NCBI GenBank assembly: GCA_029556615.1
Contig: JAKQDD010000113.1
Span: 124,001 to 188,000 of the forward strand
Length of the DNA stretch: 64,000 bases
Direction of reading: 5' to 3'
Source: Verrucomicrobiota bacterium
GTDB taxonomy: Bacteria; Verrucomicrobiota; Verrucomicrobiia; Limisphaerales; J093
Made by a program: the position numbers and the translations under genes. Below, piece after piece: positions 1 through 64,000 of this stretch (its first letter is position 1; the number at the start of each line of letters is the position of its first letter). The notes beneath the pieces are model-generated. The model saw nothing but the letters and a program-made list of their open reading frames with translations. It was not told the origin of the DNA and did not search any database.

Positions 1-1
1 G

Positions 2-292
2 GACGGGCGTCCGGAGATCCTCCTGCTCTGCACCGAGGAAGAGCATGTCGCGGGCGACAACATGGGCATTCAGAACGAATCGCCCGCGGTCCGCCGGTTC
101 CATCAGGTTTCGATCGTTGTTCTGGATGCAACGTACCGTCCGATCGCCCACTACCTGCTCGCGGCCAAGATGAAAAACGTGCCCAACATAACCCTCTGGA
201 CCGGCCGCCTCGAAGCAGACCAACCCGTCCAGATCCTCGTCCTCGGCAAAGACGTCCTCGTTCTTCAGTTGGACCCCCCGAAATCGCCCTGA
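2..292 (+). CDS. C-terminal part of a hypothetical protein (gene starts before the window)
   Basis: Frame open from base 2 (DGRPEILLLCTEEEHVAGDN...) to the TGA at 290-292. Confidence 0.6.
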   Translation, partial: DGRPEILLLCTEEEHVAGDNMGIQNESPAVRRFHQVSIVVLDATYRPIAHYLLAAKMKNVPNITLWTGRLEADQPVQILVLGKDVLVLQLDPPKSP

Positions 293-373
293 AGTCCTCG
301 ACTTCTGGAACTCGTGGTCCGCAGGTCAAGGGTGACCCCTGCTGTTCCAGGCCTTCCCTCCACCGGTCGAGGG
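291..373 (-). repeat. R1 element copy 1: ~88 bp dispersed repeat with AGTCCTCGAC / GTCGAGG ends
   Basis: agtcctcgacttctggaactcgtggtccgcaggtcaagg...cctgctgttccaggcctt...ggtcgagg aligns with the copies at 25189, 47037, 53803 and 57322. Confidence 0.75.
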
Positions 374-424
374 GCCTGCCCCGAGCCCCGTCGAGGGGCC
401 TGCCCCGAGCCCCGTCGAGGGGGC
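366..424. repeat. 24-nt tandem repeat, about 2.4 copies (GTCGAGGGGCCTGCCCCGAGCCCC)
   Basis: Exact repeats begin at 366, 390 and 414. Confidence 0.9.
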
Positions 425-479
425 GATTCCAAACCGGTTGTCACCCCGTCTTCGCGGACTGGATCCGTCCGCCCATTTG

Positions 480-600
480 AAAGCGGCAGGGGGCTGCCGC
501 ACTCCAGAAGCTTGCGCCGGTGCCACGGCCCCCCGATCCGCGCGATCGCGTCTTGGAGTGCGGTGCCGCGCCTCAAGCGGCACCGCTTTCGCACGGGCCT
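480..600. repeat. Structured palindromic element, copy 1 (GCGGCAG-GGGG-CTGCCGC hairpin ... GCGGTGCCGC-n7-GCGGCACCGC hairpin)
   Basis: Shares AAAGCGGCAGGGGGCTGCCGCACTCCA and TGGAGTGCGGTGCCGCGCC.CAAGCGGCACCGCTTTCG with 26879-27000; contains internal inverted repeats. Confidence 0.85.
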
Positions 601-632
601 CACCACCGGAGCCCCTCCGCGTGGTCCTCGGG

Positions 633-3551
633 TCAGTCCAGTGTGCCCAAGCAACTCCGGTCCACCTCCACCGCTTTCGCTCCAGCCATGTCCATGCGCG
701 GACGCTGGCGCAACTCGACCAGCACCGGGTCGAACGTCCGAAGAATCGCCTGGTAATCCGGATCACTCGCGGCGGCGAAGACCGATGCGCCGCAACGGCC
801 GCTGCCGCCGGCCTCTTTCGGCAGCGGTGCCGCGAGGAAACTGTTGAACTGGGGATTCGCCAGGCGCGTCCAGAACTCGCGCTTGAACTGGCCGTCCTGG
901 TGACATCCCGCACAGCGCCGCCGGGCCACGTCGGCGAGCGTCTTGTCCAGGTCCGCCGGATACAAGCGGCGGCAGCCCACGGCGTCCGGCCGCTCGGTTT
1001 CGCTGGTGCCATAGTAGGGCACGTTGAGATCCATCCACGTCAGCAGACGGCGCACCTCGCGTGACTCCATGTGGAGCCGCGGCACGCCGTTCGTGTCCGG
1101 GTGCCCCGCGAGCAACAGGTCGGCCAGCGGGCTGCGCGGCGATCCCCAGACCTTCGGCGTGACCTCGAGGATGTTCTGTTCCATGCCGTTGTACGTCGGA
1201 ATCCAGTTCACATACGGGCTGTCCCACTCGGCTTCGCCGGAGCGCTTGCGGCCGCGGGCGAGCCACTCGTACGAGACGTTGAAGAAATCGGTGGGGTCGC
1301 CGCACAGGTCCACCTGCCTGGGCGGTGTCGGCCCGCTGTGGCAGCGGACACAATGCGCATCCAATACCGGCTGGACATGCTGGGCGTAATCGAAGCCCAC
1401 GCCTTCGCCCCACTCAGGCGGGCGGAGCGGCGCACGGCGCGGCGGCCGGGCACGCGGCACGCCAGCCGTCTGACTGCGCGGCTCGTGACACCCCACGCAG
1501 CCCTGGACTTCGCCGGGCATCAGGTGCGTAAAGGTGCGCATCCGCTGGACGGCCCGGCCCTGGGCGTCGATGGCCATGAAGTAAACCGGTCGTCCGGCGG
1601 GGACCTCGAAGCACGCGGACCCGTCCTCGGCCACGGGCGCAAATCCCCAGACCCGCTTGCCAGCATACGTTGCGCCGCAGGAGATCACCGGAAACTGGAA
1701 ACCAAACGCGCGGTTCTTGACGTCGGTCCGGACGGCCTTGCGCATCTCCTCGACGACACCGATTTCCTTCACCTCACCCCGCTTCACGTGAGGGTCAAGT
1801 CCGCGATAGACATCCTGCAGGACGACCGTGGCCCACTCGACTCCGCCGTCGCGGGACGGGGATCCCGGGTCGGGGGTGGCAAGAGACCGCGTCAGCACCG
1901 GCGGCCGTGGCCGTGGCCGCAGCGGTTGCGCGCAGTAGCAACCCACGCCGTCAATCGGGTCCACCAACCGCACCTGCCGGTCATCGTCGAAGGTCCGGAG
2001 CAGGATGGTGCCGCGCCTCGACACCAAGTATCGCTTCGCATCCAGCGGGAACGGGCTTTCGTACGGACCGCGGATGTGGTTGCCATCGCCGCGATCGGTC
2101 TGGCCAATGTTCACCTCGGGCGTGAGATTCCGCAGGCTGGCCGGCGAATTGTTGCCTTGCTGGATGTCCACAAAGCCGATGGCGCCGCGGCAGGGCCCGT
2201 TGTGGCTGGTCAACACGCACAGCACCTCCGGGCGGCCGGGGATGGTCCGGGCTTCCATGAAGGTCGCGGGGCTGAGCACCCGGTTGCCGTAAAAGCCGGC
2301 CAACGCGGTGCCGTCGGGGTGGATCGTCCAGAGGCTTTGGATGGGAATGGCCGGCTTGTCCACGTATTCCCAGCGGGAGTAGAGGATGCGGCCGTCACTC
2401 ATCACGCTCGGCGTGAAATCGTTCACGATGTTGGCGGACAATGGGACGACACCCGAGCCGTCGCGTTCCATGCGATGCAGCACGCCGACCGGCGTCACCC
2501 AGCAGTAGGCGAAGCGCGAGGTGCGCGTGGACAGGAAAGCGATGCCGCCGTCCGGCAGCCAGCAGGCGTTGTAGTTGTGATGCGGGCCCTCGGTGAGTTG
2601 GCGCAACCCGGTGCCGTCCGTCCGGATGGCGAACACCTGGTAACCCTCCTTCTGCGTGCGCCGCCAACTGAAGAGGATTTCCCGGCCGGCGTGGTCGAGG
2701 TCGCAATCGAGAATCTGCCCTTCCGGCGACGGCACGAGCTGCGTCCAGGTGCCGCGTTGGCGTTTCGCCGGCCCGCCTTGCCTCGAGCTGCCGGAAGCCG
2801 CTTGAGGCAGGCGATAGAGGCCCAGGCCGCCGCCGGCACCAAAGCCCTCAACGTGATAGGTGTACACGTGGCTCGGGCTCAGCTCGCGCCTCCGAATCAG
2901 GAGGAGCGTGTCGAAGCCCAACCCGAGGTCGGCCACCTCCGCCTCGAGCTCCGGCGATTCTTCGATCTCGTCGTCGAACGGCTCGGGCCGCCCGGGCGGA
3001 AGCGGGCGGAAGCGGGCGAAGACGCTGTCGGGCTGCGGCTCGGAGAAGACCTGGATCTCAGACGCGCCGGGATTCATCCCGCCGTACGAACTTGTGAAGC
3101 GCAGCGTCAGGGTGCGCGCCGTCGCTGGCGACGCGAGGCGGATGCGCTGGGGACCATGCCCCATCGCCAACCGCCCGCGCGCGATCGGCGCTTCCGCCTG
3201 ATCCAGCCACACTTCGTAGTCCTTCCAGCCTTCCTCGGCGTACCAGGCCGTGCGTGCCCAGTAAACCACGTCGGCCACCGTGACCGCGTTGGCCCAGTTC
3301 AGCGTGAAGCTCGCCCCCCCGCGATGCGTGGCGCCTTGGACGCACCAGGCGCGATCGGTGTCGTCCTGGCTGCCCGCGGCCGGAATCTTGCCGTCGGTTG
3401 CGAAGCGGGCGAGGTACTGCGCATTGTGCTCGGAGTCTGCTGTGACGGTTGCCGACGACGCGAGATTGACGGGCGGCAGGGCGGCAAAGGCGGTATTCGC
3501 GATCAACGCGAGGCCTGCGGCAAGTCCGAAAAGGCGCGAGCACTTACTCAT
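633..3551 (-). CDS. Exported multidomain protein: discoidin-like N-terminus, TolB/HzsA-like beta-propeller, and c-type heme motifs (hydrazine synthase alpha subunit-like family)
   Basis: Signal peptide MSKCSRLFGLAAGLALIANTAFA; CVGCH, CVRCH and CAGCH motifs; propeller motifs such as HNYNACWLPDGGIAFLSTR. Confidence 0.8.
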   Translation of the reverse strand: MSKCSRLFGLAAGLALIANTAFAALPPVNLASSATVTADSEHNAQYLARFATDGKIPAAGSQDDTDRAWCVQGATHRGGASFTLNWANAVTVADVVYWARTAWYAEEGWKDYEVWLDQAEAPIARGRLAMGHGPQRIRLASPATARTLTLRFTSSYGGMNPGASEIQVFSEPQPDSVFARFRPLPPGRPEPFDDEIEESPELEAEVADLGLGFDTLLLIRRRELSPSHVYTYHVEGFGAGGGLGLYRLPQAASGSSRQGGPAKRQRGTWTQLVPSPEGQILDCDLDHAGREILFSWRRTQKEGYQVFAIRTDGTGLRQLTEGPHHNYNACWLPDGGIAFLSTRTSRFAYCWVTPVGVLHRMERDGSGVVPLSANIVNDFTPSVMSDGRILYSRWEYVDKPAIPIQSLWTIHPDGTALAGFYGNRVLSPATFMEARTIPGRPEVLCVLTSHNGPCRGAIGFVDIQQGNNSPASLRNLTPEVNIGQTDRGDGNHIRGPYESPFPLDAKRYLVSRRGTILLRTFDDDRQVRLVDPIDGVGCYCAQPLRPRPRPPVLTRSLATPDPGSPSRDGGVEWATVVLQDVYRGLDPHVKRGEVKEIGVVEEMRKAVRTDVKNRAFGFQFPVISCGATYAGKRVWGFAPVAEDGSACFEVPAGRPVYFMAIDAQGRAVQRMRTFTHLMPGEVQGCVGCHEPRSQTAGVPRARPPRRAPLRPPEWGEGVGFDYAQHVQPVLDAHCVRCHSGPTPPRQVDLCGDPTDFFNVSYEWLARGRKRSGEAEWDSPYVNWIPTYNGMEQNILEVTPKVWGSPRSPLADLLLAGHPDTNGVPRLHMESREVRRLLTWMDLNVPYYGTSETERPDAVGCRRLYPADLDKTLADVARRRCAGCHQDGQFKREFWTRLANPQFNSFLAAPLPKEAGGSGRCGASVFAAASDPDYQAILRTFDPVLVELRQRPRMDMAGAKAVEVDRSCLGTLD

Positions 3552-3947
3552 TCGAGAACGCGTCGGCGAGTGCTGAGGAGAAACCAGGGATTCCAGCCGG
3601 CGTTGGTCCAACACTCGCCAGGGCTGAAGACGCGGTCCATCCCCACCTTCCCGGTGAGCAGACCCCGCTCGATCGACATGTTCTCACGACGCCCAAAACC
3701 GTAGCAATTCTCCCCCGCCATGTCTACGAGCGAGGAGCTGCCGGGGACACCAGATCGAACTGGCTGGAGACCGTGACCCGGTTCCCCTGGCTCTACGGCA
3801 CCGGCGTCCGGGGGGGGCACCCATGGGGTCGCATCCGACCTCATTGCCTCCCCCCCGATAAGCGTCCGATCTTCCGCCTGTCCAGCGGGGGCGCCCCTCC
3901 CAGGAGTGCGGTGCATGGCGCAGCGGTTCGGTCCAATCTGCCCGTGG

Positions 3948-6020
3948 TCACTTCTTTCGCGCCATTTCCTGCAACACGGCCAGGTCCTCCGGGTTGCGGC
4001 CCGGGTCGAAGCCGAGGGAGTCCTCGGCGGCAACCAGTGCCTGGCGCCGCGCCTCGATCCGGGCCCATTCGCCGGGAATGGCCGCCACAACATAGACCGC
4101 TACGCGGCTTGCCTGGTCGCGGATTTCCACAATGCCGCGGTCCACCGTGTGCCCCACCTGTGTGAGTCCGTCGGCATCGATCCGGAAGACTTCGGCGACG
4201 GGGCTGACGTAGGCCGGCACGCGGAAGCGGAACGTGGCGGCGCGCGGCGGGCCGAACTGGAAGACCCGGTCCTTCGGATCCGGCTTGTAGTTGAGGTCGA
4301 GCGCGAACAGCAACGCCCCTCGCGGACCCGCCACCACGTCCAGGTCCCAGTCCAGTCTGCCGTCGCGCAGAAGGCGCTCGTGGCCCACCGCGTCGCCTTC
4401 GAGATAGTAGTCCTCCAGCATCCGGATCTCGCGCCCGATGCGGGTCATGGGCTCGATCAGGTCCGGGAAGGTCGCCAGCGAGCGCAGGCTGAGGTTGAAC
4501 CAGTAGAGCGACGTGATCCGGCTCGCGAGGCCGTGATAGGCCTGGAGACGGAGTTCATCAGCGGTCGGCGAACCCCGCTTGCGCCCGCCGTAGCCTTCCC
4601 AATCGTGGTGCGGTCCCTGCGACCAGTAGGCCGTTGGCCGTGGCCGGCTCAATTCGCGGAGTGCGCGGGACATTTCGCCGATCGTCTCCAGCGGAGAGCC
4701 CCAGCGGATCCGTTGTCCATCCCAGCGGTCATAGCGACTCCAGGCATCAGGCGATGGCGCGGTCACGCGGTAGGCATCGTAGTGCGGGTAGTCGGAGATG
4801 CCGGCGTAGAACCGCCAGACGCGTTCCTCGCTGTGAGTCACGGAAGTCGGGAGCCGGGTCGGTGCGTAGGGTGAGAAGGCCTTCCAACACTCCTGGGGCG
4901 GCACGGGCTTGCCGCCGCCATACTGCGGTTCCCCGAGGAATTCGACAGCGTGGATGCGCGGCAGCACGTGGTCCGTGTCGTATTGGTCGAGGGGTTGCAG
5001 CCGGTTCATGTATTTGAGCGGATACTTCTCGAAGAGCGGCGTGTCCGAATATCCGGGCACATGCTGGTGCATGCCGGCGTTGATGTGCATCCGGGCCAGC
5101 GTTTGCAGATACGGCACCGCGTGCAGGGTGTTGCTGGAGCCCAGCTTCGAGGCCACCCAGCCGCCGCTGATGTCGAACACCTCGCGCTTGATGCGCTGAT
5201 GCGCCCAGAGGGTCACCGGCTTCCCGGCGGCGTCAGCAAACCGCACTTCCAACGCGGCGTAGGTCAGCGGCAACGGCCCTGTTGCGACGCGGGCTCCACC
5301 CCGATCGTTCGGGGCAATGACGCCGTCTGCGGGGAAACGGTCGAGCCGATTGCTGATCCACGGTTGCGGCAGCAGGGCGCGCCACGTGGTGTTGTTCTCC
5401 GGCAGCCAGAGGCGGCAGGCTTGCAGTCGTAACGGGCCAGAACGGCGATTGACGACGTGGAACATCAACGAGTCCGGCTGGACGTTCGCGGTGGAGCCCA
5501 GACAAGTCACTGCGGACAGCCACACGGTCGGGTCGTTGATCGTCACCGGAAGACCGACCGCCGCACTCAAGCCGGGAAGAAGCACGGACAGCTCGGCCTG
5601 TGTGTTCGTGCCCCACGGCGCGCGCTTGCCGTTCCAGCTCCACACGGTAAGCCCACCGGGCGGCAGGCGAAGCGGCTCGCCGCCCCACGCCGACGGCAGG
5701 TCGTGCCATGCCCATTCGTCGGCGGTCAGGAGCTCCTCGGGAGTCCGGCCCCGGGCGCGAATATCGGCAGTCGGGGGGATGACGAGGGTCCCCGGCGACG
5801 TGTTCCGCAGGAAGACCTCGACGCGTGCTCCGAGGCTGAAGTCGGTCTTCTGGCGGTAACGCATCTCTGATGACTGCACGTGCGGCACCACGTGAACGCC
5901 TTCCAGGGACAGGGGCCCGGTGTGCCCCGACCCGCAGGAGGCGAAACCAAGGCAGGCGACCGCCAACGCCGTTCGTACCGATACGGCGCGACGGCAACGG
6001 GTCAATGCGGCGATGTTCAT
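3948..6020 (-). CDS. Exported/lipoprotein hypothetical, glycoside-hydrolase-like (TIM-barrel-like content)
   Basis: Signal and lipobox-like ACLGFASCGSGHTG; long ORF on the same strand as the GH cluster. Confidence 0.6.
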   Translation of the reverse strand: MNIAALTRCRRAVSVRTALAVACLGFASCGSGHTGPLSLEGVHVVPHVQSSEMRYRQKTDFSLGARVEVFLRNTSPGTLVIPPTADIRARGRTPEELLTADEWAWHDLPSAWGGEPLRLPPGGLTVWSWNGKRAPWGTNTQAELSVLLPGLSAAVGLPVTINDPTVWLSAVTCLGSTANVQPDSLMFHVVNRRSGPLRLQACRLWLPENNTTWRALLPQPWISNRLDRFPADGVIAPNDRGGARVATGPLPLTYAALEVRFADAAGKPVTLWAHQRIKREVFDISGGWVASKLGSSNTLHAVPYLQTLARMHINAGMHQHVPGYSDTPLFEKYPLKYMNRLQPLDQYDTDHVLPRIHAVEFLGEPQYGGGKPVPPQECWKAFSPYAPTRLPTSVTHSEERVWRFYAGISDYPHYDAYRVTAPSPDAWSRYDRWDGQRIRWGSPLETIGEMSRALRELSRPRPTAYWSQGPHHDWEGYGGRKRGSPTADELRLQAYHGLASRITSLYWFNLSLRSLATFPDLIEPMTRIGREIRMLEDYYLEGDAVGHERLLRDGRLDWDLDVVAGPRGALLFALDLNYKPDPKDRVFQFGPPRAATFRFRVPAYVSPVAEVFRIDADGLTQVGHTVDRGIVEIRDQASRVAVYVVAAIPGEWARIEARRQALVAAEDSLGFDPGRNPEDLAVLQEMARKK

Positions 6021-6081
6021 GCTGCGTTGGATCGGGGGTTGCAGAATCAGTCGGTCTGGACCCATCCGTCAGCGGCGGGTG

Positions 6082-7608
6082 TCAACGTCCGGATTTCCAC
6101 ACATAGGTGGCCACGCTCTTCGCAGGCAGTTCCGTCTCGAACTGGCGGCCTCCGGCATTCACGGCGAAACCCGACGCCACCGCGCCGGCATTGGCTGCGA
6201 TGAGCACAACGTGCCCGTCGGGGTTGAGAAAGGCGACGTGACCGAAGCCCCGTACGCGAGGCGCGGCTGATTCCAAACGGATGGCCCCGCGCCGGATGAA
6301 CTTCATGAACTGCCCCTGCATGGAATAGTCGTCGTTGTAGCGGACGGACCCATCGTCGAGCAACTCGATGCAGGTCGCGCTGGCGTCGTGCGGACCCCGG
6401 TTGGGTCGCCGATGTTCATCCAGCATGATCACCCATGCATTGTAGGAGCGCGCGTCGTGCCGGAGAATGTCGATCAACTGCAGCGCTCCCAAGGTGCCAA
6501 AGACCGAGCCTTCGGTGAAATAGATGTGCTTGTCGGGAAATTCCCGCTGGAACGCGGACTGGGCCTCGACCTTGCCTTCGTAGTGGTGGAATGCCGTGCC
6601 ATCGACGTAGCGCGCGGCCCGCGGGTCGGAAAGGATGGTCCGCGGGAATCCGGGCTTGTTCCAGTTGTGGTCCCAACACCAGATCAGGGTCTTCACGCCG
6701 TGCCGCTCGAACAGCGGGCCGAGGTGGTCGCGGATGAAATCCCGCTGCTCCTCCGCCGTCCAGATCGTCGTGGGATAGGCGGCATCCTGATGCTGAGGTT
6801 CGTTCTGAACCGTGATGGCGTAGATCGGCACGCCTTCCGCCTGGTAGGCTTGAATGAACTTGAGCAGGTAAAGCGCGTAGGCCGCGTAGCACCCCGGCCT
6901 GACCCGCCCGGTGCCCAGCTTGCCCGAGGTCTTCATCCACGCCGGGGGGCTCCACGGGGAGGCGAAGAACAGGAGGTCTGGGTTCTGCCGCAGGGCCAGC
7001 TTGATTGTCGGCAACACGTAGGCACGGTCGCGCTCGATGGAGAAGCGGTTCAACTCGGGGTCGGTCTCGCCCGCCGGAAGATCGTCATACGTGTAGTAAG
7101 ATTCGCCGACAAAATCAGACGTCCCGATGCATAGGCGCATCAGGTTCATGCCGATGCCGGTGGTCGGGCTGACGAGTCTCGCGACGACCTCCTCCCGCTG
7201 CGCCAAGGGAAGCTTCGAAAGGTTCTCACACGTGGCGTGTTCGAGCGAAGCGCCCAAACCGAGAATGCTCTGCCGTCTTTTTGAGAGATCGACCTCGATG
7301 ATGGGGAGTCTGGTGGGGCGCACGGGACCGGGAATGAGAGGCCTTTCCGCGGACAGGCGACGCACTCCCTCCTGGCTGCTCACGATCACGCGGATGCTCT
7401 GCGATTCTTCCGCGGCAGAAGCGCGCATCGCCTGGTCAGGAGACGCCATACCCGAGGCAGCGCCATCCGGTGTGGCTCGGGCGCTCAGGCTGTCGCCGGA
7501 AATGTGGAATTCGTCGGCAGCAGGAAACTGCGCCTCCGTTGCGATCGCGCTGAAGAGTGCCGTCAGGGTGACAACCACTCGCGGAACAAGAGCCAGGGGG
7601 ATTCTCAT
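6082..7608 (-). CDS. Glycoside hydrolase family 30 (glucosylceramidase-like)
   Basis: LGLGASLEHATCENL, FFASPWSPPAWMKTSG, YAITVQNEPQHQ, HHYEG and ITEG-like FTEGS motifs. Confidence 0.9.
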   Translation of the reverse strand: MRIPLALVPRVVVTLTALFSAIATEAQFPAADEFHISGDSLSARATPDGAASGMASPDQAMRASAAEESQSIRVIVSSQEGVRRLSAERPLIPGPVRPTRLPIIEVDLSKRRQSILGLGASLEHATCENLSKLPLAQREEVVARLVSPTTGIGMNLMRLCIGTSDFVGESYYTYDDLPAGETDPELNRFSIERDRAYVLPTIKLALRQNPDLLFFASPWSPPAWMKTSGKLGTGRVRPGCYAAYALYLLKFIQAYQAEGVPIYAITVQNEPQHQDAAYPTTIWTAEEQRDFIRDHLGPLFERHGVKTLIWCWDHNWNKPGFPRTILSDPRAARYVDGTAFHHYEGKVEAQSAFQREFPDKHIYFTEGSVFGTLGALQLIDILRHDARSYNAWVIMLDEHRRPNRGPHDASATCIELLDDGSVRYNDDYSMQGQFMKFIRRGAIRLESAAPRVRGFGHVAFLNPDGHVVLIAANAGAVASGFAVNAGGRQFETELPAKSVATYVWKSGR

Positions 7609-7742
7609 GATGTCGACCGCGCTTACGTTGGGCAGGGTAGCAGATGGATCAAGGGCTCGCTACGGCAACTTCGACAACAAAGGTCGGTGGTGGTCACGAT
7701 TGACGTTCTCTGCGCGGATGACGGCATCGACTCACACCGGAG

Positions 7743-9950
7743 TCACGGCAAGCACGCATGGTTGATTGCCAGCACCAGCAGCGTGTTCAAACGCGGGACG
7801 CTAAACGTCACAGTCTCGCCACCGCGGCGCATTCGCAGCGCGCGGCCCGAGGGAAGGACACGCACCGACTGCACGCGCCGCGGCAGGCGCAGCCGCACCT
7901 CAATGCCATCCCCGGGGAGGTTCGGCAGGTCGTGCTGAAAATTGACCAGGCTTAGCACGTATCGGCTGCGGTCGGGCTGATGGAACAACGTCGCCTCCAC
8001 CGCCGGATGCGCCGTGACTTCGAACGTGGGCCGGGCACAAAGGCGGCGCAGCAGGCACACCAAGCTCTCTTGCAGCGTCTCGACCTCCTCGAGGAGCAAG
8101 GCGGAGTAAATGGCCGCGCCCTGCCCAAAGCGGTGATGCACGACCTCCGGTTGGTCTGTGACCTGCCAGGGCGGATTGCTGTGAATGCTCGAGAAACGCC
8201 GCGCGTCCGGGGCGGGCCACGGCAGCGTGCGCGTCGCCAGCACCGTCGCGCCCGCGTGCGCGCGAACGTCCATCGTCGGGCCGCGCACAAACGCCGGGTA
8301 CTTCGTGTCCCAGCCGGGAAACTCGGGGCGACCGGCCTCAGTCGGCGAGACGTAATGCTCGCGGTCCGACCAGTCCGCCTGGGCCAGGGACACCCCAAAC
8401 ACATCCGCCAGCATGAAGTCCGGCTGGCGCTGGCCGCTGTTCCTGACGAGCGACGTGGCTCCGCTGGCATAGAGCGTGCCGCCGGCCTGCACCCATTCGC
8501 GGATGGCGGAGACTTCCTGCTCCGACAAGTAATGAACGTTGGAAAGCACCAGCGTCTTGAGGCGCAGGAGTTGGCCGATGGACTTGCGGGTGACCATACG
8601 CCACGGCAGATGGTTGGCAATGAGCGCCCGCGCCGCTTGCATCGTGCTGCGCGTGTGGGTGTCCGCGCCATTGTCCACCTCGAGCACGGACTTGCCGTTG
8701 CTGCGCATGTCGAACCGCGAATCGAGGCTGTAGAACAGGCCGATGTCCGCGACGCGTTCGCCCCCCAGTTCGCGGTAGAACGGCATCAGCCGGTCGAACA
8801 CGCGGCCCATGCGGTCGTGGGCGTGCGGGTTGACGGTGCCGATGGGGTCGATGGCATCGATGAAGATGAAGGCTGCCGCGTCGGCGATCGCCGCGCTGGC
8901 CTTGGCTTCGAGCAACGCCTCGGACTTGCGGGCGGTGTGATCCTGCAGGCTCACCGAAAAACTGGTCTCGTAGCCGAACGGCCGCTTGGGCGTCAGATCC
9001 TCCAGGAGCTTCCGCACGAACGAGCCCTGCAATGCATCCCCGTAGAAGTCGCCTTGCAGGAAGTCGTTTTGGGCGACCAAGGGCCAGCTTGCGCCGTTGT
9101 TCCAGCTGCCAGGATAGATCGAGGCCTGGTGCTCGACGGTCGCTTGCGGACGCGCCGCCTTGACCGTGCTCGTGCAAATCTCCGCGAACTCGCCCAGCCA
9201 TTGCTCGCGTTTGCGCTGGAAAGTGGCCCAGCGTTCGTCCGTCCAGTCCACCGTGCGCGGCAGCTCGCCGCCGACTTCCTTGCGCCAGCGTTCCTGACAG
9301 TGGGCGCAGTAACAGACACACGTCCAGAACGTCATGTCGAAGCGCATGCCGTCCAGGTCAAACCGCTCCGCGATCTCGCGCGTCCAGGCGCGGACATACT
9401 CGCGGTAGGGCGAGTTGGGGCAGACGAACCCATGGCGGCTGCCGCGGCCAAAGGGCCCGCCATTCGGATGCACGATCCGCCAGTCGGGGTGTTGGTCGGA
9501 GGCCCAGCGGTCGTGGATCACGCTCACGTAGAGCACCACCGCGATGCCGCGCTGATGGCAGCGCTCGATCATCTCGGCCACAATGTCGCGGCCGTTCAAG
9601 CCGGCGTGCTGGCGGCCCACTGTCGTCGGGTAGTTGAACAGGCCGACGTGCGAGTGCGCGTAGCAGACGATGGACTGGGCGCGGGATTGGACGAGCGCTG
9701 CCACGTAGCGATCCGCGTTGAACTCGGACAGGAACCTCGGGTCCCAATCCGGGATGTGCATGTCAATGACCGCGCGTCGCCAGGCGTTTTCGAACCAGCG
9801 CGGGCCGAGGCGCGCGCCCGGCGAGGCGCGGCGTGGGCCGGTCCGGGCCGCCCAAGCAAGCGGCGGCAGCGCCGTGGCGACCAACCCACCTGCTACGGTG
9901 CCCGTGGCGGTCAGGAAGCGTCGTCGCGTCACTCGAGGATCGATGGGCAT
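7743..9950 (-). CDS. Tat-exported glycosidase-like protein (GHL6 / beta-galactosidase trimerisation-type architecture)
   Basis: RRRFLTATGTVAGG Tat leader; RCHQRGIAVVLYVSVIHDRWASDQHPDW and MRFDMTFWTC motifs. Confidence 0.7.
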   Translation of the reverse strand: MPIDPRVTRRRFLTATGTVAGGLVATALPPLAWAARTGPRRASPGARLGPRWFENAWRRAVIDMHIPDWDPRFLSEFNADRYVAALVQSRAQSIVCYAHSHVGLFNYPTTVGRQHAGLNGRDIVAEMIERCHQRGIAVVLYVSVIHDRWASDQHPDWRIVHPNGGPFGRGSRHGFVCPNSPYREYVRAWTREIAERFDLDGMRFDMTFWTCVCYCAHCQERWRKEVGGELPRTVDWTDERWATFQRKREQWLGEFAEICTSTVKAARPQATVEHQASIYPGSWNNGASWPLVAQNDFLQGDFYGDALQGSFVRKLLEDLTPKRPFGYETSFSVSLQDHTARKSEALLEAKASAAIADAAAFIFIDAIDPIGTVNPHAHDRMGRVFDRLMPFYRELGGERVADIGLFYSLDSRFDMRSNGKSVLEVDNGADTHTRSTMQAARALIANHLPWRMVTRKSIGQLLRLKTLVLSNVHYLSEQEVSAIREWVQAGGTLYASGATSLVRNSGQRQPDFMLADVFGVSLAQADWSDREHYVSPTEAGRPEFPGWDTKYPAFVRGPTMDVRAHAGATVLATRTLPWPAPDARRFSSIHSNPPWQVTDQPEVVHHRFGQGAAIYSALLLEEVETLQESLVCLLRRLCARPTFEVTAHPAVEATLFHQPDRSRYVLSLVNFQHDLPNLPGDGIEVRLRLPRRVQSVRVLPSGRALRMRRGGETVTFSVPRLNTLLVLAINHACLP

Positions 9951-10093
9951 AACGTAGCAACAGAGTCTCCTTGCCCGCGAAGGGATGCAACAACTCTGTC
10001 ACCCGCGGGGCCAGACGCCCGCCTGTGAATGGAGACTATGAGTCTGTCACCTTGTTCGCGGCACCGTTCCTCGGGACTGGATGCGGCATCGGT

Positions 10094-10116
10094 CTGAGGC
10101 GCGCCTCGCGGAAGCC
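10094..10116 (-). repeat. R2 fragment (GCGAGGCGCGCCTCAGACCGATG on the minus strand)
   Basis: 23-nt exact reverse complement of the sequence at 25102-25124. Confidence 0.85.
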
Positions 10117-10119
10117 GGG

Positions 10120-10359
10120 TCAGCCCCAAAACGCGTAGACGAGAATCTGCACGACGGCGACGAGGACCGCCCAGGCGCGCACACTCCGCCAGAGCGGCGG
10201 CCGGCTCTCGGTCTCCCCGAGCATCGTCGCCGGCAGGCTGACGAGAATCACGATCAGGGCCACAAAGGCGCCGATGAACGCCGCTTGGGCCAGCCAGTCC
10301 GGCCCGCCCGCAGCCGCGAGAACCCGGTGAGGCTCCGGAAGATTCGCAAGGAGCGTCAC
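10120..10359 (-). CDS. Small (79 aa) membrane protein, translationally coupled to the symporter
   Basis: GTG start at 10359 overlaps the symporter TGA (GTGA); two hydrophobic segments, WLAQAAFIGAFVALIVILVSL and RAWAVLVAVVQILVYAFWG. Confidence 0.75.
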   Translation of the reverse strand: MTLLANLPEPHRVLAAAGGPDWLAQAAFIGAFVALIVILVSLPATMLGETESRPPLWRSVRAWAVLVAVVQILVYAFWG

Positions 10360-11894
10360 GGCTGATTCCTTCCCTTCGCCGGCAGCCAGCACACCAACCC
10401 GCGCAACCGTTCCTCGTCGTGGCCTGAGGTGAAGGCGCTCACGAGGGCGACTCCCGCCAGCGCCGCCACGAACGACCACCACGCCGTCCACAGGAACGGC
10501 ACCCCGCCCGGCACCCCCAGCAGCCACTCCGCCGAATTCAACACCGCCGAGGTGGACACGCCCACGATCATCCCGGCCACCCCGCCCCAGGGCGTGGCGC
10601 GCTTCGTCAACATGCCCAGCAACAGCAACGCCAGCAGCGGCCCCTGGAAGAAGGACAGAAACGTCTGGAAAGCTTCAAACACCGACCCGAATCCTCGCTT
10701 GATCGGATAGCTGATGGCGACGCCCCCCACCAGAAAAGCCACGACCAACCACCGGCCCACCTGCAGGCACTCGAGGTCCGTCGCCTCCCGACGGATGAAC
10801 GGGCGATACAAGTCGGTCACCACCATGGTGCTCGCCGAGCTGACATAGGAATCCAGATTCGATATCACGCCCGCGAAGAACGCGCCCATCACCACGCCCA
10901 ACACCCCGGGCGGCAGCAGGCGCGCCACCAGCATCGGAAGGACGCGGTTGCCGTCCCAATGCTCGCCCGGCGGCCCCAGTTCCGAGTGCAGCAGCGCCAC
11001 CCCCACCAGCCCCGGCAGCACCAGCAGAACCGGAAACACCAGCTTGATCGCCGCGCAGAAGACGTAGGAAGCGCGCGCCTCGTTCTGGGTCCGCGTGCCG
11101 AGCGTGCGTTGCACGATGGCCTGGTTGCCGATCCAGTAGGCCGGCCCCAGGACAAATCCCAGACCCAACAGCACCGCCGGCCACGGGTAAACCGGATGAT
11201 CCGCCGGCGGCAGCAGGTCCAAGTGATGCTGCGTCCAACTCATCTGACCGAGAGTCTCCTTGAGCTGCCCCCATCCGCCGGCTTTGGCCAAACCCAAGCC
11301 ACAGATCAGCGCGGCCCCCACTGTGAGCACGACACACGACACCGATTCGGTGAACACCACCGCCCGCAACCCGCCCAGGGCCGTGCACAACCCCACCACC
11401 GCCGCCGTGACCGCGACCGAGAACCAGAAGCTCCAGCCCAACAGACCCTCGAACATCGCGGCGGCACTGACAAAAATCGTGCCGAGCGTCCCCATCATGA
11501 ACAGCACCCAGATCACGGCGAAAAAGGTCCGCACCCCCAGATTGTAGCGGCGCCCCAGGTACTCCGGCACCGTGTAGACCCCCGCCAGCCAGAAGTAGGG
11601 CATGAACAGGAAGGCCGCGATCAGCACCGGGAAGATGCACCCGATGAAATCGAAATTCATCATCACGATCCCGTACCGGTAACCGTCCCCGGCCAGACCA
11701 ATCATGTCCTTCGCCCCGATGTCCGAGACCACCAGCGACATCCCAGCCGCCCACCAGGGCAGGGACTTGCCCGCGAGAAAGAAATCACGGCCGCCGCGGA
11801 TCCCCCGGCCCAGCCAGACGCCAAACGCCGTAATCCCGACCAGGTAGCCCACCACCAGGGCCACATCAACCGCGCTGAGCCGAACCATGGACAT
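10356..11894 (-). CDS. Sodium:solute symporter (SSS/SLC5 family)
   Basis: VDVALVVGYLVGITAFGVWLGRGIRGGRDFFLAGKSLPWWAAGMSLVVSDIGA and multiple TM segments. Confidence 0.93.
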   Translation of the reverse strand: MSMVRLSAVDVALVVGYLVGITAFGVWLGRGIRGGRDFFLAGKSLPWWAAGMSLVVSDIGAKDMIGLAGDGYRYGIVMMNFDFIGCIFPVLIAAFLFMPYFWLAGVYTVPEYLGRRYNLGVRTFFAVIWVLFMMGTLGTIFVSAAAMFEGLLGWSFWFSVAVTAAVVGLCTALGGLRAVVFTESVSCVVLTVGAALICGLGLAKAGGWGQLKETLGQMSWTQHHLDLLPPADHPVYPWPAVLLGLGFVLGPAYWIGNQAIVQRTLGTRTQNEARASYVFCAAIKLVFPVLLVLPGLVGVALLHSELGPPGEHWDGNRVLPMLVARLLPPGVLGVVMGAFFAGVISNLDSYVSSASTMVVTDLYRPFIRREATDLECLQVGRWLVVAFLVGGVAISYPIKRGFGSVFEAFQTFLSFFQGPLLALLLLGMLTKRATPWGGVAGMIVGVSTSAVLNSAEWLLGVPGGVPFLWTAWWSFVAALAGVALVSAFTSGHDEERLRGLVCWLPAKGRNQP

Positions 11895-11961
11895 GGGTGT
11901 TCAGGTGCGGCGCCAGTCTACGGAACCCGGTTCCCGGGTGACAAGACCGTTTGCGGCTGCA

Positions 11962-14103
11962 TCAGGGGGCTCCTCGCCGATCAACGCCCGCCGGAGCTGC
12001 AATCGACGTCTCGACTTGATCCAGATCCACGCCCATGCGTTCGAACTCGGCGGCGGCATTGAGAAAGTGCGCCGTGATCCAGAAGACCGTCCAGCGCTCG
12101 CTGTAACCGCCGCGCAAGCGAAACACGTTGGACATGTCGCCGTGCTGGGCGAAGTTGGTTTGCTGGATCTGTTCGCCCTGGCTGCCGTACGGGTCGGTCA
12201 TCTGCCCGCAAGACCGGTACATGACCGCTGCCAGGCGCTTCAAATCCTCCCGCCGCAGATGATCCCCCATGCGCCAGATCTCGGGCGCAAACACCACGCC
12301 GAACACGTCGAGATGCTGGTTCTGGGCCGAGACGATCGTCCAGCCGCGCGTCTTGAGGCCGTGATCGCGCAACCGGCCCGCGGGCAGGTCAATGTCCCAC
12401 AGCACCGTGTACGACAGCATCACGTCCATGGCATGGGCCGCCCACTCGAGGTACTGCGGTTCTCCAGTCAGTTCGTGGAGGGCGAGGAAGCCCTGAAACC
12501 CCGCCCAAGCGCCCTCCTTGTCCTCACAGTGGGCGTCCAGCGTGCCCCCCCAATACGGCTCTGTCATGTCGAGATGCCGCCGGGCGTAGTACTCGCCCGC
12601 TTTGACGGCGGCGCGTCGATACTCCCCGTTGCCGAACAACTGGTAGCCCTTGCACAGCGGCGCGATGAAAAACGCCTCGGCGGTGTTGATCGGTTTCCAG
12701 CCGTCCTGGAGAATGCGCTGGGAATGCAGCGTGCACGCGCGTTTCAGGAACTCCTCCCAGGGACCGGTCGCGACGCCCTGCATCGTCCGGCCGATCAGAA
12801 TGGCCCGGGCGAACCCCTCCATCCCCTGCCCCTGGGACACGGGGTCCTGGCCGTCCCACGTGCCGGTGTCGGCATCGTAGCTCAGGAGGAAGCCGTTCGC
12901 ATTGAACGGGGACTGGGACAGAAGATCCAAGGCGCGCTGGCCGTAGCGGATCATGGCCGGGTCGCCCATGCGGCGCGCCAGCGCCAGCATCGCATAGCCT
13001 GCGGCGTCCGCCTGCCCGCACCAGCCCATCACATAGCGCGTGCCGCCCACGTAGTCCGGGTACATCTCGAAGCCGGCGTCATTGTCACGGTCGCGAAAGC
13101 GCGACAGCGCAAACCGGTGTTTCTCCCGCAGGATGTCATCGTACCGCGGCAGGCCCTCCGTTCCGCCGATTGGATTCAGACGCATGGCGGTCCGCAACGG
13201 CTGGCGGAAACCGCCGCCCTTCGCCGCCGCCGGCACCGCCTCGAGGTGGAAGGTCTTTTCCAACACCGAACCCGGCCTGAGATTCAACCACGTGTCCGGA
13301 TACTCGAGGAACTTGCCCTGCAGAGCCTTCGTAACGCTGTTGCGGTGATTGGCTGCCGTTGGGCCGGACAACGAGGCCAACTCGGTCCCGTCGTCAACCG
13401 AGGTCAATCCGAGCGTCCACCATTGGTCGTTCTGGTTTGCGCCGAAAGCCGGTGAGGGCAGGGTGTGCATCGCCGCGGCACGGGAACCAGCGCCCTCCTG
13501 CCACTCGACCATGACCCAGGGCGCCGAGAACCGGTGTTCCTCGACGAACGTCCTGTCCCCCGGTTGGCCGCGATGCACGATCACCGCGTGATTGCCCGTC
13601 TTTTCGCCTGCCGGATTGCCGTAGAGAACGACGCCCGGCAGCATCGGCCTGGCGTTCACCGCCCCCGGCACCCTCCAGCGCACCGCGAGGGTGCACCGGG
13701 GCAGAACCTCCCGACCTGTCCAGGTCCAACGCCGGATCCCGCGCACGATGCCCCCTTCGACCCGGTAGGAATCCCGAACCTCCAGCTTGCCGCCGGGCAG
13801 CGGGATCGCCCCCGCGACGATCGTCCAGTCGCCGGCCCGCTCGACCGTGTCCGGACTTCCATGAGCCCAACCGCTCGGCCAACCCTCAGCCCAGTCCGTC
13901 GCCACCGACCATAATCCCTCGGCCGGCGACTGAAAGAATGGGCGTCCCCCAAGCCAGACCTCGACGCGACGCGGCGGGCCCTCCGGGATTCTCAGTTCCG
14001 GGGCGCCGGCCTGCCCCGGCACGGCGCCCCACAGCAAGCCGGCGCCGAACATCGAAAGCGCAACCGCCACAGGACCATCAGCAAGCCGTTGGTACAGTCT
14101 CAT
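11962..14103 (-). CDS. Exported hypothetical protein, alpha/alpha-toroid glycosidase-like
   Basis: Signal peptide after MRLYQRLADG; ATGA overlap with the upstream gene; helical-barrel-like repeats (AMLALARRMGDPAMIRYGQRALDLL, FLALHELTGEPQYLEWAAHAM). Confidence 0.65.
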   Translation of the reverse strand: MRLYQRLADGPVAVALSMFGAGLLWGAVPGQAGAPELRIPEGPPRRVEVWLGGRPFFQSPAEGLWSVATDWAEGWPSGWAHGSPDTVERAGDWTIVAGAIPLPGGKLEVRDSYRVEGGIVRGIRRWTWTGREVLPRCTLAVRWRVPGAVNARPMLPGVVLYGNPAGEKTGNHAVIVHRGQPGDRTFVEEHRFSAPWVMVEWQEGAGSRAAAMHTLPSPAFGANQNDQWWTLGLTSVDDGTELASLSGPTAANHRNSVTKALQGKFLEYPDTWLNLRPGSVLEKTFHLEAVPAAAKGGGFRQPLRTAMRLNPIGGTEGLPRYDDILREKHRFALSRFRDRDNDAGFEMYPDYVGGTRYVMGWCGQADAAGYAMLALARRMGDPAMIRYGQRALDLLSQSPFNANGFLLSYDADTGTWDGQDPVSQGQGMEGFARAILIGRTMQGVATGPWEEFLKRACTLHSQRILQDGWKPINTAEAFFIAPLCKGYQLFGNGEYRRAAVKAGEYYARRHLDMTEPYWGGTLDAHCEDKEGAWAGFQGFLALHELTGEPQYLEWAAHAMDVMLSYTVLWDIDLPAGRLRDHGLKTRGWTIVSAQNQHLDVFGVVFAPEIWRMGDHLRREDLKRLAAVMYRSCGQMTDPYGSQGEQIQQTNFAQHGDMSNVFRLRGGYSERWTVFWITAHFLNAAAEFERMGVDLDQVETSIAAPAGVDRRGAP

Positions 14104-16619
14104 AAATCCCGGTTCTGCGAACTGAGAGCCGCTCCGATCACCGTCGGCGCCCCCCGGGTCCGAAGCTCCAGATTCAACAGTGCGCCCGGCACCGGAGTGC
14201 AGCCCACTGTCGCCTCTTGAACGCCCGAATCGACGCGCCCCGCCATGGCGTCCACCGCCACGCGCGCCACTTCCTTCCAGGCCGAATCGTGGATCGAAGC
14301 CGCCGCCCCACCGGTGTATTTCACGCAGCCGCCGGCAGGCAGGGCGCGCTCCTTCAAATCGGCGATCGGTCGGCCATTCAGCGTCAAGACAACACCGCTC
14401 ACGGGCTGCTTGGAGTTCGAGCGCACGATCCACTCGAGCGATTGGGGCGAATGGGCGTTGGTGAACGGCGCGCGGCTCGGGCTCGCCTGGCTCGCGTCGT
14501 GGGTGAACCGCGCCGACGCGATCTCGAACAGGTCCCATCGGGCCGGTCCCCGCGGTTCGAGGTGAAATTCCCGGCTGTTGTCGCGCAGTCTGGCCCTGAC
14601 CTCCGGCGGGAACACCCGGGCCATCCGCGCGGTTTCCCACTCCCGAATGGCGGAGAGTATGGCGGGAACCGCGCCAAACGCTTTCGCTGCATCCGCCGAG
14701 CGGGGATCAGCCTCCAACTGGGCGGTGCTCGCCAGGCTCGCGGCCAGAGCGAACCCGGCGTCGAATCCCGCGGCGCGCGCCAGCAGCCACTCGGCATCTT
14801 CGACGCTCGTATCCGGTCGCAGGGCGAACCAGCCGAGCATGTGCGGCATCAGGTTTCGTTCGAAATGCAGTTGGTTCTTGAAGCGATAGAGGGTCTGGCT
14901 CTCGCGGAACCCGGCATACCAGGGCTCGCCCCAGTTCATGCGGGTGTAGATGTGCCAGTTGAAGTGCCCCGGATTGCTGGCATCGTTGATCTGGCCGCGC
15001 AGTCCCGGCGCGAGCGCCTCATACCACGATTGGGTGAACAGCGTTCGCCCATACTGTCCCATGCCGGTCGACCACGCACCCTCGAGGCCGTCGAGCGAGA
15101 TCTGCAGCGTGCCCGCATGATTGCACAGCCGGGCGATCTGGCCGGCCACTTCCTTCGTCAACTCCGGATCGGTGAGAAACACCTTGTACCCATGGTCCAT
15201 GAGCTTGGCCACCGCCGTCCCCGGGGCGTGAGCCGCGGCTCGCGTCCCCCACGCCCCGCGCTGGCATTCGAGCAGCCGCCACGGCGCATTCGTGGATACC
15301 GCCCCGTAGCGGATCAGCTCCTCGCCGAGGACCACGGTGTTGAGCTCGGTCTTCCTGACGAACACGTCCGGCGACTCGACCGGGATCTCCTTCGCCTGAT
15401 CGTCCAGGCCGTTGACCAGCACGCTCGCCCCGATGCGGGCCAGGCGCGAATCGGGAACCGGAGTGACATAAGGATCGTTCGGCGTGATGAAGTTCGACAA
15501 GGTGTGGAAGCCGATGCGCACACCCGCGCGCCCCGCCTTCTCCACGCAGCCGCGCAAGCCGTCCCAGCCCCGGGGAAAGAGAGCGCGCCTCAGCGTGAAG
15601 TGGCCCCAGGTCTCGAACGGAGAGCTGTGGTACAGGTATCGCAAACCGGCGCGCCGCGTCATCTCGATCGCGCGGTCGACCGTCTGCTCGCCGAAATCAA
15701 CGATCAGATACGAACTGTTCGCGCCGGGCGCGACCTTGGCCCACACGCCGTCGAGCATCGGATGCGGCAGGCCCTCGGCCACCTCGATGGCGCCAATCGT
15801 CTCCAGAGCCTGCGGCGAGGGACAGGCAAACAGCGCGATCTTGCTGCCCATCACGCCGCCGTCGTCGTAGGCCGGAGCCACGTACCGGTCATGCCCCCAG
15901 TTCTCGATCACGCGGCTGCGATGGCGATTGCGACAAAACGCCTGGAGCACACTGCCGAAGCGGGTGTGCCGCGCGGTGTCGCCCCGGAACAACTGGTCCT
16001 TGTTGAGTTCGGGGGGGAGGTCGGCGTAGGCGCCGGGATCATCCGCCGTATAGCTTGTCGCCATGTCGTTCTCTTGCGCGGGATAGCCGCCGAGGGTCTT
16101 GGCGTTGAGCGCCTGGAGTCCCACGGCGAACTCGGGGTCCCGCACGACCCCCACGATCTCACCCACGATATGGCTGATCGCCACCGGGTAGGGGCCCCAA
16201 AGAACCATCTCGACCGTGTTCGACGGCCGCAGATCCACCAGTTCGAACACAACATGGGTCGTCTTGGTCTCGGCCCGAAGCACCGCGCGAAGGCCTCGAT
16301 CGCGAAAATGCAGCGTCAAATGCCGCGTGGCACCGTCCCAGTCGGCACGATCCGGCGCGCGCAAGGTCCCCTCCACGCGCACGCTCAGCACCGGGGCCGG
16401 TTGCCCGGCCGCAAGGTAGTCCCGGCCGGTGTCCCCCCGGACAATGCCGTTGAGCGCCCCGTCCGGCGCGATCTGGAACGTCGCGGCCCGCGTGCGCAGC
16501 GACACCAGGGTCTCGTCCGCAGCCGCACAAACCCGGAACGAAGGCTCCAGCGCCAGCACCGCCAGAACCCCGGCGACCCATGGGTTCAATCCAGGCGTGC
16601 CCGGAAGTGGTCTTGTCAT
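14100..16619 (-). CDS. Exported glycoside-hydrolase-like protein (839 aa)
   Basis: Signal peptide; N-terminal beta domain, then DFGEQTVDRAIEMTRRAGLRYLYHSSPFETWG barrel-like region. Confidence 0.65.
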   Translation of the reverse strand: MTRPLPGTPGLNPWVAGVLAVLALEPSFRVCAAADETLVSLRTRAATFQIAPDGALNGIVRGDTGRDYLAAGQPAPVLSVRVEGTLRAPDRADWDGATRHLTLHFRDRGLRAVLRAETKTTHVVFELVDLRPSNTVEMVLWGPYPVAISHIVGEIVGVVRDPEFAVGLQALNAKTLGGYPAQENDMATSYTADDPGAYADLPPELNKDQLFRGDTARHTRFGSVLQAFCRNRHRSRVIENWGHDRYVAPAYDDGGVMGSKIALFACPSPQALETIGAIEVAEGLPHPMLDGVWAKVAPGANSSYLIVDFGEQTVDRAIEMTRRAGLRYLYHSSPFETWGHFTLRRALFPRGWDGLRGCVEKAGRAGVRIGFHTLSNFITPNDPYVTPVPDSRLARIGASVLVNGLDDQAKEIPVESPDVFVRKTELNTVVLGEELIRYGAVSTNAPWRLLECQRGAWGTRAAAHAPGTAVAKLMDHGYKVFLTDPELTKEVAGQIARLCNHAGTLQISLDGLEGAWSTGMGQYGRTLFTQSWYEALAPGLRGQINDASNPGHFNWHIYTRMNWGEPWYAGFRESQTLYRFKNQLHFERNLMPHMLGWFALRPDTSVEDAEWLLARAAGFDAGFALAASLASTAQLEADPRSADAAKAFGAVPAILSAIREWETARMARVFPPEVRARLRDNSREFHLEPRGPARWDLFEIASARFTHDASQASPSRAPFTNAHSPQSLEWIVRSNSKQPVSGVVLTLNGRPIADLKERALPAGGCVKYTGGAAASIHDSAWKEVARVAVDAMAGRVDSGVQEATVGCTPVPGALLNLELRTRGAPTVIGAALSSQNRDL

Positions 16620-16739
16620 AGACAGGCATCCTCGAACATGGCGAAGCCCTTATACCGAGACGCCAACTGGAAGGGAAGCAGCATGGACATCCGGGGGCAT
16701 CGGGCGTATCCTGCCCCACAGTTCAACGCCTGCTGCCCC

Positions 16740-19700
16740 ATGAGAGCCTTTCCCTTGCTGGCGGCGTGGTGCGCCACCCTCGGCGCCATCGTCCTCACCC
16801 ACGCCCAGAATCTCACTCCGCGCCAAATCCCTGCGGCACTCAAGGACTGGCAGGACTGGGCCACTTGGGACGCCAAGCACCGCCATTGCCCGACCCCATT
16901 CAACAACGCCGCAAAACACGTCTGCCTCTGGCCCGGGGAGCTGTCGCTGACGGCCGATCCGAAATCCGCGACGTGGGAACTGCGCGTGACCGTGTTCGGC
17001 AGGACCTGGGTGCCCCTGCCGGGGGGCGCTGACACCTGGCCGCTCGACGTGCGCGCCGACGGAGCGCCCGCCGCCGTCGTCGAGCATGAGAACCGTCCCA
17101 GCCTCGAGCTCGACGCCGGCCTTCACCAGATCACAGGCGCATTCCGCTGGGAGACGGAAATGCCCCAGCGGATCCGCGTGCCCCGTGAAATCGGCCTGCT
17201 GTCGCTCGTCCTCGAAGGCCGGAAAGTCGAGATCCCCAACTGGGACGAGGCCGGCGACCTCTGGCTCAAACGCGTCCGACTCGAGGCCACCGACAAGGAC
17301 GCCATCGCCGCCCAGGTCTGGCGTGTCATCGAGGATGGCATACCGCTCTGGCTGCGCACGGAGCTCGAGTTGAGCGTTTCGGGCAAGAGCCGCGAGGAGG
17401 ATCTCGGCCACATCGTGCCCGAGGGATGGAGCATCGCGTCGGTCGATGCGCCGGTGCCGGTGGCCGTGGATGACCAGGGCCGCATGAAGGCCCAGGTGCG
17501 TGCGGGCAAATGGACTGTCCGCGTCGACGCGTTTCGCACGACCGACGCGGGCGGGATCGGGTTTGCCCAGAGCGCCCAGCCAATCGTGGCGGCCGAGCTG
17601 GTGGGCTTCCGCGCCGCGCCGGAGTTTCGCATGGCGGAGCTCGAGGGCCTCCCGCTGGTGGACGTGTCGCAGACGACCTTCCCCCAGAAATGGCGGAACC
17701 TGCCGGTGTATCAATGGCAGACGGACCGGGCGTTCCGGCTGGTCGAGAAGATGCGGGGCATGGGGCGGCAACGGCCGGAGGGTCTGCAAATCAGCCGCGT
17801 GTTCTGGCTCGACGAGGACGGCAAGGGCCTGACGTTCCGCGATCAGATCCGCGGCACGATGCAGCAGATCTGGCGGCTCGATGTCGCAGAGGGCTTGAAG
17901 CTCGGCGCCGCGAAGATCGGCGGTCAGGCCCAGTTGATCACCGTCAACCCGTCCAACAAGGCGCCGGGCGTCGAGATCCGCACCCGGAACCTGGACATGC
18001 AGGCCATCGGACGCTCGGACCGGATGGAAGCGATACCGGCGACCGGTTGGCGCTCGCCCGCGGACGGGCTTCAGGTCACCCTGAACCTGCCGCCGGGCTG
18101 GCGGGTGCTGGCCCTGTTCGGCGCGGATTGGGTCGAGGGCGACTGGCTGACCGCATGGACGCTGCTGGACTTGTTCCTGCTGCTGATCTTCTCGCTGGCA
18201 GTATTCAAGCTGTGGGGCTGGAAGGCGGGACTGGTGGCGTTCCTGGCGTTCGGCCTCGGGTATCACGAGCCGGGTGCACCCCGCCTGTCGTGGCTTTTCC
18301 TGTTGCTGCCTTTGGCGCTGCTGCGCGTGGTGCCGGACGGCGGAGTGCGCCGGGGGATCGCCGCCTGGCGGTGGCTGGCCATCGCCCTCTTGCTGCTGGG
18401 CCTCGTGCCCTTCGCCGCCGGACAGCTGCAGAGCGTCCTCTACCCGCAACTCGAGCCGCAGGGATACCGCTACGGCTCGCGGCCGCTCTTCGGCCCGCTG
18501 GCGTATCGTGCGGCGCACCGGGTGGCCGCCCAGCGTGCCGCCGCACTCCCCGCCCTGATGCCCGCAACCGAGGCGCTCGAAGCCGCGCCACCCGAAGCGG
18601 CGGGACGGTCGTCCATAGGGAAAATGGCAGCCCGCTACCGACTCGAATCCAACCTGAGCTACGAATCCAAGGCCAGGATCCAGACCGGCCCGGCCGAACC
18701 GGAATGGAGCTGGAACCAGGTCCATTGCGGTTGGAATGGACCCGTGTCCGCCGACGAGACTCTCCGGCCCCTTCTCGTCTCCACGGCCATGCACCGCGGG
18801 TTGACGGTGCTGCGCGTGGCGCTGCTGCTGCTGCTCGGCGGCCTCCTGCTCCGAAACCGCCGCCCGAAACCGGTGGCCGCCAGCCCGGCCCAGGCGACCG
18901 GCGCGGGCGCCGCGGCGGCCCTGCTCCTTGCCCTGTGCCTGCCGGCATCCGCCCTCGCCCAGGTGCCCGACAAGGAGATGCTCAACACGCTGCGCGACCG
19001 CTTGCTCGAGACCGCCGACGCCTATCCCCACGCAGCGGACATCGCGGCCGTGGATCTGAACGTCACCGGCGGCAGAATCTCGATGACGGCCGAAATCCAC
19101 GCGGCGTTGCCGGTGGCCGTGCCCCTGCCCGGCAGACTGCCCTCCTGGTCCCCGGTCTCCGTCCACGTGGATGGCAAGCCGACGGCGGTCCTGCGGCGCG
19201 AGGATGGCTACCTGTGGATCGCCGCGCCCGCGGGCGTGCATCGCGTGGGGGTCGAAGGACTCCTCCCCAGCGCCACGGAATGGGAATGGACGTTCCTCTT
19301 GAAACCGCGCCGCGTCGCCATCGCAGCTCCCAACTGGACGGTCACCGGCGTCCGCCCGAATGGCATCCCGGAAGACCAGATCTTCTTCGCCCGGCAAGTC
19401 GGAGCCGCCGCCGGGGAAGCCGCGTATGATCGCAAGGACTTCAATGCCATCGTCGCGGTGGAACGACACCTCGAAATCGGGCTGATCTGGCAGGCGCGCA
19501 CGCTGGTGACGCGCCTCTCGCAGGCAGGCAAGGCGGTCTCCCTCCGGGTCCCGCTGCTCGCGGGCGAGAAGGTGCTTTCGCCGGCAGTGATCGTGCAGGA
19601 CGGGTTCGTCGAGGTCCGCCTGGGCGCGGGCGAGGCCGAGTTTGGCTGGGAAAGCGAACTGCCGACCGGCAAGGCGACCGTGCTGACGGCGGAACAGACC

Positions 19701-20816
19701 CACCGATGGGTCGAGCGCTGGCATCTGGTGACGTCGCCGGTGTGGAACGTGGCGCTCTCGGGCCTCGCGCCGGTGTTCGAGACCAGCGAGCGGAATCTGG
19801 TGCCCGTGTGGCATCCGTGGCCGGGCGAGAGCGTCACGCTCTCCTTCAGCAAGCCCGAGGCCATGAGCGGCGACACCCTCACCGTGCGGCGCGTGAAGCA
19901 CGACCTCTCGCTCGGAAGCCGTCAGCGCACTTCGCAGCTCACCCTCGATGTCGAGGCCAGCTTGGGCGATGATTTCATCCTCGAGCTGGATCCCAAAGCG
20001 GAGATCTCCTCCCTCAAACAGGACGACCGCCCGATTCCGGTCCGGCGTGAGGGCGCAACGCTCGTGGTACCGGTGCATCCAGGCAGCCAGACCTTGACTC
20101 TCGAATGGCGCTCGGACGAACCCCTCGGGACCACGGCGGCCGCCGGGACCGTGAAGCTGCCGGTCGAGGCCGCGAATATCAGCACCGTGATGCATGTGCC
20201 CGAGAGCCGCTGGGTGCTTTGGGCCTCGGGCCCGTTGCGCGGCCCGGCGGTGCGATTCTGGACCGTTCTCGCCGTCTCGCTCCTTGCGGCGTGGATACTG
20301 GGCGGGCTCAAGCTCTCGCCGCTGAGCCGGCTGCAGTGGACCCTCCTCGCGCTCGGACTGACGCAAATCCACCTGGCTGCCGCACTGACCGTGGTCGGCT
20401 GGTTCTTCCTGGTCCGGTGGCGCGGGGAACAGGGGGACTCGGTTGCAGGTTGGCGATTCGACCTGCTGCAGCTCCTCGTGGCGGGTCTCACCCTGGCGGC
20501 GCTGGGCATCCTCGTTGCCACGGTCCGCGAAGGTCTTCTCGGGAACCCGGAGATGTTCATCCGCGGCAACGGTTCGTCGCGCGTCGAGTTGTGTTGGTTC
20601 CAGCCCCGCAGCGGAACCGAGCTGCCCCTGCCGGTGGTCGTGTCCGTCTCCGTCTGGTTCTATCGGCTGCTGATGCTGGCGTGGGCCCTCTGGCTCGCGA
20701 CGGCGCTCATCCGCTGGCTGCAGTTCGCCTGGATGCAATTCAGCAAGGGCGGCTGCTGGAAACCGCTCTCGAGAAAGCCCAAGAGCCCGCCGCCGCTTCC
20801 CCCCGGCAAGGCGTGA
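16740..20816 (+). CDS. Large (1358 aa) exported/membrane protein with two homologous halves, each a beta-rich domain followed by TM helices
   Basis: Signal peptide MRAFPLLAAWCATLGAIVLTHA; N-half VPLPGGADTWPLDVRADGAPAAVVEHENRPSLELDAGLHQITGAFRWETEMPQRI resembles C-half VPLPGRLPSWSPVSVHVDGKPTAVLRREDGYLWIAAPAGVHRVGVEGLLPSATEWEW; TM blocks after each half. Confidence 0.8.
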   Translation: MRAFPLLAAWCATLGAIVLTHAQNLTPRQIPAALKDWQDWATWDAKHRHCPTPFNNAAKHVCLWPGELSLTADPKSATWELRVTVFGRTWVPLPGGADTWPLDVRADGAPAAVVEHENRPSLELDAGLHQITGAFRWETEMPQRIRVPREIGLLSLVLEGRKVEIPNWDEAGDLWLKRVRLEATDKDAIAAQVWRVIEDGIPLWLRTELELSVSGKSREEDLGHIVPEGWSIASVDAPVPVAVDDQGRMKAQVRAGKWTVRVDAFRTTDAGGIGFAQSAQPIVAAELVGFRAAPEFRMAELEGLPLVDVSQTTFPQKWRNLPVYQWQTDRAFRLVEKMRGMGRQRPEGLQISRVFWLDEDGKGLTFRDQIRGTMQQIWRLDVAEGLKLGAAKIGGQAQLITVNPSNKAPGVEIRTRNLDMQAIGRSDRMEAIPATGWRSPADGLQVTLNLPPGWRVLALFGADWVEGDWLTAWTLLDLFLLLIFSLAVFKLWGWKAGLVAFLAFGLGYHEPGAPRLSWLFLLLPLALLRVVPDGGVRRGIAAWRWLAIALLLLGLVPFAAGQLQSVLYPQLEPQGYRYGSRPLFGPLAYRAAHRVAAQRAAALPALMPATEALEAAPPEAAGRSSIGKMAARYRLESNLSYESKARIQTGPAEPEWSWNQVHCGWNGPVSADETLRPLLVSTAMHRGLTVLRVALLLLLGGLLLRNRRPKPVAASPAQATGAGAAAALLLALCLPASALAQVPDKEMLNTLRDRLLETADAYPHAADIAAVDLNVTGGRISMTAEIHAALPVAVPLPGRLPSWSPVSVHVDGKPTAVLRREDGYLWIAAPAGVHRVGVEGLLPSATEWEWTFLLKPRRVAIAAPNWTVTGVRPNGIPEDQIFFARQVGAAAGEAAYDRKDFNAIVAVERHLEIGLIWQARTLVTRLSQAGKAVSLRVPLLAGEKVLSPAVIVQDGFVEVRLGAGEAEFGWESELPTGKATVLTAEQTHRWVERWHLVTSPVWNVALSGLAPVFETSERNLVPVWHPWPGESVTLSFSKPEAMSGDTLTVRRVKHDLSLGSRQRTSQLTLDVEASLGDDFILELDPKAEISSLKQDDRPIPVRREGATLVVPVHPGSQTLTLEWRSDEPLGTTAAAGTVKLPVEAANISTVMHVPESRWVLWASGPLRGPAVRFWTVLAVSLLAAWILGGLKLSPLSRLQWTLLALGLTQIHLAAALTVVGWFFLVRWRGEQGDSVAGWRFDLLQLLVAGLTLAALGILVATVREGLLGNPEMFIRGNGSSRVELCWFQPRSGTELPLPVVVSVSVWFYRLLMLAWALWLATALIRWLQFAWMQFSKGGCWKPLSRKPKSPPPLPPGKA

Positions 20817-20906
20817 TCCCTGCATGGATGTTGGGCCATGAGAAGCTCCGGCAACCGAGTCCCCATTGCCAAGCGGCCGTGGGCTGGATACCCTCATCCC
20901 AGCCCT

Positions 20907-23267
20907 ATGCAGCGCATCGTATTCACGGCGGTCCTTGCTCTCGCGGCGGGAACGACCTTCGGCGCCGGCGATCCCACCGCGACGCTGTGGTTCGACCAGC
21001 CGGCCAGCAGCTTCCAGGAATCGCTGCCGCTGGGCAACGGGCGCATGGGCGCGATGGTGTTCGGTGGCGTGAACGAGGAGCGGATTGTGCTGAACGAGAG
21101 CTCGGTCTGGTCCGGCTCGCGCGATCCCGAGGCGGATCGGCCCGACGCGCACCGGGCATTGCCGGAAATCCGCCGCCTCTTGCTCGAAGGCAAGAACGTC
21201 GAGGCCGAGAGACTGGTGAACGCCAATTTCACCTGTCAGGGCAAAGGCTCCGGTCATGGCAACGGCGTGAATCTGCCTTTCGGCTGTTACCAGACGCTGG
21301 GCAACTTGCGGCTGCGGTTCGGCGGCGCGCGGGATGGGGTGGCCGTGACAACGGATGCGCGAGCCGGGGCCCAGGATTACTCGAGGACGCTGGACCTGCG
21401 CTCGGCTTCGGCCCGCGTGAGTTTCGCGCGTGGTGGCGTCCGCTTCGCACGGGAGCATTTCGTCAGCGCGCCGGATGCGGTGTTTGTTTCGCGCCTGACG
21501 GCCGACACGCCGGGTTCACTCTCCCTCACCATCGCGCTGGATCGACAGGAGCGGTTTGAGACGAAGGCCACTGCGCCGAATGAACTGCTGATGACCGGCA
21601 CCCTCAACGATGGCCGTGGCGGCCAGGGGGTGACCTACGCGGCACGACTGCGGGTGCTGGCGCGGGGCGGTCCGGTGAAGGCCGAGGGGGCCGCGCTCCG
21701 GGTGGAGCCGGCGGACGAGGTGTTGCTGCTGCTGGCGGCCGCGACGGACTACAAGGGGTTTGCCGGGCGCCAGTTGGACGACCCGGCGGCGGCGACCCTC
21801 AGCGACCTTGACCAGGCCGCGAAGAAATCGTTCACGGAACTGCGCGCCGCGCAGCAAGCCGATCACGGGCATTGGTTCAATCGCGTCGAGCTGGAGTTGC
21901 CGGCCACGGCCAACAGCACTCTGCCGACGCCGCAGCGGCTGGCCGGCTTCGCCCAGGGGGCGGAGGACCCGGCGTTGGCGGCGCTCTATTTCAACTTTGG
22001 TCGCTACTTGCTGATCAGTGCGTCACGCCCCGGAGGGTTGCCGGCCAACTTGCAGGGCCTCTGGGCCGAGGAAATTCACACGCCGTGGAACGGCGACTGG
22101 CACCTCGACATCAATGTGCAGATGAATTACTGGCCGGCCGAGGTCTGCAATCTCCCGGAATTGCACGAACCGCTGCACCAGCTCATCGCGTCGCTGGTCG
22201 AACCGGGGCGCAAGACGGCCAAGGCCTACTACAACGCACGCGGTTGGGTGGCACACGTGATCACGAATCCGTGGGGCTTCACGTCGCCCGGCGAAAGTGC
22301 GTCGTGGGGCGCGACGGTCAGCGGCTCGGCGTGGCTCTGCCAGCACCTGTGGGAACACTACGCGTTCACGCTGGACCGCGAGTTCCTGCGCTGGGCCTAC
22401 CCGATCCTGAAAGAGTCGGCGCTGTTCTACCTGGACAACCTGGTCGAAGAACCCAAGCGCACGTGGCTCGTCACCGGCCCGTCGAACTCGCCGGAGAACG
22501 CCTTTCTTCTGCCGGATGGCCAGACCGCCCACGTCTGCCTGGGACCGACGGTGGACATGCAGCTGCTCCGCGAACTCTTCGGCAACACCGCCCGCGCCGC
22601 GGAGATCCTCGGCGTGGACGACGGCCTGCGCCGCGAACTCACCGGGAAACGCGCTCGCCTCGCACCGAACCAAATCGGTCCCGACGGCCGCTTGCAGGAA
22701 TGGCTCGAGCCGTACCCGGAGCCGGAACCGAAACACCGTCACACCTCTCACCTGTACGGCCTGCACCCGTTCCACGAGATCACCCGGCGCGGCACGCCCG
22801 ACCTGGCAGAAGCCTGTCGCAAGTCGCTCGACGCGCGCGGCGACGACAGCAACGGCTGGGCGCTGGCCTGGCGGATGAACTTCTGGGCGCGGCTCGGCGA
22901 TGGCGACCGCGCCCACAAGCTGTTCAAGACACTCCTCCGACCCGCAGGCGGTGGCAGCGGCTCGCTGCCGAACCTCTTCGATTCCTGCCCGCCGTTCCAA
23001 ATTGACGGCAACTTCGGCGGCTGCGCGGGCGTCGCGGAGATGCTGCTGCAAAGCCACGCGGGCGAAATCGAGTTGCTGCCGGCGCTGCCGAAGGCGTGGC
23101 CCAACGGCTCCGTGAAAGGACTCAAGGCGCGCGGCAACGTGACGGTGGACATCGCGTGGCAGGACGGCAAAGTCACGACGTACCGCCTCGTCTCACGCGA
23201 CCCCCATCCCGTCACGGTGCGGCTCAACGGCGAGTCGCGCACGGTGAATACCGTCAGCGGGAAGTAG
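20907..23267 (+). CDS. Glycoside hydrolase family 95 (alpha-L-fucosidase/galactosidase)
   Basis: WFDQPASSFQESLPLGNGRMGAMVFGGVNEERIVLNESSVWSG; DINVQMNYWPAEVCNLPE; CPPFQIDGNFGGCAGVAEMLLQSH. Confidence 0.95.
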   Translation: MQRIVFTAVLALAAGTTFGAGDPTATLWFDQPASSFQESLPLGNGRMGAMVFGGVNEERIVLNESSVWSGSRDPEADRPDAHRALPEIRRLLLEGKNVEAERLVNANFTCQGKGSGHGNGVNLPFGCYQTLGNLRLRFGGARDGVAVTTDARAGAQDYSRTLDLRSASARVSFARGGVRFAREHFVSAPDAVFVSRLTADTPGSLSLTIALDRQERFETKATAPNELLMTGTLNDGRGGQGVTYAARLRVLARGGPVKAEGAALRVEPADEVLLLLAAATDYKGFAGRQLDDPAAATLSDLDQAAKKSFTELRAAQQADHGHWFNRVELELPATANSTLPTPQRLAGFAQGAEDPALAALYFNFGRYLLISASRPGGLPANLQGLWAEEIHTPWNGDWHLDINVQMNYWPAEVCNLPELHEPLHQLIASLVEPGRKTAKAYYNARGWVAHVITNPWGFTSPGESASWGATVSGSAWLCQHLWEHYAFTLDREFLRWAYPILKESALFYLDNLVEEPKRTWLVTGPSNSPENAFLLPDGQTAHVCLGPTVDMQLLRELFGNTARAAEILGVDDGLRRELTGKRARLAPNQIGPDGRLQEWLEPYPEPEPKHRHTSHLYGLHPFHEITRRGTPDLAEACRKSLDARGDDSNGWALAWRMNFWARLGDGDRAHKLFKTLLRPAGGGSGSLPNLFDSCPPFQIDGNFGGCAGVAEMLLQSHAGEIELLPALPKAWPNGSVKGLKARGNVTVDIAWQDGKVTTYRLVSRDPHPVTVRLNGESRTVNTVSGK

Positions 23268-23280
23268 CCCTCTCATCACA

Positions 23281-23499
23281 CGCCGGGCGCTTACAGTCCG
23301 CGACAACCAAGGCTGGGGCTTGTTCGTCGATGGCGCAGCCCACGGCACGATCATCCGCAACAACGTCATCGAGGACACCGGCAGTGGCCGCCAGAAGACG
23401 GGCATCCGCATCGGCAGGCAGGCCGGTCCCGTGACGCTGGAGCGAAACACCGTGCGGGCTGCCACGGCCTTGCAGGACGACCGGCCGCGACTGCCCTGA
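23281..23499 (+). pseudogene. Orphan C-terminal fragment of a right-handed beta-helix protein
   Basis: Frame RRALTVRDNQGWGLFVDGAAHGTIIRNNVIEDTGSGRQKTGIRIGRQAGPVTLERNTVRAATALQDDRPRLP* with no start, directly after the GH95 stop. Confidence 0.65.
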
Positions 23500-23590
23500 A
23501 CTCCACCACCCCCGATCCCGGGCTCCAGCCCGCCCGGGCCTCGGTGCGCGTGCCGTGGGCGCTCGAGCGGGAACCGAAGCGGCTCACGCC

Positions 23591-24022
23591 TCAGTTGACG
23601 GGAACCATGGAATGAACCACGCGCAGGCACTGCGCAGCCTCCCGCCGTGTCCGCCACGCTTCGTAATGGGCCACGGTCTCCCGGTGGAGGGCGAGCGTCA
23701 GAAGCACCTCCTGGAGATCGTCGACGTACCCGCCTTCCCAAGTGTCGGGAATCCGATCGGCCCAGCGCAGAAAATAGTCGAGCGCCTTCAGGAAATCGGC
23801 CAGGGTGGTCAACGGCATCTCCCGATAGTCCCCACAGACCGCGTCCCGGATCATCGACAGCATCTGGCGAATGCCGTGGGTCAGGCGGTCATGCACGAAA
23901 CGACCCGGCGTGAGGGAGGCCAACTTCACGGTAACGACTTCCGTGAGCCCGGCCGGATGGCACAAATCATCGACGGTGAACGCTCCGAGTCCATCCACCA
24001 AAGCCACCGATGTACGATTCAT
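23591..24022 (-). CDS. Hypothetical protein (143 aa), possibly YkvA/DUF1232-like
   Basis: MNRTSVALVDGLGAFTV...; FLRWADRIPDTWEGGYVDDLQEVLL resembles the YkvA core motif. Confidence 0.55.
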   Translation of the reverse strand: MNRTSVALVDGLGAFTVDDLCHPAGLTEVVTVKLASLTPGRFVHDRLTHGIRQMLSMIRDAVCGDYREMPLTTLADFLKALDYFLRWADRIPDTWEGGYVDDLQEVLLTLALHRETVAHYEAWRTRREAAQCLRVVHSMVPVN

Positions 24023-24074
24023 AGACGAGTGGGAGTATGCAGGGGCTTGCCCGCGCGCGCCTTTATGCGATGCA

Positions 24075-24093
24075 CCGGCGTTTGTAACGCCGG
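24075..24093. repeat. Perfect hairpin CCGGCGTT-TGT-AACGCCGG
   Basis: 8-bp perfect stem with a 3-nt loop, in the intergenic region. Confidence 0.8.
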
Positions 24094-24277
24094 CTTCCTG
24101 CTGCACAATGGCGTCCTGAGGGTCTGCACGAGTCACCTCCGGAATCAATGGTTGCACAAACCCTGAACTGCCCCGACCCGATGACAACGTTGCTTTTCTG
24201 TGGCCCGATCTCCGCTCGAGTGCTAGTCTGCAAAGCCAGCAGAAGCCCCCATTCAAGAACCGGTACGAAACACCCGG

Positions 24278-25102
24278 GTGATTATGAAGACGCACCTCCC
24301 TGACCGGCCAGGGCAGTCCTCCCGCCACAAGGGGCTGCCTGGGTTCACCCTGATCGAATTGCTCGTCGTCATCGCGATCATCGCGATCCTGGCGGGCATG
24401 CTCCTGCCCGCGCTCTCCCGCGCCAAGGAGAAAGGCAAGTCCATCCGGTGCATGAGCAACGTGCGGCAGATGTCCCTCAGCTACTTCCTCTACGCGGACG
24501 ACCACAACGACGAGGTGGTGACGCTTTACCTGTTCGAGACCGCGCCGCCGGGTGCCCTCTACCCGGGGGGCGTCACGTGGTGGGTGGACATACTCCGCCC
24601 GTACCTCCAGGGGACGAACGTGACGATATGCCCCAGCATCAAGGGCGGCGTCGCGGGGACTGCCGGCGGCCCGGGCGGGCTCGGCGTCGCGCTGAGTCAT
24701 CCCGAGCTCTCCGCCTGGTCCACCGACTGGTGCCCCAAACTGGCATCCATGAAGAACCCGGTCAAGAAAGCGCCCTTCACCGACTCGGGCCTGATCGCCA
24801 ACCCGCGGGAACGCGACCCCGACAACTGGGTCGAGGTCCCCAAACAGCAGTCGCTTTACTGGCGCGTCCCCACGAATCGGGGCTACTACGACGACGACCC
24901 CCAACGCCCGGTCGGCCGCCACCTCAAACGCTGCATTGCCGGATTCGCGGACGGCCATGGCGAAGCGCTGCGAGTGAGCGCGATGGGCCTCCAGTATTAC
25001 CCCGGAAAAACCCCGGACGGGAAGTCCGCCACCGGCATGTCGTGGCTCGGGGGGAACAACCTCTACGATGACCGCTGGATGTGGTCCTTCGCCTCCCCCT
25101 AG
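24278..25102 (+). CDS. Prepilin-type N-terminal cleavage/methylation domain protein (DUF1559/pseudopilin-like)
   Basis: GFTLIELLVVIAIIAILAGMLLPALSRAKEKGKSIRCMSNVRQ. Confidence 0.9.
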   Translation: MIMKTHLPDRPGQSSRHKGLPGFTLIELLVVIAIIAILAGMLLPALSRAKEKGKSIRCMSNVRQMSLSYFLYADDHNDEVVTLYLFETAPPGALYPGGVTWWVDILRPYLQGTNVTICPSIKGGVAGTAGGPGGLGVALSHPELSAWSTDWCPKLASMKNPVKKAPFTDSGLIANPRERDPDNWVEVPKQQSLYWRVPTNRGYYDDDPQRPVGRHLKRCIAGFADGHGEALRVSAMGLQYYPGKTPDGKSATGMSWLGGNNLYDDRWMWSFASP

Positions 25103-25188
25103 CGAGGCGCGCCTCAGACCGATGAAGCATGCAGTCCAGAGCAACCGTGGGGGGCAGCGGAGCTCACTGCCTCCGCGCCTCGCTACTG
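25102..25188 (+). repeat. R2 element, copy A (GCGAGGCGCGCCTCAGAC ... GCGCCTCGCTACTG)
   Basis: Ends match 53713-53802; starts at the last base of the stop codon of the pseudopilin gene. Confidence 0.75.
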
Positions 25189-25277
25189 TAGAGTCCTCGG
25201 AGGCGGGGGGATGGGTTTGGAACGGCAGGGACCCAACTTGACCTGTTGACCACACATTCCATAAGTCGAGGACTCCA
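25189..25277 (+). repeat. R1 element copy 2
   Basis: tagagtcctcgg...aacggcagggacccaacttgacctgttgaccacacattccataagtcgaggactcc. Confidence 0.85.
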
Positions 25278-25300
25278 CAGGGCAACGGACATCGCCTGAC

Positions 25301-25930
25301 ATGAAGTGGTCAACACGAGACATCCTGATCGCGAGCGTTGCTGCCTGCGCCGCCGCCGTATCGCTCTACTTCACCGCGGCGGGCCGGTCGCCCAAGATCG
25401 CGCTTGGCACCTACGAGGCCCTGGGTGCCGTGACGGCCGAAGAGACGGCCAGACTCCTCGGACCCAAGGGCCAGGTGCTCGTCATCGCCCGTGACACGGG
25501 CGCCGACAAGAATCCCTCCGTCGAAGCGCAGCTCGAGGCCTTCCGCCAGACCCTCAAGAAGCAGGGAGGGTTGCGTCTGGTCACGGAGCGGTTCGTGGCA
25601 ACCCCGATGATGATGATGGCCACCGGGGGCGCCGTGCCCCTGGACCACCTCGTCAAGGCGCTCGAGAAGCATGCGACCGCCGGCGCCCTGGTGCTGTTTT
25701 GCGGACTGCCGCCGCTCGAGGACTCCGTGGCAGCCATGCTGAAACAACGCAAGGTCAAGGTCGTCGTCGTCTCCTCCTTCCACCCCGAGTACGGTCCCCT
25801 CCTCGAACAGGGTGTCATCCACCTGGCAATCGTGCCCAAGCCGAACGATCTGCCGCCGGACGCCCAACCACCGCGAACCGTGCGCGAACAGTTCGACCAG
25901 GATTACGCCATCATCAAACCCCAGCCTTGA
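25301..25930 (+). CDS. Hypothetical exported/membrane-anchored protein (209 aa)
   Basis: N-terminal TM IASVAACAAAVSLYFTAAG; periplasmic-like domain. Confidence 0.6.
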   Translation: MKWSTRDILIASVAACAAAVSLYFTAAGRSPKIALGTYEALGAVTAEETARLLGPKGQVLVIARDTGADKNPSVEAQLEAFRQTLKKQGGLRLVTERFVATPMMMMATGGAVPLDHLVKALEKHATAGALVLFCGLPPLEDSVAAMLKQRKVKVVVVSSFHPEYGPLLEQGVIHLAIVPKPNDLPPDAQPPRTVREQFDQDYAIIKPQP

Positions 25931-26710
25931 TCCCGGGAGGGGAGCCGGCGGCGTCACCCACCAGGAAGACAGGGTGCACGCCCGCCAAGCCGCTAATGGC
26001 CACCGGACCCCAGGGGGTGAACGCGACCTGGCCGGCCAACGCCCTCGCCGTGCCCGGCCCCACCACCACGCGGTTCTCGATCGCCAACTTGGTCAGCCGC
26101 GAGGCGAAGTGCACGCACGCTCCCGCCACGGTGTACAGATGGCGCTGCTCCGGGCCCAGATCACCCGCCAACGCTTCGCCCGTCTCGATGCCGATGTGTA
26201 CGTCGAAAGCCGCGGCCGGCCGTTCACGGCGGTAACTGGCGAGCAGCGTCAGAAATCGACTGCCCGCCTCGACGGCGCGCCAGGGGTGGTCCGCGAGCGG
26301 CATGTTCTTGTGCGCCACCATGCGCAGGTGCGTGCCCGCGTCATCGGCAAGGAAGACACACCCCATCGGCCGCAGTGCCAGCCCCGGCAGCCCGAGGATC
26401 AAACCCAGGGCCTCAGGCACTACTTCCGCCAGGGACCGGTCCTTCAGTCCAAGCGCCGTGATTGCGGTCAACACCGCGTGCCGGCGGCGGCTCAAGCTGA
26501 CGTCGGCGCCGATCCGAAGGCGCGTCGGAACCAGGCTCGGCAGACCAACGACAGCGCACACGCCAACGCCTCGTTGAACGTGACCGCCTTGGGGAGAGTG
26601 GCGACGGCCTCGCACAACATCGCGTTCACCTGCTTCAGGTCGCCCAGAGCCGCGTCGCTGTCGGCACCCTTTCTTTCGCTGCTGACCCGACCGTGAACCT
26701 TGCGCGCCAT
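25914..26710 (-). pseudogene. Degraded GAF-domain / class III adenylate cyclase-like gene (frameshifted, cyclase domain truncated)
   Basis: GAF-like VNAMLCEAVATLPKAVTFNEALACALSLVCRAW in one frame; GAF-like SLAEVVPEALGLILGLPGLALRPMGCVFLADDAGTHLRMVAHKNM then cyclase-like FDVHIGIETGEALAGDLGPEQRHLYTVAGACVHFASRL in another. Confidence 0.65.
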
Positions 26711-26878
26711 GCCGCTAGCATTATCCTGCCTTGAACACAGCGTCAATGCCTTCAGTGGGCCCTACCGTTCCAGGCGTTCCCCCCTTCGGCGTTGCATCGC
26801 CAATCCAGTGCGCAGCACGAGGTTCGTGCTCTTGCTCCTGCTTTTGTCCTGCTGCCACTTGTCGTCGGATGATCAGAA

Positions 26879-27000
26879 AAAGCGGCAGGGGGCTGCCGCA
26901 CTCCAAAAACTGGCGTCCGCGCCGACCGCCCTTCGTCCCGCGCGGGAGCGTCGTGGAGTGCGGTGCCGCGCCCCAAGCGGCACCGCTTTCGAGCGGGCCT
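26879..27000. repeat. Structured palindromic element, copy 2
   Basis: AAAGCGGCAGGGGGCTGCCGCACTCCA...TGGAGTGCGGTGCCGCGCCCCAAGCGGCACCGCTTTCG, as at 480-600. Confidence 0.85.
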
Positions 27001-27089
27001 AGCCCCGGAGGACACCGCCGCGGGCCTTGGCCCAGACGGCTTGCCCCAGGCGCAGTCCAAGGGACGGGCGTTGGGGGATCGAGTCGAGC

Positions 27090-27109
27090 CCGGAAATCCT
27101 TGCACCGGT
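27090..27109 (-). repeat. R3 motif, copy 1 (CCGGAAATCCTTGCACCGGT)
   Basis: Exact 20-nt reverse complement of 34110-34129. Confidence 0.8.
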
Positions 27110-27129
27110 GCTTCGGTGAGATTCTCAGG

Positions 27130-27555
27130 CTAATCCAGGGCGGCGTTGATTCCCGAGATCAAGACGTCGGCTTTTGTAAGGCCCACGAACTGCTTGGTCG
27201 GCTTCCCGTCCTTGAACACAATCAACGTGGGAATGGCGCTGACGGCAAACCGCTTCGCGATGTTCGGTGCCTTATCAACATCCAGTTTGGCGACCTTGGC
27301 TTTCCCCTCCACTCGGCTTGCGACTTGCTCGACAATGGGGCCCTGGGTCCTGCAGGGGCCGCACCACGTCGCCCAAAAATCCACCAGAACCACCCCCTTC
27401 TGAACCTCGGCATCGAAATTGGACTCGTCCAGGGCAGGAACGGGCGACGAAGCCGTGGCGTTGACGTCCCCTCCAGTGGCTTCATGCCGCGTGCAACCCA
27501 TGGGCAGCACGGCTGCGAGCGCCACAACGCTGATCAGGATGGGCATCAGCTTCAT
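27130..27555 (-). CDS. Thioredoxin-domain lipoprotein
   Basis: Lipobox LPMGC; VLVDFWATWCGPCRTQGPIVEQVASRVEGKAKVAKLDVDKAPNIAKRFAVSAIPTLIVFKDGKP. Confidence 0.93.
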   Translation of the reverse strand: MKLMPILISVVALAAVLPMGCTRHEATGGDVNATASSPVPALDESNFDAEVQKGVVLVDFWATWCGPCRTQGPIVEQVASRVEGKAKVAKLDVDKAPNIAKRFAVSAIPTLIVFKDGKPTKQFVGLTKADVLISGINAALD

Positions 27556-27982
27556 CGTTGCTCCTCTCAAACCGGTATCCGGCGATCGACGTGACGCCGT
27601 CTCGTGCTTCATCCGGCAATGTGCCACGTGCCCCCTGCCTTGTCCAATTCGCGGCTGCTCCAGGAGAAACTCATGACGTGGCCCATGCCTTGGGTCGGGC
27701 CGACTACTCGGCCTTCGGCACGACGGACAATCGCACTCCGCAGATTGGCCGGCTCGGTCGCGTGGGCATGACGTTTTGCAGCTTCGACGCCAATTCCTGA
27801 GTCCGGATGGACGACTCCCGGACTGCAACGCGCCGCACAGCCCGGTTCAATCCCCGCCCGAAGACACATGAATCCGTTGTCACAGTCAACGCACTCCCTC
27901 CAGGCGGGCCCGGAGGCGTGGCGACCTCCCCTCCTGAACCTCATTCACGGCCAAGCCGCGGCCAGCGCCCGCGGCTGCATTA

Positions 27983-28213
27983 GACATCGATGTTTGCGAC
28001 ACCTTGATGTCCGATGACCGTTTCGTCTTCCGAAATGAGCGCATCAACCTCGAGACGACGCTTCGAGAGTTGACGGAGGGATTCGAGTTCTCGCCCAAGC
28101 TCTGGCAGGATGCCTGCCTGGCGGCCTTTGCCATGACCGCCGGCCTTGGGTTAGTGACGTTTGACAGCGGGTTCTGCAAGTTCAGAGGCCTGCAGTGCCT
28201 GGTGCTCCGCTAG
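27983..28213 (+). pseudogene. C-terminal remnant of a PIN-domain (VapC-type) toxin
   Basis: DIDVCDTLMSDDRFVFRNERINLETTLRELTEGFEFSPKLWQDACLAAFAMTAGLGLVTFDSGFCKFRGLQCLVLR* ; N-terminal half absent. Confidence 0.65.
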
Positions 28214-28276
28214 CCGGGCCAAGATCGCGATTGCCTGGCATCCGGCGCGGGTCCAACATTGCCCGCGAACACAACC

Positions 28277-29719
28277 ATGAACCCCCATTCCATCACCCGA
28301 CGTTCCTTTCTGGGCACCGCGGCGGCCGGTTGCGCCTGGTGCGCCTCGCAAGCCTTCTCCCCCTGGTCCTTCGCGGCCGGCGCCGAGCGTTTCCCCGCGC
28401 TCCCGCCCGTCAGGATTCACAAGCTCTATGTCGGCCGGACCGGCGACATGTACCTCGCTCATCCGACCGAGGAGCTGGCCCGGTTCGAACAGTATTTCTC
28501 CGACCTCGAACGGAAGCTGGGGGACGTGCAGTTCGTCGGCGGCGAGATGATCCCGCCGGTCGAGGTCGAGACGCTGGCCGCCAAGGTCCGCGACGCGGAC
28601 GGCCTTGTGATCATCCATCTTTCCGGGCATGGCGGCGAACCGCCCGTGCTCGGCCGGCTCATCGACGTCGGTCTGCCCACCGTTCTCTTCTCCCAGCCTT
28701 TCAGCGGCCATCACTGGATGTACTTCCCCCAGTGGCATCGCCAGGGCAAGAACGTCATCCTCATCCCTAGCAGCGATTGGAAGGAACTCGACCGCGCCGT
28801 CGGCCTGCTCCGCGTGCCTGCCTCGCTGAAGAAGACGCGGATCATCGCCTGGGGCAAACCCCAGGGGACGGCTTTGGCCTGCTCCGCCGAGAAGATCCGG
28901 GAGCGCTTTGGCGCCGAGTTGGTCTCCGTGAGCAACGAGCGCGTCCAGGAGATCTACAAGAGCATCGATCCCAAGGCGGCCGAGGCCGAGGCCGAGGCCT
29001 ATTGGCTGACCCAGGCCCGGCGGATCGTCGAGCCCGGCCGGGCCGAGATCATCGCCTCCGCCCAATTGTTTTTGGCGCTCAAGGAGCTCATGGCCCAGGA
29101 GCGCGCCCAGGCGGTGGCCAGTTCGCACTGCATGGGCACGCCGCGCGGATGCCTGGCGTTCAGCAAGCTCAACGACCTCGGCTTCGTGGGCGCCTGCGAG
29201 GGCGACATGGACTCGACCCTCACCATGTTGATCTTCGCCTATGCGTTCCATGTGCCCGGCTTCATCAGCGACCCGGTCATCGACAAGGCGAAGGGCGCCA
29301 TGGTCCATTTCCATTGCACCTCGGCGACCCGGATGGACGGGCCGCAGGGGAAGCGCCTCCCGTTCACGATCCGCACCCAGACCGACAGCCGCGGCGGCGT
29401 GGCGCTCGAGGTCGAAAACCGGGTCGGGCAGGTTGTCACCTGCGCCAAACTGGTGAACCTCGACACCATGCTCCTCACCCCGGGCCGGATCCTCGAGACC
29501 AGCACCAGCCCGCTGGCTTGCCGGACCCAATTCGCCCAGGCGGTGCCGAACGCCCGCAACCTGTTCCTCAACTGGGGCGAGAACGTCATCCAGGGCGACA
29601 TGATGACCCTCCTTCATCGCGTGGTGTTCTACGGCGATCATGCGGAGGCGATCCGTGAACTGGGCGATCTCATGGGGTTCAAGGTGATCGAGGAAGGCGG
29701 CACGACGCAGCAAGCGTAG
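28277..29719 (+). CDS. Tat-exported L-fucose/L-arabinose isomerase-like protein
   Basis: Tat leader ITRRSFLGTAAAGCAWC; isomerase-like body (HCMGTPRGCLAFSKLNDLGFVGACEGDMDSTLTMLIF, DPVIDKAKGAMVHFHCTS). Confidence 0.75.
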   Translation: MNPHSITRRSFLGTAAAGCAWCASQAFSPWSFAAGAERFPALPPVRIHKLYVGRTGDMYLAHPTEELARFEQYFSDLERKLGDVQFVGGEMIPPVEVETLAAKVRDADGLVIIHLSGHGGEPPVLGRLIDVGLPTVLFSQPFSGHHWMYFPQWHRQGKNVILIPSSDWKELDRAVGLLRVPASLKKTRIIAWGKPQGTALACSAEKIRERFGAELVSVSNERVQEIYKSIDPKAAEAEAEAYWLTQARRIVEPGRAEIIASAQLFLALKELMAQERAQAVASSHCMGTPRGCLAFSKLNDLGFVGACEGDMDSTLTMLIFAYAFHVPGFISDPVIDKAKGAMVHFHCTSATRMDGPQGKRLPFTIRTQTDSRGGVALEVENRVGQVVTCAKLVNLDTMLLTPGRILETSTSPLACRTQFAQAVPNARNLFLNWGENVIQGDMMTLLHRVVFYGDHAEAIRELGDLMGFKVIEEGGTTQQA

Positions 29720-29768
29720 CGATCGATTCTGCTTTGCGTGCGGCGAGAGGCTCTCCAAGCTCCCGGGC

Positions 29769-32615
29769 ATGCGGCACGAACAGCACCGGGGCGGATGGCG
29801 GGCAGCAACTCGCATGGCGGCCTGCCTCGGGCCGTTGGCGTTGGCGTGGTGGGCGTTGCTGGCGCTGGTCCCGGCCGGCGTGCGGCTGCAGGCTGCGGAG
29901 GTCAATGCCCCCATGGTTGTTTACGATCTCACCCCGCTGTTCTCCCTCGATCTCGCCGATGACGCCCAGCGACGCCGGTTCTGGGACGAGACGCATCTGG
30001 TGGTTTCCCTGCAGGGCCTGGTGAATCGGGAGAAACCGCGGCTGTTCCTGCGGTACCTGGCGGAGCCGGACGATTTCTGGTGGCGTGAAATGACGCGGCC
30101 GGGCGGCTGGCTCGAGGGCCGGGAGATCGTCCGGGTCACCGGAATCGCGGAACTGCTCGAGCGATTCCGCACGGACTATCGCGGCGCGGTGGTATGGGAC
30201 GAACGCGTGCCGGCCACGTCCAATCTGGCGTCAACGATCGCGGGCTGCGAGCGCCTGCTCTGCGTGCGTTATGACGAGCGGGAGGGGTCGCTGTATCAAC
30301 GGTGCGTCGGGGACGGACGGCCGCTCGAAGCGATGATCCGGCTCTTGGCAGCCGATGGCTCGCCGCTGTTCACCGGCCGCGGCCGAGTTCCCGGGACTGA
30401 CCTCGAATCGTCGGGAAGCGCCAAGAACGATGCCTATCGCTGGTTGATCCGGCATTATGTCGAAAGCGGAAAGGCCAATCCGCAACGCATGGGGTACTAC
30501 CTCGATGCCGACTGGTTTCGCAGCTGGAAGGCCGCCGCGCCCGAGAACCACACGCTGGTGAATCACGATTTCGTGATTGCCCATCGCGGGGTGCTGTTCG
30601 ACTTGAACGCCTGGGACGATGAGGCGTGCGTCGACGATCCCGGCCAGGCCCCGGGTACCGACCTGGCAACGCTGAAGCAACTCCTCCATGCGGCTTGCGA
30701 CCGGCTCCGCGGTTCGGGCATGATCCACGTCGCCGGGTTTGTCCCCTGGGCCTACAAATACACCACCCACGGCCGGGCGGGCGGCAAACACGCCGAGGTC
30801 CCGACCGAATGGCGGTTTGCCGAGGTGCTTTCCTGTTTCAATGCCTACCTGGACGCCGACGCCCTTGGCTTGGGCGCGATGGCGAACGCGTCGTTCTACC
30901 AGCACTACCCGCTGGCCGCACGCTATCCGCAGAATCCACGCCCCACCCGGGCGGACCTGGTCGCGCGCGGCCTGCTGGATGCCGCAGGCAAGGTCGTGCC
31001 CCGGGCGTACGTGGCGCATTACGTCGGCGACTATGATGCGGCAGCGTGGTTGTATCGGGAGCTGCCGCGGATGTGGCGCGACCCTGCCCGGGGGCGGACA
31101 CCGCTCTCGTGGGCGTTCAATCCGAACCTGAGCGAGCGGTTTCCCGTCGGGATGGCCTGGGCGCGCGCCCACCGGTCCACCAACGATTGGTTTGTGGCGG
31201 GCGATTCCGGGGCGGGCTACTTGAACCCGGGCTATGTGACCCCGCCGCGGCCGCACTCGGGATTGCCGTCCGGCCTCGAGACCTGGGAGCGCCATTGCCG
31301 TCGGTTCTATGAGCAATGGGACCTGACGATCACGGGGTTCATCATCGACGGCTATGCGCGGGGACTGTCACCGGAAGGCCTGGATGCCTACGCGCGATTC
31401 TCCCCGGACGGCATCGTGGCCCAGAAGATCCCCCCCCAGGGCATTCACCGGGGAATGCCGTTCCTGCGGATGGCGACGGATCTCTCCGGCAGTCCGGCTG
31501 AGGCGGCTTCGAGGATTGCGGAGCTGGGCCGGGGAACGCCCCCGCGGTTCGTGGTCTGCAGATCGATCCTGCAGACGCCGGCGTGGTACGCGGCGGTGGG
31601 CGCCGAACTCGAGACACTGGCCGGCGAATCGGTCCGCGTGGTGGACCTGTACACGCTGATGGACCTGGTGAAAATCCACGAGGCGAAACCAGACCCGCAA
31701 TCCGCGGCCAACGCGCCCGCGGATCCGGAAACCCGCGGGAGCAACGACCCGCACACCGGCCTGGAGCTGATTCGTGACCCCGGCTTTGCGCAGGGTTTCA
31801 CAGTCCTGGCGCCGGCGGCTCCGGCTCGCGAGGTCGGCCGGTGGAAGAGTAACCGGGACGAGAAACCGCCCGTCTGGCAGATTGCCCAATGGAACAGCCG
31901 ACAGGCGTTCAGCAGACCGCCCTCCGATGCGGGCTTTCCGGGAGCCTGGTCGAACGCCGCCAAGTGGCTCGCGGTCAAGGCTTCGGAGCCCGGCGGCATG
32001 GTTCTCACCCTCGGCGTGGATTCCCGGGCCGAGTATCAGGACGGTCTGCGGCGATCGGCTTCCGAACCCTGGGTGCATTTACTGGTTCAGCAGGAGATCG
32101 TCTCCGCGCCGTCGATGGCCGAGACGAAGGCGTTGCGGCTGCGATTCAAAACCCGGTTGGTCGAGGCGGAGACCTTCCGGCCGGAGGGATACTCGCCGGG
32201 GCTGCATGCCGCGCAATACCAACTCGTCTTGACCTTGAACAACACCCGGCCTTCCTCGGCGGGTCACGGGGATTTCCTCTGGTTTGTCGTGCCCCTGTAC
32301 GACGACCGCCACGCGGTGCCGCCAGAATATGTGGCACAGGACTTCGCCGTGAGCGCCGGAAAGCTCATTTATAATCCCGGTCTTGTGGCCTTCTCGAGCC
32401 AGCGGGTTCAACGGAGCCAGTGGCTCGAGGTGGACTGTGACGTGCGGCCCTTGCTCGAAAAAGCCCTCGAGACGGCCTGGGCCAAGGGTTACCTGCGAGG
32501 TTCAACAGAACGTGCCGACTACCGCGTTGCCAGCTTGAACCTCGGCTGGGAAGTGCCCGGACTCAACCGCGTCGCCATGGACCTGCGCGACCTCAGCCTG
32601 CGCGCCCTCCGGTAG
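29769..32615 (+). CDS. GxGYxYP-family putative glycoside hydrolase
   Basis: Signal peptide; VVSLQGLVNREKPRLFLRY; AGDSGAGYLNPGY motif. Confidence 0.75.
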   Translation: MRHEQHRGGWRAATRMAACLGPLALAWWALLALVPAGVRLQAAEVNAPMVVYDLTPLFSLDLADDAQRRRFWDETHLVVSLQGLVNREKPRLFLRYLAEPDDFWWREMTRPGGWLEGREIVRVTGIAELLERFRTDYRGAVVWDERVPATSNLASTIAGCERLLCVRYDEREGSLYQRCVGDGRPLEAMIRLLAADGSPLFTGRGRVPGTDLESSGSAKNDAYRWLIRHYVESGKANPQRMGYYLDADWFRSWKAAAPENHTLVNHDFVIAHRGVLFDLNAWDDEACVDDPGQAPGTDLATLKQLLHAACDRLRGSGMIHVAGFVPWAYKYTTHGRAGGKHAEVPTEWRFAEVLSCFNAYLDADALGLGAMANASFYQHYPLAARYPQNPRPTRADLVARGLLDAAGKVVPRAYVAHYVGDYDAAAWLYRELPRMWRDPARGRTPLSWAFNPNLSERFPVGMAWARAHRSTNDWFVAGDSGAGYLNPGYVTPPRPHSGLPSGLETWERHCRRFYEQWDLTITGFIIDGYARGLSPEGLDAYARFSPDGIVAQKIPPQGIHRGMPFLRMATDLSGSPAEAASRIAELGRGTPPRFVVCRSILQTPAWYAAVGAELETLAGESVRVVDLYTLMDLVKIHEAKPDPQSAANAPADPETRGSNDPHTGLELIRDPGFAQGFTVLAPAAPAREVGRWKSNRDEKPPVWQIAQWNSRQAFSRPPSDAGFPGAWSNAAKWLAVKASEPGGMVLTLGVDSRAEYQDGLRRSASEPWVHLLVQQEIVSAPSMAETKALRLRFKTRLVEAETFRPEGYSPGLHAAQYQLVLTLNNTRPSSAGHGDFLWFVVPLYDDRHAVPPEYVAQDFAVSAGKLIYNPGLVAFSSQRVQRSQWLEVDCDVRPLLEKALETAWAKGYLRGSTERADYRVASLNLGWEVPGLNRVAMDLRDLSLRALR

Positions 32616-32670
32616 GGAGACGGTGGTTTGTGCACGGCGGTCGCTGAATACGATCCCAGCCCCGCGAGCC

Positions 32671-32774
32671 AGTGCGCCAGTGCGCCAGTGCGCCAGTGCG
32701 CCAGTGCGTCAGTGCGCCAGTGCGTCAGTGCGCCAGTGCGTCAGTGCGCCAGTGCGTCGGTGCGCCAGGGCGAC
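32671..32774. repeat. 8-nt tandem repeat (AGTGCGYC), about 12-13 copies
   Basis: Units every 8 nt from 32671; GCC/GTC alternation gives a 16-nt higher-order repeat. Confidence 0.95.
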
Positions 32775-32832
32775 GGAGTGCCGACCGCAACAGTGGACGC
32801 CCCGGTTCTTCCCGCTCCCCGGCCGTGCAGCG

Positions 32833-34071
32833 TCATGGGGAGTACAGCAGATAGGCCTGTCGACGCTTCCGGAACTGCTCGAGGTCGGGCTCCCAGTTCG
32901 ACACGAGATAGCGCGCTGTCTTTCCCGCCTGGAGCGCCTTGCGCGTGGCATCCGTCCCGTTGACCTTGTCGAACATGGTGAAGGACTGCTTGCGCTTGAT
33001 AGCGTCGGCAAACAGATCGCGTCCGGCCAGTTTCTTGAACGCCTCGAGCGCGTAGAAGTTCAGCGCCACCAACGGCGCTTCAGCCGGCTTCGTCAACCGG
33101 AGTCGGACGCCCGACAGGCGTTTGCCCCGATAGAGACCCCGCGTGGGGGTGATGACCGCCGGCTCATACCGGAGACCCGGCAGCCCGTAGTCGTTCAGGA
33201 TTCGCGCCAGTCGCGCGCCATCGATCCAGGGTGCGGCCAGGTATTCGAACGGCCGATCCGTCCCCATTCCGATGCTTACGCCGCCGATTTCTCCCAACAG
33301 GCCCGTGGCCACCAGATGCAGCACCGTGGAGGCCCGGGGAACGTTCGGCGACGTCGCCACCCACGGCAATCCGGTGTCGTCCCACACCATCGACCGGCGC
33401 CAGCCGTGCATCGGCACCACCGTCAGCCGGCAGCGGTTGGTGATCCACCGCTCCCCCTCGATCATCCGGGCGAGCTCGCCACAGGTCATCCCGTACAGGT
33501 AAGGGATGTCCCATCGCCCGACAAACGACCGGAACTTCGGGTTCAGCATGGCGCCTTCGACGCGCTGGCCGCCGAGCGGGTTGGGCCGGTCGAGAACGAC
33601 GAACTCGACTCCTGCCTCGCCGCAGGCCTCCATGGCCAGCCCCATCGTGCTGATATACGTGTACGACCGGCAACCCGTGTCTTGGACGTCGTAGACCAGG
33701 ACGTCGATCCCCTTGAGCATCGCCCGCGTCGGCTTGCGCACCGGCCCGGGTCCGTACAACGAGTAGACGGGCAGCTTCGTCGTCGCATCCGTGCCGTTGG
33801 GAAACTCCCGGCCGGCCGGATGCTCCCCGCGCAGGCCGTGTTCGGGCGCGAACAACGCGACCAACCGGCAATCGGCCGCGCGCCGCAGCCGATCGATCGT
33901 CGAGCGGCCGTGGCGGTCAACGCCGGTGGCATTGGTCAGGAGGCCCACCCGCTTGCCTCGGAGCGGCCCGAACGTCCTGTCGGCCAACACCTCGCTGCCC
34001 AACCGGACCTCAGCTCCGCTTCCACACCACAGGAATGAGGCCGCCATCCATACTGCGGCCAGCGCCAGCAC
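32833..34071 (-). CDS. NamZ-like exo-beta-N-acetylmuramidase (DUF1343)
   Basis: GKRVGLLTNATGVDRHGRSTIDRL, LFAPEHGLRGEHPAG, VYDVQDTGCRSYTYISTMGLAMEA, VLDRPNPLGG; GTG start at 34071 gives a signal peptide, alternative start at 34149. Confidence 0.9.
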   Translation of the reverse strand: MLALAAVWMAASFLWCGSGAEVRLGSEVLADRTFGPLRGKRVGLLTNATGVDRHGRSTIDRLRRAADCRLVALFAPEHGLRGEHPAGREFPNGTDATTKLPVYSLYGPGPVRKPTRAMLKGIDVLVYDVQDTGCRSYTYISTMGLAMEACGEAGVEFVVLDRPNPLGGQRVEGAMLNPKFRSFVGRWDIPYLYGMTCGELARMIEGERWITNRCRLTVVPMHGWRRSMVWDDTGLPWVATSPNVPRASTVLHLVATGLLGEIGGVSIGMGTDRPFEYLAAPWIDGARLARILNDYGLPGLRYEPAVITPTRGLYRGKRLSGVRLRLTKPAEAPLVALNFYALEAFKKLAGRDLFADAIKRKQSFTMFDKVNGTDATRKALQAGKTARYLVSNWEPDLEQFRKRRQAYLLYSP

Positions 34072-34109
34072 CCGGCTGTATCCCCCCAGCCCGGAAACCT
34101 CACAATAGA

Positions 34110-34129
34110 ACCGGTGCAAGGATTTCCGG
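34110..34129 (+). repeat. R3 motif, copy 2 (ACCGGTGCAAGGATTTCCGG)
   Basis: Exact reverse complement of 27090-27109. Confidence 0.8.
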
Positions 34130-34171
34130 CCTTTCGAATTCTGGAACATCAGGTCAGCAGGCCGCGTCAGG

Positions 34172-36286
34172 TCACCAGGCCACGGCCCGATAGAAGCACC
34201 AGGGATTCTCCGGCAGGTCACGGGTGACCACCCGCTCGGACTCCCCCAGCGTCACGGGTTCGAGATCCTCCCACGCTTCGAAGGCTGTTGCCCCCTGGAT
34301 CCAGTAGGTGGCATTGACGGTGCCCGAGATCCGGAACGTGACCTGCCGATCCTGAACCGCAGGCTCGGTCAGCGCCGACGCCGCTGGCGTCGGGACCGCC
34401 GACAACGCCACGATCTCGAGAACCCCAAGGTACGTGAAGTGATAGCTGTTGTTGTTGGCCGGCCCCGGAGTGATCGCAATTCGCAGGCTGCCGCCCGGCG
34501 CGGGCGACAGGTTCGTCACGGTCACCGACAGGTCGACGTTGTTGGCGGCGTTCAAATCCACGACGGCGGTGCGCGCCCCCGTGACCGTGTATCGGGTCTG
34601 CCGGTTGTCGCTGGCGCCCAGGCGCGAGGCGTAAAACGTCAGGTTGTACGCCCTCGCCGGATCCAACCCGCGAAGCTCGAACACCGGCGTCGCATTCGCC
34701 AGCCCGCTGAACGTCTCGGTGTTGCCGAACAGCGAATCCCGGGTGGCGCTCGCCGGGTACTTCGACGCGCCGGTTGCTCCGTTCTCGTTGGCCCCGTTGA
34801 ACCGGGAGAGCATCTGCAGGCTGACGTCGGTGACCAGGCCGCCGGTCGTCACGAGTCCTTCGAGCCGGCCCGTGCTGCTCGATCCCACCGCCGGGGTGAC
34901 GTTGTTCCAGTGCCGGTCCGGATCCGAGGTCCCATGGGCCGTCGTCGCCGCCGCGGCTCCGAAGTCGAGCAGGATCCCCGAAGCCACCGCCGGCGCCCAG
35001 TCGATGCGCAGCACCCCGAGCGCAACCCGCCGGTCCGGATCGGTGTGCCGCGGACCCGGCGTCAGTGCCACGGTGATCTCACCCGCCGCGTCGGGCTCGA
35101 TCCCGGCCACGACGGCGGTGCTGTGGACGTTGCCCGAGACTTCGAGATCGGCGTAGGCCGTCCGCGCCCCGCGAACGGTGAACCGCGTCTCCCGGATGCC
35201 CGCCATTGCCGGGCTGGACGCGTAAAACGTCAGCGTGCAGGCAAGGCCCCGTGCCAGCCCCGAGAGCCGGAACAACGGCACCCTGCCGTCACCGCCACCC
35301 AGCCAGCCATCGCGGCTGGCGGTCGACGGAAAGGCGGTCGATTCGACGGCGCCTTCCTCGGTGAGATCCGTGAACGGCACGATCATCCGCAGCCCGATGC
35401 CGCTCGATCCGCCGTTGGTGCTTCCGAGGTCGGCCAGCCGCCCCCCCGGGGTGCCGGCGACCTCCGCCAGCACGTTGTTCCAGTGAGCCGTCTCGCCCTC
35501 CGCCCCTGCCAGGCTCGGATACGTGCTGCCTCCGAAGTCGAGCAGCACGGTCCGGGCCGGCTTGCGGATGGACGGCACAGGATGCTCGAGGGCCCATGCC
35601 TCGAGCACCGGCTCGACCAGCGACCGCCATAGCGCGTAGCCCGCGGCGTTCATGTGGAGCATGTCCGACCCGAATAGCTCCGGCCGCGGCTGTCCCGAGT
35701 CGTTCAGCATCGGCGTGAACACGTCCACGAACCGCAGCAACGGCCGATCCCGACAGTACTCCTGGACCATGGTGTTGAGCGTTCGCTGCGGTCCGAGGTA
35801 GGCAACCCGGCTCGGACTCGGTTTCACCGCCAGAAAGGCAATCCCCGTGCCCGGCAGATCCCGCTCGACGCGCCCCACGAAGTTCGTCCAGTCGGCGAAC
35901 ACAACGGCAGGGGTCTTGCCGGAAACCAGGTCGTTGTCCCCCTCGTAGTAGACAATCAGCGGCGGCCGATACGGCGTGACCACCCGATCATGGAAATACA
36001 GCACGTCGCTCGCCTGGGACCCGCCAAAACCCCGGTTCAAGACCAGGAATCCCGGGAAATCCCCCGCCAGGCTGCTCCACATCCGGATGCTCGAAGACCC
36101 GACAAACAGCACCGAATTCGGCGGCGGCGGACTCTGCCGGTCCGCCGCCTCGAAAGCCTGGATCTCAGCCTCGAAGCTGTTGGCCGCGAGCGGCCGCGTC
36201 GCCATCCAGGCGAACATGAGCAGCGATCCCCATCGCGCCCAACCCCGGCCGCACCGTGCGCTCCGCAGTGGTCTGAAGGCCCTCAT
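34172..36286 (-). CDS. SGNH/GDSL-type hydrolase with two C-terminal copies of a ~190 aa beta-rich repeat domain
   Basis: NSVLFVGSSSIRMWSSL, YYEGDNDL, DMLHMNAAGYALW; repeat units with LLDFG...FNGANENG...SATRDSLFGN. Confidence 0.85.
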   Translation of the reverse strand: MRAFRPLRSARCGRGWARWGSLLMFAWMATRPLAANSFEAEIQAFEAADRQSPPPPNSVLFVGSSSIRMWSSLAGDFPGFLVLNRGFGGSQASDVLYFHDRVVTPYRPPLIVYYEGDNDLVSGKTPAVVFADWTNFVGRVERDLPGTGIAFLAVKPSPSRVAYLGPQRTLNTMVQEYCRDRPLLRFVDVFTPMLNDSGQPRPELFGSDMLHMNAAGYALWRSLVEPVLEAWALEHPVPSIRKPARTVLLDFGGSTYPSLAGAEGETAHWNNVLAEVAGTPGGRLADLGSTNGGSSGIGLRMIVPFTDLTEEGAVESTAFPSTASRDGWLGGGDGRVPLFRLSGLARGLACTLTFYASSPAMAGIRETRFTVRGARTAYADLEVSGNVHSTAVVAGIEPDAAGEITVALTPGPRHTDPDRRVALGVLRIDWAPAVASGILLDFGAAAATTAHGTSDPDRHWNNVTPAVGSSSTGRLEGLVTTGGLVTDVSLQMLSRFNGANENGATGASKYPASATRDSLFGNTETFSGLANATPVFELRGLDPARAYNLTFYASRLGASDNRQTRYTVTGARTAVVDLNAANNVDLSVTVTNLSPAPGGSLRIAITPGPANNNSYHFTYLGVLEIVALSAVPTPAASALTEPAVQDRQVTFRISGTVNATYWIQGATAFEAWEDLEPVTLGESERVVTRDLPENPWCFYRAVAW

Positions 36287-38385
36287 GGCGCAATCGCCCG
36301 GTACCAGGCCCCCGATTCCCCTCCGGCAACCTCGACCCGCTGGGAGGAAGAGTCCAGCCGAACGATCGCTGCTTCCGTCCACTCCGCGAAATCCCGCGTC
36401 TTCTGAACGACGTAGTTCTTCCCCGCCGTGCCCGTCAAGAGGAAGCTGAACATGCCGTTTGCGTACTGGGGTTCGGACAGTTCCGCCGGCTTTGCGGGCA
36501 CGGAGGCCGTCCAATCGAGCCGAAGCACGCCGAGGTAAGTGAAATGGTTTGCGTTGTTGTTGTTGGGACCTGGCGTCAGCGTGACGCGGATCTCCCCAGC
36601 CGCATCGGGAAGCATGCCCGTCACGGTGGCCGTGCCCGTCTCGTTGTTCGAAGCGTTCAAGTCTGCCACCGCTTCGGCCCCGCCGGTCACCGTGTACCGC
36701 GTCTCCCGCTGGTCGCTCGCCCCCAGGCGGGACGCGTAGAACGTGAGGTCGTAAGCCGTCCCGGCCGTCAAGCCGGCCAGCACAAACACCGGCGTGATAT
36801 TCTCGAGCCCGTTGAAGGACTCGACGTTCCCGAAAAGCGAGTCCCGCGTGGCGCTGGACGGATAGAGCGCCGACGTGGTCGTTCCCGCCTCATTGACGCC
36901 GTTGAACCGCGAGATCATCCGGAAAACCAACGGCGTCACCGTGCCGTCCGTCATCACGAGATCCGTCAACTCCCCCGCGTCCGTCATCCCTGCGGCGCTG
37001 ACGTTGTTCCAGTGGTTCTCCAAATCCCCGGCCCCGAACACCGTGGGCGTGGCGGCGGCGCCAAAATCAACCAGCACGGCGGGCGTGCGAACCGGGGTTG
37101 TGTCGACCTGCATCACGCCCAGGTACGTGAAGTGATTGCCATTGTTGTTGTTCGGCCCCGGCGAGAGCGCCACCGTGATCTCCCCCGCCGCATCGGGCCC
37201 GACCGCCGCCACCGTGACCGTGCCATCCACGTTGTTCGCCGTGTTCAAATCCCCGTACGCGCTCTCCGCCCCCGTCACCGTGTACCGGGTCTCCCGGTTG
37301 TCGCCGACGCCGGTCCGGGACCCGTAAAAGGTGAAGGTGTACTCGTAGGCCGGATCCAGCCCGGTCAGCTTGAACTGCGGAAAGACATTCGCCAGCCCGC
37401 TAAACGCCTCCGTGTTCCCGAACAATGAGTCCCGCGTGGCGCTCGAAGGGTAGACCGCCGACGTCGTCGCCCCCGCCGTGTTCGCCCCGTTGAACCGCGC
37501 GATCATCTGGAACCCAACCCCCGTCACCGCGCCGTTGGTGCTGACGAGACCCTCGACCGCGCCGGTGTCGCTGATCCCCACCGCGGTCACGATGTTGTTC
37601 CAGGCCGTCGGCGGCGGCGGTTCCTCGGTGTCGGTGGGCGTCCCCGACGCCCCGAAGTCCATCAACAGACTCGTCCCATCCGAGAGGTCCAACCGCAACA
37701 CGCCCAGGTAGGTGAAATGATTGGCGTTGTTGTTGTTCGGCCCCGGTGAGAGCGCCACCGTGATCTCCCCCGCCCCGTCCGGAGCCATCCCCTCGACGGT
37801 CGCCACCCCGCTCACGTTGTTGACGGCATCCAGGTCCACCATCGCTTCCGTCGCCCCAGTCACCGTGTACCGGGTCTCACGATTGTCCGTCACCCCCGCG
37901 CGCGACGCGAAGAAAACCAACTTGTAGGTCAGCTCCGTCGCCAGCCCCGTCAGCTTGAAGACCGGCGTGATGTTCTCCAGACCGCTCCACAATTCCGTGT
38001 TTCCATACAGCGAATCCCGCGTCGCCGAGGCCGGGTACAAGGCCGACCCGAGCGTCCCATTCTCATTCGCCCCGTTGAACCGGGAGACCATCTGGAAGCC
38101 AATCCCGGTCACGGTCCCGTCCATCAACACAAGGTCCGGAAGCCATCCGTAATCGCTCTGGCCAACAGACGTCGTGATGTTGTTCCAGTATCGGGCCGTC
38201 CCCACACCGGTCGAGGTCGTCTGCGTCTCCGGCGCGCCAAAGTCGAAGAGGAAACCATCGGCCCGTGCCGGTGCCCGTTCGAGCACTAGCAATCCGGCGG
38301 CAACCAGCGCCCAGCCAGCCCCCCGCATCACGCCAGCCGTAGTCTTGAGCAACAGACCCGATTCCTTGTTGGTTGGTTTAGTCAT
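36283..38385 (-). CDS. Exported protein made of three copies of the same ~190 aa beta-rich domain
   Basis: Three repeats of WNN...FNGAN...YP(A/S)SATRDSL(F/Y)GN...RETRYTVTGA...PGPNNNN.NHFTYLGV; ATGA overlap with the SGNH gene. Confidence 0.85.
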   Translation of the reverse strand: MTKPTNKESGLLLKTTAGVMRGAGWALVAAGLLVLERAPARADGFLFDFGAPETQTTSTGVGTARYWNNITTSVGQSDYGWLPDLVLMDGTVTGIGFQMVSRFNGANENGTLGSALYPASATRDSLYGNTELWSGLENITPVFKLTGLATELTYKLVFFASRAGVTDNRETRYTVTGATEAMVDLDAVNNVSGVATVEGMAPDGAGEITVALSPGPNNNNANHFTYLGVLRLDLSDGTSLLMDFGASGTPTDTEEPPPPTAWNNIVTAVGISDTGAVEGLVSTNGAVTGVGFQMIARFNGANTAGATTSAVYPSSATRDSLFGNTEAFSGLANVFPQFKLTGLDPAYEYTFTFYGSRTGVGDNRETRYTVTGAESAYGDLNTANNVDGTVTVAAVGPDAAGEITVALSPGPNNNNGNHFTYLGVMQVDTTPVRTPAVLVDFGAAATPTVFGAGDLENHWNNVSAAGMTDAGELTDLVMTDGTVTPLVFRMISRFNGVNEAGTTTSALYPSSATRDSLFGNVESFNGLENITPVFVLAGLTAGTAYDLTFYASRLGASDQRETRYTVTGGAEAVADLNASNNETGTATVTGMLPDAAGEIRVTLTPGPNNNNANHFTYLGVLRLDWTASVPAKPAELSEPQYANGMFSFLLTGTAGKNYVVQKTRDFAEWTEAAIVRLDSSSQRVEVAGGESGAWYRAIAP

Positions 38386-38591
38386 ACTTCAATGCGTGTC
38401 ATGCTACCGGGGCGCGCTCCAGGCCGTCAAGCCGGGCCGGATCCTCGCCCGACCAGTGCAGCGCGAACGTCTGCCAGCGGCTGCTCAAGCCCAGGACGTG
38501 GTACCGCAGTGGATCCGCGTTCAGCCTTCCTTTCGCATTGAAGAACTCGCGCCAGCAGGTAGCATGGGAAGCCCATGCCACCGACGCCCGC

Positions 38592-40178
38592 ATGAAGCGT
38601 CTCTTCACCGCCCTCCGCAGCCTCACCGTGATCGTGTGCTGGCCCCTCCTCGGGGCGATTCCGGCGCCCGAGGGATTGACCTGTCGTGTGGGAGACCAGT
38701 GCGTGGTGCTGCACTGGGACCGACTGCGCGAGCCCGACCTTGCCGGTTACAAGGTCTACCGCGCGGGCTCGAGCACCGGCCCCTGGACGCTCCTGACCCC
38801 CACCCTCCTGACGTTCCCCGCCCTGTGCGACTTCGAGGCCGTGAACGGCTGCACCAACGCTTACCGGATCACCGCCGTCACCCGCGCCGCCCAGGAAAGC
38901 GCTCCTTCCAAAACCCTCGAGGCCGCAGCCCGGCCGTTTGCGGATGACGATGCCTTCCTCGAGTTTGTGCAGCGGGCCAGCTTCGACTACTTCTGGCGCG
39001 AGGCCAATCCCACCAACGGCCTCATCCCGGACCGCAGCCCTTCGACCTCGCCCTGCAGCATCGCCGCCGTCGGCTTCGGACTGAGCGCGCTGTGCGTCGG
39101 CGTCGACCGCGGTTGGATCACGCGCGCCGAAGGCGCGGCGCGCGTCCAAACCACCCTGGCCACCTTCGGGAGCGGGCCCCAGGGCCCCGAGACCTCGGGT
39201 ACGATCGGCCACAAGGGTTGGTTCTATCACTTCCTGGACATGACCGCCGCCCGGCGCTACGTGAAGTTCAACACCGAACTCTCCTCGATCGACACCGCGC
39301 TGCTCCTGGCCGGCGTGCTTCACGCCCGGCAGTTCTTCGACCAGACGAATCCCGGCGAGGCGTCGCTCCGCGCCGCCGCCGACGCCATTCTCGGCCGGGT
39401 GGACTGGCGCTGGATGGCCCCCGACACCGATGTCCTCTCGATGGGTTGGCATCCGGACTCGGGTTTTCTCCCGGCCCGGTGGGTGGGCTACAACGAGGCC
39501 ATGCTGCTCTGCCTGCTCGCGCTCGGCGCGGCGTCGGATCCCCTGCCGCCCTCGGCCTGGGAACGCTGGACCGGGGGCTACACCTGGACCACGCACTACG
39601 GCCACGCTTTCGTCCCCTTCCCACCCTTGTTCGGACATCAGTACTCGCATTGCTGGGTCGACTTCAGGCGTGTGGCCGATCCGTTCATGACCCGCCACCG
39701 CAGCACGTACTTCGAGAATTCCCGCCGCGCCACCCTCGCTCAGCACGCCTATTGCACCGCCAATCCGCTCCGCCACCCGGGTTACTCGGGCGATCTCTGG
39801 GGACTGACCGCCTGCGACGGCCCCGCCGGTTATGCCGCCCGCGGCGCCCCGCCTGCGCTCCATGACGACGGCACCATCGCCCCGACCGCCGCCGGCGGTT
39901 CAATCGTCTTTGCCCCTGAACTTGCGATCCCAACCCTCCGCCGATTCTACCGCGAGTTCCGACGCAGCCTCTGGACGCCCTACGGCTTCCGCGATGCCTT
40001 CAACCTCGGCGCCGCGTGGTGGGGACCCGACACGCTGGGAATCGACCAGGGACCGTTCGTCCTCATGATCGAGAACCACCGCACCGGCCGCGTCTGGCAG
40101 CGCTTCATGCGCAGTCCGGAAATCCAGCGCGGCCTCGCGCGCGCCGGTTTCGTCGCCGTTCAGACAAGCGTCCCCTGA
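38592..40178 (+). CDS. Glucoamylase-family (PF10091/GH144-like) protein with N-terminal Fn3-like domain
   Basis: FVQRASFDYFWREANPTNGLIPDRS; GHKGWFYHFLDM; SSIDTALLLAGVLHARQFF; YGFRDAFNLGAAWWGPDTLGIDQGPFVLMIENHRTG. Confidence 0.88.
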   Translation: MKRLFTALRSLTVIVCWPLLGAIPAPEGLTCRVGDQCVVLHWDRLREPDLAGYKVYRAGSSTGPWTLLTPTLLTFPALCDFEAVNGCTNAYRITAVTRAAQESAPSKTLEAAARPFADDDAFLEFVQRASFDYFWREANPTNGLIPDRSPSTSPCSIAAVGFGLSALCVGVDRGWITRAEGAARVQTTLATFGSGPQGPETSGTIGHKGWFYHFLDMTAARRYVKFNTELSSIDTALLLAGVLHARQFFDQTNPGEASLRAAADAILGRVDWRWMAPDTDVLSMGWHPDSGFLPARWVGYNEAMLLCLLALGAASDPLPPSAWERWTGGYTWTTHYGHAFVPFPPLFGHQYSHCWVDFRRVADPFMTRHRSTYFENSRRATLAQHAYCTANPLRHPGYSGDLWGLTACDGPAGYAARGAPPALHDDGTIAPTAAGGSIVFAPELAIPTLRRFYREFRRSLWTPYGFRDAFNLGAAWWGPDTLGIDQGPFVLMIENHRTGRVWQRFMRSPEIQRGLARAGFVAVQTSVP

Positions 40179-40287
40179 CGGGCGTTCGCCGACTTTTGTC
40201 CTTCCGCCGGCCACGCCGAAGGCATATGTTCCGCTACCAGAGAGAAGAAGCAGGTTTCAATTCACTGACGCCATCACAGGAGACTTT

Positions 40288-41598
40288 ATGATTCTCAGAA
40301 GACCCACCGGTATTCTGGCAGCTGCCTTCATCATCACGTGGAGCGCATTGGTCCTCAGGGCCCAGGATTGGCCGCAATGGCGAGGCGCCGGCCGGGACGC
40401 CAAGACCGCCGGATTCACAGCTCCCAAGACCTGGCCCAAGGAACTCAAGCAAGTCTGGAAAACCACCGTGGGCGCCGGCGACGCGTCGCCCGTTCTGGTG
40501 GGGGAGCGGCTCTACGTCTTCTCCCGACAGGAAACCGACGAGGTCACGCGTTGCCTCGACGCCGCCACGGGGAAGGAACTCTGGACAGACAAATGCCCTT
40601 GCGCCACCCCGATCTCAGGACCGGATGCCAGACAGCATTCCGGCCCCAGAAGCTCACCGGCCGTGGGGAATGGCAGACTGGTCACCCTGGGCGTCGCGGG
40701 GACTCTCTCCTGCCTCGACGCCGCCTCGGGCACGCTGAACTGGCGCAAGGACGATTTCCCTGGAGCCTGGCCCCGGTTCCATGTCGCCTCTTCACCCCTG
40801 ATCGTGAATGGCATGGTGGTCGCCCAACTGGGCAAGGAGAGCGAAGGCGGCATCTTCGCGTACGATTTGGCAACGGGCGCTGTGAAGTGGAAATGGACGG
40901 AGGAAGGCCCCGGCTACGCATCCCCCGTCCCATGCTCCGTCGCGGGCACTCCCATGATTGTCGCCTTGACGGCCAAGAGCGTTGTCGCGGTCTCCGCCGT
41001 CGATGGCACTCCGTTGTGGCGTGCCCCGTATGCGCCGCAAGGCATGGCCTACAATGCCGCCACTCCCATCGTCGAAGGAACCACCGTGGTTTATTGCGGA
41101 CAAGGCCGCGACACCATCGCTGTGACACTCGAGAAACAGGGGAACGAATTCGTTGCGAAGGAACTCTGGAAGAACCCGGACAACGCCGTCCAGTTCAGCA
41201 CCCCCGTCCTTCGCGGCGGCTTCCTGTTCGGACTCAGCGCCCGAAGCGACTTCTTCTGCATCAACGCCAGGGACGGTAAAACCGTTTGGACCGCCCCGCT
41301 GAGCCCGGCTGCAGCCGGCGCCGACGCCCAACCCCAACCCCAGGGTCAGGGCGGAATGCGCGGAGGGCGCGGCATGGGCCGCACCGCCGGCTACGGCTCG
41401 ATCGTCGACGCCGGGTCCGTCCTCCTGGCCTTGAGCCCTGCCTCCCAACTCGTCGTCTTCGAGCCCAATGATAAGGCGTATACCGAACTCGCCCGCATCA
41501 AGGTCACCGACAGTCCCACCTACACTTACCCCGTCGTCTCCGGCAAACGCCTGTTCGTCAAGGACCAGGACGCCATCACACTCTGGAACCTCGAATAG
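40288..41598 (+). CDS. PQQ-like beta-propeller protein (BamB-like)
   Basis: DWPQWRGAGRDAKTAG; VGERLYVFSRQETDEVTRCLDAATGKELW; repeated propeller blades. Confidence 0.88.
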   Translation: MILRRPTGILAAAFIITWSALVLRAQDWPQWRGAGRDAKTAGFTAPKTWPKELKQVWKTTVGAGDASPVLVGERLYVFSRQETDEVTRCLDAATGKELWTDKCPCATPISGPDARQHSGPRSSPAVGNGRLVTLGVAGTLSCLDAASGTLNWRKDDFPGAWPRFHVASSPLIVNGMVVAQLGKESEGGIFAYDLATGAVKWKWTEEGPGYASPVPCSVAGTPMIVALTAKSVVAVSAVDGTPLWRAPYAPQGMAYNAATPIVEGTTVVYCGQGRDTIAVTLEKQGNEFVAKELWKNPDNAVQFSTPVLRGGFLFGLSARSDFFCINARDGKTVWTAPLSPAAAGADAQPQPQGQGGMRGGRGMGRTAGYGSIVDAGSVLLALSPASQLVVFEPNDKAYTELARIKVTDSPTYTYPVVSGKRLFVKDQDAITLWNLE

Positions 41599-41848
41599 AC
41601 CACCGCAATCCCTCGCACGCCGCCAGGAGGGCGGCGCCCAGGGCACCGGTGTATTGTGGCTGGGGACACACGCGGACCGGCACGCCCAAGGCCACCTCGA
41701 GCGCACGGTGCATGCATCGCCCAACACCGTCAGCGTCTCCCCAAGACGGCAGTCCACCATCTCGAGGAATCGCCTCGTCCACGTCCTCGAGGATCGGCTT
41801 CAGCCCGGTGCAGTTCTCCATGCAAACCACCAGACCCCCGGCGGGCAT
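41576..41848 (-). pseudogene. Fused remnant of a 2-hydroxyacyl-CoA dehydratase (HgdB-like/double-cubane) gene and its activase (BadF/BcrAD-type ATPase)
   Basis: GLVVCMENCTGLKPILEDVDE (dehydratase-like) then RALEVALGVPVRVCPQPQYTGALGAALLA (activase C-terminal signature) in one short ORF. Confidence 0.5.
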
Positions 41849-41891
41849 TCCCGGCTCGCCTCCCGGGCCGGGGACCCACTATCCTGCCGGG

Positions 41892-43700
41892 ATGGAAGTC
41901 GAGATGCTCCTCGTGCTCCTGCTGGCTGCAGGCGGGGTGTATCTTTTTGTGACCGAGAAGTACCGCGCCGATCTCGTGGCCTTGATGCTGCTTGGCGCCC
42001 TCGTCGTCGTCGGGTTGTTCCAGCATGTCGTGGCCTGGATCCGCCCCGATAAGTGGATCACGCCCGAGGAAGGCGTGTCCGGGTTCAGCAATCCCGCCAC
42101 CATCACCGTGGGAGCCATGTTCGTGCTGAGCGCCGGCCTCCAGAAGACCGGCGCGCTGACCTTCGCCGCGCGTCTCTTGAAAAGGCTCGCGGCCTTTCCC
42201 CCGCTCCTGCTGCTCGGGATGATGCTCACCGTGGGGCTGGTGTCGGCCTTCATCAATAACACCGCCGCGGTGGCGGTGTTCATGCCCCTCGCCCTCGCGG
42301 CCTGCGCCGGCGGAAAGGTCTCCCCCTCGAAGGTCCTGATCCCGCTCTCGTTCGCCTCCCAATTCGGCGGCGTCTGTACGCTGATCGGCACCTCGACCAA
42401 CCTGCTCGTCAGCTCGATCTCGGACCGCGCGGGCCACGGCGCGTTCTCGATGTTCGAGTTCACGCGCCTGGGAGCCATCCTGCTCGGCGCGGGCACGGTC
42501 TACTTGCTGCTGTTCAGCCGCTGGCTCCTGCCCAACCGGCGCGGAAGCCAGCTGACCCAAAACTACCAGCTCGGCGAGTACATCACCGAATTCCGCGTCC
42601 TGCCTGCGTCCCGGCTCGTGGGCCAAACCGTGGCCGCCAGCGGTTTCGGGCGGTCGCAGGATGTCACGCTCCTCGAGATTCTCCGCAACCGGGTCGCACT
42701 GTTCGCCCCGCGGGATATGCCTGTTCAGGCCGGTGACCTCCTGATCGTGCGGGGCGGGGCGCGCGAGTTGATAGAGACCCGAGCCGCCTGGAAACTCGAA
42801 CTCGAACCCGAGTTCAAACTCAAGGACGAAGCGCTGGCGACCCAGGACCTCCAATTGGCAGAGGCGCTGGTTGCCCCCCAGTCGAATCTGATCGACCGCA
42901 CCCTGGCCGAAATCGATTTCCGCCGCCGCTACAACGCCATCGTCCTCGCCATCCAGGCGCGCGCTCAAACCGTCCGCACCAAACTCAACCAGGTCCGCCT
43001 GCGTTTCGGCGATGCGCTGCTCCTCCTCGGTCCGAAAGAGTCGCTCGCCCGGCTCCGGAGCGACCCGGCCTTCCTCATGCTCGAACAGGTCGAGGAACCC
43101 GCCCTGCGCCGGGGCAAGGCTCCCCTGGCCTGTGTCATCATCGCCCTCGTCGTCGCGCTGGCTGCCTTGCACATCATGCCGATCCTGGTTTCCTCGATCC
43201 TGGGCTGCATCGCCCTCGTGATGACCCGGTGTCTCACCCTCGAAGAGGCCTACGCGGCCATCGATTGGCGAGTGATCTTCCTGCTCGCCGGGGTATTGCC
43301 CCTGGGGATGGCGATCGAGAAATCCGGCGCCGCCCAATGGCTGGGCCAGTCCACCCTCGGGCTCGCCGGCGCCTGGGGACCCACCGTGGTGCTCGCCGTC
43401 CTCTACCTCCTCACCGCCGTCCTGACCGAGTTCCTCAGCAATAACGCCACCGCCGTCCTCATGGCGCCCATCGCCATCTCCGCCGCCACCAGCATCGGCG
43501 TGGACGCCAAACCGCTCCTCATGGCCGTCTGTTTCGCCGCCTCGACCAGCTTCGCCACCCCGGTCGGCTACCAAACCAACACGATGGTCCTCCATCCCGG
43601 CGGCTATCGCTACGCTGACTTCATGCGCGTTGGCATCCCGCTGAACCTCATCTTCTGGGCGCTGGCCGTCTGCTTCATTCCCCGGTACTGGCCATTCTGA
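41892..43700 (+). CDS. SLC13/DASS-type anion transporter with RCK_C (TrkA-C) domains
   Basis: GFSNPATITVGAMFVLSAGLQKTGAL; FINNTAAVAVFMPLAL; FASQFGGVCTLIGTSTNLLVS; two TrkA-C-like segments in the middle. Confidence 0.9.
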   Translation: MEVEMLLVLLLAAGGVYLFVTEKYRADLVALMLLGALVVVGLFQHVVAWIRPDKWITPEEGVSGFSNPATITVGAMFVLSAGLQKTGALTFAARLLKRLAAFPPLLLLGMMLTVGLVSAFINNTAAVAVFMPLALAACAGGKVSPSKVLIPLSFASQFGGVCTLIGTSTNLLVSSISDRAGHGAFSMFEFTRLGAILLGAGTVYLLLFSRWLLPNRRGSQLTQNYQLGEYITEFRVLPASRLVGQTVAASGFGRSQDVTLLEILRNRVALFAPRDMPVQAGDLLIVRGGARELIETRAAWKLELEPEFKLKDEALATQDLQLAEALVAPQSNLIDRTLAEIDFRRRYNAIVLAIQARAQTVRTKLNQVRLRFGDALLLLGPKESLARLRSDPAFLMLEQVEEPALRRGKAPLACVIIALVVALAALHIMPILVSSILGCIALVMTRCLTLEEAYAAIDWRVIFLLAGVLPLGMAIEKSGAAQWLGQSTLGLAGAWGPTVVLAVLYLLTAVLTEFLSNNATAVLMAPIAISAATSIGVDAKPLLMAVCFAASTSFATPVGYQTNTMVLHPGGYRYADFMRVGIPLNLIFWALAVCFIPRYWPF

Positions 43701-43701
43701 C

Positions 43702-44694
43702 GTGTTCGATACCTGCACCATCCGAGGCCGTCGGTTCACCCCGGCGCGGTTCTCCGCGCCCATGGCCGGCTTCACCCATAGCGCGTTCCGCCGCTTGCTC
43801 GCTGAACAAGGCGGGTGTGGTGCGCTCTGGACCGAGATGCTGGCAGCCCGCCAGATTCTCAACGAGGACTTCCATCAGTCCCCCTGGGTCCGCCGACGCC
43901 CCACGGAACCGTTCGTCGTTTACCAACTCATGGCCCGCGCCCTTGACCCCCTCGACCGCGTCCTCGATCGCCTCGGCGAACACGGGGCCGACGCCGTCGA
44001 CCTCAACCTCGCCTGCGACGCCCACGCGATCCGCGCTCGCGCAAGCGGCAGCGCCCTGTTCGAGAACCTCGAAGCCCTCACCACCGTCGTCACCAGCCTG
44101 CGACGCCACTGGCCCGGCCTCCTCACCGCCAAGATCCGGCTCGGCGCGCGTCACCCCGACTGGCAGGCCCGTTTCACCCAACGGATCCGCATCCTGGAAG
44201 CCTGCGGCGCCGATGCCCTCGTCCTCCATCCCCGTTTCTTCGAGGATAAGTTCCGTGGCCGCGCCCGCCACGAACACCTCGCCTGGGTGTCCACCCTCAC
44301 CCGCTTGCCGCTGATCGCCAACGGCGATCTGACCGGACCCGAGTCTGTCCATGCCCAGGCCAAGACGCTGCAGCCAGCCGCCGCCATCATGATCGGCCGG
44401 ATGGCCATCGCCCAACCCTGGATCTTCGCAGCCTGGAATGACCCGCACACCGTCGACCCCGCCGACTTCTGGCGTCGCCTCCACGATCACGTGCTCGCCG
44501 ATTTCCCACCGACCACCGCGCTCCGCCGCCTGCAGACGTTCACGAAGTACTTCGCGGCCAATTACGCCTTCGGCCACCGTTTCTGGGTCGACGCGACGCA
44601 CTGCACCTCGCTCGAAGCCCTCCGCGACACCGCCCAGCAGTTCTTCGACCGCAAGCCGGCCCGACTCCGCCACCCCGTCGTCGCCGGCCGGTGA
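43702..44694 (+). CDS. dus: tRNA-dihydrouridine synthase
   Basis: RFSAPMAGFTHSAFRRLLAEQG; TAKIRLG; ADALVLHPRFFEDKFRG; PLIANGDL; IMIGRMAIAQPWIF. Confidence 0.88.
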   Translation: MFDTCTIRGRRFTPARFSAPMAGFTHSAFRRLLAEQGGCGALWTEMLAARQILNEDFHQSPWVRRRPTEPFVVYQLMARALDPLDRVLDRLGEHGADAVDLNLACDAHAIRARASGSALFENLEALTTVVTSLRRHWPGLLTAKIRLGARHPDWQARFTQRIRILEACGADALVLHPRFFEDKFRGRARHEHLAWVSTLTRLPLIANGDLTGPESVHAQAKTLQPAAAIMIGRMAIAQPWIFAAWNDPHTVDPADFWRRLHDHVLADFPPTTALRRLQTFTKYFAANYAFGHRFWVDATHCTSLEALRDTAQQFFDRKPARLRHPVVAGR

Positions 44695-44886
44695 CCCGAG
44701 CCCCGCCCCTTCGTCCGCGTTCCCCTCCCCCCCGCCGGAGCCCGGACGACGGACGACCGACGACCGTGGACAGGATCGTGGACGCCTTGGTCCTTTGCTC
44801 GCCCCGCGACCAAGGAGCGGGGAGAGGGAAACACCAGCGCATCCATCGTCCCGGTGAGGATCCCGTCGGGCCGGACCAGTCCAGAA

Positions 44887-47037
44887 TCACGGCGCTCGGC
44901 GCAGGCCCTCCCAACGAACACTCCAAGCCCCGTTGTCGGGGAATCCGGGGGCGCGCCGGTCCGGACCGCCATCCCAACCCGCGGCCATCATCGCCACGGC
45001 ATACAGCAGTCCCCCGTTCCCCGGCAGGTAGATCGTCAACCCCGGCCGCTGGTGGTTGTGACCGTTCCGCCGGTACCGGTTCTTGGGAGTGTCCATCAAC
45101 AACGCATCAACCGCCCGCTCCGGTTGTCCCACCCGGGCGGCGCACATCGCCACCATCGGGTAGTCCCAGCCCCACGTGTCCGGCCAGTTCCAATTCGTCC
45201 AGATCCAGTCCAGCGTCCGACGCATGGCCGCCGGGTCAATGCCCGGCCCGGGCAACAGCCCCAAAGCGGCGGTCACCGACGGGTGATCATTCCGCCATCG
45301 GCGCTCCGTATACGAATCCGGCGCCGTCTCGGCGAAGAGATATCGACCGCCGTCCATCGGGGGACGGGCAAGCCCCGCGATCACCCGATCCCATGCCTCA
45401 CAACGCTCGAGACCCAGACGTTCGCGCCAGCACTGGGCCGTCTCGAGCCCCCAGCGCCAGTACGTCAGCTCGAACGTCGGATTCTGGGTGCGTTCCCTGG
45501 GGAAAACCTCCTGCGCGCACTGCAGCGGCGGTCCGAGAACATAACGCCGCGTGGCTTCGTCCCAGGCGGCAAACGAAGCCATGAACTCCGCACTCTCAAA
45601 GACCGCGTCCCGGTACTGGTCGAGCGTGGCGGCCTCGCCGCGACCGCGCCGGCAGAGTTCCGCGAAGAAGATCGGATGCGGCTGCTGCCAGACGAGAAAC
45701 GGCCCCACACTCGACGGCGACTCCGCGCCGCTCGGACTCGTCATCTTCGGCCAGCGCGCGCCCTGATAGCCCTGACGCCGGGCCGTGCCCCGGGCTTGCT
45801 GCAGAATCGCAGGGTAATAACCCAGGCTCCGCTCCAGCAGCGGCAACCGGTCCCACAACGCGAAGTGCGCCGCATGCCACCCATGCATCTCGAGGTGGAA
45901 CTTCCCCTCCCAACTGTTGAACGTGAGACCGGTCTCCTGCGGCGGCAACGACCCCGCACATTGTATCGCCGTGAGGTACTGGGAGAGCACAACACGCCGT
46001 TCCAACTCGCGCCACCGGGGATCGGCGCTGGCCGAAAGATCAATCGCCCCCCCCGCCCCCCAGAACCAAGCCCAATGCTCGGCCGCCGCACTCCGGGTCT
46101 CCGCAAAACCGGGCAGCGGATCCGTCCGGCGGCGGGCGCCGAAAGCCGCCACGAACTCGAACGCCTCCTGCTCGAGACCGGGGCCGAGCCGATAATAATG
46201 CCGGGCGACCTCGACGAGACGCCCCGGTCCCGTCCATCGCGCGTCCACCCAATAAGTGTCAGCATCCAAACGGCGCTCGAAATGCACGGTGCCCGCCCCG
46301 GCTTGTTCCCATCGGGTCTCGTGGTCTTGCGGTCTCGTCCAGTCCGCCGCCGTCGTCTGGCCCGTGCCATAGGGGAACCGCAGCTCGATGCCAAGCTGTC
46401 CCGACCTCAACAGCGGCGATGCGATCCGCACGGCCAGGATGTCCCGCACCGGATGACACACGGTCTCGACCTCGACGGACTGGCCCTCGAACTGGAATTG
46501 GCTCTTCAGGACGCCCTCCCACAAGTCCAGACGCTGGCGGATATCGCCCAAGTCATCGGTCCCGCCGCGGCCCCCGTCCTTGCGGGTCAACACCAAGCCA
46601 ATCCGGCCCAGGTGCAGCCGGTGGGGGTTCTCCCGAAGCCACCGGATCTCGGGCGTCCGCTGGTTGTTGGGAATGTCCGCATAGCCGACCCGACGGCCAT
46701 GACTTTCGAACTCGGCGAAACGAAACCGCTCGATGCTCCAGCGCTCCGGATTCGGCGCCGTGTGCCAACCCCACTGCGCCAGCGTCCCCAACGGGATCGT
46801 GTTGATGTATGCCTCCGGAAACGTCTGCAACCCCGTGATGTCTGCCGTGAACGCGAACTCGCCGTTCCCGACCGTCAATGGCGACTCGATGTCCAACCGG
46901 TCGAGCGCCACCTCGTGTCGTCGGACCAGGGACTCTCGATCCATGGGCAAATCCCCCGCCCGGGCAGGATGCAGGCACGGCGCAGCCACGAGCAGCGCCA
47001 GAATCGCATGGGGGAAGATCCAGGAGAGCCGGTGCAC
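44887..47037 (-). CDS. Exported six-hairpin (GH65/GH95-clan-like) glycosidase
   Basis: GTG start with signal peptide HRLSWIFPHAILALLVAAPCLHPARA; PLTVGNGEFAFTADITGLQTFPE; HLEMHGWHAAHFALWDRLPLLERSLGYY. Confidence 0.75.
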   Translation of the reverse strand: MHRLSWIFPHAILALLVAAPCLHPARAGDLPMDRESLVRRHEVALDRLDIESPLTVGNGEFAFTADITGLQTFPEAYINTIPLGTLAQWGWHTAPNPERWSIERFRFAEFESHGRRVGYADIPNNQRTPEIRWLRENPHRLHLGRIGLVLTRKDGGRGGTDDLGDIRQRLDLWEGVLKSQFQFEGQSVEVETVCHPVRDILAVRIASPLLRSGQLGIELRFPYGTGQTTAADWTRPQDHETRWEQAGAGTVHFERRLDADTYWVDARWTGPGRLVEVARHYYRLGPGLEQEAFEFVAAFGARRRTDPLPGFAETRSAAAEHWAWFWGAGGAIDLSASADPRWRELERRVVLSQYLTAIQCAGSLPPQETGLTFNSWEGKFHLEMHGWHAAHFALWDRLPLLERSLGYYPAILQQARGTARRQGYQGARWPKMTSPSGAESPSSVGPFLVWQQPHPIFFAELCRRGRGEAATLDQYRDAVFESAEFMASFAAWDEATRRYVLGPPLQCAQEVFPRERTQNPTFELTYWRWGLETAQCWRERLGLERCEAWDRVIAGLARPPMDGGRYLFAETAPDSYTERRWRNDHPSVTAALGLLPGPGIDPAAMRRTLDWIWTNWNWPDTWGWDYPMVAMCAARVGQPERAVDALLMDTPKNRYRRNGHNHQRPGLTIYLPGNGGLLYAVAMMAAGWDGGPDRRAPGFPDNGAWSVRWEGLRRAP

Positions 47038-47127
47038 TAGAGTCCTCGACTTGTGGAATGTGTGGTCAACAGGTCAAGTTTGGCCCCTGCTGTTCCAGGC
47101 CTCCCCACCTTCCGTCGAGGACTCTAG
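47037..47127 (-). repeat. R1 element copy 3, near-perfect TA-flanked 12-bp terminal inverted repeats
   Basis: ctagagtcctcgacttgtggaatgtgtggtcaacaggtcaag...gtcgaggactctag. Confidence 0.92.
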
Positions 47128-50100
47128 GGCAGCGCCATACGGAAAAACACGCTCCCGTTCGCTGGGTTCACCGTCACGTCCACCTGGTTCACCGTGGTCG
47201 ACCCCGGCATCTTCACCCACGTCGCATTCAGTCCTCCCGGCGGGGCATGGGTCTGCGTCTCGAGAGACCAGCCCACGTACTCGGCCGGCCAGGAAACGGT
47301 GATCACGTTCGGGGAGGTCCTTGTGACGACCAGGCTCGTGGGCGTGGTCGGAATCCCGCCCGAAACGGTCGCCACCGTAATCGACCCGTCCGTCTCGAGG
47401 TCATTGGTCCAGGTGTAGCTCGCTCCGGACGCATCCGTGGTCGGCAACTCGATGGCCGCGAACCCGCCGGACACGCCCCGGCTGAACAGCTGGAACCGGT
47501 CGCCCACCGCCAACCGGGCGCCGGCATTCGTCACCACCAGGGTGCCAATCTGGCTGCCCAGGATCTGGGCCGCGACAATCCGGTCGCTGTTGGGCACGGC
47601 GTCGCGGTCGAGTTCCATCGCGGTTGTCCCATCCAGGGTGATGTTGCCCGTGACCGTCAGGATCCCGACCGGGTTGCCGGGGGTCACCTGCGTGCCCGTG
47701 GCGGAGCTGACGTGTCCCTTGATCGTTCCGTCGCCTGCCACGGTTTGGTCGGCGTTGAGGAGGTAGAGCGTTGGATCCCCCAGGCCGGTCAGATCGAGGA
47801 CCGCGCCCGCCGCCACCTCGTGCCGGCTGCTGGCGCTGATGTCCGCACTCCCCGCGAGGGCGAGAACGCCTTCGAGCACGCGCGTCGGTCCCGTGTACGG
47901 GCTGTAGGCGGTCACCGTGAGCGTGCCGGTGCCGACCTTGGTCAGGCCTGCCGGCGCGGGACGGGCGTTGTCCTCGATCACGCCGCCAAAGGTCGTGCTG
48001 GCGTTGTTGCCGCCGATCTCGTAGGTCGTGAGCGCGCCGGTGACCGACGAGGCTCCGGTGAGCTTGGTCGTGGCATCCCCGGTCAGCGAGCCCAGGCGCA
48101 CGGTGGTGTTGCCGTTGCGTGTCAGCATCACGGCCCCGTTGGTCCCCAGATCGAACGCGGCGCTGGCACTGCCCGGACTTCCGAATCGATAGAACCGCCA
48201 GAGACCGCCGTTGCCCCGGGCCGCAATCCGTCCGCTGAACCCGGTCATGTCGCCTTCGATCGTGATGGTGTCCGTGGCCGCGGCGAAATCCAGATCGAGC
48301 GCGCCATCGCCCGTGATGGCCGTGAGTGTGTTGTTCTTCGAGTTCCGGTAATGGTTGTCAGAGCCGAGGATCACCAGGGTGTTCGCCAGATTCTGCTGAT
48401 CGGCCGTCGTGGCGAAGGTGCCGCCCTGCAGGGTGATCGGACCCGGCCCCACGTTGCCGTACAGGAGGGTGCCTCCGGTCACCACGGTGCCCCCGGCGTG
48501 ATCATTGGCGGCGTTGCCCAGGGCGAGCGTGCCCGGCCCGGATTTCGTCAGCGGGCCCGGGCCCGTGATCACACCACCCCAGGTCAGGGTTGCCCCGGGA
48601 TCCGCCACCGCCAGCACTCCGCCCCCGGCCTCGAGCGTCACACCCCGATCACAGTCCGCGCTGGCCCCCTCATACTCGAGCGCACCGCCGTCCAGCACGA
48701 GGTTCGACGGCAGGTTCACGGCCGACCCGAGCGGGCCAGGCACACCCCCGTTCGACAGCACGGGCACCCGAATCGCCCCGCCCGACACTCGAGTCACCCC
48801 GGCGTGGTCGTTGATCGTCGTGATCGTGAGCGTCCCCGAACCGGTCTTCGTCAGCCCCGTCGTGCCCACCACCCGCCCGCTGCCGCCCAGCGTGTAGTCC
48901 GCGGCGGCGTCGATGACCATCGCGGCCGGCGCCAGATCCCCCGCCAGTTCAACCGCCGGGGTGATCGATCCGGCATCGTTGAACGTCACGGTGTCGTTCG
49001 GGAAGAACCAATCCTCCACCCCCTGGTTCAGCCAGTTGGCACTGATCCCGATGTCCCAGAGGTTCATCGCGCCATCCCCCTTCCATACCAGACTCGCCGG
49101 GTCGCGCCCGACGGATTCAAGGACCAGATCAATCGCGCCGGCCGTCGCGTTGTTCGTGATATACCCGGTCGCCCCCACCAACTGCAGGCTCGAGACGTCT
49201 CCCGCCAGCGACCCGTAATCGATCAGCCGGTAGGTCCCGCCCCCAAGCGTCGTGCTCACCAGCACCGTGTTCACCCCGTTCAACGTGAGCGTGCCGCCCA
49301 CCACCAGCAGGTCCTTTGCCGCCGCCGACTGGATGTCGAACGTCGCCGTCACGCCGCCATCGAGGGTCAGATTGTCCTCGAGGGTCAACCGACCCGTCAC
49401 CCCGTTGCCGGCAGGACGCAGCCCGGAACCGCTCACGGCGGTCACATCACCGTTCACGTTGCCCTCGCCCGCCAGTGACTGTCCGCTGCTGAGCGTGTAC
49501 CCGAACCCTCCGTCGAACACCGCCCCCGCGGCCACCATAATCGAGGCTGTCGACGGTAATGCGCCGCCCCCCTCGAGCGCGAACACACCCTCCCGGACCT
49601 GGAGCTCGCCCGTGTGGGTTCCCACGCCCTGCAGGATGACCCTGCCCAGCCCCGTCTTGGCCAGCGTGCCCGCCCCCTTGAGACCGCCGGTAATCACCAG
49701 ATCGTACGGTACCCGATCCGCATTCGCCGCTTCGAGATAGCCAATCCCGCCGCTGAGCGTCAGATCCGCGTCGAGGTGCCACGGCGCGGCGGCGCCTAAT
49801 CGCCCCCCGTTGCCGAGGTTCACCGCGTACGTCGTGGCATAACTCACCACCCCCCCCGCTCCGAGGTAAACCGCTCCCGTGTCCGTGACGCTGAAGGTCG
49901 CGTTCACCCCCGTGAACGCCGGGTCGCTCACCAGCGTCACACCGTGCGCCAACAACAGGCCCCCGCGCACATCGAGCGACACCCGCTGGCTGTTGGCGGT
50001 GTTGCCTAGCACGATGTTCTCCGCGGCCGCCGTGGTCTCCACAACCCCGCCCGTCTGGCGAAAACCGGTCTCCCGGGCGGTGGCCGTCCCCGAGTTCCCA

Positions 50101-50915
50101 ATGATGAACGAACCGGTGTTCGTCACCGCTCCTCCCGCGACGCGCAGGCTCGCCGCGCTGTTCGCGGTGCTGAGGGTGATCCCCGACACGCGAACCGTCC
50201 CGTTGCTCACGATCAGTCCCGTGGTGAACCCGTTGGCGGTCGAACCGCTGTCGCGGCCCGCGCTGTACACCCCAAGATCCACGTCGCCCCCCGCAACGAT
50301 CAAAGTCCCCCCGTTCTCCGAACTGCCCAGCGTGGTCGTCGGCGTCCTGAATACCCCGTCGTAGATCCGCGCATTGAAAGGCGACCCCGACTTGCCCCCC
50401 GTCCCGTGCGTGTAGCCGGTGAGACACGTGACCTCGCCGCCGTTCATCGTCAGCGTCCCTTTGCGACCCTCGAGGATACCCGTCGTCACCGCCGCGCCCG
50501 ACTCGACCACCACCGTGCCGTTGGTCCCGATGCTCACCCGGTCTTCGACGTTAAACCCGCCCGCGGCCAGGGTCAGCGTCACCGCCTCCGCCGCGCTGGC
50601 CGCGTTCAGCGTGACGCTGGACACACTTTCTGCCGCCATCGGCGACGTGTAGGCGACCGAGTACGCCACATCCATATCGCTCGTGAGGTTCACAACGTCG
50701 CCGGCAACGGGCACCACGTTGGCGTCCCAGTTGGTCGGCTCGTTCCAGTCGCCGCCGGCAGGGTTCGACCACGTGATCTGGGACCGAAGCGGGACCACGG
50801 CCAACCCAACCCCCAGCAGGACGAAAACCCAAAGCCAGAGTCGAGAGACAAACTGCAAACCAGCGCGCATCGTGGGCCGGGTGAATTGAGCCGGGGAAGT
50901 CCTTTTCATACGCAT
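47124..50915 (-). CDS. Autotransporter-associated beta-strand repeat protein (1263 aa)
   Basis: Repeats such as GLTKTGSGTLTITTINDHAGVTRVSGGAI, LTKSGPGTLALGNAANDHAGGTVVTGGTLLYGN, LTKVGTGTLTVTAYSPYTGPTRVLEGVLAL; signal peptide. Confidence 0.9.
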   Translation of the reverse strand: MRMKRTSPAQFTRPTMRAGLQFVSRLWLWVFVLLGVGLAVVPLRSQITWSNPAGGDWNEPTNWDANVVPVAGDVVNLTSDMDVAYSVAYTSPMAAESVSSVTLNAASAAEAVTLTLAAGGFNVEDRVSIGTNGTVVVESGAAVTTGILEGRKGTLTMNGGEVTCLTGYTHGTGGKSGSPFNARIYDGVFRTPTTTLGSSENGGTLIVAGGDVDLGVYSAGRDSGSTANGFTTGLIVSNGTVRVSGITLSTANSAASLRVAGGAVTNTGSFIIGNSGTATARETGFRQTGGVVETTAAAENIVLGNTANSQRVSLDVRGGLLLAHGVTLVSDPAFTGVNATFSVTDTGAVYLGAGGVVSYATTYAVNLGNGGRLGAAAPWHLDADLTLSGGIGYLEAANADRVPYDLVITGGLKGAGTLAKTGLGRVILQGVGTHTGELQVREGVFALEGGGALPSTASIMVAAGAVFDGGFGYTLSSGQSLAGEGNVNGDVTAVSGSGLRPAGNGVTGRLTLEDNLTLDGGVTATFDIQSAAAKDLLVVGGTLTLNGVNTVLVSTTLGGGTYRLIDYGSLAGDVSSLQLVGATGYITNNATAGAIDLVLESVGRDPASLVWKGDGAMNLWDIGISANWLNQGVEDWFFPNDTVTFNDAGSITPAVELAGDLAPAAMVIDAAADYTLGGSGRVVGTTGLTKTGSGTLTITTINDHAGVTRVSGGAIRVPVLSNGGVPGPLGSAVNLPSNLVLDGGALEYEGASADCDRGVTLEAGGGVLAVADPGATLTWGGVITGPGPLTKSGPGTLALGNAANDHAGGTVVTGGTLLYGNVGPGPITLQGGTFATTADQQNLANTLVILGSDNHYRNSKNNTLTAITGDGALDLDFAAATDTITIEGDMTGFSGRIAARGNGGLWRFYRFGSPGSASAAFDLGTNGAVMLTRNGNTTVRLGSLTGDATTKLTGASSVTGALTTYEIGGNNASTTFGGVIEDNARPAPAGLTKVGTGTLTVTAYSPYTGPTRVLEGVLALAGSADISASSRHEVAAGAVLDLTGLGDPTLYLLNADQTVAGDGTIKGHVSSATGTQVTPGNPVGILTVTGNITLDGTTAMELDRDAVPNSDRIVAAQILGSQIGTLVVTNAGARLAVGDRFQLFSRGVSGGFAAIELPTTDASGASYTWTNDLETDGSITVATVSGGIPTTPTSLVVTRTSPNVITVSWPAEYVGWSLETQTHAPPGGLNATWVKMPGSTTVNQVDVTVNPANGSVFFRMALP

Positions 50916-51034
50916 CTGCTTTCTGCTGCCCGCGCCCCGCCACGCGGATAACGCGACCGCAATCGCAGTCCGTCCGCGCGGCGGGAATCAGGTGCTCCAA
51001 TGCTACGCTGGCACACCGGGCCGTCAACCCTTGA

Positions 51035-52429
51035 TCAAATCTCGACCCACTTCCCCGGGACCGGCACTGGATGGCGCCCGCGCGCATCCTCCTGGACGGG
51101 CGGCGGACTCCCCTCGGTCAACGCATCGATGCCCGGGCAGAACTCGAAGTTCGATCCCATGACGTCGTCCCAGGTGACGACCCGGCCCATGTGCACCGCC
51201 GCCCGCCCCATGATGTCCGCCAGATTCGACATCGCGGCCCGCTCCGCCTCGTTGTGGGGGCGATCCTGGCGAATGGCCGCGAGCAGGTTGTCCCATTCCG
51301 CCTGCCAGGGCGTCACCGCCTCCTTCTCAGCGCGCCAGGCAATGTTGGAGGGCTCGCAACGCTGGTCTTTGTAGGTGTGGACACGCCCCTCGTGGGAAAA
51401 CCCCGAGAATTGCGCCGCGCACTTCGTGCCGTGAAGGTAGGTGGCAAAGTCCGCGTGACAGTTCGGCAGCCAGCGCACCACGTCGTAGGCCTTGGTCCCG
51501 TCCGGAAAGGTCCACTCGATCGAAAACGAGTCCAAACCCTGCCCGCAGTCCGCACTCTCAGCCGCCCGCCCGCCAACGCCGTGGGCCGCCACCGGCCATG
51601 CGCCCTTGATCCAGCAGATCTCGTCGATCTGATGGATGTTCATCTCCGCAAACAGCCCCCCTGAAACCCAGAAGAAATGCACAAAGTGCCGGATCTGCCA
51701 GGGCAATGCCGCTTCCGCGGAGGGACGCCGACCCAGCGGGCCCACCGGCTGCATGCGATAGGCACGGATGAGTTGGATCTCGCCCAACTCCCCGTCCCGG
51801 ATGCGCCGGATCAGTTCGTGGCGGTTCACGGAGTGTCGGCACTGCAGGCCCGCGGCAATCTTGAGGTTCTTTCCTTCCGCCACCTTGCCGGCCTGGATCA
51901 CCCGTCTCGCGCCCGGCGGATCGGCAGCGAACGACTTCTCCATGAACACGTTCACCCCCTTCTGAACCGCGTACTCGAGCTGTCCGGGACGAAATCCCGC
52001 GTAGCCGCACAGCATGGCGATATCCCCCGAGCCCGGCCGCAGACAGTCAATCGCCTTGCGCCAGGCATCAAAGCCCGCAAACTGACGTTCCCTGGGCACG
52101 TCCATCTGCCCTGCGTACTTCCCGCTCAGCGTCCGATGCGCGCTCGCCAGCCGGTCAGGGAAGAAATCGGCCATCGCCACCATCTTCACCGGCCCGTTGG
52201 GCGACTCGAACGCGTTGGCCGCGGCGCCGCTGCCGCGTCCCCCACACCCAATCAGCGCCAGCCGGATCGTGTTCTCCTCCGCCGGGTGAACACGGGGAAT
52301 CGCCACGCCGGCAAGCGCAGCGCCAGCCACCGTCCTCCCGCTGCGCACCACGAATTCACGCCGTGACAGCGGGGCCGCCGACGTGCCATGGGATGGATCA
52401 ACCGCTGGGCTTCCGAGTGGATTGGTCAT
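51035..52429 (-). CDS. Tat-exported Gfo/Idh/MocA-family oxidoreductase
   Basis: SRREFVVRSGRTVAGAALAG; IRLALIGCGGRGSGAAANAF; EKSFAADPPGARRVIQAGKVAE. Confidence 0.92.
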   Translation of the reverse strand: MTNPLGSPAVDPSHGTSAAPLSRREFVVRSGRTVAGAALAGVAIPRVHPAEENTIRLALIGCGGRGSGAAANAFESPNGPVKMVAMADFFPDRLASAHRTLSGKYAGQMDVPRERQFAGFDAWRKAIDCLRPGSGDIAMLCGYAGFRPGQLEYAVQKGVNVFMEKSFAADPPGARRVIQAGKVAEGKNLKIAAGLQCRHSVNRHELIRRIRDGELGEIQLIRAYRMQPVGPLGRRPSAEAALPWQIRHFVHFFWVSGGLFAEMNIHQIDEICWIKGAWPVAAHGVGGRAAESADCGQGLDSFSIEWTFPDGTKAYDVVRWLPNCHADFATYLHGTKCAAQFSGFSHEGRVHTYKDQRCEPSNIAWRAEKEAVTPWQAEWDNLLAAIRQDRPHNEAERAAMSNLADIMGRAAVHMGRVVTWDDVMGSNFEFCPGIDALTEGSPPPVQEDARGRHPVPVPGKWVEI

Positions 52430-52438
52430 GCCCCCAGG

Positions 52439-53707
52439 CTACTCCTTCAGCCCGCGCAGATCGACCTCGAGCCGCCGGTTTTCACGAACCAGCTCCTCGA
52501 GCGTCAGCCGAGCGCGGCGCAGCCCCGCTTCCCTTCCGAGTATCGTCGTCAGCGCGCCGTCAAGGGACCGCGCCACCGTGGTGTTCGAACAGTCACCGGC
52601 CAGGACCAATCGGTGAAACGCCGCGATGTTCCGCACCGCCCCCGCTTCGTACAGGTTCTGGACCTCCCCCGTGTAACCGTCATCCCCGGATCGCAGAGAG
52701 GCCTTGCCCCCGTACCCGAGCCGGGCATGGCCTGCCTGCCCCTGGACCTCGACGCTCACGTCGAAGTCGGTGCCATTGTTCAGGTGCTTGCCCCGATGCG
52801 ACACGATCAAGCCGTCCCCAAACTCGAATAGCAACGAGAACACATCGTGGCTGTCCCCGTGGGGATCGGGTCGACCGAGACGCGAGAAGCCGGTGGCGCT
52901 CACCGGCCGCGCGCCCGCGACCCACAGGGCGGCGTCCACCGCGTGGATGCAGGCGTTCACATGGTAACCGCCGCCCACCGCCACGTCATTGCACCAGATC
53001 AGGCTCCGGAGCCGGCTCTCGATCGTCGAGGTCTTCGGAGGATCGGCGAACTGGCCCGCGTAGTAGTGGCTGTTCACAGTCTGCACCGGCCCGATCTGAC
53101 CCGCACCCAGGCGCCGCATCACCTCGATGTTGTGCGGATCGGTCGGCATCTGGTAGTCGACAAAGAAACAGCGCCGGGCCGCCGCCGCCCTCCCGGCCGC
53201 CGCCTCGATCCGGCGACAGCCCGGGACGTCCACGGCCACCGGCTTCGCCATGTAGACGTGCTTGCCCGCGTCAACGCTCGCGGACGCATAGTCCGGAAAC
53301 CAGTACGGGGGCGTCTCGAGCGCCACCGCCTCGACCCCGGACTCGAGAAGACGCCGACACCCGCCCAGCCCGGAAAACCGGCGGCTCGGGTCAACCCCGA
53401 GTGCTGTCCCTGCCGAGTCCGACACCGTCGCGAAGTAATCGGCGACCGCCCACAGGACGTAACCCCCGTGGTTCTGGAAGAGCTTGGCGATCCAGGCGCC
53501 CCGTCCGCCGCAGCCAACCACCCCGAGCTTGATCCGGCGCGCCCCGGCAGCCGCCCGCTCCGGTTCCCCGGCCTGCAATGACCCGACGCTCCGCAGGACC
53601 GGAGCCGCCACCGCAACCCCCAGCGCCCGCTCCAGGAAAACCCGGCGCTTCAGCGCCCCAGAACCCGAACTCCCGCCCGCCCGTCGATCCGGATAAGAAC
53701 GCCTCAT
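52439..53707 (-). CDS. Tat-exported Gfo/Idh/MocA-family oxidoreductase
   Basis: KRRVFLERALGVAVAAP; KLGVVGCGGRGAWIAKLFQNHGG; MAKPVAVDVPGCRRIEAAAGRAAAAR. Confidence 0.92.
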   Translation of the reverse strand: MRRSYPDRRAGGSSGSGALKRRVFLERALGVAVAAPVLRSVGSLQAGEPERAAAGARRIKLGVVGCGGRGAWIAKLFQNHGGYVLWAVADYFATVSDSAGTALGVDPSRRFSGLGGCRRLLESGVEAVALETPPYWFPDYASASVDAGKHVYMAKPVAVDVPGCRRIEAAAGRAAAARRCFFVDYQMPTDPHNIEVMRRLGAGQIGPVQTVNSHYYAGQFADPPKTSTIESRLRSLIWCNDVAVGGGYHVNACIHAVDAALWVAGARPVSATGFSRLGRPDPHGDSHDVFSLLFEFGDGLIVSHRGKHLNNGTDFDVSVEVQGQAGHARLGYGGKASLRSGDDGYTGEVQNLYEAGAVRNIAAFHRLVLAGDCSNTTVARSLDGALTTILGREAGLRRARLTLEELVRENRRLEVDLRGLKE

Positions 53708-53712
53708 GGTCT

Positions 53713-53802
53713 GGCGAGGCGCCGCCTCAGACCCAGTGGAGTCCTCAGACTCATGAAGACCCTGCTGTGCCTGCCCACCCTCTCTTCCGCGCCTCGCTAA
53801 TG
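53713..53802 (+). repeat. R2 element, copy B (GCGAGGCGCCGCCTCAGAC ... GCGCCTCGCTAATG)
   Basis: Same ends and same position before R1 as at 25102-25188. Confidence 0.7.
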
Positions 53803-53890
53803 TAGAGTCCTCGACGGAAGGAGGGGAGGGGCTGCAACGGGGGCGGCCGGAACTTGACCTGGTGCCATCGAGTTTCACAAGTCGAGGACT

Positions 53891-53894
<4 letters not shown>
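53803..53894 (+). repeat. R1 element copy 4
   Basis: tagagtcctcgacggaagg...aacttgacctggtgccatcgagtttcacaagtcgaggactctag. Confidence 0.88.
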
Positions 53895-57004
<3,110 letters not shown>

Positions 57005-57321
57005 GGGTTGATGGGTTGGGTTTCCTGAGATCACTTCGGCACGCCCGCACCCGGCCCGCAGACGACGCCGCACAAAGAGCAGAAATGTCCACCCAGGGAT
57101 GCGTTCCGAATTCAGCCGGGAACCCGGGCACCCCATTTAGTTGGGTGGGCTTGCGCAAGCTAGTACAACCTATTGTGGTGGCAAGCTCTTTTTTCGGCTT
57201 TTTTCCGATTTCGTTAGTCGCTCCTTCACAACTACTTCCGGACACCGTTTGATGAGGTGCCTCCGTGCGCCCGTGCGCCCCAGCACCGCCATGTCCCGCC
57301 GCTGGTCCAAGCCGCTAACGA

Positions 57322-57409
57322 GGCGTCCTCGACGGAAGGTGGGCAGGCCTGGAACGGCAGGGACCCAAACTTGACCTAATCGCATCGACTTCCACAAGTC
57401 GAGGACTCT
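57322..57409 (+). repeat. R1 element copy 5
   Basis: gcgtcctcgacggaaggtgggcaggcctggaacggcagggacccaaacttgacct...tccacaagtcgaggactct. Confidence 0.88.
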
Positions 57410-57426
57410 GGCGCGCGCGTTGCGGC

Positions 57427-60400
57427 TCACTGCTTGCGCAGGCGCAACCGCAGGAACGCCCGGCTGATTCCCGTCGTGTCAATGCGGGCCTCCAGCAGAT
57501 CGCGCTTGTCGCTGAAGATGCCCACGGTGCCGACGCCGATGCGGGGCGGCGTCAGGCCCGTGGGCCCCGTGCCGGCAAGGTACCATGTGCGAAGGTCCGG
57601 GGACCATTGCACCTCGGCCACAATGTCCTGGTGCTCCTTTCCCCTCGCCCACTGCATGGCCACCTCACCGGTTTCGGCGTCGACGTAGGCGCCGCAGATC
57701 AGCTCGATGGAATTCGAAAACTGGGGATGGGTGTCGAGATAGGCCTCGACCAGGTTCGGATGCGCGTCTCCGTCCGGATTGGCATCCGGACCCCACGTGT
57801 CGGCTTCGAGGCCCTCGTCGGACACCGTCGCGTCACCGAACGTCTGGCGTGCCCACGACTCGTAGTCGTCGCGCTCGAGAGCATGGACGTAGATCTCACC
57901 CGCGGGCGCCGGATCCGCGTGGCTGCGCTTGTCGGATCCCATCGCGAGGATGCCGCCACTCACCGCCACGGACGCGCCAAAATGATCCCACGCCGCGGCA
58001 TCCCAGGGTTCGAAAGTCCGCTGCAGGCTCCATCCTGCCGAGTCGTCCGGATTGCGCAGGTACAGGTAGACCGCACCCGAGAACGTGTTGGTGCCGAGAC
58101 CGTCGCGGTTGGGGGCGCCAATGGCAAGAACGTCGCCTTCAAGGGCGAGAGCATACCCGTAATCGTCGAAGGCGTCTTCCGTGCGGTTGGTCAGCAGTCC
58201 GGTGAACCCCCAGGCATCCGCGCCGCCCCCGTTCCTCCCGATAAGGTACACCCAGGTGTCGCCGGTCGTGCTTCCGCCAGTGATGGCGCCGACATCGCCG
58301 TCGAGAGCCACCTCACGCCCGAACTCGGCGTCGAACGTGGGCGCATGCACATGGCCCACGAGTCTGGCCACCTCACCCCACTGGTCGGCCCCCCCCTCGT
58401 TGCGGGCAAACAGATACGCCCGGCCTTCGCCGTAGCTCAAATCCGCAAAGGAGAGCCGCGGGGCGCCCACGAGGAGCTGATCGCCGTCGAGGGCGATGCT
58501 GCGTCCGAAAAAGAGATGGTCTGCCGGGTCTCCCGGGAGGATCTCCGCCACTTTGCCCCAATGGTCGGCCCCGCCTTCCTGCCGCTTGTAGATCGTCACC
58601 CGTCCGGATTCCGCAAAGGCGCCATGGGCTGCGCGCGGCGAGGATACGGCGGCCCAGTTGCCGTCCAGCGATACATCATAGCCGAAGGCGGCAAGATCGG
58701 AGGCAGGGGTGCCCGTCAGCTTTTGGGTCTGACCCCAGTGGTTCAGCCCGCCCTCGTTGCGGGCGAACACATAGGCCGCACCCTGGTTGACGCCGGCAAC
58801 GTCGGCCCGGTAGGCGCCAACAATGACCTGATCGCCGCTGACACCGACCGACGCCCCGAACGAACTGTCGTTCACGTTGTCCAGCGGCAAGAGCTTGCAT
58901 ACTTCGCCCCACGCGTCCTCGCCGTTCCGGTTCTTCTTGAACACGTAGGCGGCATTCAGAGTGTCGGTCGCCACGACGCTGGTGATTCCAGGATCGGCCG
59001 CCCCGACCACAAGCGTTTCGCCGTCGAGCGCGATCGCGGCGCCGAACAGGTCTCCGCTCGTCCCCGCCGATCCCTCGTGCTGCGCAACCCGCATCCAGAC
59101 GGAGTTCCGCCGGCGATAGGTCTCCACCGCGCCGCGATCACCGTCCCGCCCGGGACGCCCCGCGACGAGTGTCGAGCCCTCGGCGGCAACGACGGCACCG
59201 AAACGGTCGCCCGCGGTTCCGTCGCGGGGCATAATCACGTCGGTCGCACCCCACGCCGCGGAACCGCCTTCGTTGCGCTCGAATACCGCCACGGCACCGG
59301 ATGCGATCCCGTTCAACTCGAAACCGGGGGCCCCAACGTAGGCGCGGTCGTTGTGCAGCCACACCGACCCCCCGAAATCCGCTCCGGCTGCCGGCGCCGC
59401 CGAACGGAGCCGCGCCTCGTTGTCCCACGTATCCGCGCCGCCCTGGTTGCGGGCATGGACATAGGCTGCGCCGGTGACCATGGCACCCGATGTCTCCCCA
59501 GGCGCCCCCACCAGCGCGAAGTCGTCCTCGATCGACACGGACGCACCGTACCGCGCCCCCGCCTTGCCGAACGAACCGTTGACGCCGGGCACGGGCAGCG
59601 ATTGCGTCAGACGGAATCCACCCCCACCAGGATTGTCGTACACGTACGCCCGTCCCGCGTTCACAAGGGCGTTCGAGAGGCTCGAGAGCCCTGCCGTTCC
59701 GGGCGCGCCCACCAACAGACGGTTCTCGTCCGCCGCCAGGGCGCCCCCAAACCGGTCGCCCGATGAAGCGTTCGGGTTGTTCAACAGCTGCACCCGCTGC
59801 CAGGCGTCAGCACCCCCCGTGTTGCGTTCCAGGATATGACACCGCCCCCCGCTCCCCTCCCCGGGCGCCCCCACAAATAATCGGTCGTGGTCCAGCGCCA
59901 CGCTCGCTCCATACTCGCCGCCCCCCGCCGGATTCGGCGCATTCCCATAGCCCAGGAGCCCCCAGTTGTCGACGCCGTGCCGGTTCCGCTGGTAGACGTA
60001 TACCGAACCCGCATCGGCAAGGTCGGACACGGTCTGTCCCGGAGCCCCCACCACCAGCCACTCGTCATCAAGGGCCACACTCGACCCAAAACGCGCCCCA
60101 TTCTCCAGCGATGCGGGGGTCAGCGTCCGGATGAGGTCCCACGCGTCCGGCAGGTTCCCGCTGCGCCGGAAAAGGTAGGCCACGCCGGTCTTGCGCCCGC
60201 CGGCCCCAACCCCGTCCGGGGCTCCCGCCACCAGGAAATCCCCCGCCACCGCCACGGCCTGGCCCAGGCGTTCACCAGGATCCTGTGCGCCCGGGGCGGG
60301 TTGGGCGGCCGGAGTCCACGTGCCTTCCCGGCTGCCATTCCGGAACAGGTATGCCGCACCCGATCGGTTATTGGTCGCGTCCATGTCAGCCAAAGGGTCC

Positions 60401-62319
60401 CCGACGGCCAACACGCCCCGGTCATAGGCCACGGCCGCCCCAAAAACGCCGGATGTGCGCGGCCCGTCCTGGGCCGCCAGTTTGGCGACCTCACCCCAAT
60501 TGTCGACGCCACCCTCGTCACGCCCGAAAATGTACAGAACCCCCGCGCGCTCGGTTGGGGCTGGCGCGCGCATGTCCCCCGCGAATAGCAGCTCCCCGGT
60601 CTCATCGAGAGCGATCGCGGACCCGAGTTCATTCGCATCCTGGGTGTCTCGGGCCATGAAGGTCTTGATCAAGCCCCACGCACCCGGCCCGCCCACGTCC
60701 CGTCCGTAAACGCTCAGGCGCGGCCGTCCGTCCGTTGCCGAGTCACCGGTGTCGGTTGAACTCACCGCAATGGTGGACTCGTCCGCGCTGATGGCCACGG
60801 CATGGCCAAAGGCCTCCGCCTGATTCGGGTTGGATGGAATCTGCAGGTCCGCCAGCAACCCCCACCGGCCGGGACCGCCCTGGTTGCGTCCGAAGACGTA
60901 GGCGCGGCCGATGAAGTACCTCCCGTCTTCCGGATCACCGACCACCAGCGTGTTGCCCGCCAGCGCCACGGAGTAGCCGAAGGCGTCGGCATCCGCGCTG
61001 ACGGTCGAGCCGTCAATCCGCGCCACCTCGCCCCACCTTCCCGGTCCCCCTGCGTCGCGTTCATACAGAAACACCGATGCCCCCCATCCGCCGACAGCGA
61101 GCCGGTCGCCGTCCATCGCCAGCGCGTGGCCAAAACGATCGACCGGGAACGACGCCGTCACCACTGCGGACACTCCCCAGGCTCCCGCGCCGCCAAGGTT
61201 GCGCTCGTGGATGTACACCGCCGGGGCCGTCCGTCCCGAGCTTCCGACGGCCAGCGTGCCTCCCTCCAGGGCCAGCGCTTTGCCGTGCGCTTGCTGGTTG
61301 TAGGGCGTCACATTCGTCTCCGTCAGACTTGCGGCCTGCCGCCATTGGTCGTAGCCCAGCGGATCCCGCTCGAAGATGTGCACCTTCGAGCCGTACGGAT
61401 CGGCCACGGCGAGGGTACCCCCATAGAGGGCCAAGCTCTGGCCGAATTCCCACGTCGTCGGCGGGTCCGCGGTCAGTTTGCCCAACCGCGTCACCAGCAC
61501 CGGGTCCACCACAAGAGGATAGGCCGCCCCGCGATCGTCCAACGCAAGGGTGATGATCCCGCGCTCGGCCTCGAGGCGCATGGTGGCAGGAACCCGGTCG
61601 CCATCGGCGTCGAAGGCGTACAGCGACGCGTACTCGAGACGTACTTCGCCCTCCGCATCGGCAAACACAACCGAGTTGCCATCGCCACCCGCCCGGGCTT
61701 CAAGCCCGGTTTCGATGGGAAGCGACAGGGTGACCGGCTCATCGACGGCGAAACCGGCGGGCCGCTCGCGAAGCGTGAAGCCCTGCTCCAGCCCCTCACG
61801 CGAGTTCACGTACCACACGTCCGCGCTGCCCCCGCGGTACGATACGCAGGCCCCCTTCGCCTCCGGTTCCAACGCCGCCCAGCCGGCCGGTGGCCCCATC
61901 CGGAACGTCCACCCGTTCTTCCCTCCGCAGCTCTCCAGACGCACTCCGTTCGCATCAAACCGCGAAACAAAACCATGAACCCGGTTCGGCGCGAACCAAC
62001 CCGGCCCGCCACCCGTCGCGTCGATCCGGGTGAACTGGTACTCCGCTTCCGCAATCTGGCGGGCGATACCCCACGAGGCGATGGCTGGCGCCCCGCCCCG
62101 CCGCGAAGGATCCCTGGGCGGCAGCGCAAGGTCCGAAGCGCAAGCCGGCAGGACGGAAGGAGTGGGAGACTGCGCGACGGAGCCGACAGCGGCAGTCTCG
62201 GGTCTTGGAACCCGCGCCGCCGGATGGTCCAGCCCGGATACCCGGCTCCAAGTCCACCAGACGGCCAGGAAAACCAATACACCAACCCCAATGACACGAA
62301 ACCAAGCCTGAGTCCTCAT
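57427..62319 (-). CDS. Large (1630 aa) exported FG-GAP/integrin-alpha-like beta-propeller repeat protein
   Basis: Many repeats of FG.S(V/I)A(L/I)....L(V/A)VG(A/D)P....G.(A/V)Y(V/L)F.RN.GG...WG. Confidence 0.88.
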   Translation of the reverse strand: MRTQAWFRVIGVGVLVFLAVWWTWSRVSGLDHPAARVPRPETAAVGSVAQSPTPSVLPACASDLALPPRDPSRRGGAPAIASWGIARQIAEAEYQFTRIDATGGGPGWFAPNRVHGFVSRFDANGVRLESCGGKNGWTFRMGPPAGWAALEPEAKGACVSYRGGSADVWYVNSREGLEQGFTLRERPAGFAVDEPVTLSLPIETGLEARAGGDGNSVVFADAEGEVRLEYASLYAFDADGDRVPATMRLEAERGIITLALDDRGAAYPLVVDPVLVTRLGKLTADPPTTWEFGQSLALYGGTLAVADPYGSKVHIFERDPLGYDQWRQAASLTETNVTPYNQQAHGKALALEGGTLAVGSSGRTAPAVYIHERNLGGAGAWGVSAVVTASFPVDRFGHALAMDGDRLAVGGWGASVFLYERDAGGPGRWGEVARIDGSTVSADADAFGYSVALAGNTLVVGDPEDGRYFIGRAYVFGRNQGGPGRWGLLADLQIPSNPNQAEAFGHAVAISADESTIAVSSTDTGDSATDGRPRLSVYGRDVGGPGAWGLIKTFMARDTQDANELGSAIALDETGELLFAGDMRAPAPTERAGVLYIFGRDEGGVDNWGEVAKLAAQDGPRTSGVFGAAVAYDRGVLAVGDPLADMDATNNRSGAAYLFRNGSREGTWTPAAQPAPGAQDPGERLGQAVAVAGDFLVAGAPDGVGAGGRKTGVAYLFRRSGNLPDAWDLIRTLTPASLENGARFGSSVALDDEWLVVGAPGQTVSDLADAGSVYVYQRNRHGVDNWGLLGYGNAPNPAGGGEYGASVALDHDRLFVGAPGEGSGGRCHILERNTGGADAWQRVQLLNNPNASSGDRFGGALAADENRLLVGAPGTAGLSSLSNALVNAGRAYVYDNPGGGGFRLTQSLPVPGVNGSFGKAGARYGASVSIEDDFALVGAPGETSGAMVTGAAYVHARNQGGADTWDNEARLRSAAPAAGADFGGSVWLHNDRAYVGAPGFELNGIASGAVAVFERNEGGSAAWGATDVIMPRDGTAGDRFGAVVAAEGSTLVAGRPGRDGDRGAVETYRRRNSVWMRVAQHEGSAGTSGDLFGAAIALDGETLVVGAADPGITSVVATDTLNAAYVFKKNRNGEDAWGEVCKLLPLDNVNDSSFGASVGVSGDQVIVGAYRADVAGVNQGAAYVFARNEGGLNHWGQTQKLTGTPASDLAAFGYDVSLDGNWAAVSSPRAAHGAFAESGRVTIYKRQEGGADHWGKVAEILPGDPADHLFFGRSIALDGDQLLVGAPRLSFADLSYGEGRAYLFARNEGGADQWGEVARLVGHVHAPTFDAEFGREVALDGDVGAITGGSTTGDTWVYLIGRNGGGADAWGFTGLLTNRTEDAFDDYGYALALEGDVLAIGAPNRDGLGTNTFSGAVYLYLRNPDDSAGWSLQRTFEPWDAAAWDHFGASVAVSGGILAMGSDKRSHADPAPAGEIYVHALERDDYESWARQTFGDATVSDEGLEADTWGPDANPDGDAHPNLVEAYLDTHPQFSNSIELICGAYVDAETGEVAMQWARGKEHQDIVAEVQWSPDLRTWYLAGTGPTGLTPPRIGVGTVGIFSDKRDLLEARIDTTGISRAFLRLRLRKQ

Positions 62320-62597
62320 CCCTTGCTCCCCATCAGCCGGATTGTGCCGGGACTGGAGATCCTATTCAAGAAAAAGCAATGGAAGGGCACAATGCGACCC
62401 CATTGCCTCCCATCTGCGGAGATGCCGGTCGAAAGCAGAATCGCCAAAGAATGGCTTTACATCCCGCTCGGAAGTTATCCAGACTCACCTCGAGCCTCGC
62501 AGAGAACCCGTTTCCAGGGGAAAAAACCTGGAAGCAGACGTTCCGGCCCCGGCCCCAAAAACCAAGTTCACACCCCTCACTCCTAACCGAAGAGCAC

Positions 62598-62720
62598 ATG
62601 ATGGCGCGTCACACAAGCCTGCGAATCGTCGCAATATGGGCAACTGCCATCGGGCTGAGTGTTTCTGCCTCCCATGCGCAGCAGGTTTATTGGACGGGTG
62701 TGCAACAAACGAGTGCATGA
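62598..62720 (+). pseudogene. Signal-peptide-bearing 5' fragment of an exported protein gene, interrupted at 62718
   Basis: MMARHTSLRIVAIWATAIGLSVSASHAQQVYWTGVQQTSA then TGA at the apparent IS end. Confidence 0.6.
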
Positions 62721-63345
62721 GCACTTTTACATGGAAAATGGGGTAACACTATTGCGGTTGATGGAGACCTCGATCAGGCCCTGGCGGCGGAGCCAGGATT
62801 CCACGGCGTCACGCCAAGCACGGCGCACGTCCCGGTGACCGGGAGCTTCCATAGCGCGCAGGGTGCGCTTCGCGCGGGCGCTAATCCACGCAAAAATCGC
62901 ATGCCGCCGGGCGCGGGTCCACCGAGCCCGCCGGTCGTGGAAGTACGCGGCGGTGGCCGATCGGCCGCCCAGGCTCCGGCGCCACACCTGGTTGTGCCGG
63001 TGGACAAAGAACCGGACGTAGGGCCGGGCACGTTCCGGTTCCCAGAGCCGCCCGGGCACGGCACAGGCACGCCACTGGGCCTTGATCTCGCCAATCCCGT
63101 GCTCGATCGCGCCGTTGTAGCGCGCACAGTGCACCGGACTATCGAGCGGCAAGACCCCCGCCTGCGCCAGCAGGGCGTTGACCTCCGGCGTGTTGAACAC
63201 GCCGCCGTTGTCCCGCTTCAGGAACAAGGGGGCTCCGTGGCGGCGGAAGAGCTGGCCCAGGTACCCGGCGGCCTCAGTGCCCGAGAGGTTCAGGACCAGC
63301 AGCGGCTCGAACTGGAAGGCGGTGGTGTGGCTGCGTTACGCAATC
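62718..63345 (-). mobile_element. Truncated insertion sequence with C-terminal DDE/integrase-core transposase fragment
   Basis: FEPLLVLNLSGTEAAGYLGQLFRRHGAPLFLKRDNGGVFNTPEVNALLAQAGVLPLDSPVHCARYNGAIEHGIGEIKAQWR...; in-frame TAA upstream; first catalytic region absent. Confidence 0.7.
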
Positions 63346-63442
63346 CAGGAGTCGTCATGAGCAAAAAGCGAACACTGTCGATTCCCCTATGTCAGGAGCT
63401 CTGGATTCCTTACACCGTTTGTGCGGGACAGCGGCGCGGTTC

Positions 63443-63805
63443 TCACGTTTGGGGCTTTTCCAGGCGAAGAGAATACCCCGACGGATTGTCCGGCCACTGC
63501 TCGTCGTAGGTGAAGAATTCGAGCGTCTTCAATTTCCCGTTTTCGACATAGAGGACGCCGCCAAATCCATTTTCCAGTCCTCGCATTTGCCCGGACAGAT
63601 TGGATATGACTTTTCTGTCTCTGGCGGCCGCCGCCATCTCGTCGGGAACGTCGAACTCGACAAACAACCCAACGCCACTGTGGTCACGTTTCCTGACCTT
63701 CACTGACTGCATCTGACGACGAAGTGCCTCGTCGGCGCAATTCGGCGACGACAGCAAAAGTTCGAGCGACTGTCGTTCAAAGTCTGTCAGAGCGGGCTCA
63801 GTCAT
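63443..63805 (-). CDS. Hypothetical protein (120 aa), candidate immunity protein
   Basis: MTEPALTDFERQSLELLLSSPNCADEALRRQMQSVKVRKRDHSGVGLFVEFDVPDE...; ATGA overlap with the upstream coding tail. Confidence 0.55.
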   Translation of the reverse strand: MTEPALTDFERQSLELLLSSPNCADEALRRQMQSVKVRKRDHSGVGLFVEFDVPDEMAAAARDRKVISNLSGQMRGLENGFGGVLYVENGKLKTLEFFTYDEQWPDNPSGYSLRLEKPQT

Positions 63806-63895
63806 TTGAATACTGTTCCAATCTTCACCGTTCCGTCAGGCATCACCGTGCCGCGGACGGTGATGGTCTGGCCTTTGACAGCTATTTGAATCAGC
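63802..63895 (-). pseudogene. C-terminal tail of an upstream gene, possibly the end of a polymorphic toxin
   Basis: WLIQIAVKGQTITVRGTVMPDGTVKIGTVFK* ending in a 4-nt ATGA overlap with 63805. Confidence 0.4.
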
Positions 63896-64000
63896 CACCA
63901 AGGACGAGCTTCGGGACTTCCTCCGCGACCGGTTGACGCCGACGTTCGAGACCTGCCGGCCGGTCAAGGAACGGATGGGGGAGTTGACCCTGACTGGGTT
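63879..64000 (+). CDS. Partial ORF running off the window, hypothetical
   Basis: QLFESATKDELRDFLRDRLTPTFETCRPVKERMGELTLTG; open to the edge, in-frame stop at 63876. Confidence 0.3.

What the first reader, a model, noticed from the sequence alone, without database searches (positions are those of the whole stretch)
47037..47127. R1: an ~88 bp dispersed element with 12 bp perfect terminal inverted repeats, five copies in 64 kb
Copies at 291-373, 25189-25277, 47037-47127, 53803-53894 and 57322-57409 share a layout: (T)AGAGTCCTCGAC - GGAAGG...CCTGGAAC(G/A)GCAGGG.CC..ACTTGACCT - ...TTCCA(C)AAGTCGAGGACTCT(A). The terminal inverted repeats match perfectly in the best copies, and copies 3 and 4 have TA at both ends. 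No ORF lies inside. This fits a non-autonomous MITE (TA-targeted, e.g. IS630/Tc1-mariner-like) or a REP-type structured repeat. Family identity, mobility and function are inference.
Basis: partly seen in the sequence, partly recalled or inferred. Interest (0 to 1): 0.75.

Follow-up and report, generated by a model that had tools for sequence, protein, structure and literature searches.

The report
Stop-codon-sparing mobile double-hairpin DNA repeat
The five short repeats are members of a family of roughly 560 hairpin-forming mobile DNA elements in this bacterium, which land right after the rare sequence CTAG, often at the end of a gene without damaging it, and relatives with the same layout turn up in other bacterial phyla.

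Summary
The five copies are real, but they are not TA-targeted IS630/mariner MITEs. The 88-91 bp palindrome (module A) is usually the left half of a ~182 bp composite: A, a short linker, then a second palindrome B ending GGTCTGAGG..GCCTCGCTAG. In 23% of the genome I found 127 A copies (about 560 extrapolated); 91 are followed by B. Both outer ends carry CTAG. Within-genome empty sites, and the orthologous ribonucleotide-reductase stop codon in a relative, show that the left (C)TAG comes from the target and the right CTAG from the element, with no TA duplication. CTAG is rare here (326 in 1.63 Mb), and 54% lie at element edges. 29/109 left ends and 36/115 right ends coincide exactly with a gene's TAG stop (expected ~0.04 each). 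Relatives and MAGs labelled Verrucomicrobia, Planctomycetota and Acidobacteria carry the same layout with compensatory stem changes. Most likely these are non-autonomous elements moved in trans by a Y1/HUH transposase of the RAYT kind. RAYTs co-occur (6/7 carriers vs 7/139) but are not adjacent, and Acidobacteria/Planctomycetota carriers lack this RAYT, so the driver is unproven. Rated a new variant of a known kind (REP/REPIN-like).

The parts
292..372 (+). module A, degenerate solo copy (copy 1), right arm decayed
   Evidence: nhmmer A profile, model 3-83, 60.6 bits
25100..25185 (-). module B (variant loop) of an A+B element; its CTAG end supplies the TAG stop (25100-25102) of the + strand gene 24278-25102
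   Evidence: nhmmer B profile model 3-90; sequence; gene call; right-end test
25189..25277 (-). module A of the same A+B element (copy 2)
47037..47127 (+). module A, solo, 14 bp perfect inverted ends CTAGAGTCCTCGAC/GTCGAGGACTCTAG (copy 3); the right end carries the TAG stop of the minus-strand gene 47124-50858
53712..53801 (-). module B of a full A+B element; right end CTCGCCAG at about 53711
   Evidence: nhmmer B model 1-90, 85.6 bits; sequence
53803..53894 (-). module A of the same element (copy 4), inserted directly after the native CTAG stop codon (53891-53893) of class II ribonucleotide reductase
   Evidence: G001 has the same TGCAGCTAG stop without the element
57322..57409 (-). module A (copy 5); only a few bases of B follow (CGTTAGCGG)

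Best explanation
R1 is one module (A) of a modular, non-autonomous, hairpin-forming mobile element of about 170-230 bp (A + linker + B). It most likely moves as single-stranded DNA through a Y1/HUH tyrosine transposase acting in trans, in the manner of IS200/IS605 and RAYT/REP systems. SHOWN: high copy number; A+B as the usual unit; insertion directly 3' of a target (C/Y)TAG or CCAG with the element's own CTAG at the right end; no TA target duplication; ends that coincide with TAG stop codons of genes on both sides; compensatory substitutions in the A stem across genera and phyla. INFERRED: CTAG acts as the cleavage/target tetranucleotide; the terminal hairpins (for example GAGGCGCGCCTC just before CTAG) are the transposase's recognition structures; the enzyme is a RAYT-like protein (candidate: the 349-aa RAYT homologue at G000:C78). 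Because CTAG is palindromic, rare in genes and often part of a C-TAG stop codon, and because the element ends in CTAG itself, insertion leaves the stop codons of genes on either side intact, which could let copies accumulate with little damage.
For: Copy number: 477 candidates; 127 A and 130 B in 1.63 Mb, 91/127 A followed by B. Empty sites: repeat R2 CCCAG|GAGG empty in about 10 aligned copies, filled CCCAG|AGTCC...CACACTAG|GAGG by solo A; the same site filled GTAG|AGTCC...GCTAG|GAAG by a 38-bp end-to-end derivative. Orthologous empty site: ribonucleotide reductase ends TGCAGCTAG with the element in G000 and without it in G001, all 19 relatives compared ending at the same residue. 25 of 33 orthologue comparisons (12 genes) end within 2 aa of the element-borne TAG. 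29/109 left and 36/115 right ends are exact gene stops, expectation about 0.04 each. 175 of 326 CTAG lie at element edges. Covariation: 7 of 13 stem pairs with changes on both sides, 0/500 shuffles reaching the observed score, slid controls far lower. RAYT co-occurrence 6/7 vs 7/139, Fisher p about 1e-6; two further Verrucomicrobia genomes with the right end also have it. Literature: RAYTs cleave at CT, with GTAG proposed as guide (PMC8266576); GTAG REP termini often provide TAG stops (PMC3733652).
Against: No RAYT gene is directly flanked by A+B: nothing within 1.5 kb of the own 349-aa RAYT; only an A fragment about 0.5 kb upstream in G001. The Acidobacteria MAG (no hit) and the Planctomycetota MAGs (weak hits only) lack a close 349-aa RAYT homologue, and carrier G071 has none at E<=1e-30. 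Co-occurrence is not corrected for phylogeny. The RAYT that does lie between B and A+B copies (P0001, C57) belongs to another REP family. Two arms that must match as double-stranded DNA ends would show the same covariation.
Confidence: 0.6

Rival explanations
1. A and B are two independent DDE-transposase MITEs (IS630/mariner, or IS5-like with CTAG target duplication), each with terminal inverted repeats, found side by side because of target preference.
For: Each module is a near-perfect inverted repeat; solo A and solo B copies exist; CTAG stands on both sides of A+B as a 4-bp duplication would; IS5-type elements are known to target CTAG-like sites (own knowledge).
Against: At two filled/empty sites the target is CCAG but the right junction is CTAG, so the right copy is not a duplication. 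A and B are joined by a fixed linker in 91/127 copies and in other genera and phyla. No transposase gene was seen between such ends.
Confidence: 0.15
2. The element is a structured RNA (terminator, mRNA stabiliser or regulatory RNA) kept for the host at gene ends, and dispersal is secondary.
For: Compensatory changes keep the stem; copies lie almost only between genes (5/107 midpoints inside predicted genes) and often at gene 3' ends; GTAG REPs have such roles.
Against: Sites are not shared with relatives (G001 lacks it at the RNR gene); presence is patchy (7/146 genomes); insertions into other repeats; no Rfam match. Gene-end location follows from CTAG targeting.
Confidence: 0.12
3. The element carries a guide RNA for an RNA-guided transposase or nuclease (IS110 bridge RNA or TnpB omega RNA type), acting in trans.
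For: About 180 nt, two loops, a conserved GTCAAGTT in the A loop and a conserved right end across phyla; CT/AG is the only dinucleotide shared by both junctions in the R2 pair.
Against: One almost constant element inserts at sites sharing only CTAG, not at a long guided target; no such transposase was sought systematically.
Confidence: 0.06

Closest known systems
GTAG REPs / REPINs with RAYT transposases (REPtrons; Di Nocera 2013 PMC3733652, Bertels and Rainey 2011 PMC3116915)
   Same: High-copy intergenic palindromes, a conserved tetranucleotide beside a short hairpin at the ends, termini that serve as TAG stop codons, paired hairpins, RAYT genes in carrier genomes.
   Different: Tetranucleotide is CTAG, not GTAG; unit is about 180 bp with two unlike palindromes and a conserved loop motif, not two inverted copies of one 20-40 bp REP; not adjacent to its presumed RAYT.
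IS200/IS605 family (IS608, ISDra2) and their palindrome-bearing derivatives
   Same: Insertion 3' of a short target, no target duplication, hairpins near both ends, element ends in its own cleavage tetranucleotide.
   Different: No transposase gene inside; stems 9-14 bp with loops of 50-70 nt; left and right tetranucleotides both CTAG-like.
IS630/Tc1-mariner-derived MITEs
   Same: Short, non-coding, terminal inverted repeats on module A, TA in the ends.
   Different: No TA duplication, the unit's outer ends are not inverted repeats of each other, no matching transposase found.
Double-palindrome TIRs of Pseudomonas TIRtrons/REPtrons (Figure 8B of PMC3733652)
   Same: Composite of two adjoining stem-loops spread in hundreds of copies.
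   Different: Those join a degenerate GTAG-1 REP to an unrelated stem-loop and flank the transposase gene; here neither holds.

Membership tests
IS630/Tc1-mariner MITE | TA target-site duplication | tested here: not met
   Empty CCCAG|GAGG vs filled CCCAG|AGTCC..CACACTAG|GAGG and GTAG|..GCTAG|GAAG; orthologous RNR site
IS630/Tc1-mariner MITE | outer ends of the mobile unit are terminal inverted repeats | tested here: not met
   Usual unit A+B starts AGTCCTCGAC and ends GCGCCTCGCTAG
IS630/Tc1-mariner MITE | autonomous DDE transposase with the same ends | tested here: inconclusive
   None seen among truncated copies in 1.63 Mb; rest of the genome not read
REP/REPIN | GTAG (or CGTC) tetranucleotide | tested here: not met
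   CTAG in 71/109 left junctions, GTAG in 1; right ends mostly CTAG
REP/REPIN | two inverted copies of the same short REP | tested here: not met
   The two ends differ in sequence, though each is CTAG plus a short palindrome
REP/REPIN | RAYT gene flanked by the repeats | tested here: not met
   No A+B next to the own 349-aa RAYT; the C57 RAYT has B/A+B beside it but its orthologues are flanked by a different REP
REP/REPIN | RAYT present in carrier genomes | tested here: inconclusive
   6/7 carriers vs 7/139 non-carriers in the order; the Acidobacteria carrier has no hit and the Planctomycetota carriers only weak ones
IS200/IS605 derivative | insertion 3' of a short target without duplication | tested here: met
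IS200/IS605 derivative | ssDNA recognition and cleavage by a Y1 transposase | not testable with these tools
   needs biochemistry
Known structured RNA | match to an Rfam family | tested here: not met
   0 matches at gathering threshold

The most novel reading that the evidence does not exclude
A previously undescribed, cross-phylum class of single-stranded-DNA mobile elements: a modular double hairpin with a conserved loop motif (GTCAAGTT), CTAG as target on the left and as its own right end, which spreads through TAG stop codons without breaking the genes on either side.
Probability: 0.4. Interest if true: 0.75.

Novelty: new variant of a known kind. Interest (0 to 1): 0.6.

Why it matters
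How REP/REPIN-like elements transpose and choose sites is still poorly known. Here exact filled/empty junctions, a rare palindromic target and stop-codon coincidence give a concrete, testable insertion rule, and it suggests why hundreds of copies can be tolerated in a gene-dense genome. The layout is conserved in MAGs assigned to three phyla and has no Rfam entry.

Tried and rejected
RAYT P0001 beside B/A+B on C57 as the driver: rejected, because its orthologues are flanked by the order-typical TTGGAGTGCGG..CCGCTTT REP. Multicopy RAYT-like gene at contig ends (L033/L034): its upstream repeat (..CAAGGTGACAGACTCAT..) differs from A/B. A candidate autonomous copy at C12:159559-161660 only brackets ordinary genes. 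A search for a common upstream sequence among 5'-truncated B copies found none beyond small groups. Viral contigs (exact right end) and plasmids (blastn) gave no match. A first ORF-length test of stop-codon coincidence was uninformative at 67% GC and was replaced by a hexamer-based gene caller. Paper searches for Pedosphaera/palindromic repeats and Verrucomicrobia MITEs found no description.

Full report
Observation. The five copies exist where stated. Copies 1 and 3 run on the + strand, copies 2, 4 and 5 on the - strand. The terminal palindrome is 13-14 bp and perfect in copies 3 and 4. A search of the window's own genome (7.2 Mb, 260 contigs, MAG-like) with copy 3 gave 477 first-look candidates; all 40 scored were 92-100% identical. 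In 1.63 Mb (23%) fetched from that genome, an iterated nhmmer profile found 127 copies (107 full), or about 560 per genome by extrapolation, in equal numbers on both strands. Full copies have a median nearest-neighbour identity of 93%; 14 of 103 have a partner at 97% or more, so some spread is fairly recent.

The unit is larger than reported. 91 of 127 copies are followed by a second palindrome, B: CATTAGCGAGGCGC ... GGTCTGAGGCGGCGCCTCGCTAG, about 90 bp with several loop variants. The A+B composite is about 182 bp. Left flanks are mostly unique, apart from a few copies joined to another repeat. Of 109 left junctions, 71 read CTAG and 15 CCAG; right ends are mostly CTAG. CTAG is very rare here (184 in 849 kb against about 2,655 expected from base composition); 175 of 326 in 1.63 Mb lie at element edges. 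Window copies 2 and 4 are A+B; copies 3 and 5 are essentially solo A.

Insertion junctions. Joining element flanks in a script and searching the fetched genome found insertions into another dispersed repeat (R2). About ten aligned uninterrupted copies read ..CCCAGGAGGTTGAG. One is filled by solo A as CCCAG|AGTCC..CACACTAG|GAGG, and another by a 38-bp derivative holding only the two ends as GTAG|AGTCCTCGACTGGGTCTGAGGTGCGCCTCGCTAG|GAAG. The left YAG belongs to the target and the right CTAG to the element; there is no TA duplication. The window gives an orthologous case. Copy 4 directly follows the TAG of a class II ribonucleotide reductase gene. All 19 relatives compared end at the same residue, and the nearest (G001, another genus) has the same TGCAGCTAG with no element. 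So the CTAG was there first.

Stop codons. With a simple hexamer-based gene caller, 29 of 109 left ends coincide exactly with the TAG stop of the gene entering from the left, and 36 of 115 right ends with the TAG stop of an opposite-strand gene entering from the right; random placement predicts about 0.04 each. For 12 such genes with relatives in the family, 25 of 33 orthologues end within two residues, so the genes are not truncated. Because CTAG is its own reverse complement and the element ends in CTAG, both neighbours keep their stop. GTAG REPs are reported to do something similar (PMC3733652), so this trait is not new in itself.

Relatives. Two genomes of another genus in the same family carry the same layout with a changed but still pairing stem (AGAATCCTTGAC / GTCAAGGATTCT). 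Many have the full layout: CTAGA.TCCTTGA .. GTCAAGTT .. TCAAGGA.TCT .. GAGCGAGGCGCG .. GGTCTGAGGCGCGCCTCGCTAG. The right end is invariant there by selection of the hits; the A stem is not. On 20 diverse A modules, 92.7% of stem cells pair, 7 of 13 pairs change on both sides, no shuffle of 500 reaches the covariation score, and slid controls are far lower. Some MAG contigs may be contaminants (L228, labelled Planctomycetota, is nearly identical to the own element). A covariance model found carriers in 7 of 146 genomes of the order, multicopy in five. No Rfam match, none in plasmids, and no exact right end in viral contigs.

Who moves it. The junction logic (insertion 3' of a tetranucleotide, no duplication, hairpins at the ends) is that of IS200/IS605 and RAYT enzymes, which cleave single-stranded DNA at CT or CA near a tetranucleotide and hairpin (PMC8266576). 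The own genome has six Y1 hits. The RAYT lying between B and A+B on C57 (P0001, NCBIfam REP_Tyr_transpos) is conserved in 46 of 146 genomes but elsewhere flanked by another REP, so its neighbours here look like passengers. The 349-aa RAYT homologue at C78 (below the NCBIfam cut-off, 62.9 of 80 bits) is the better candidate: full-strength homologues occur in 6 of 7 carriers and 7 of 139 other genomes (p about 1e-6, uncorrected for phylogeny) and in two further Verrucomicrobia genomes holding the right end. But it is not adjacent to A+B, and the Acidobacteria and Planctomycetota carriers lack a close homologue. The driver therefore stays an inference.

Verdict. A real, abundant, mobile, hairpin-forming element family with a well-defined insertion rule. 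It works like IS200/IS605-RAYT elements; it fails three REP/REPIN membership features tested (tetranucleotide, identical inverted REPs, flanked RAYT), and fails the MITE reading on target duplication and outer ends. I therefore call it a new variant of a known kind.

Noticed in passing
window 480-600 and 26879-27000: Two copies of another REP family (TTGGAGTGCGG..CCGCTTT type). In the order this REP flanks a RAYT (P0001 homologues) found in 46 of 146 genomes.
   Followed up: partly
L033 (G000:C122 start), L034 (G000:C94 start); G004: A RAYT-like gene that breaks the assembly at contig ends; relative G004 has 88 Y1 matches, many at contig ends, suggesting a high-copy tyrosine transposase.
   Followed up: no
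window 32645-32788: Tandem array of an 8-bp unit (CCAGTGCG/TCAGTGCG), about 12 copies or more.
   Followed up: no
L036 (G000:C57, about 70.8-72.2 kb): RAYT P0001 sits between direct repeats; B is inserted inside the upstream REP and A+B lies in the downstream copy.
   Followed up: partly
fetched own-genome contigs, e.g. C12:182538, C6:34002, C122:3366: Another repeat (..CCCAGCGCAGTCTGGGAAAAGGCGTGG) is joined directly to the left end of A in 5 of 6 places, so modules are swapped or the left end can be extended.
   Followed up: partly
5'-truncated B copies in own genome (22 in 1.63 Mb): Truncated B copies keep the right end far more often than the left; at several of them the right CTAG is a gene's stop codon, so selection on the stop may preserve the relic.
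   Followed up: partly
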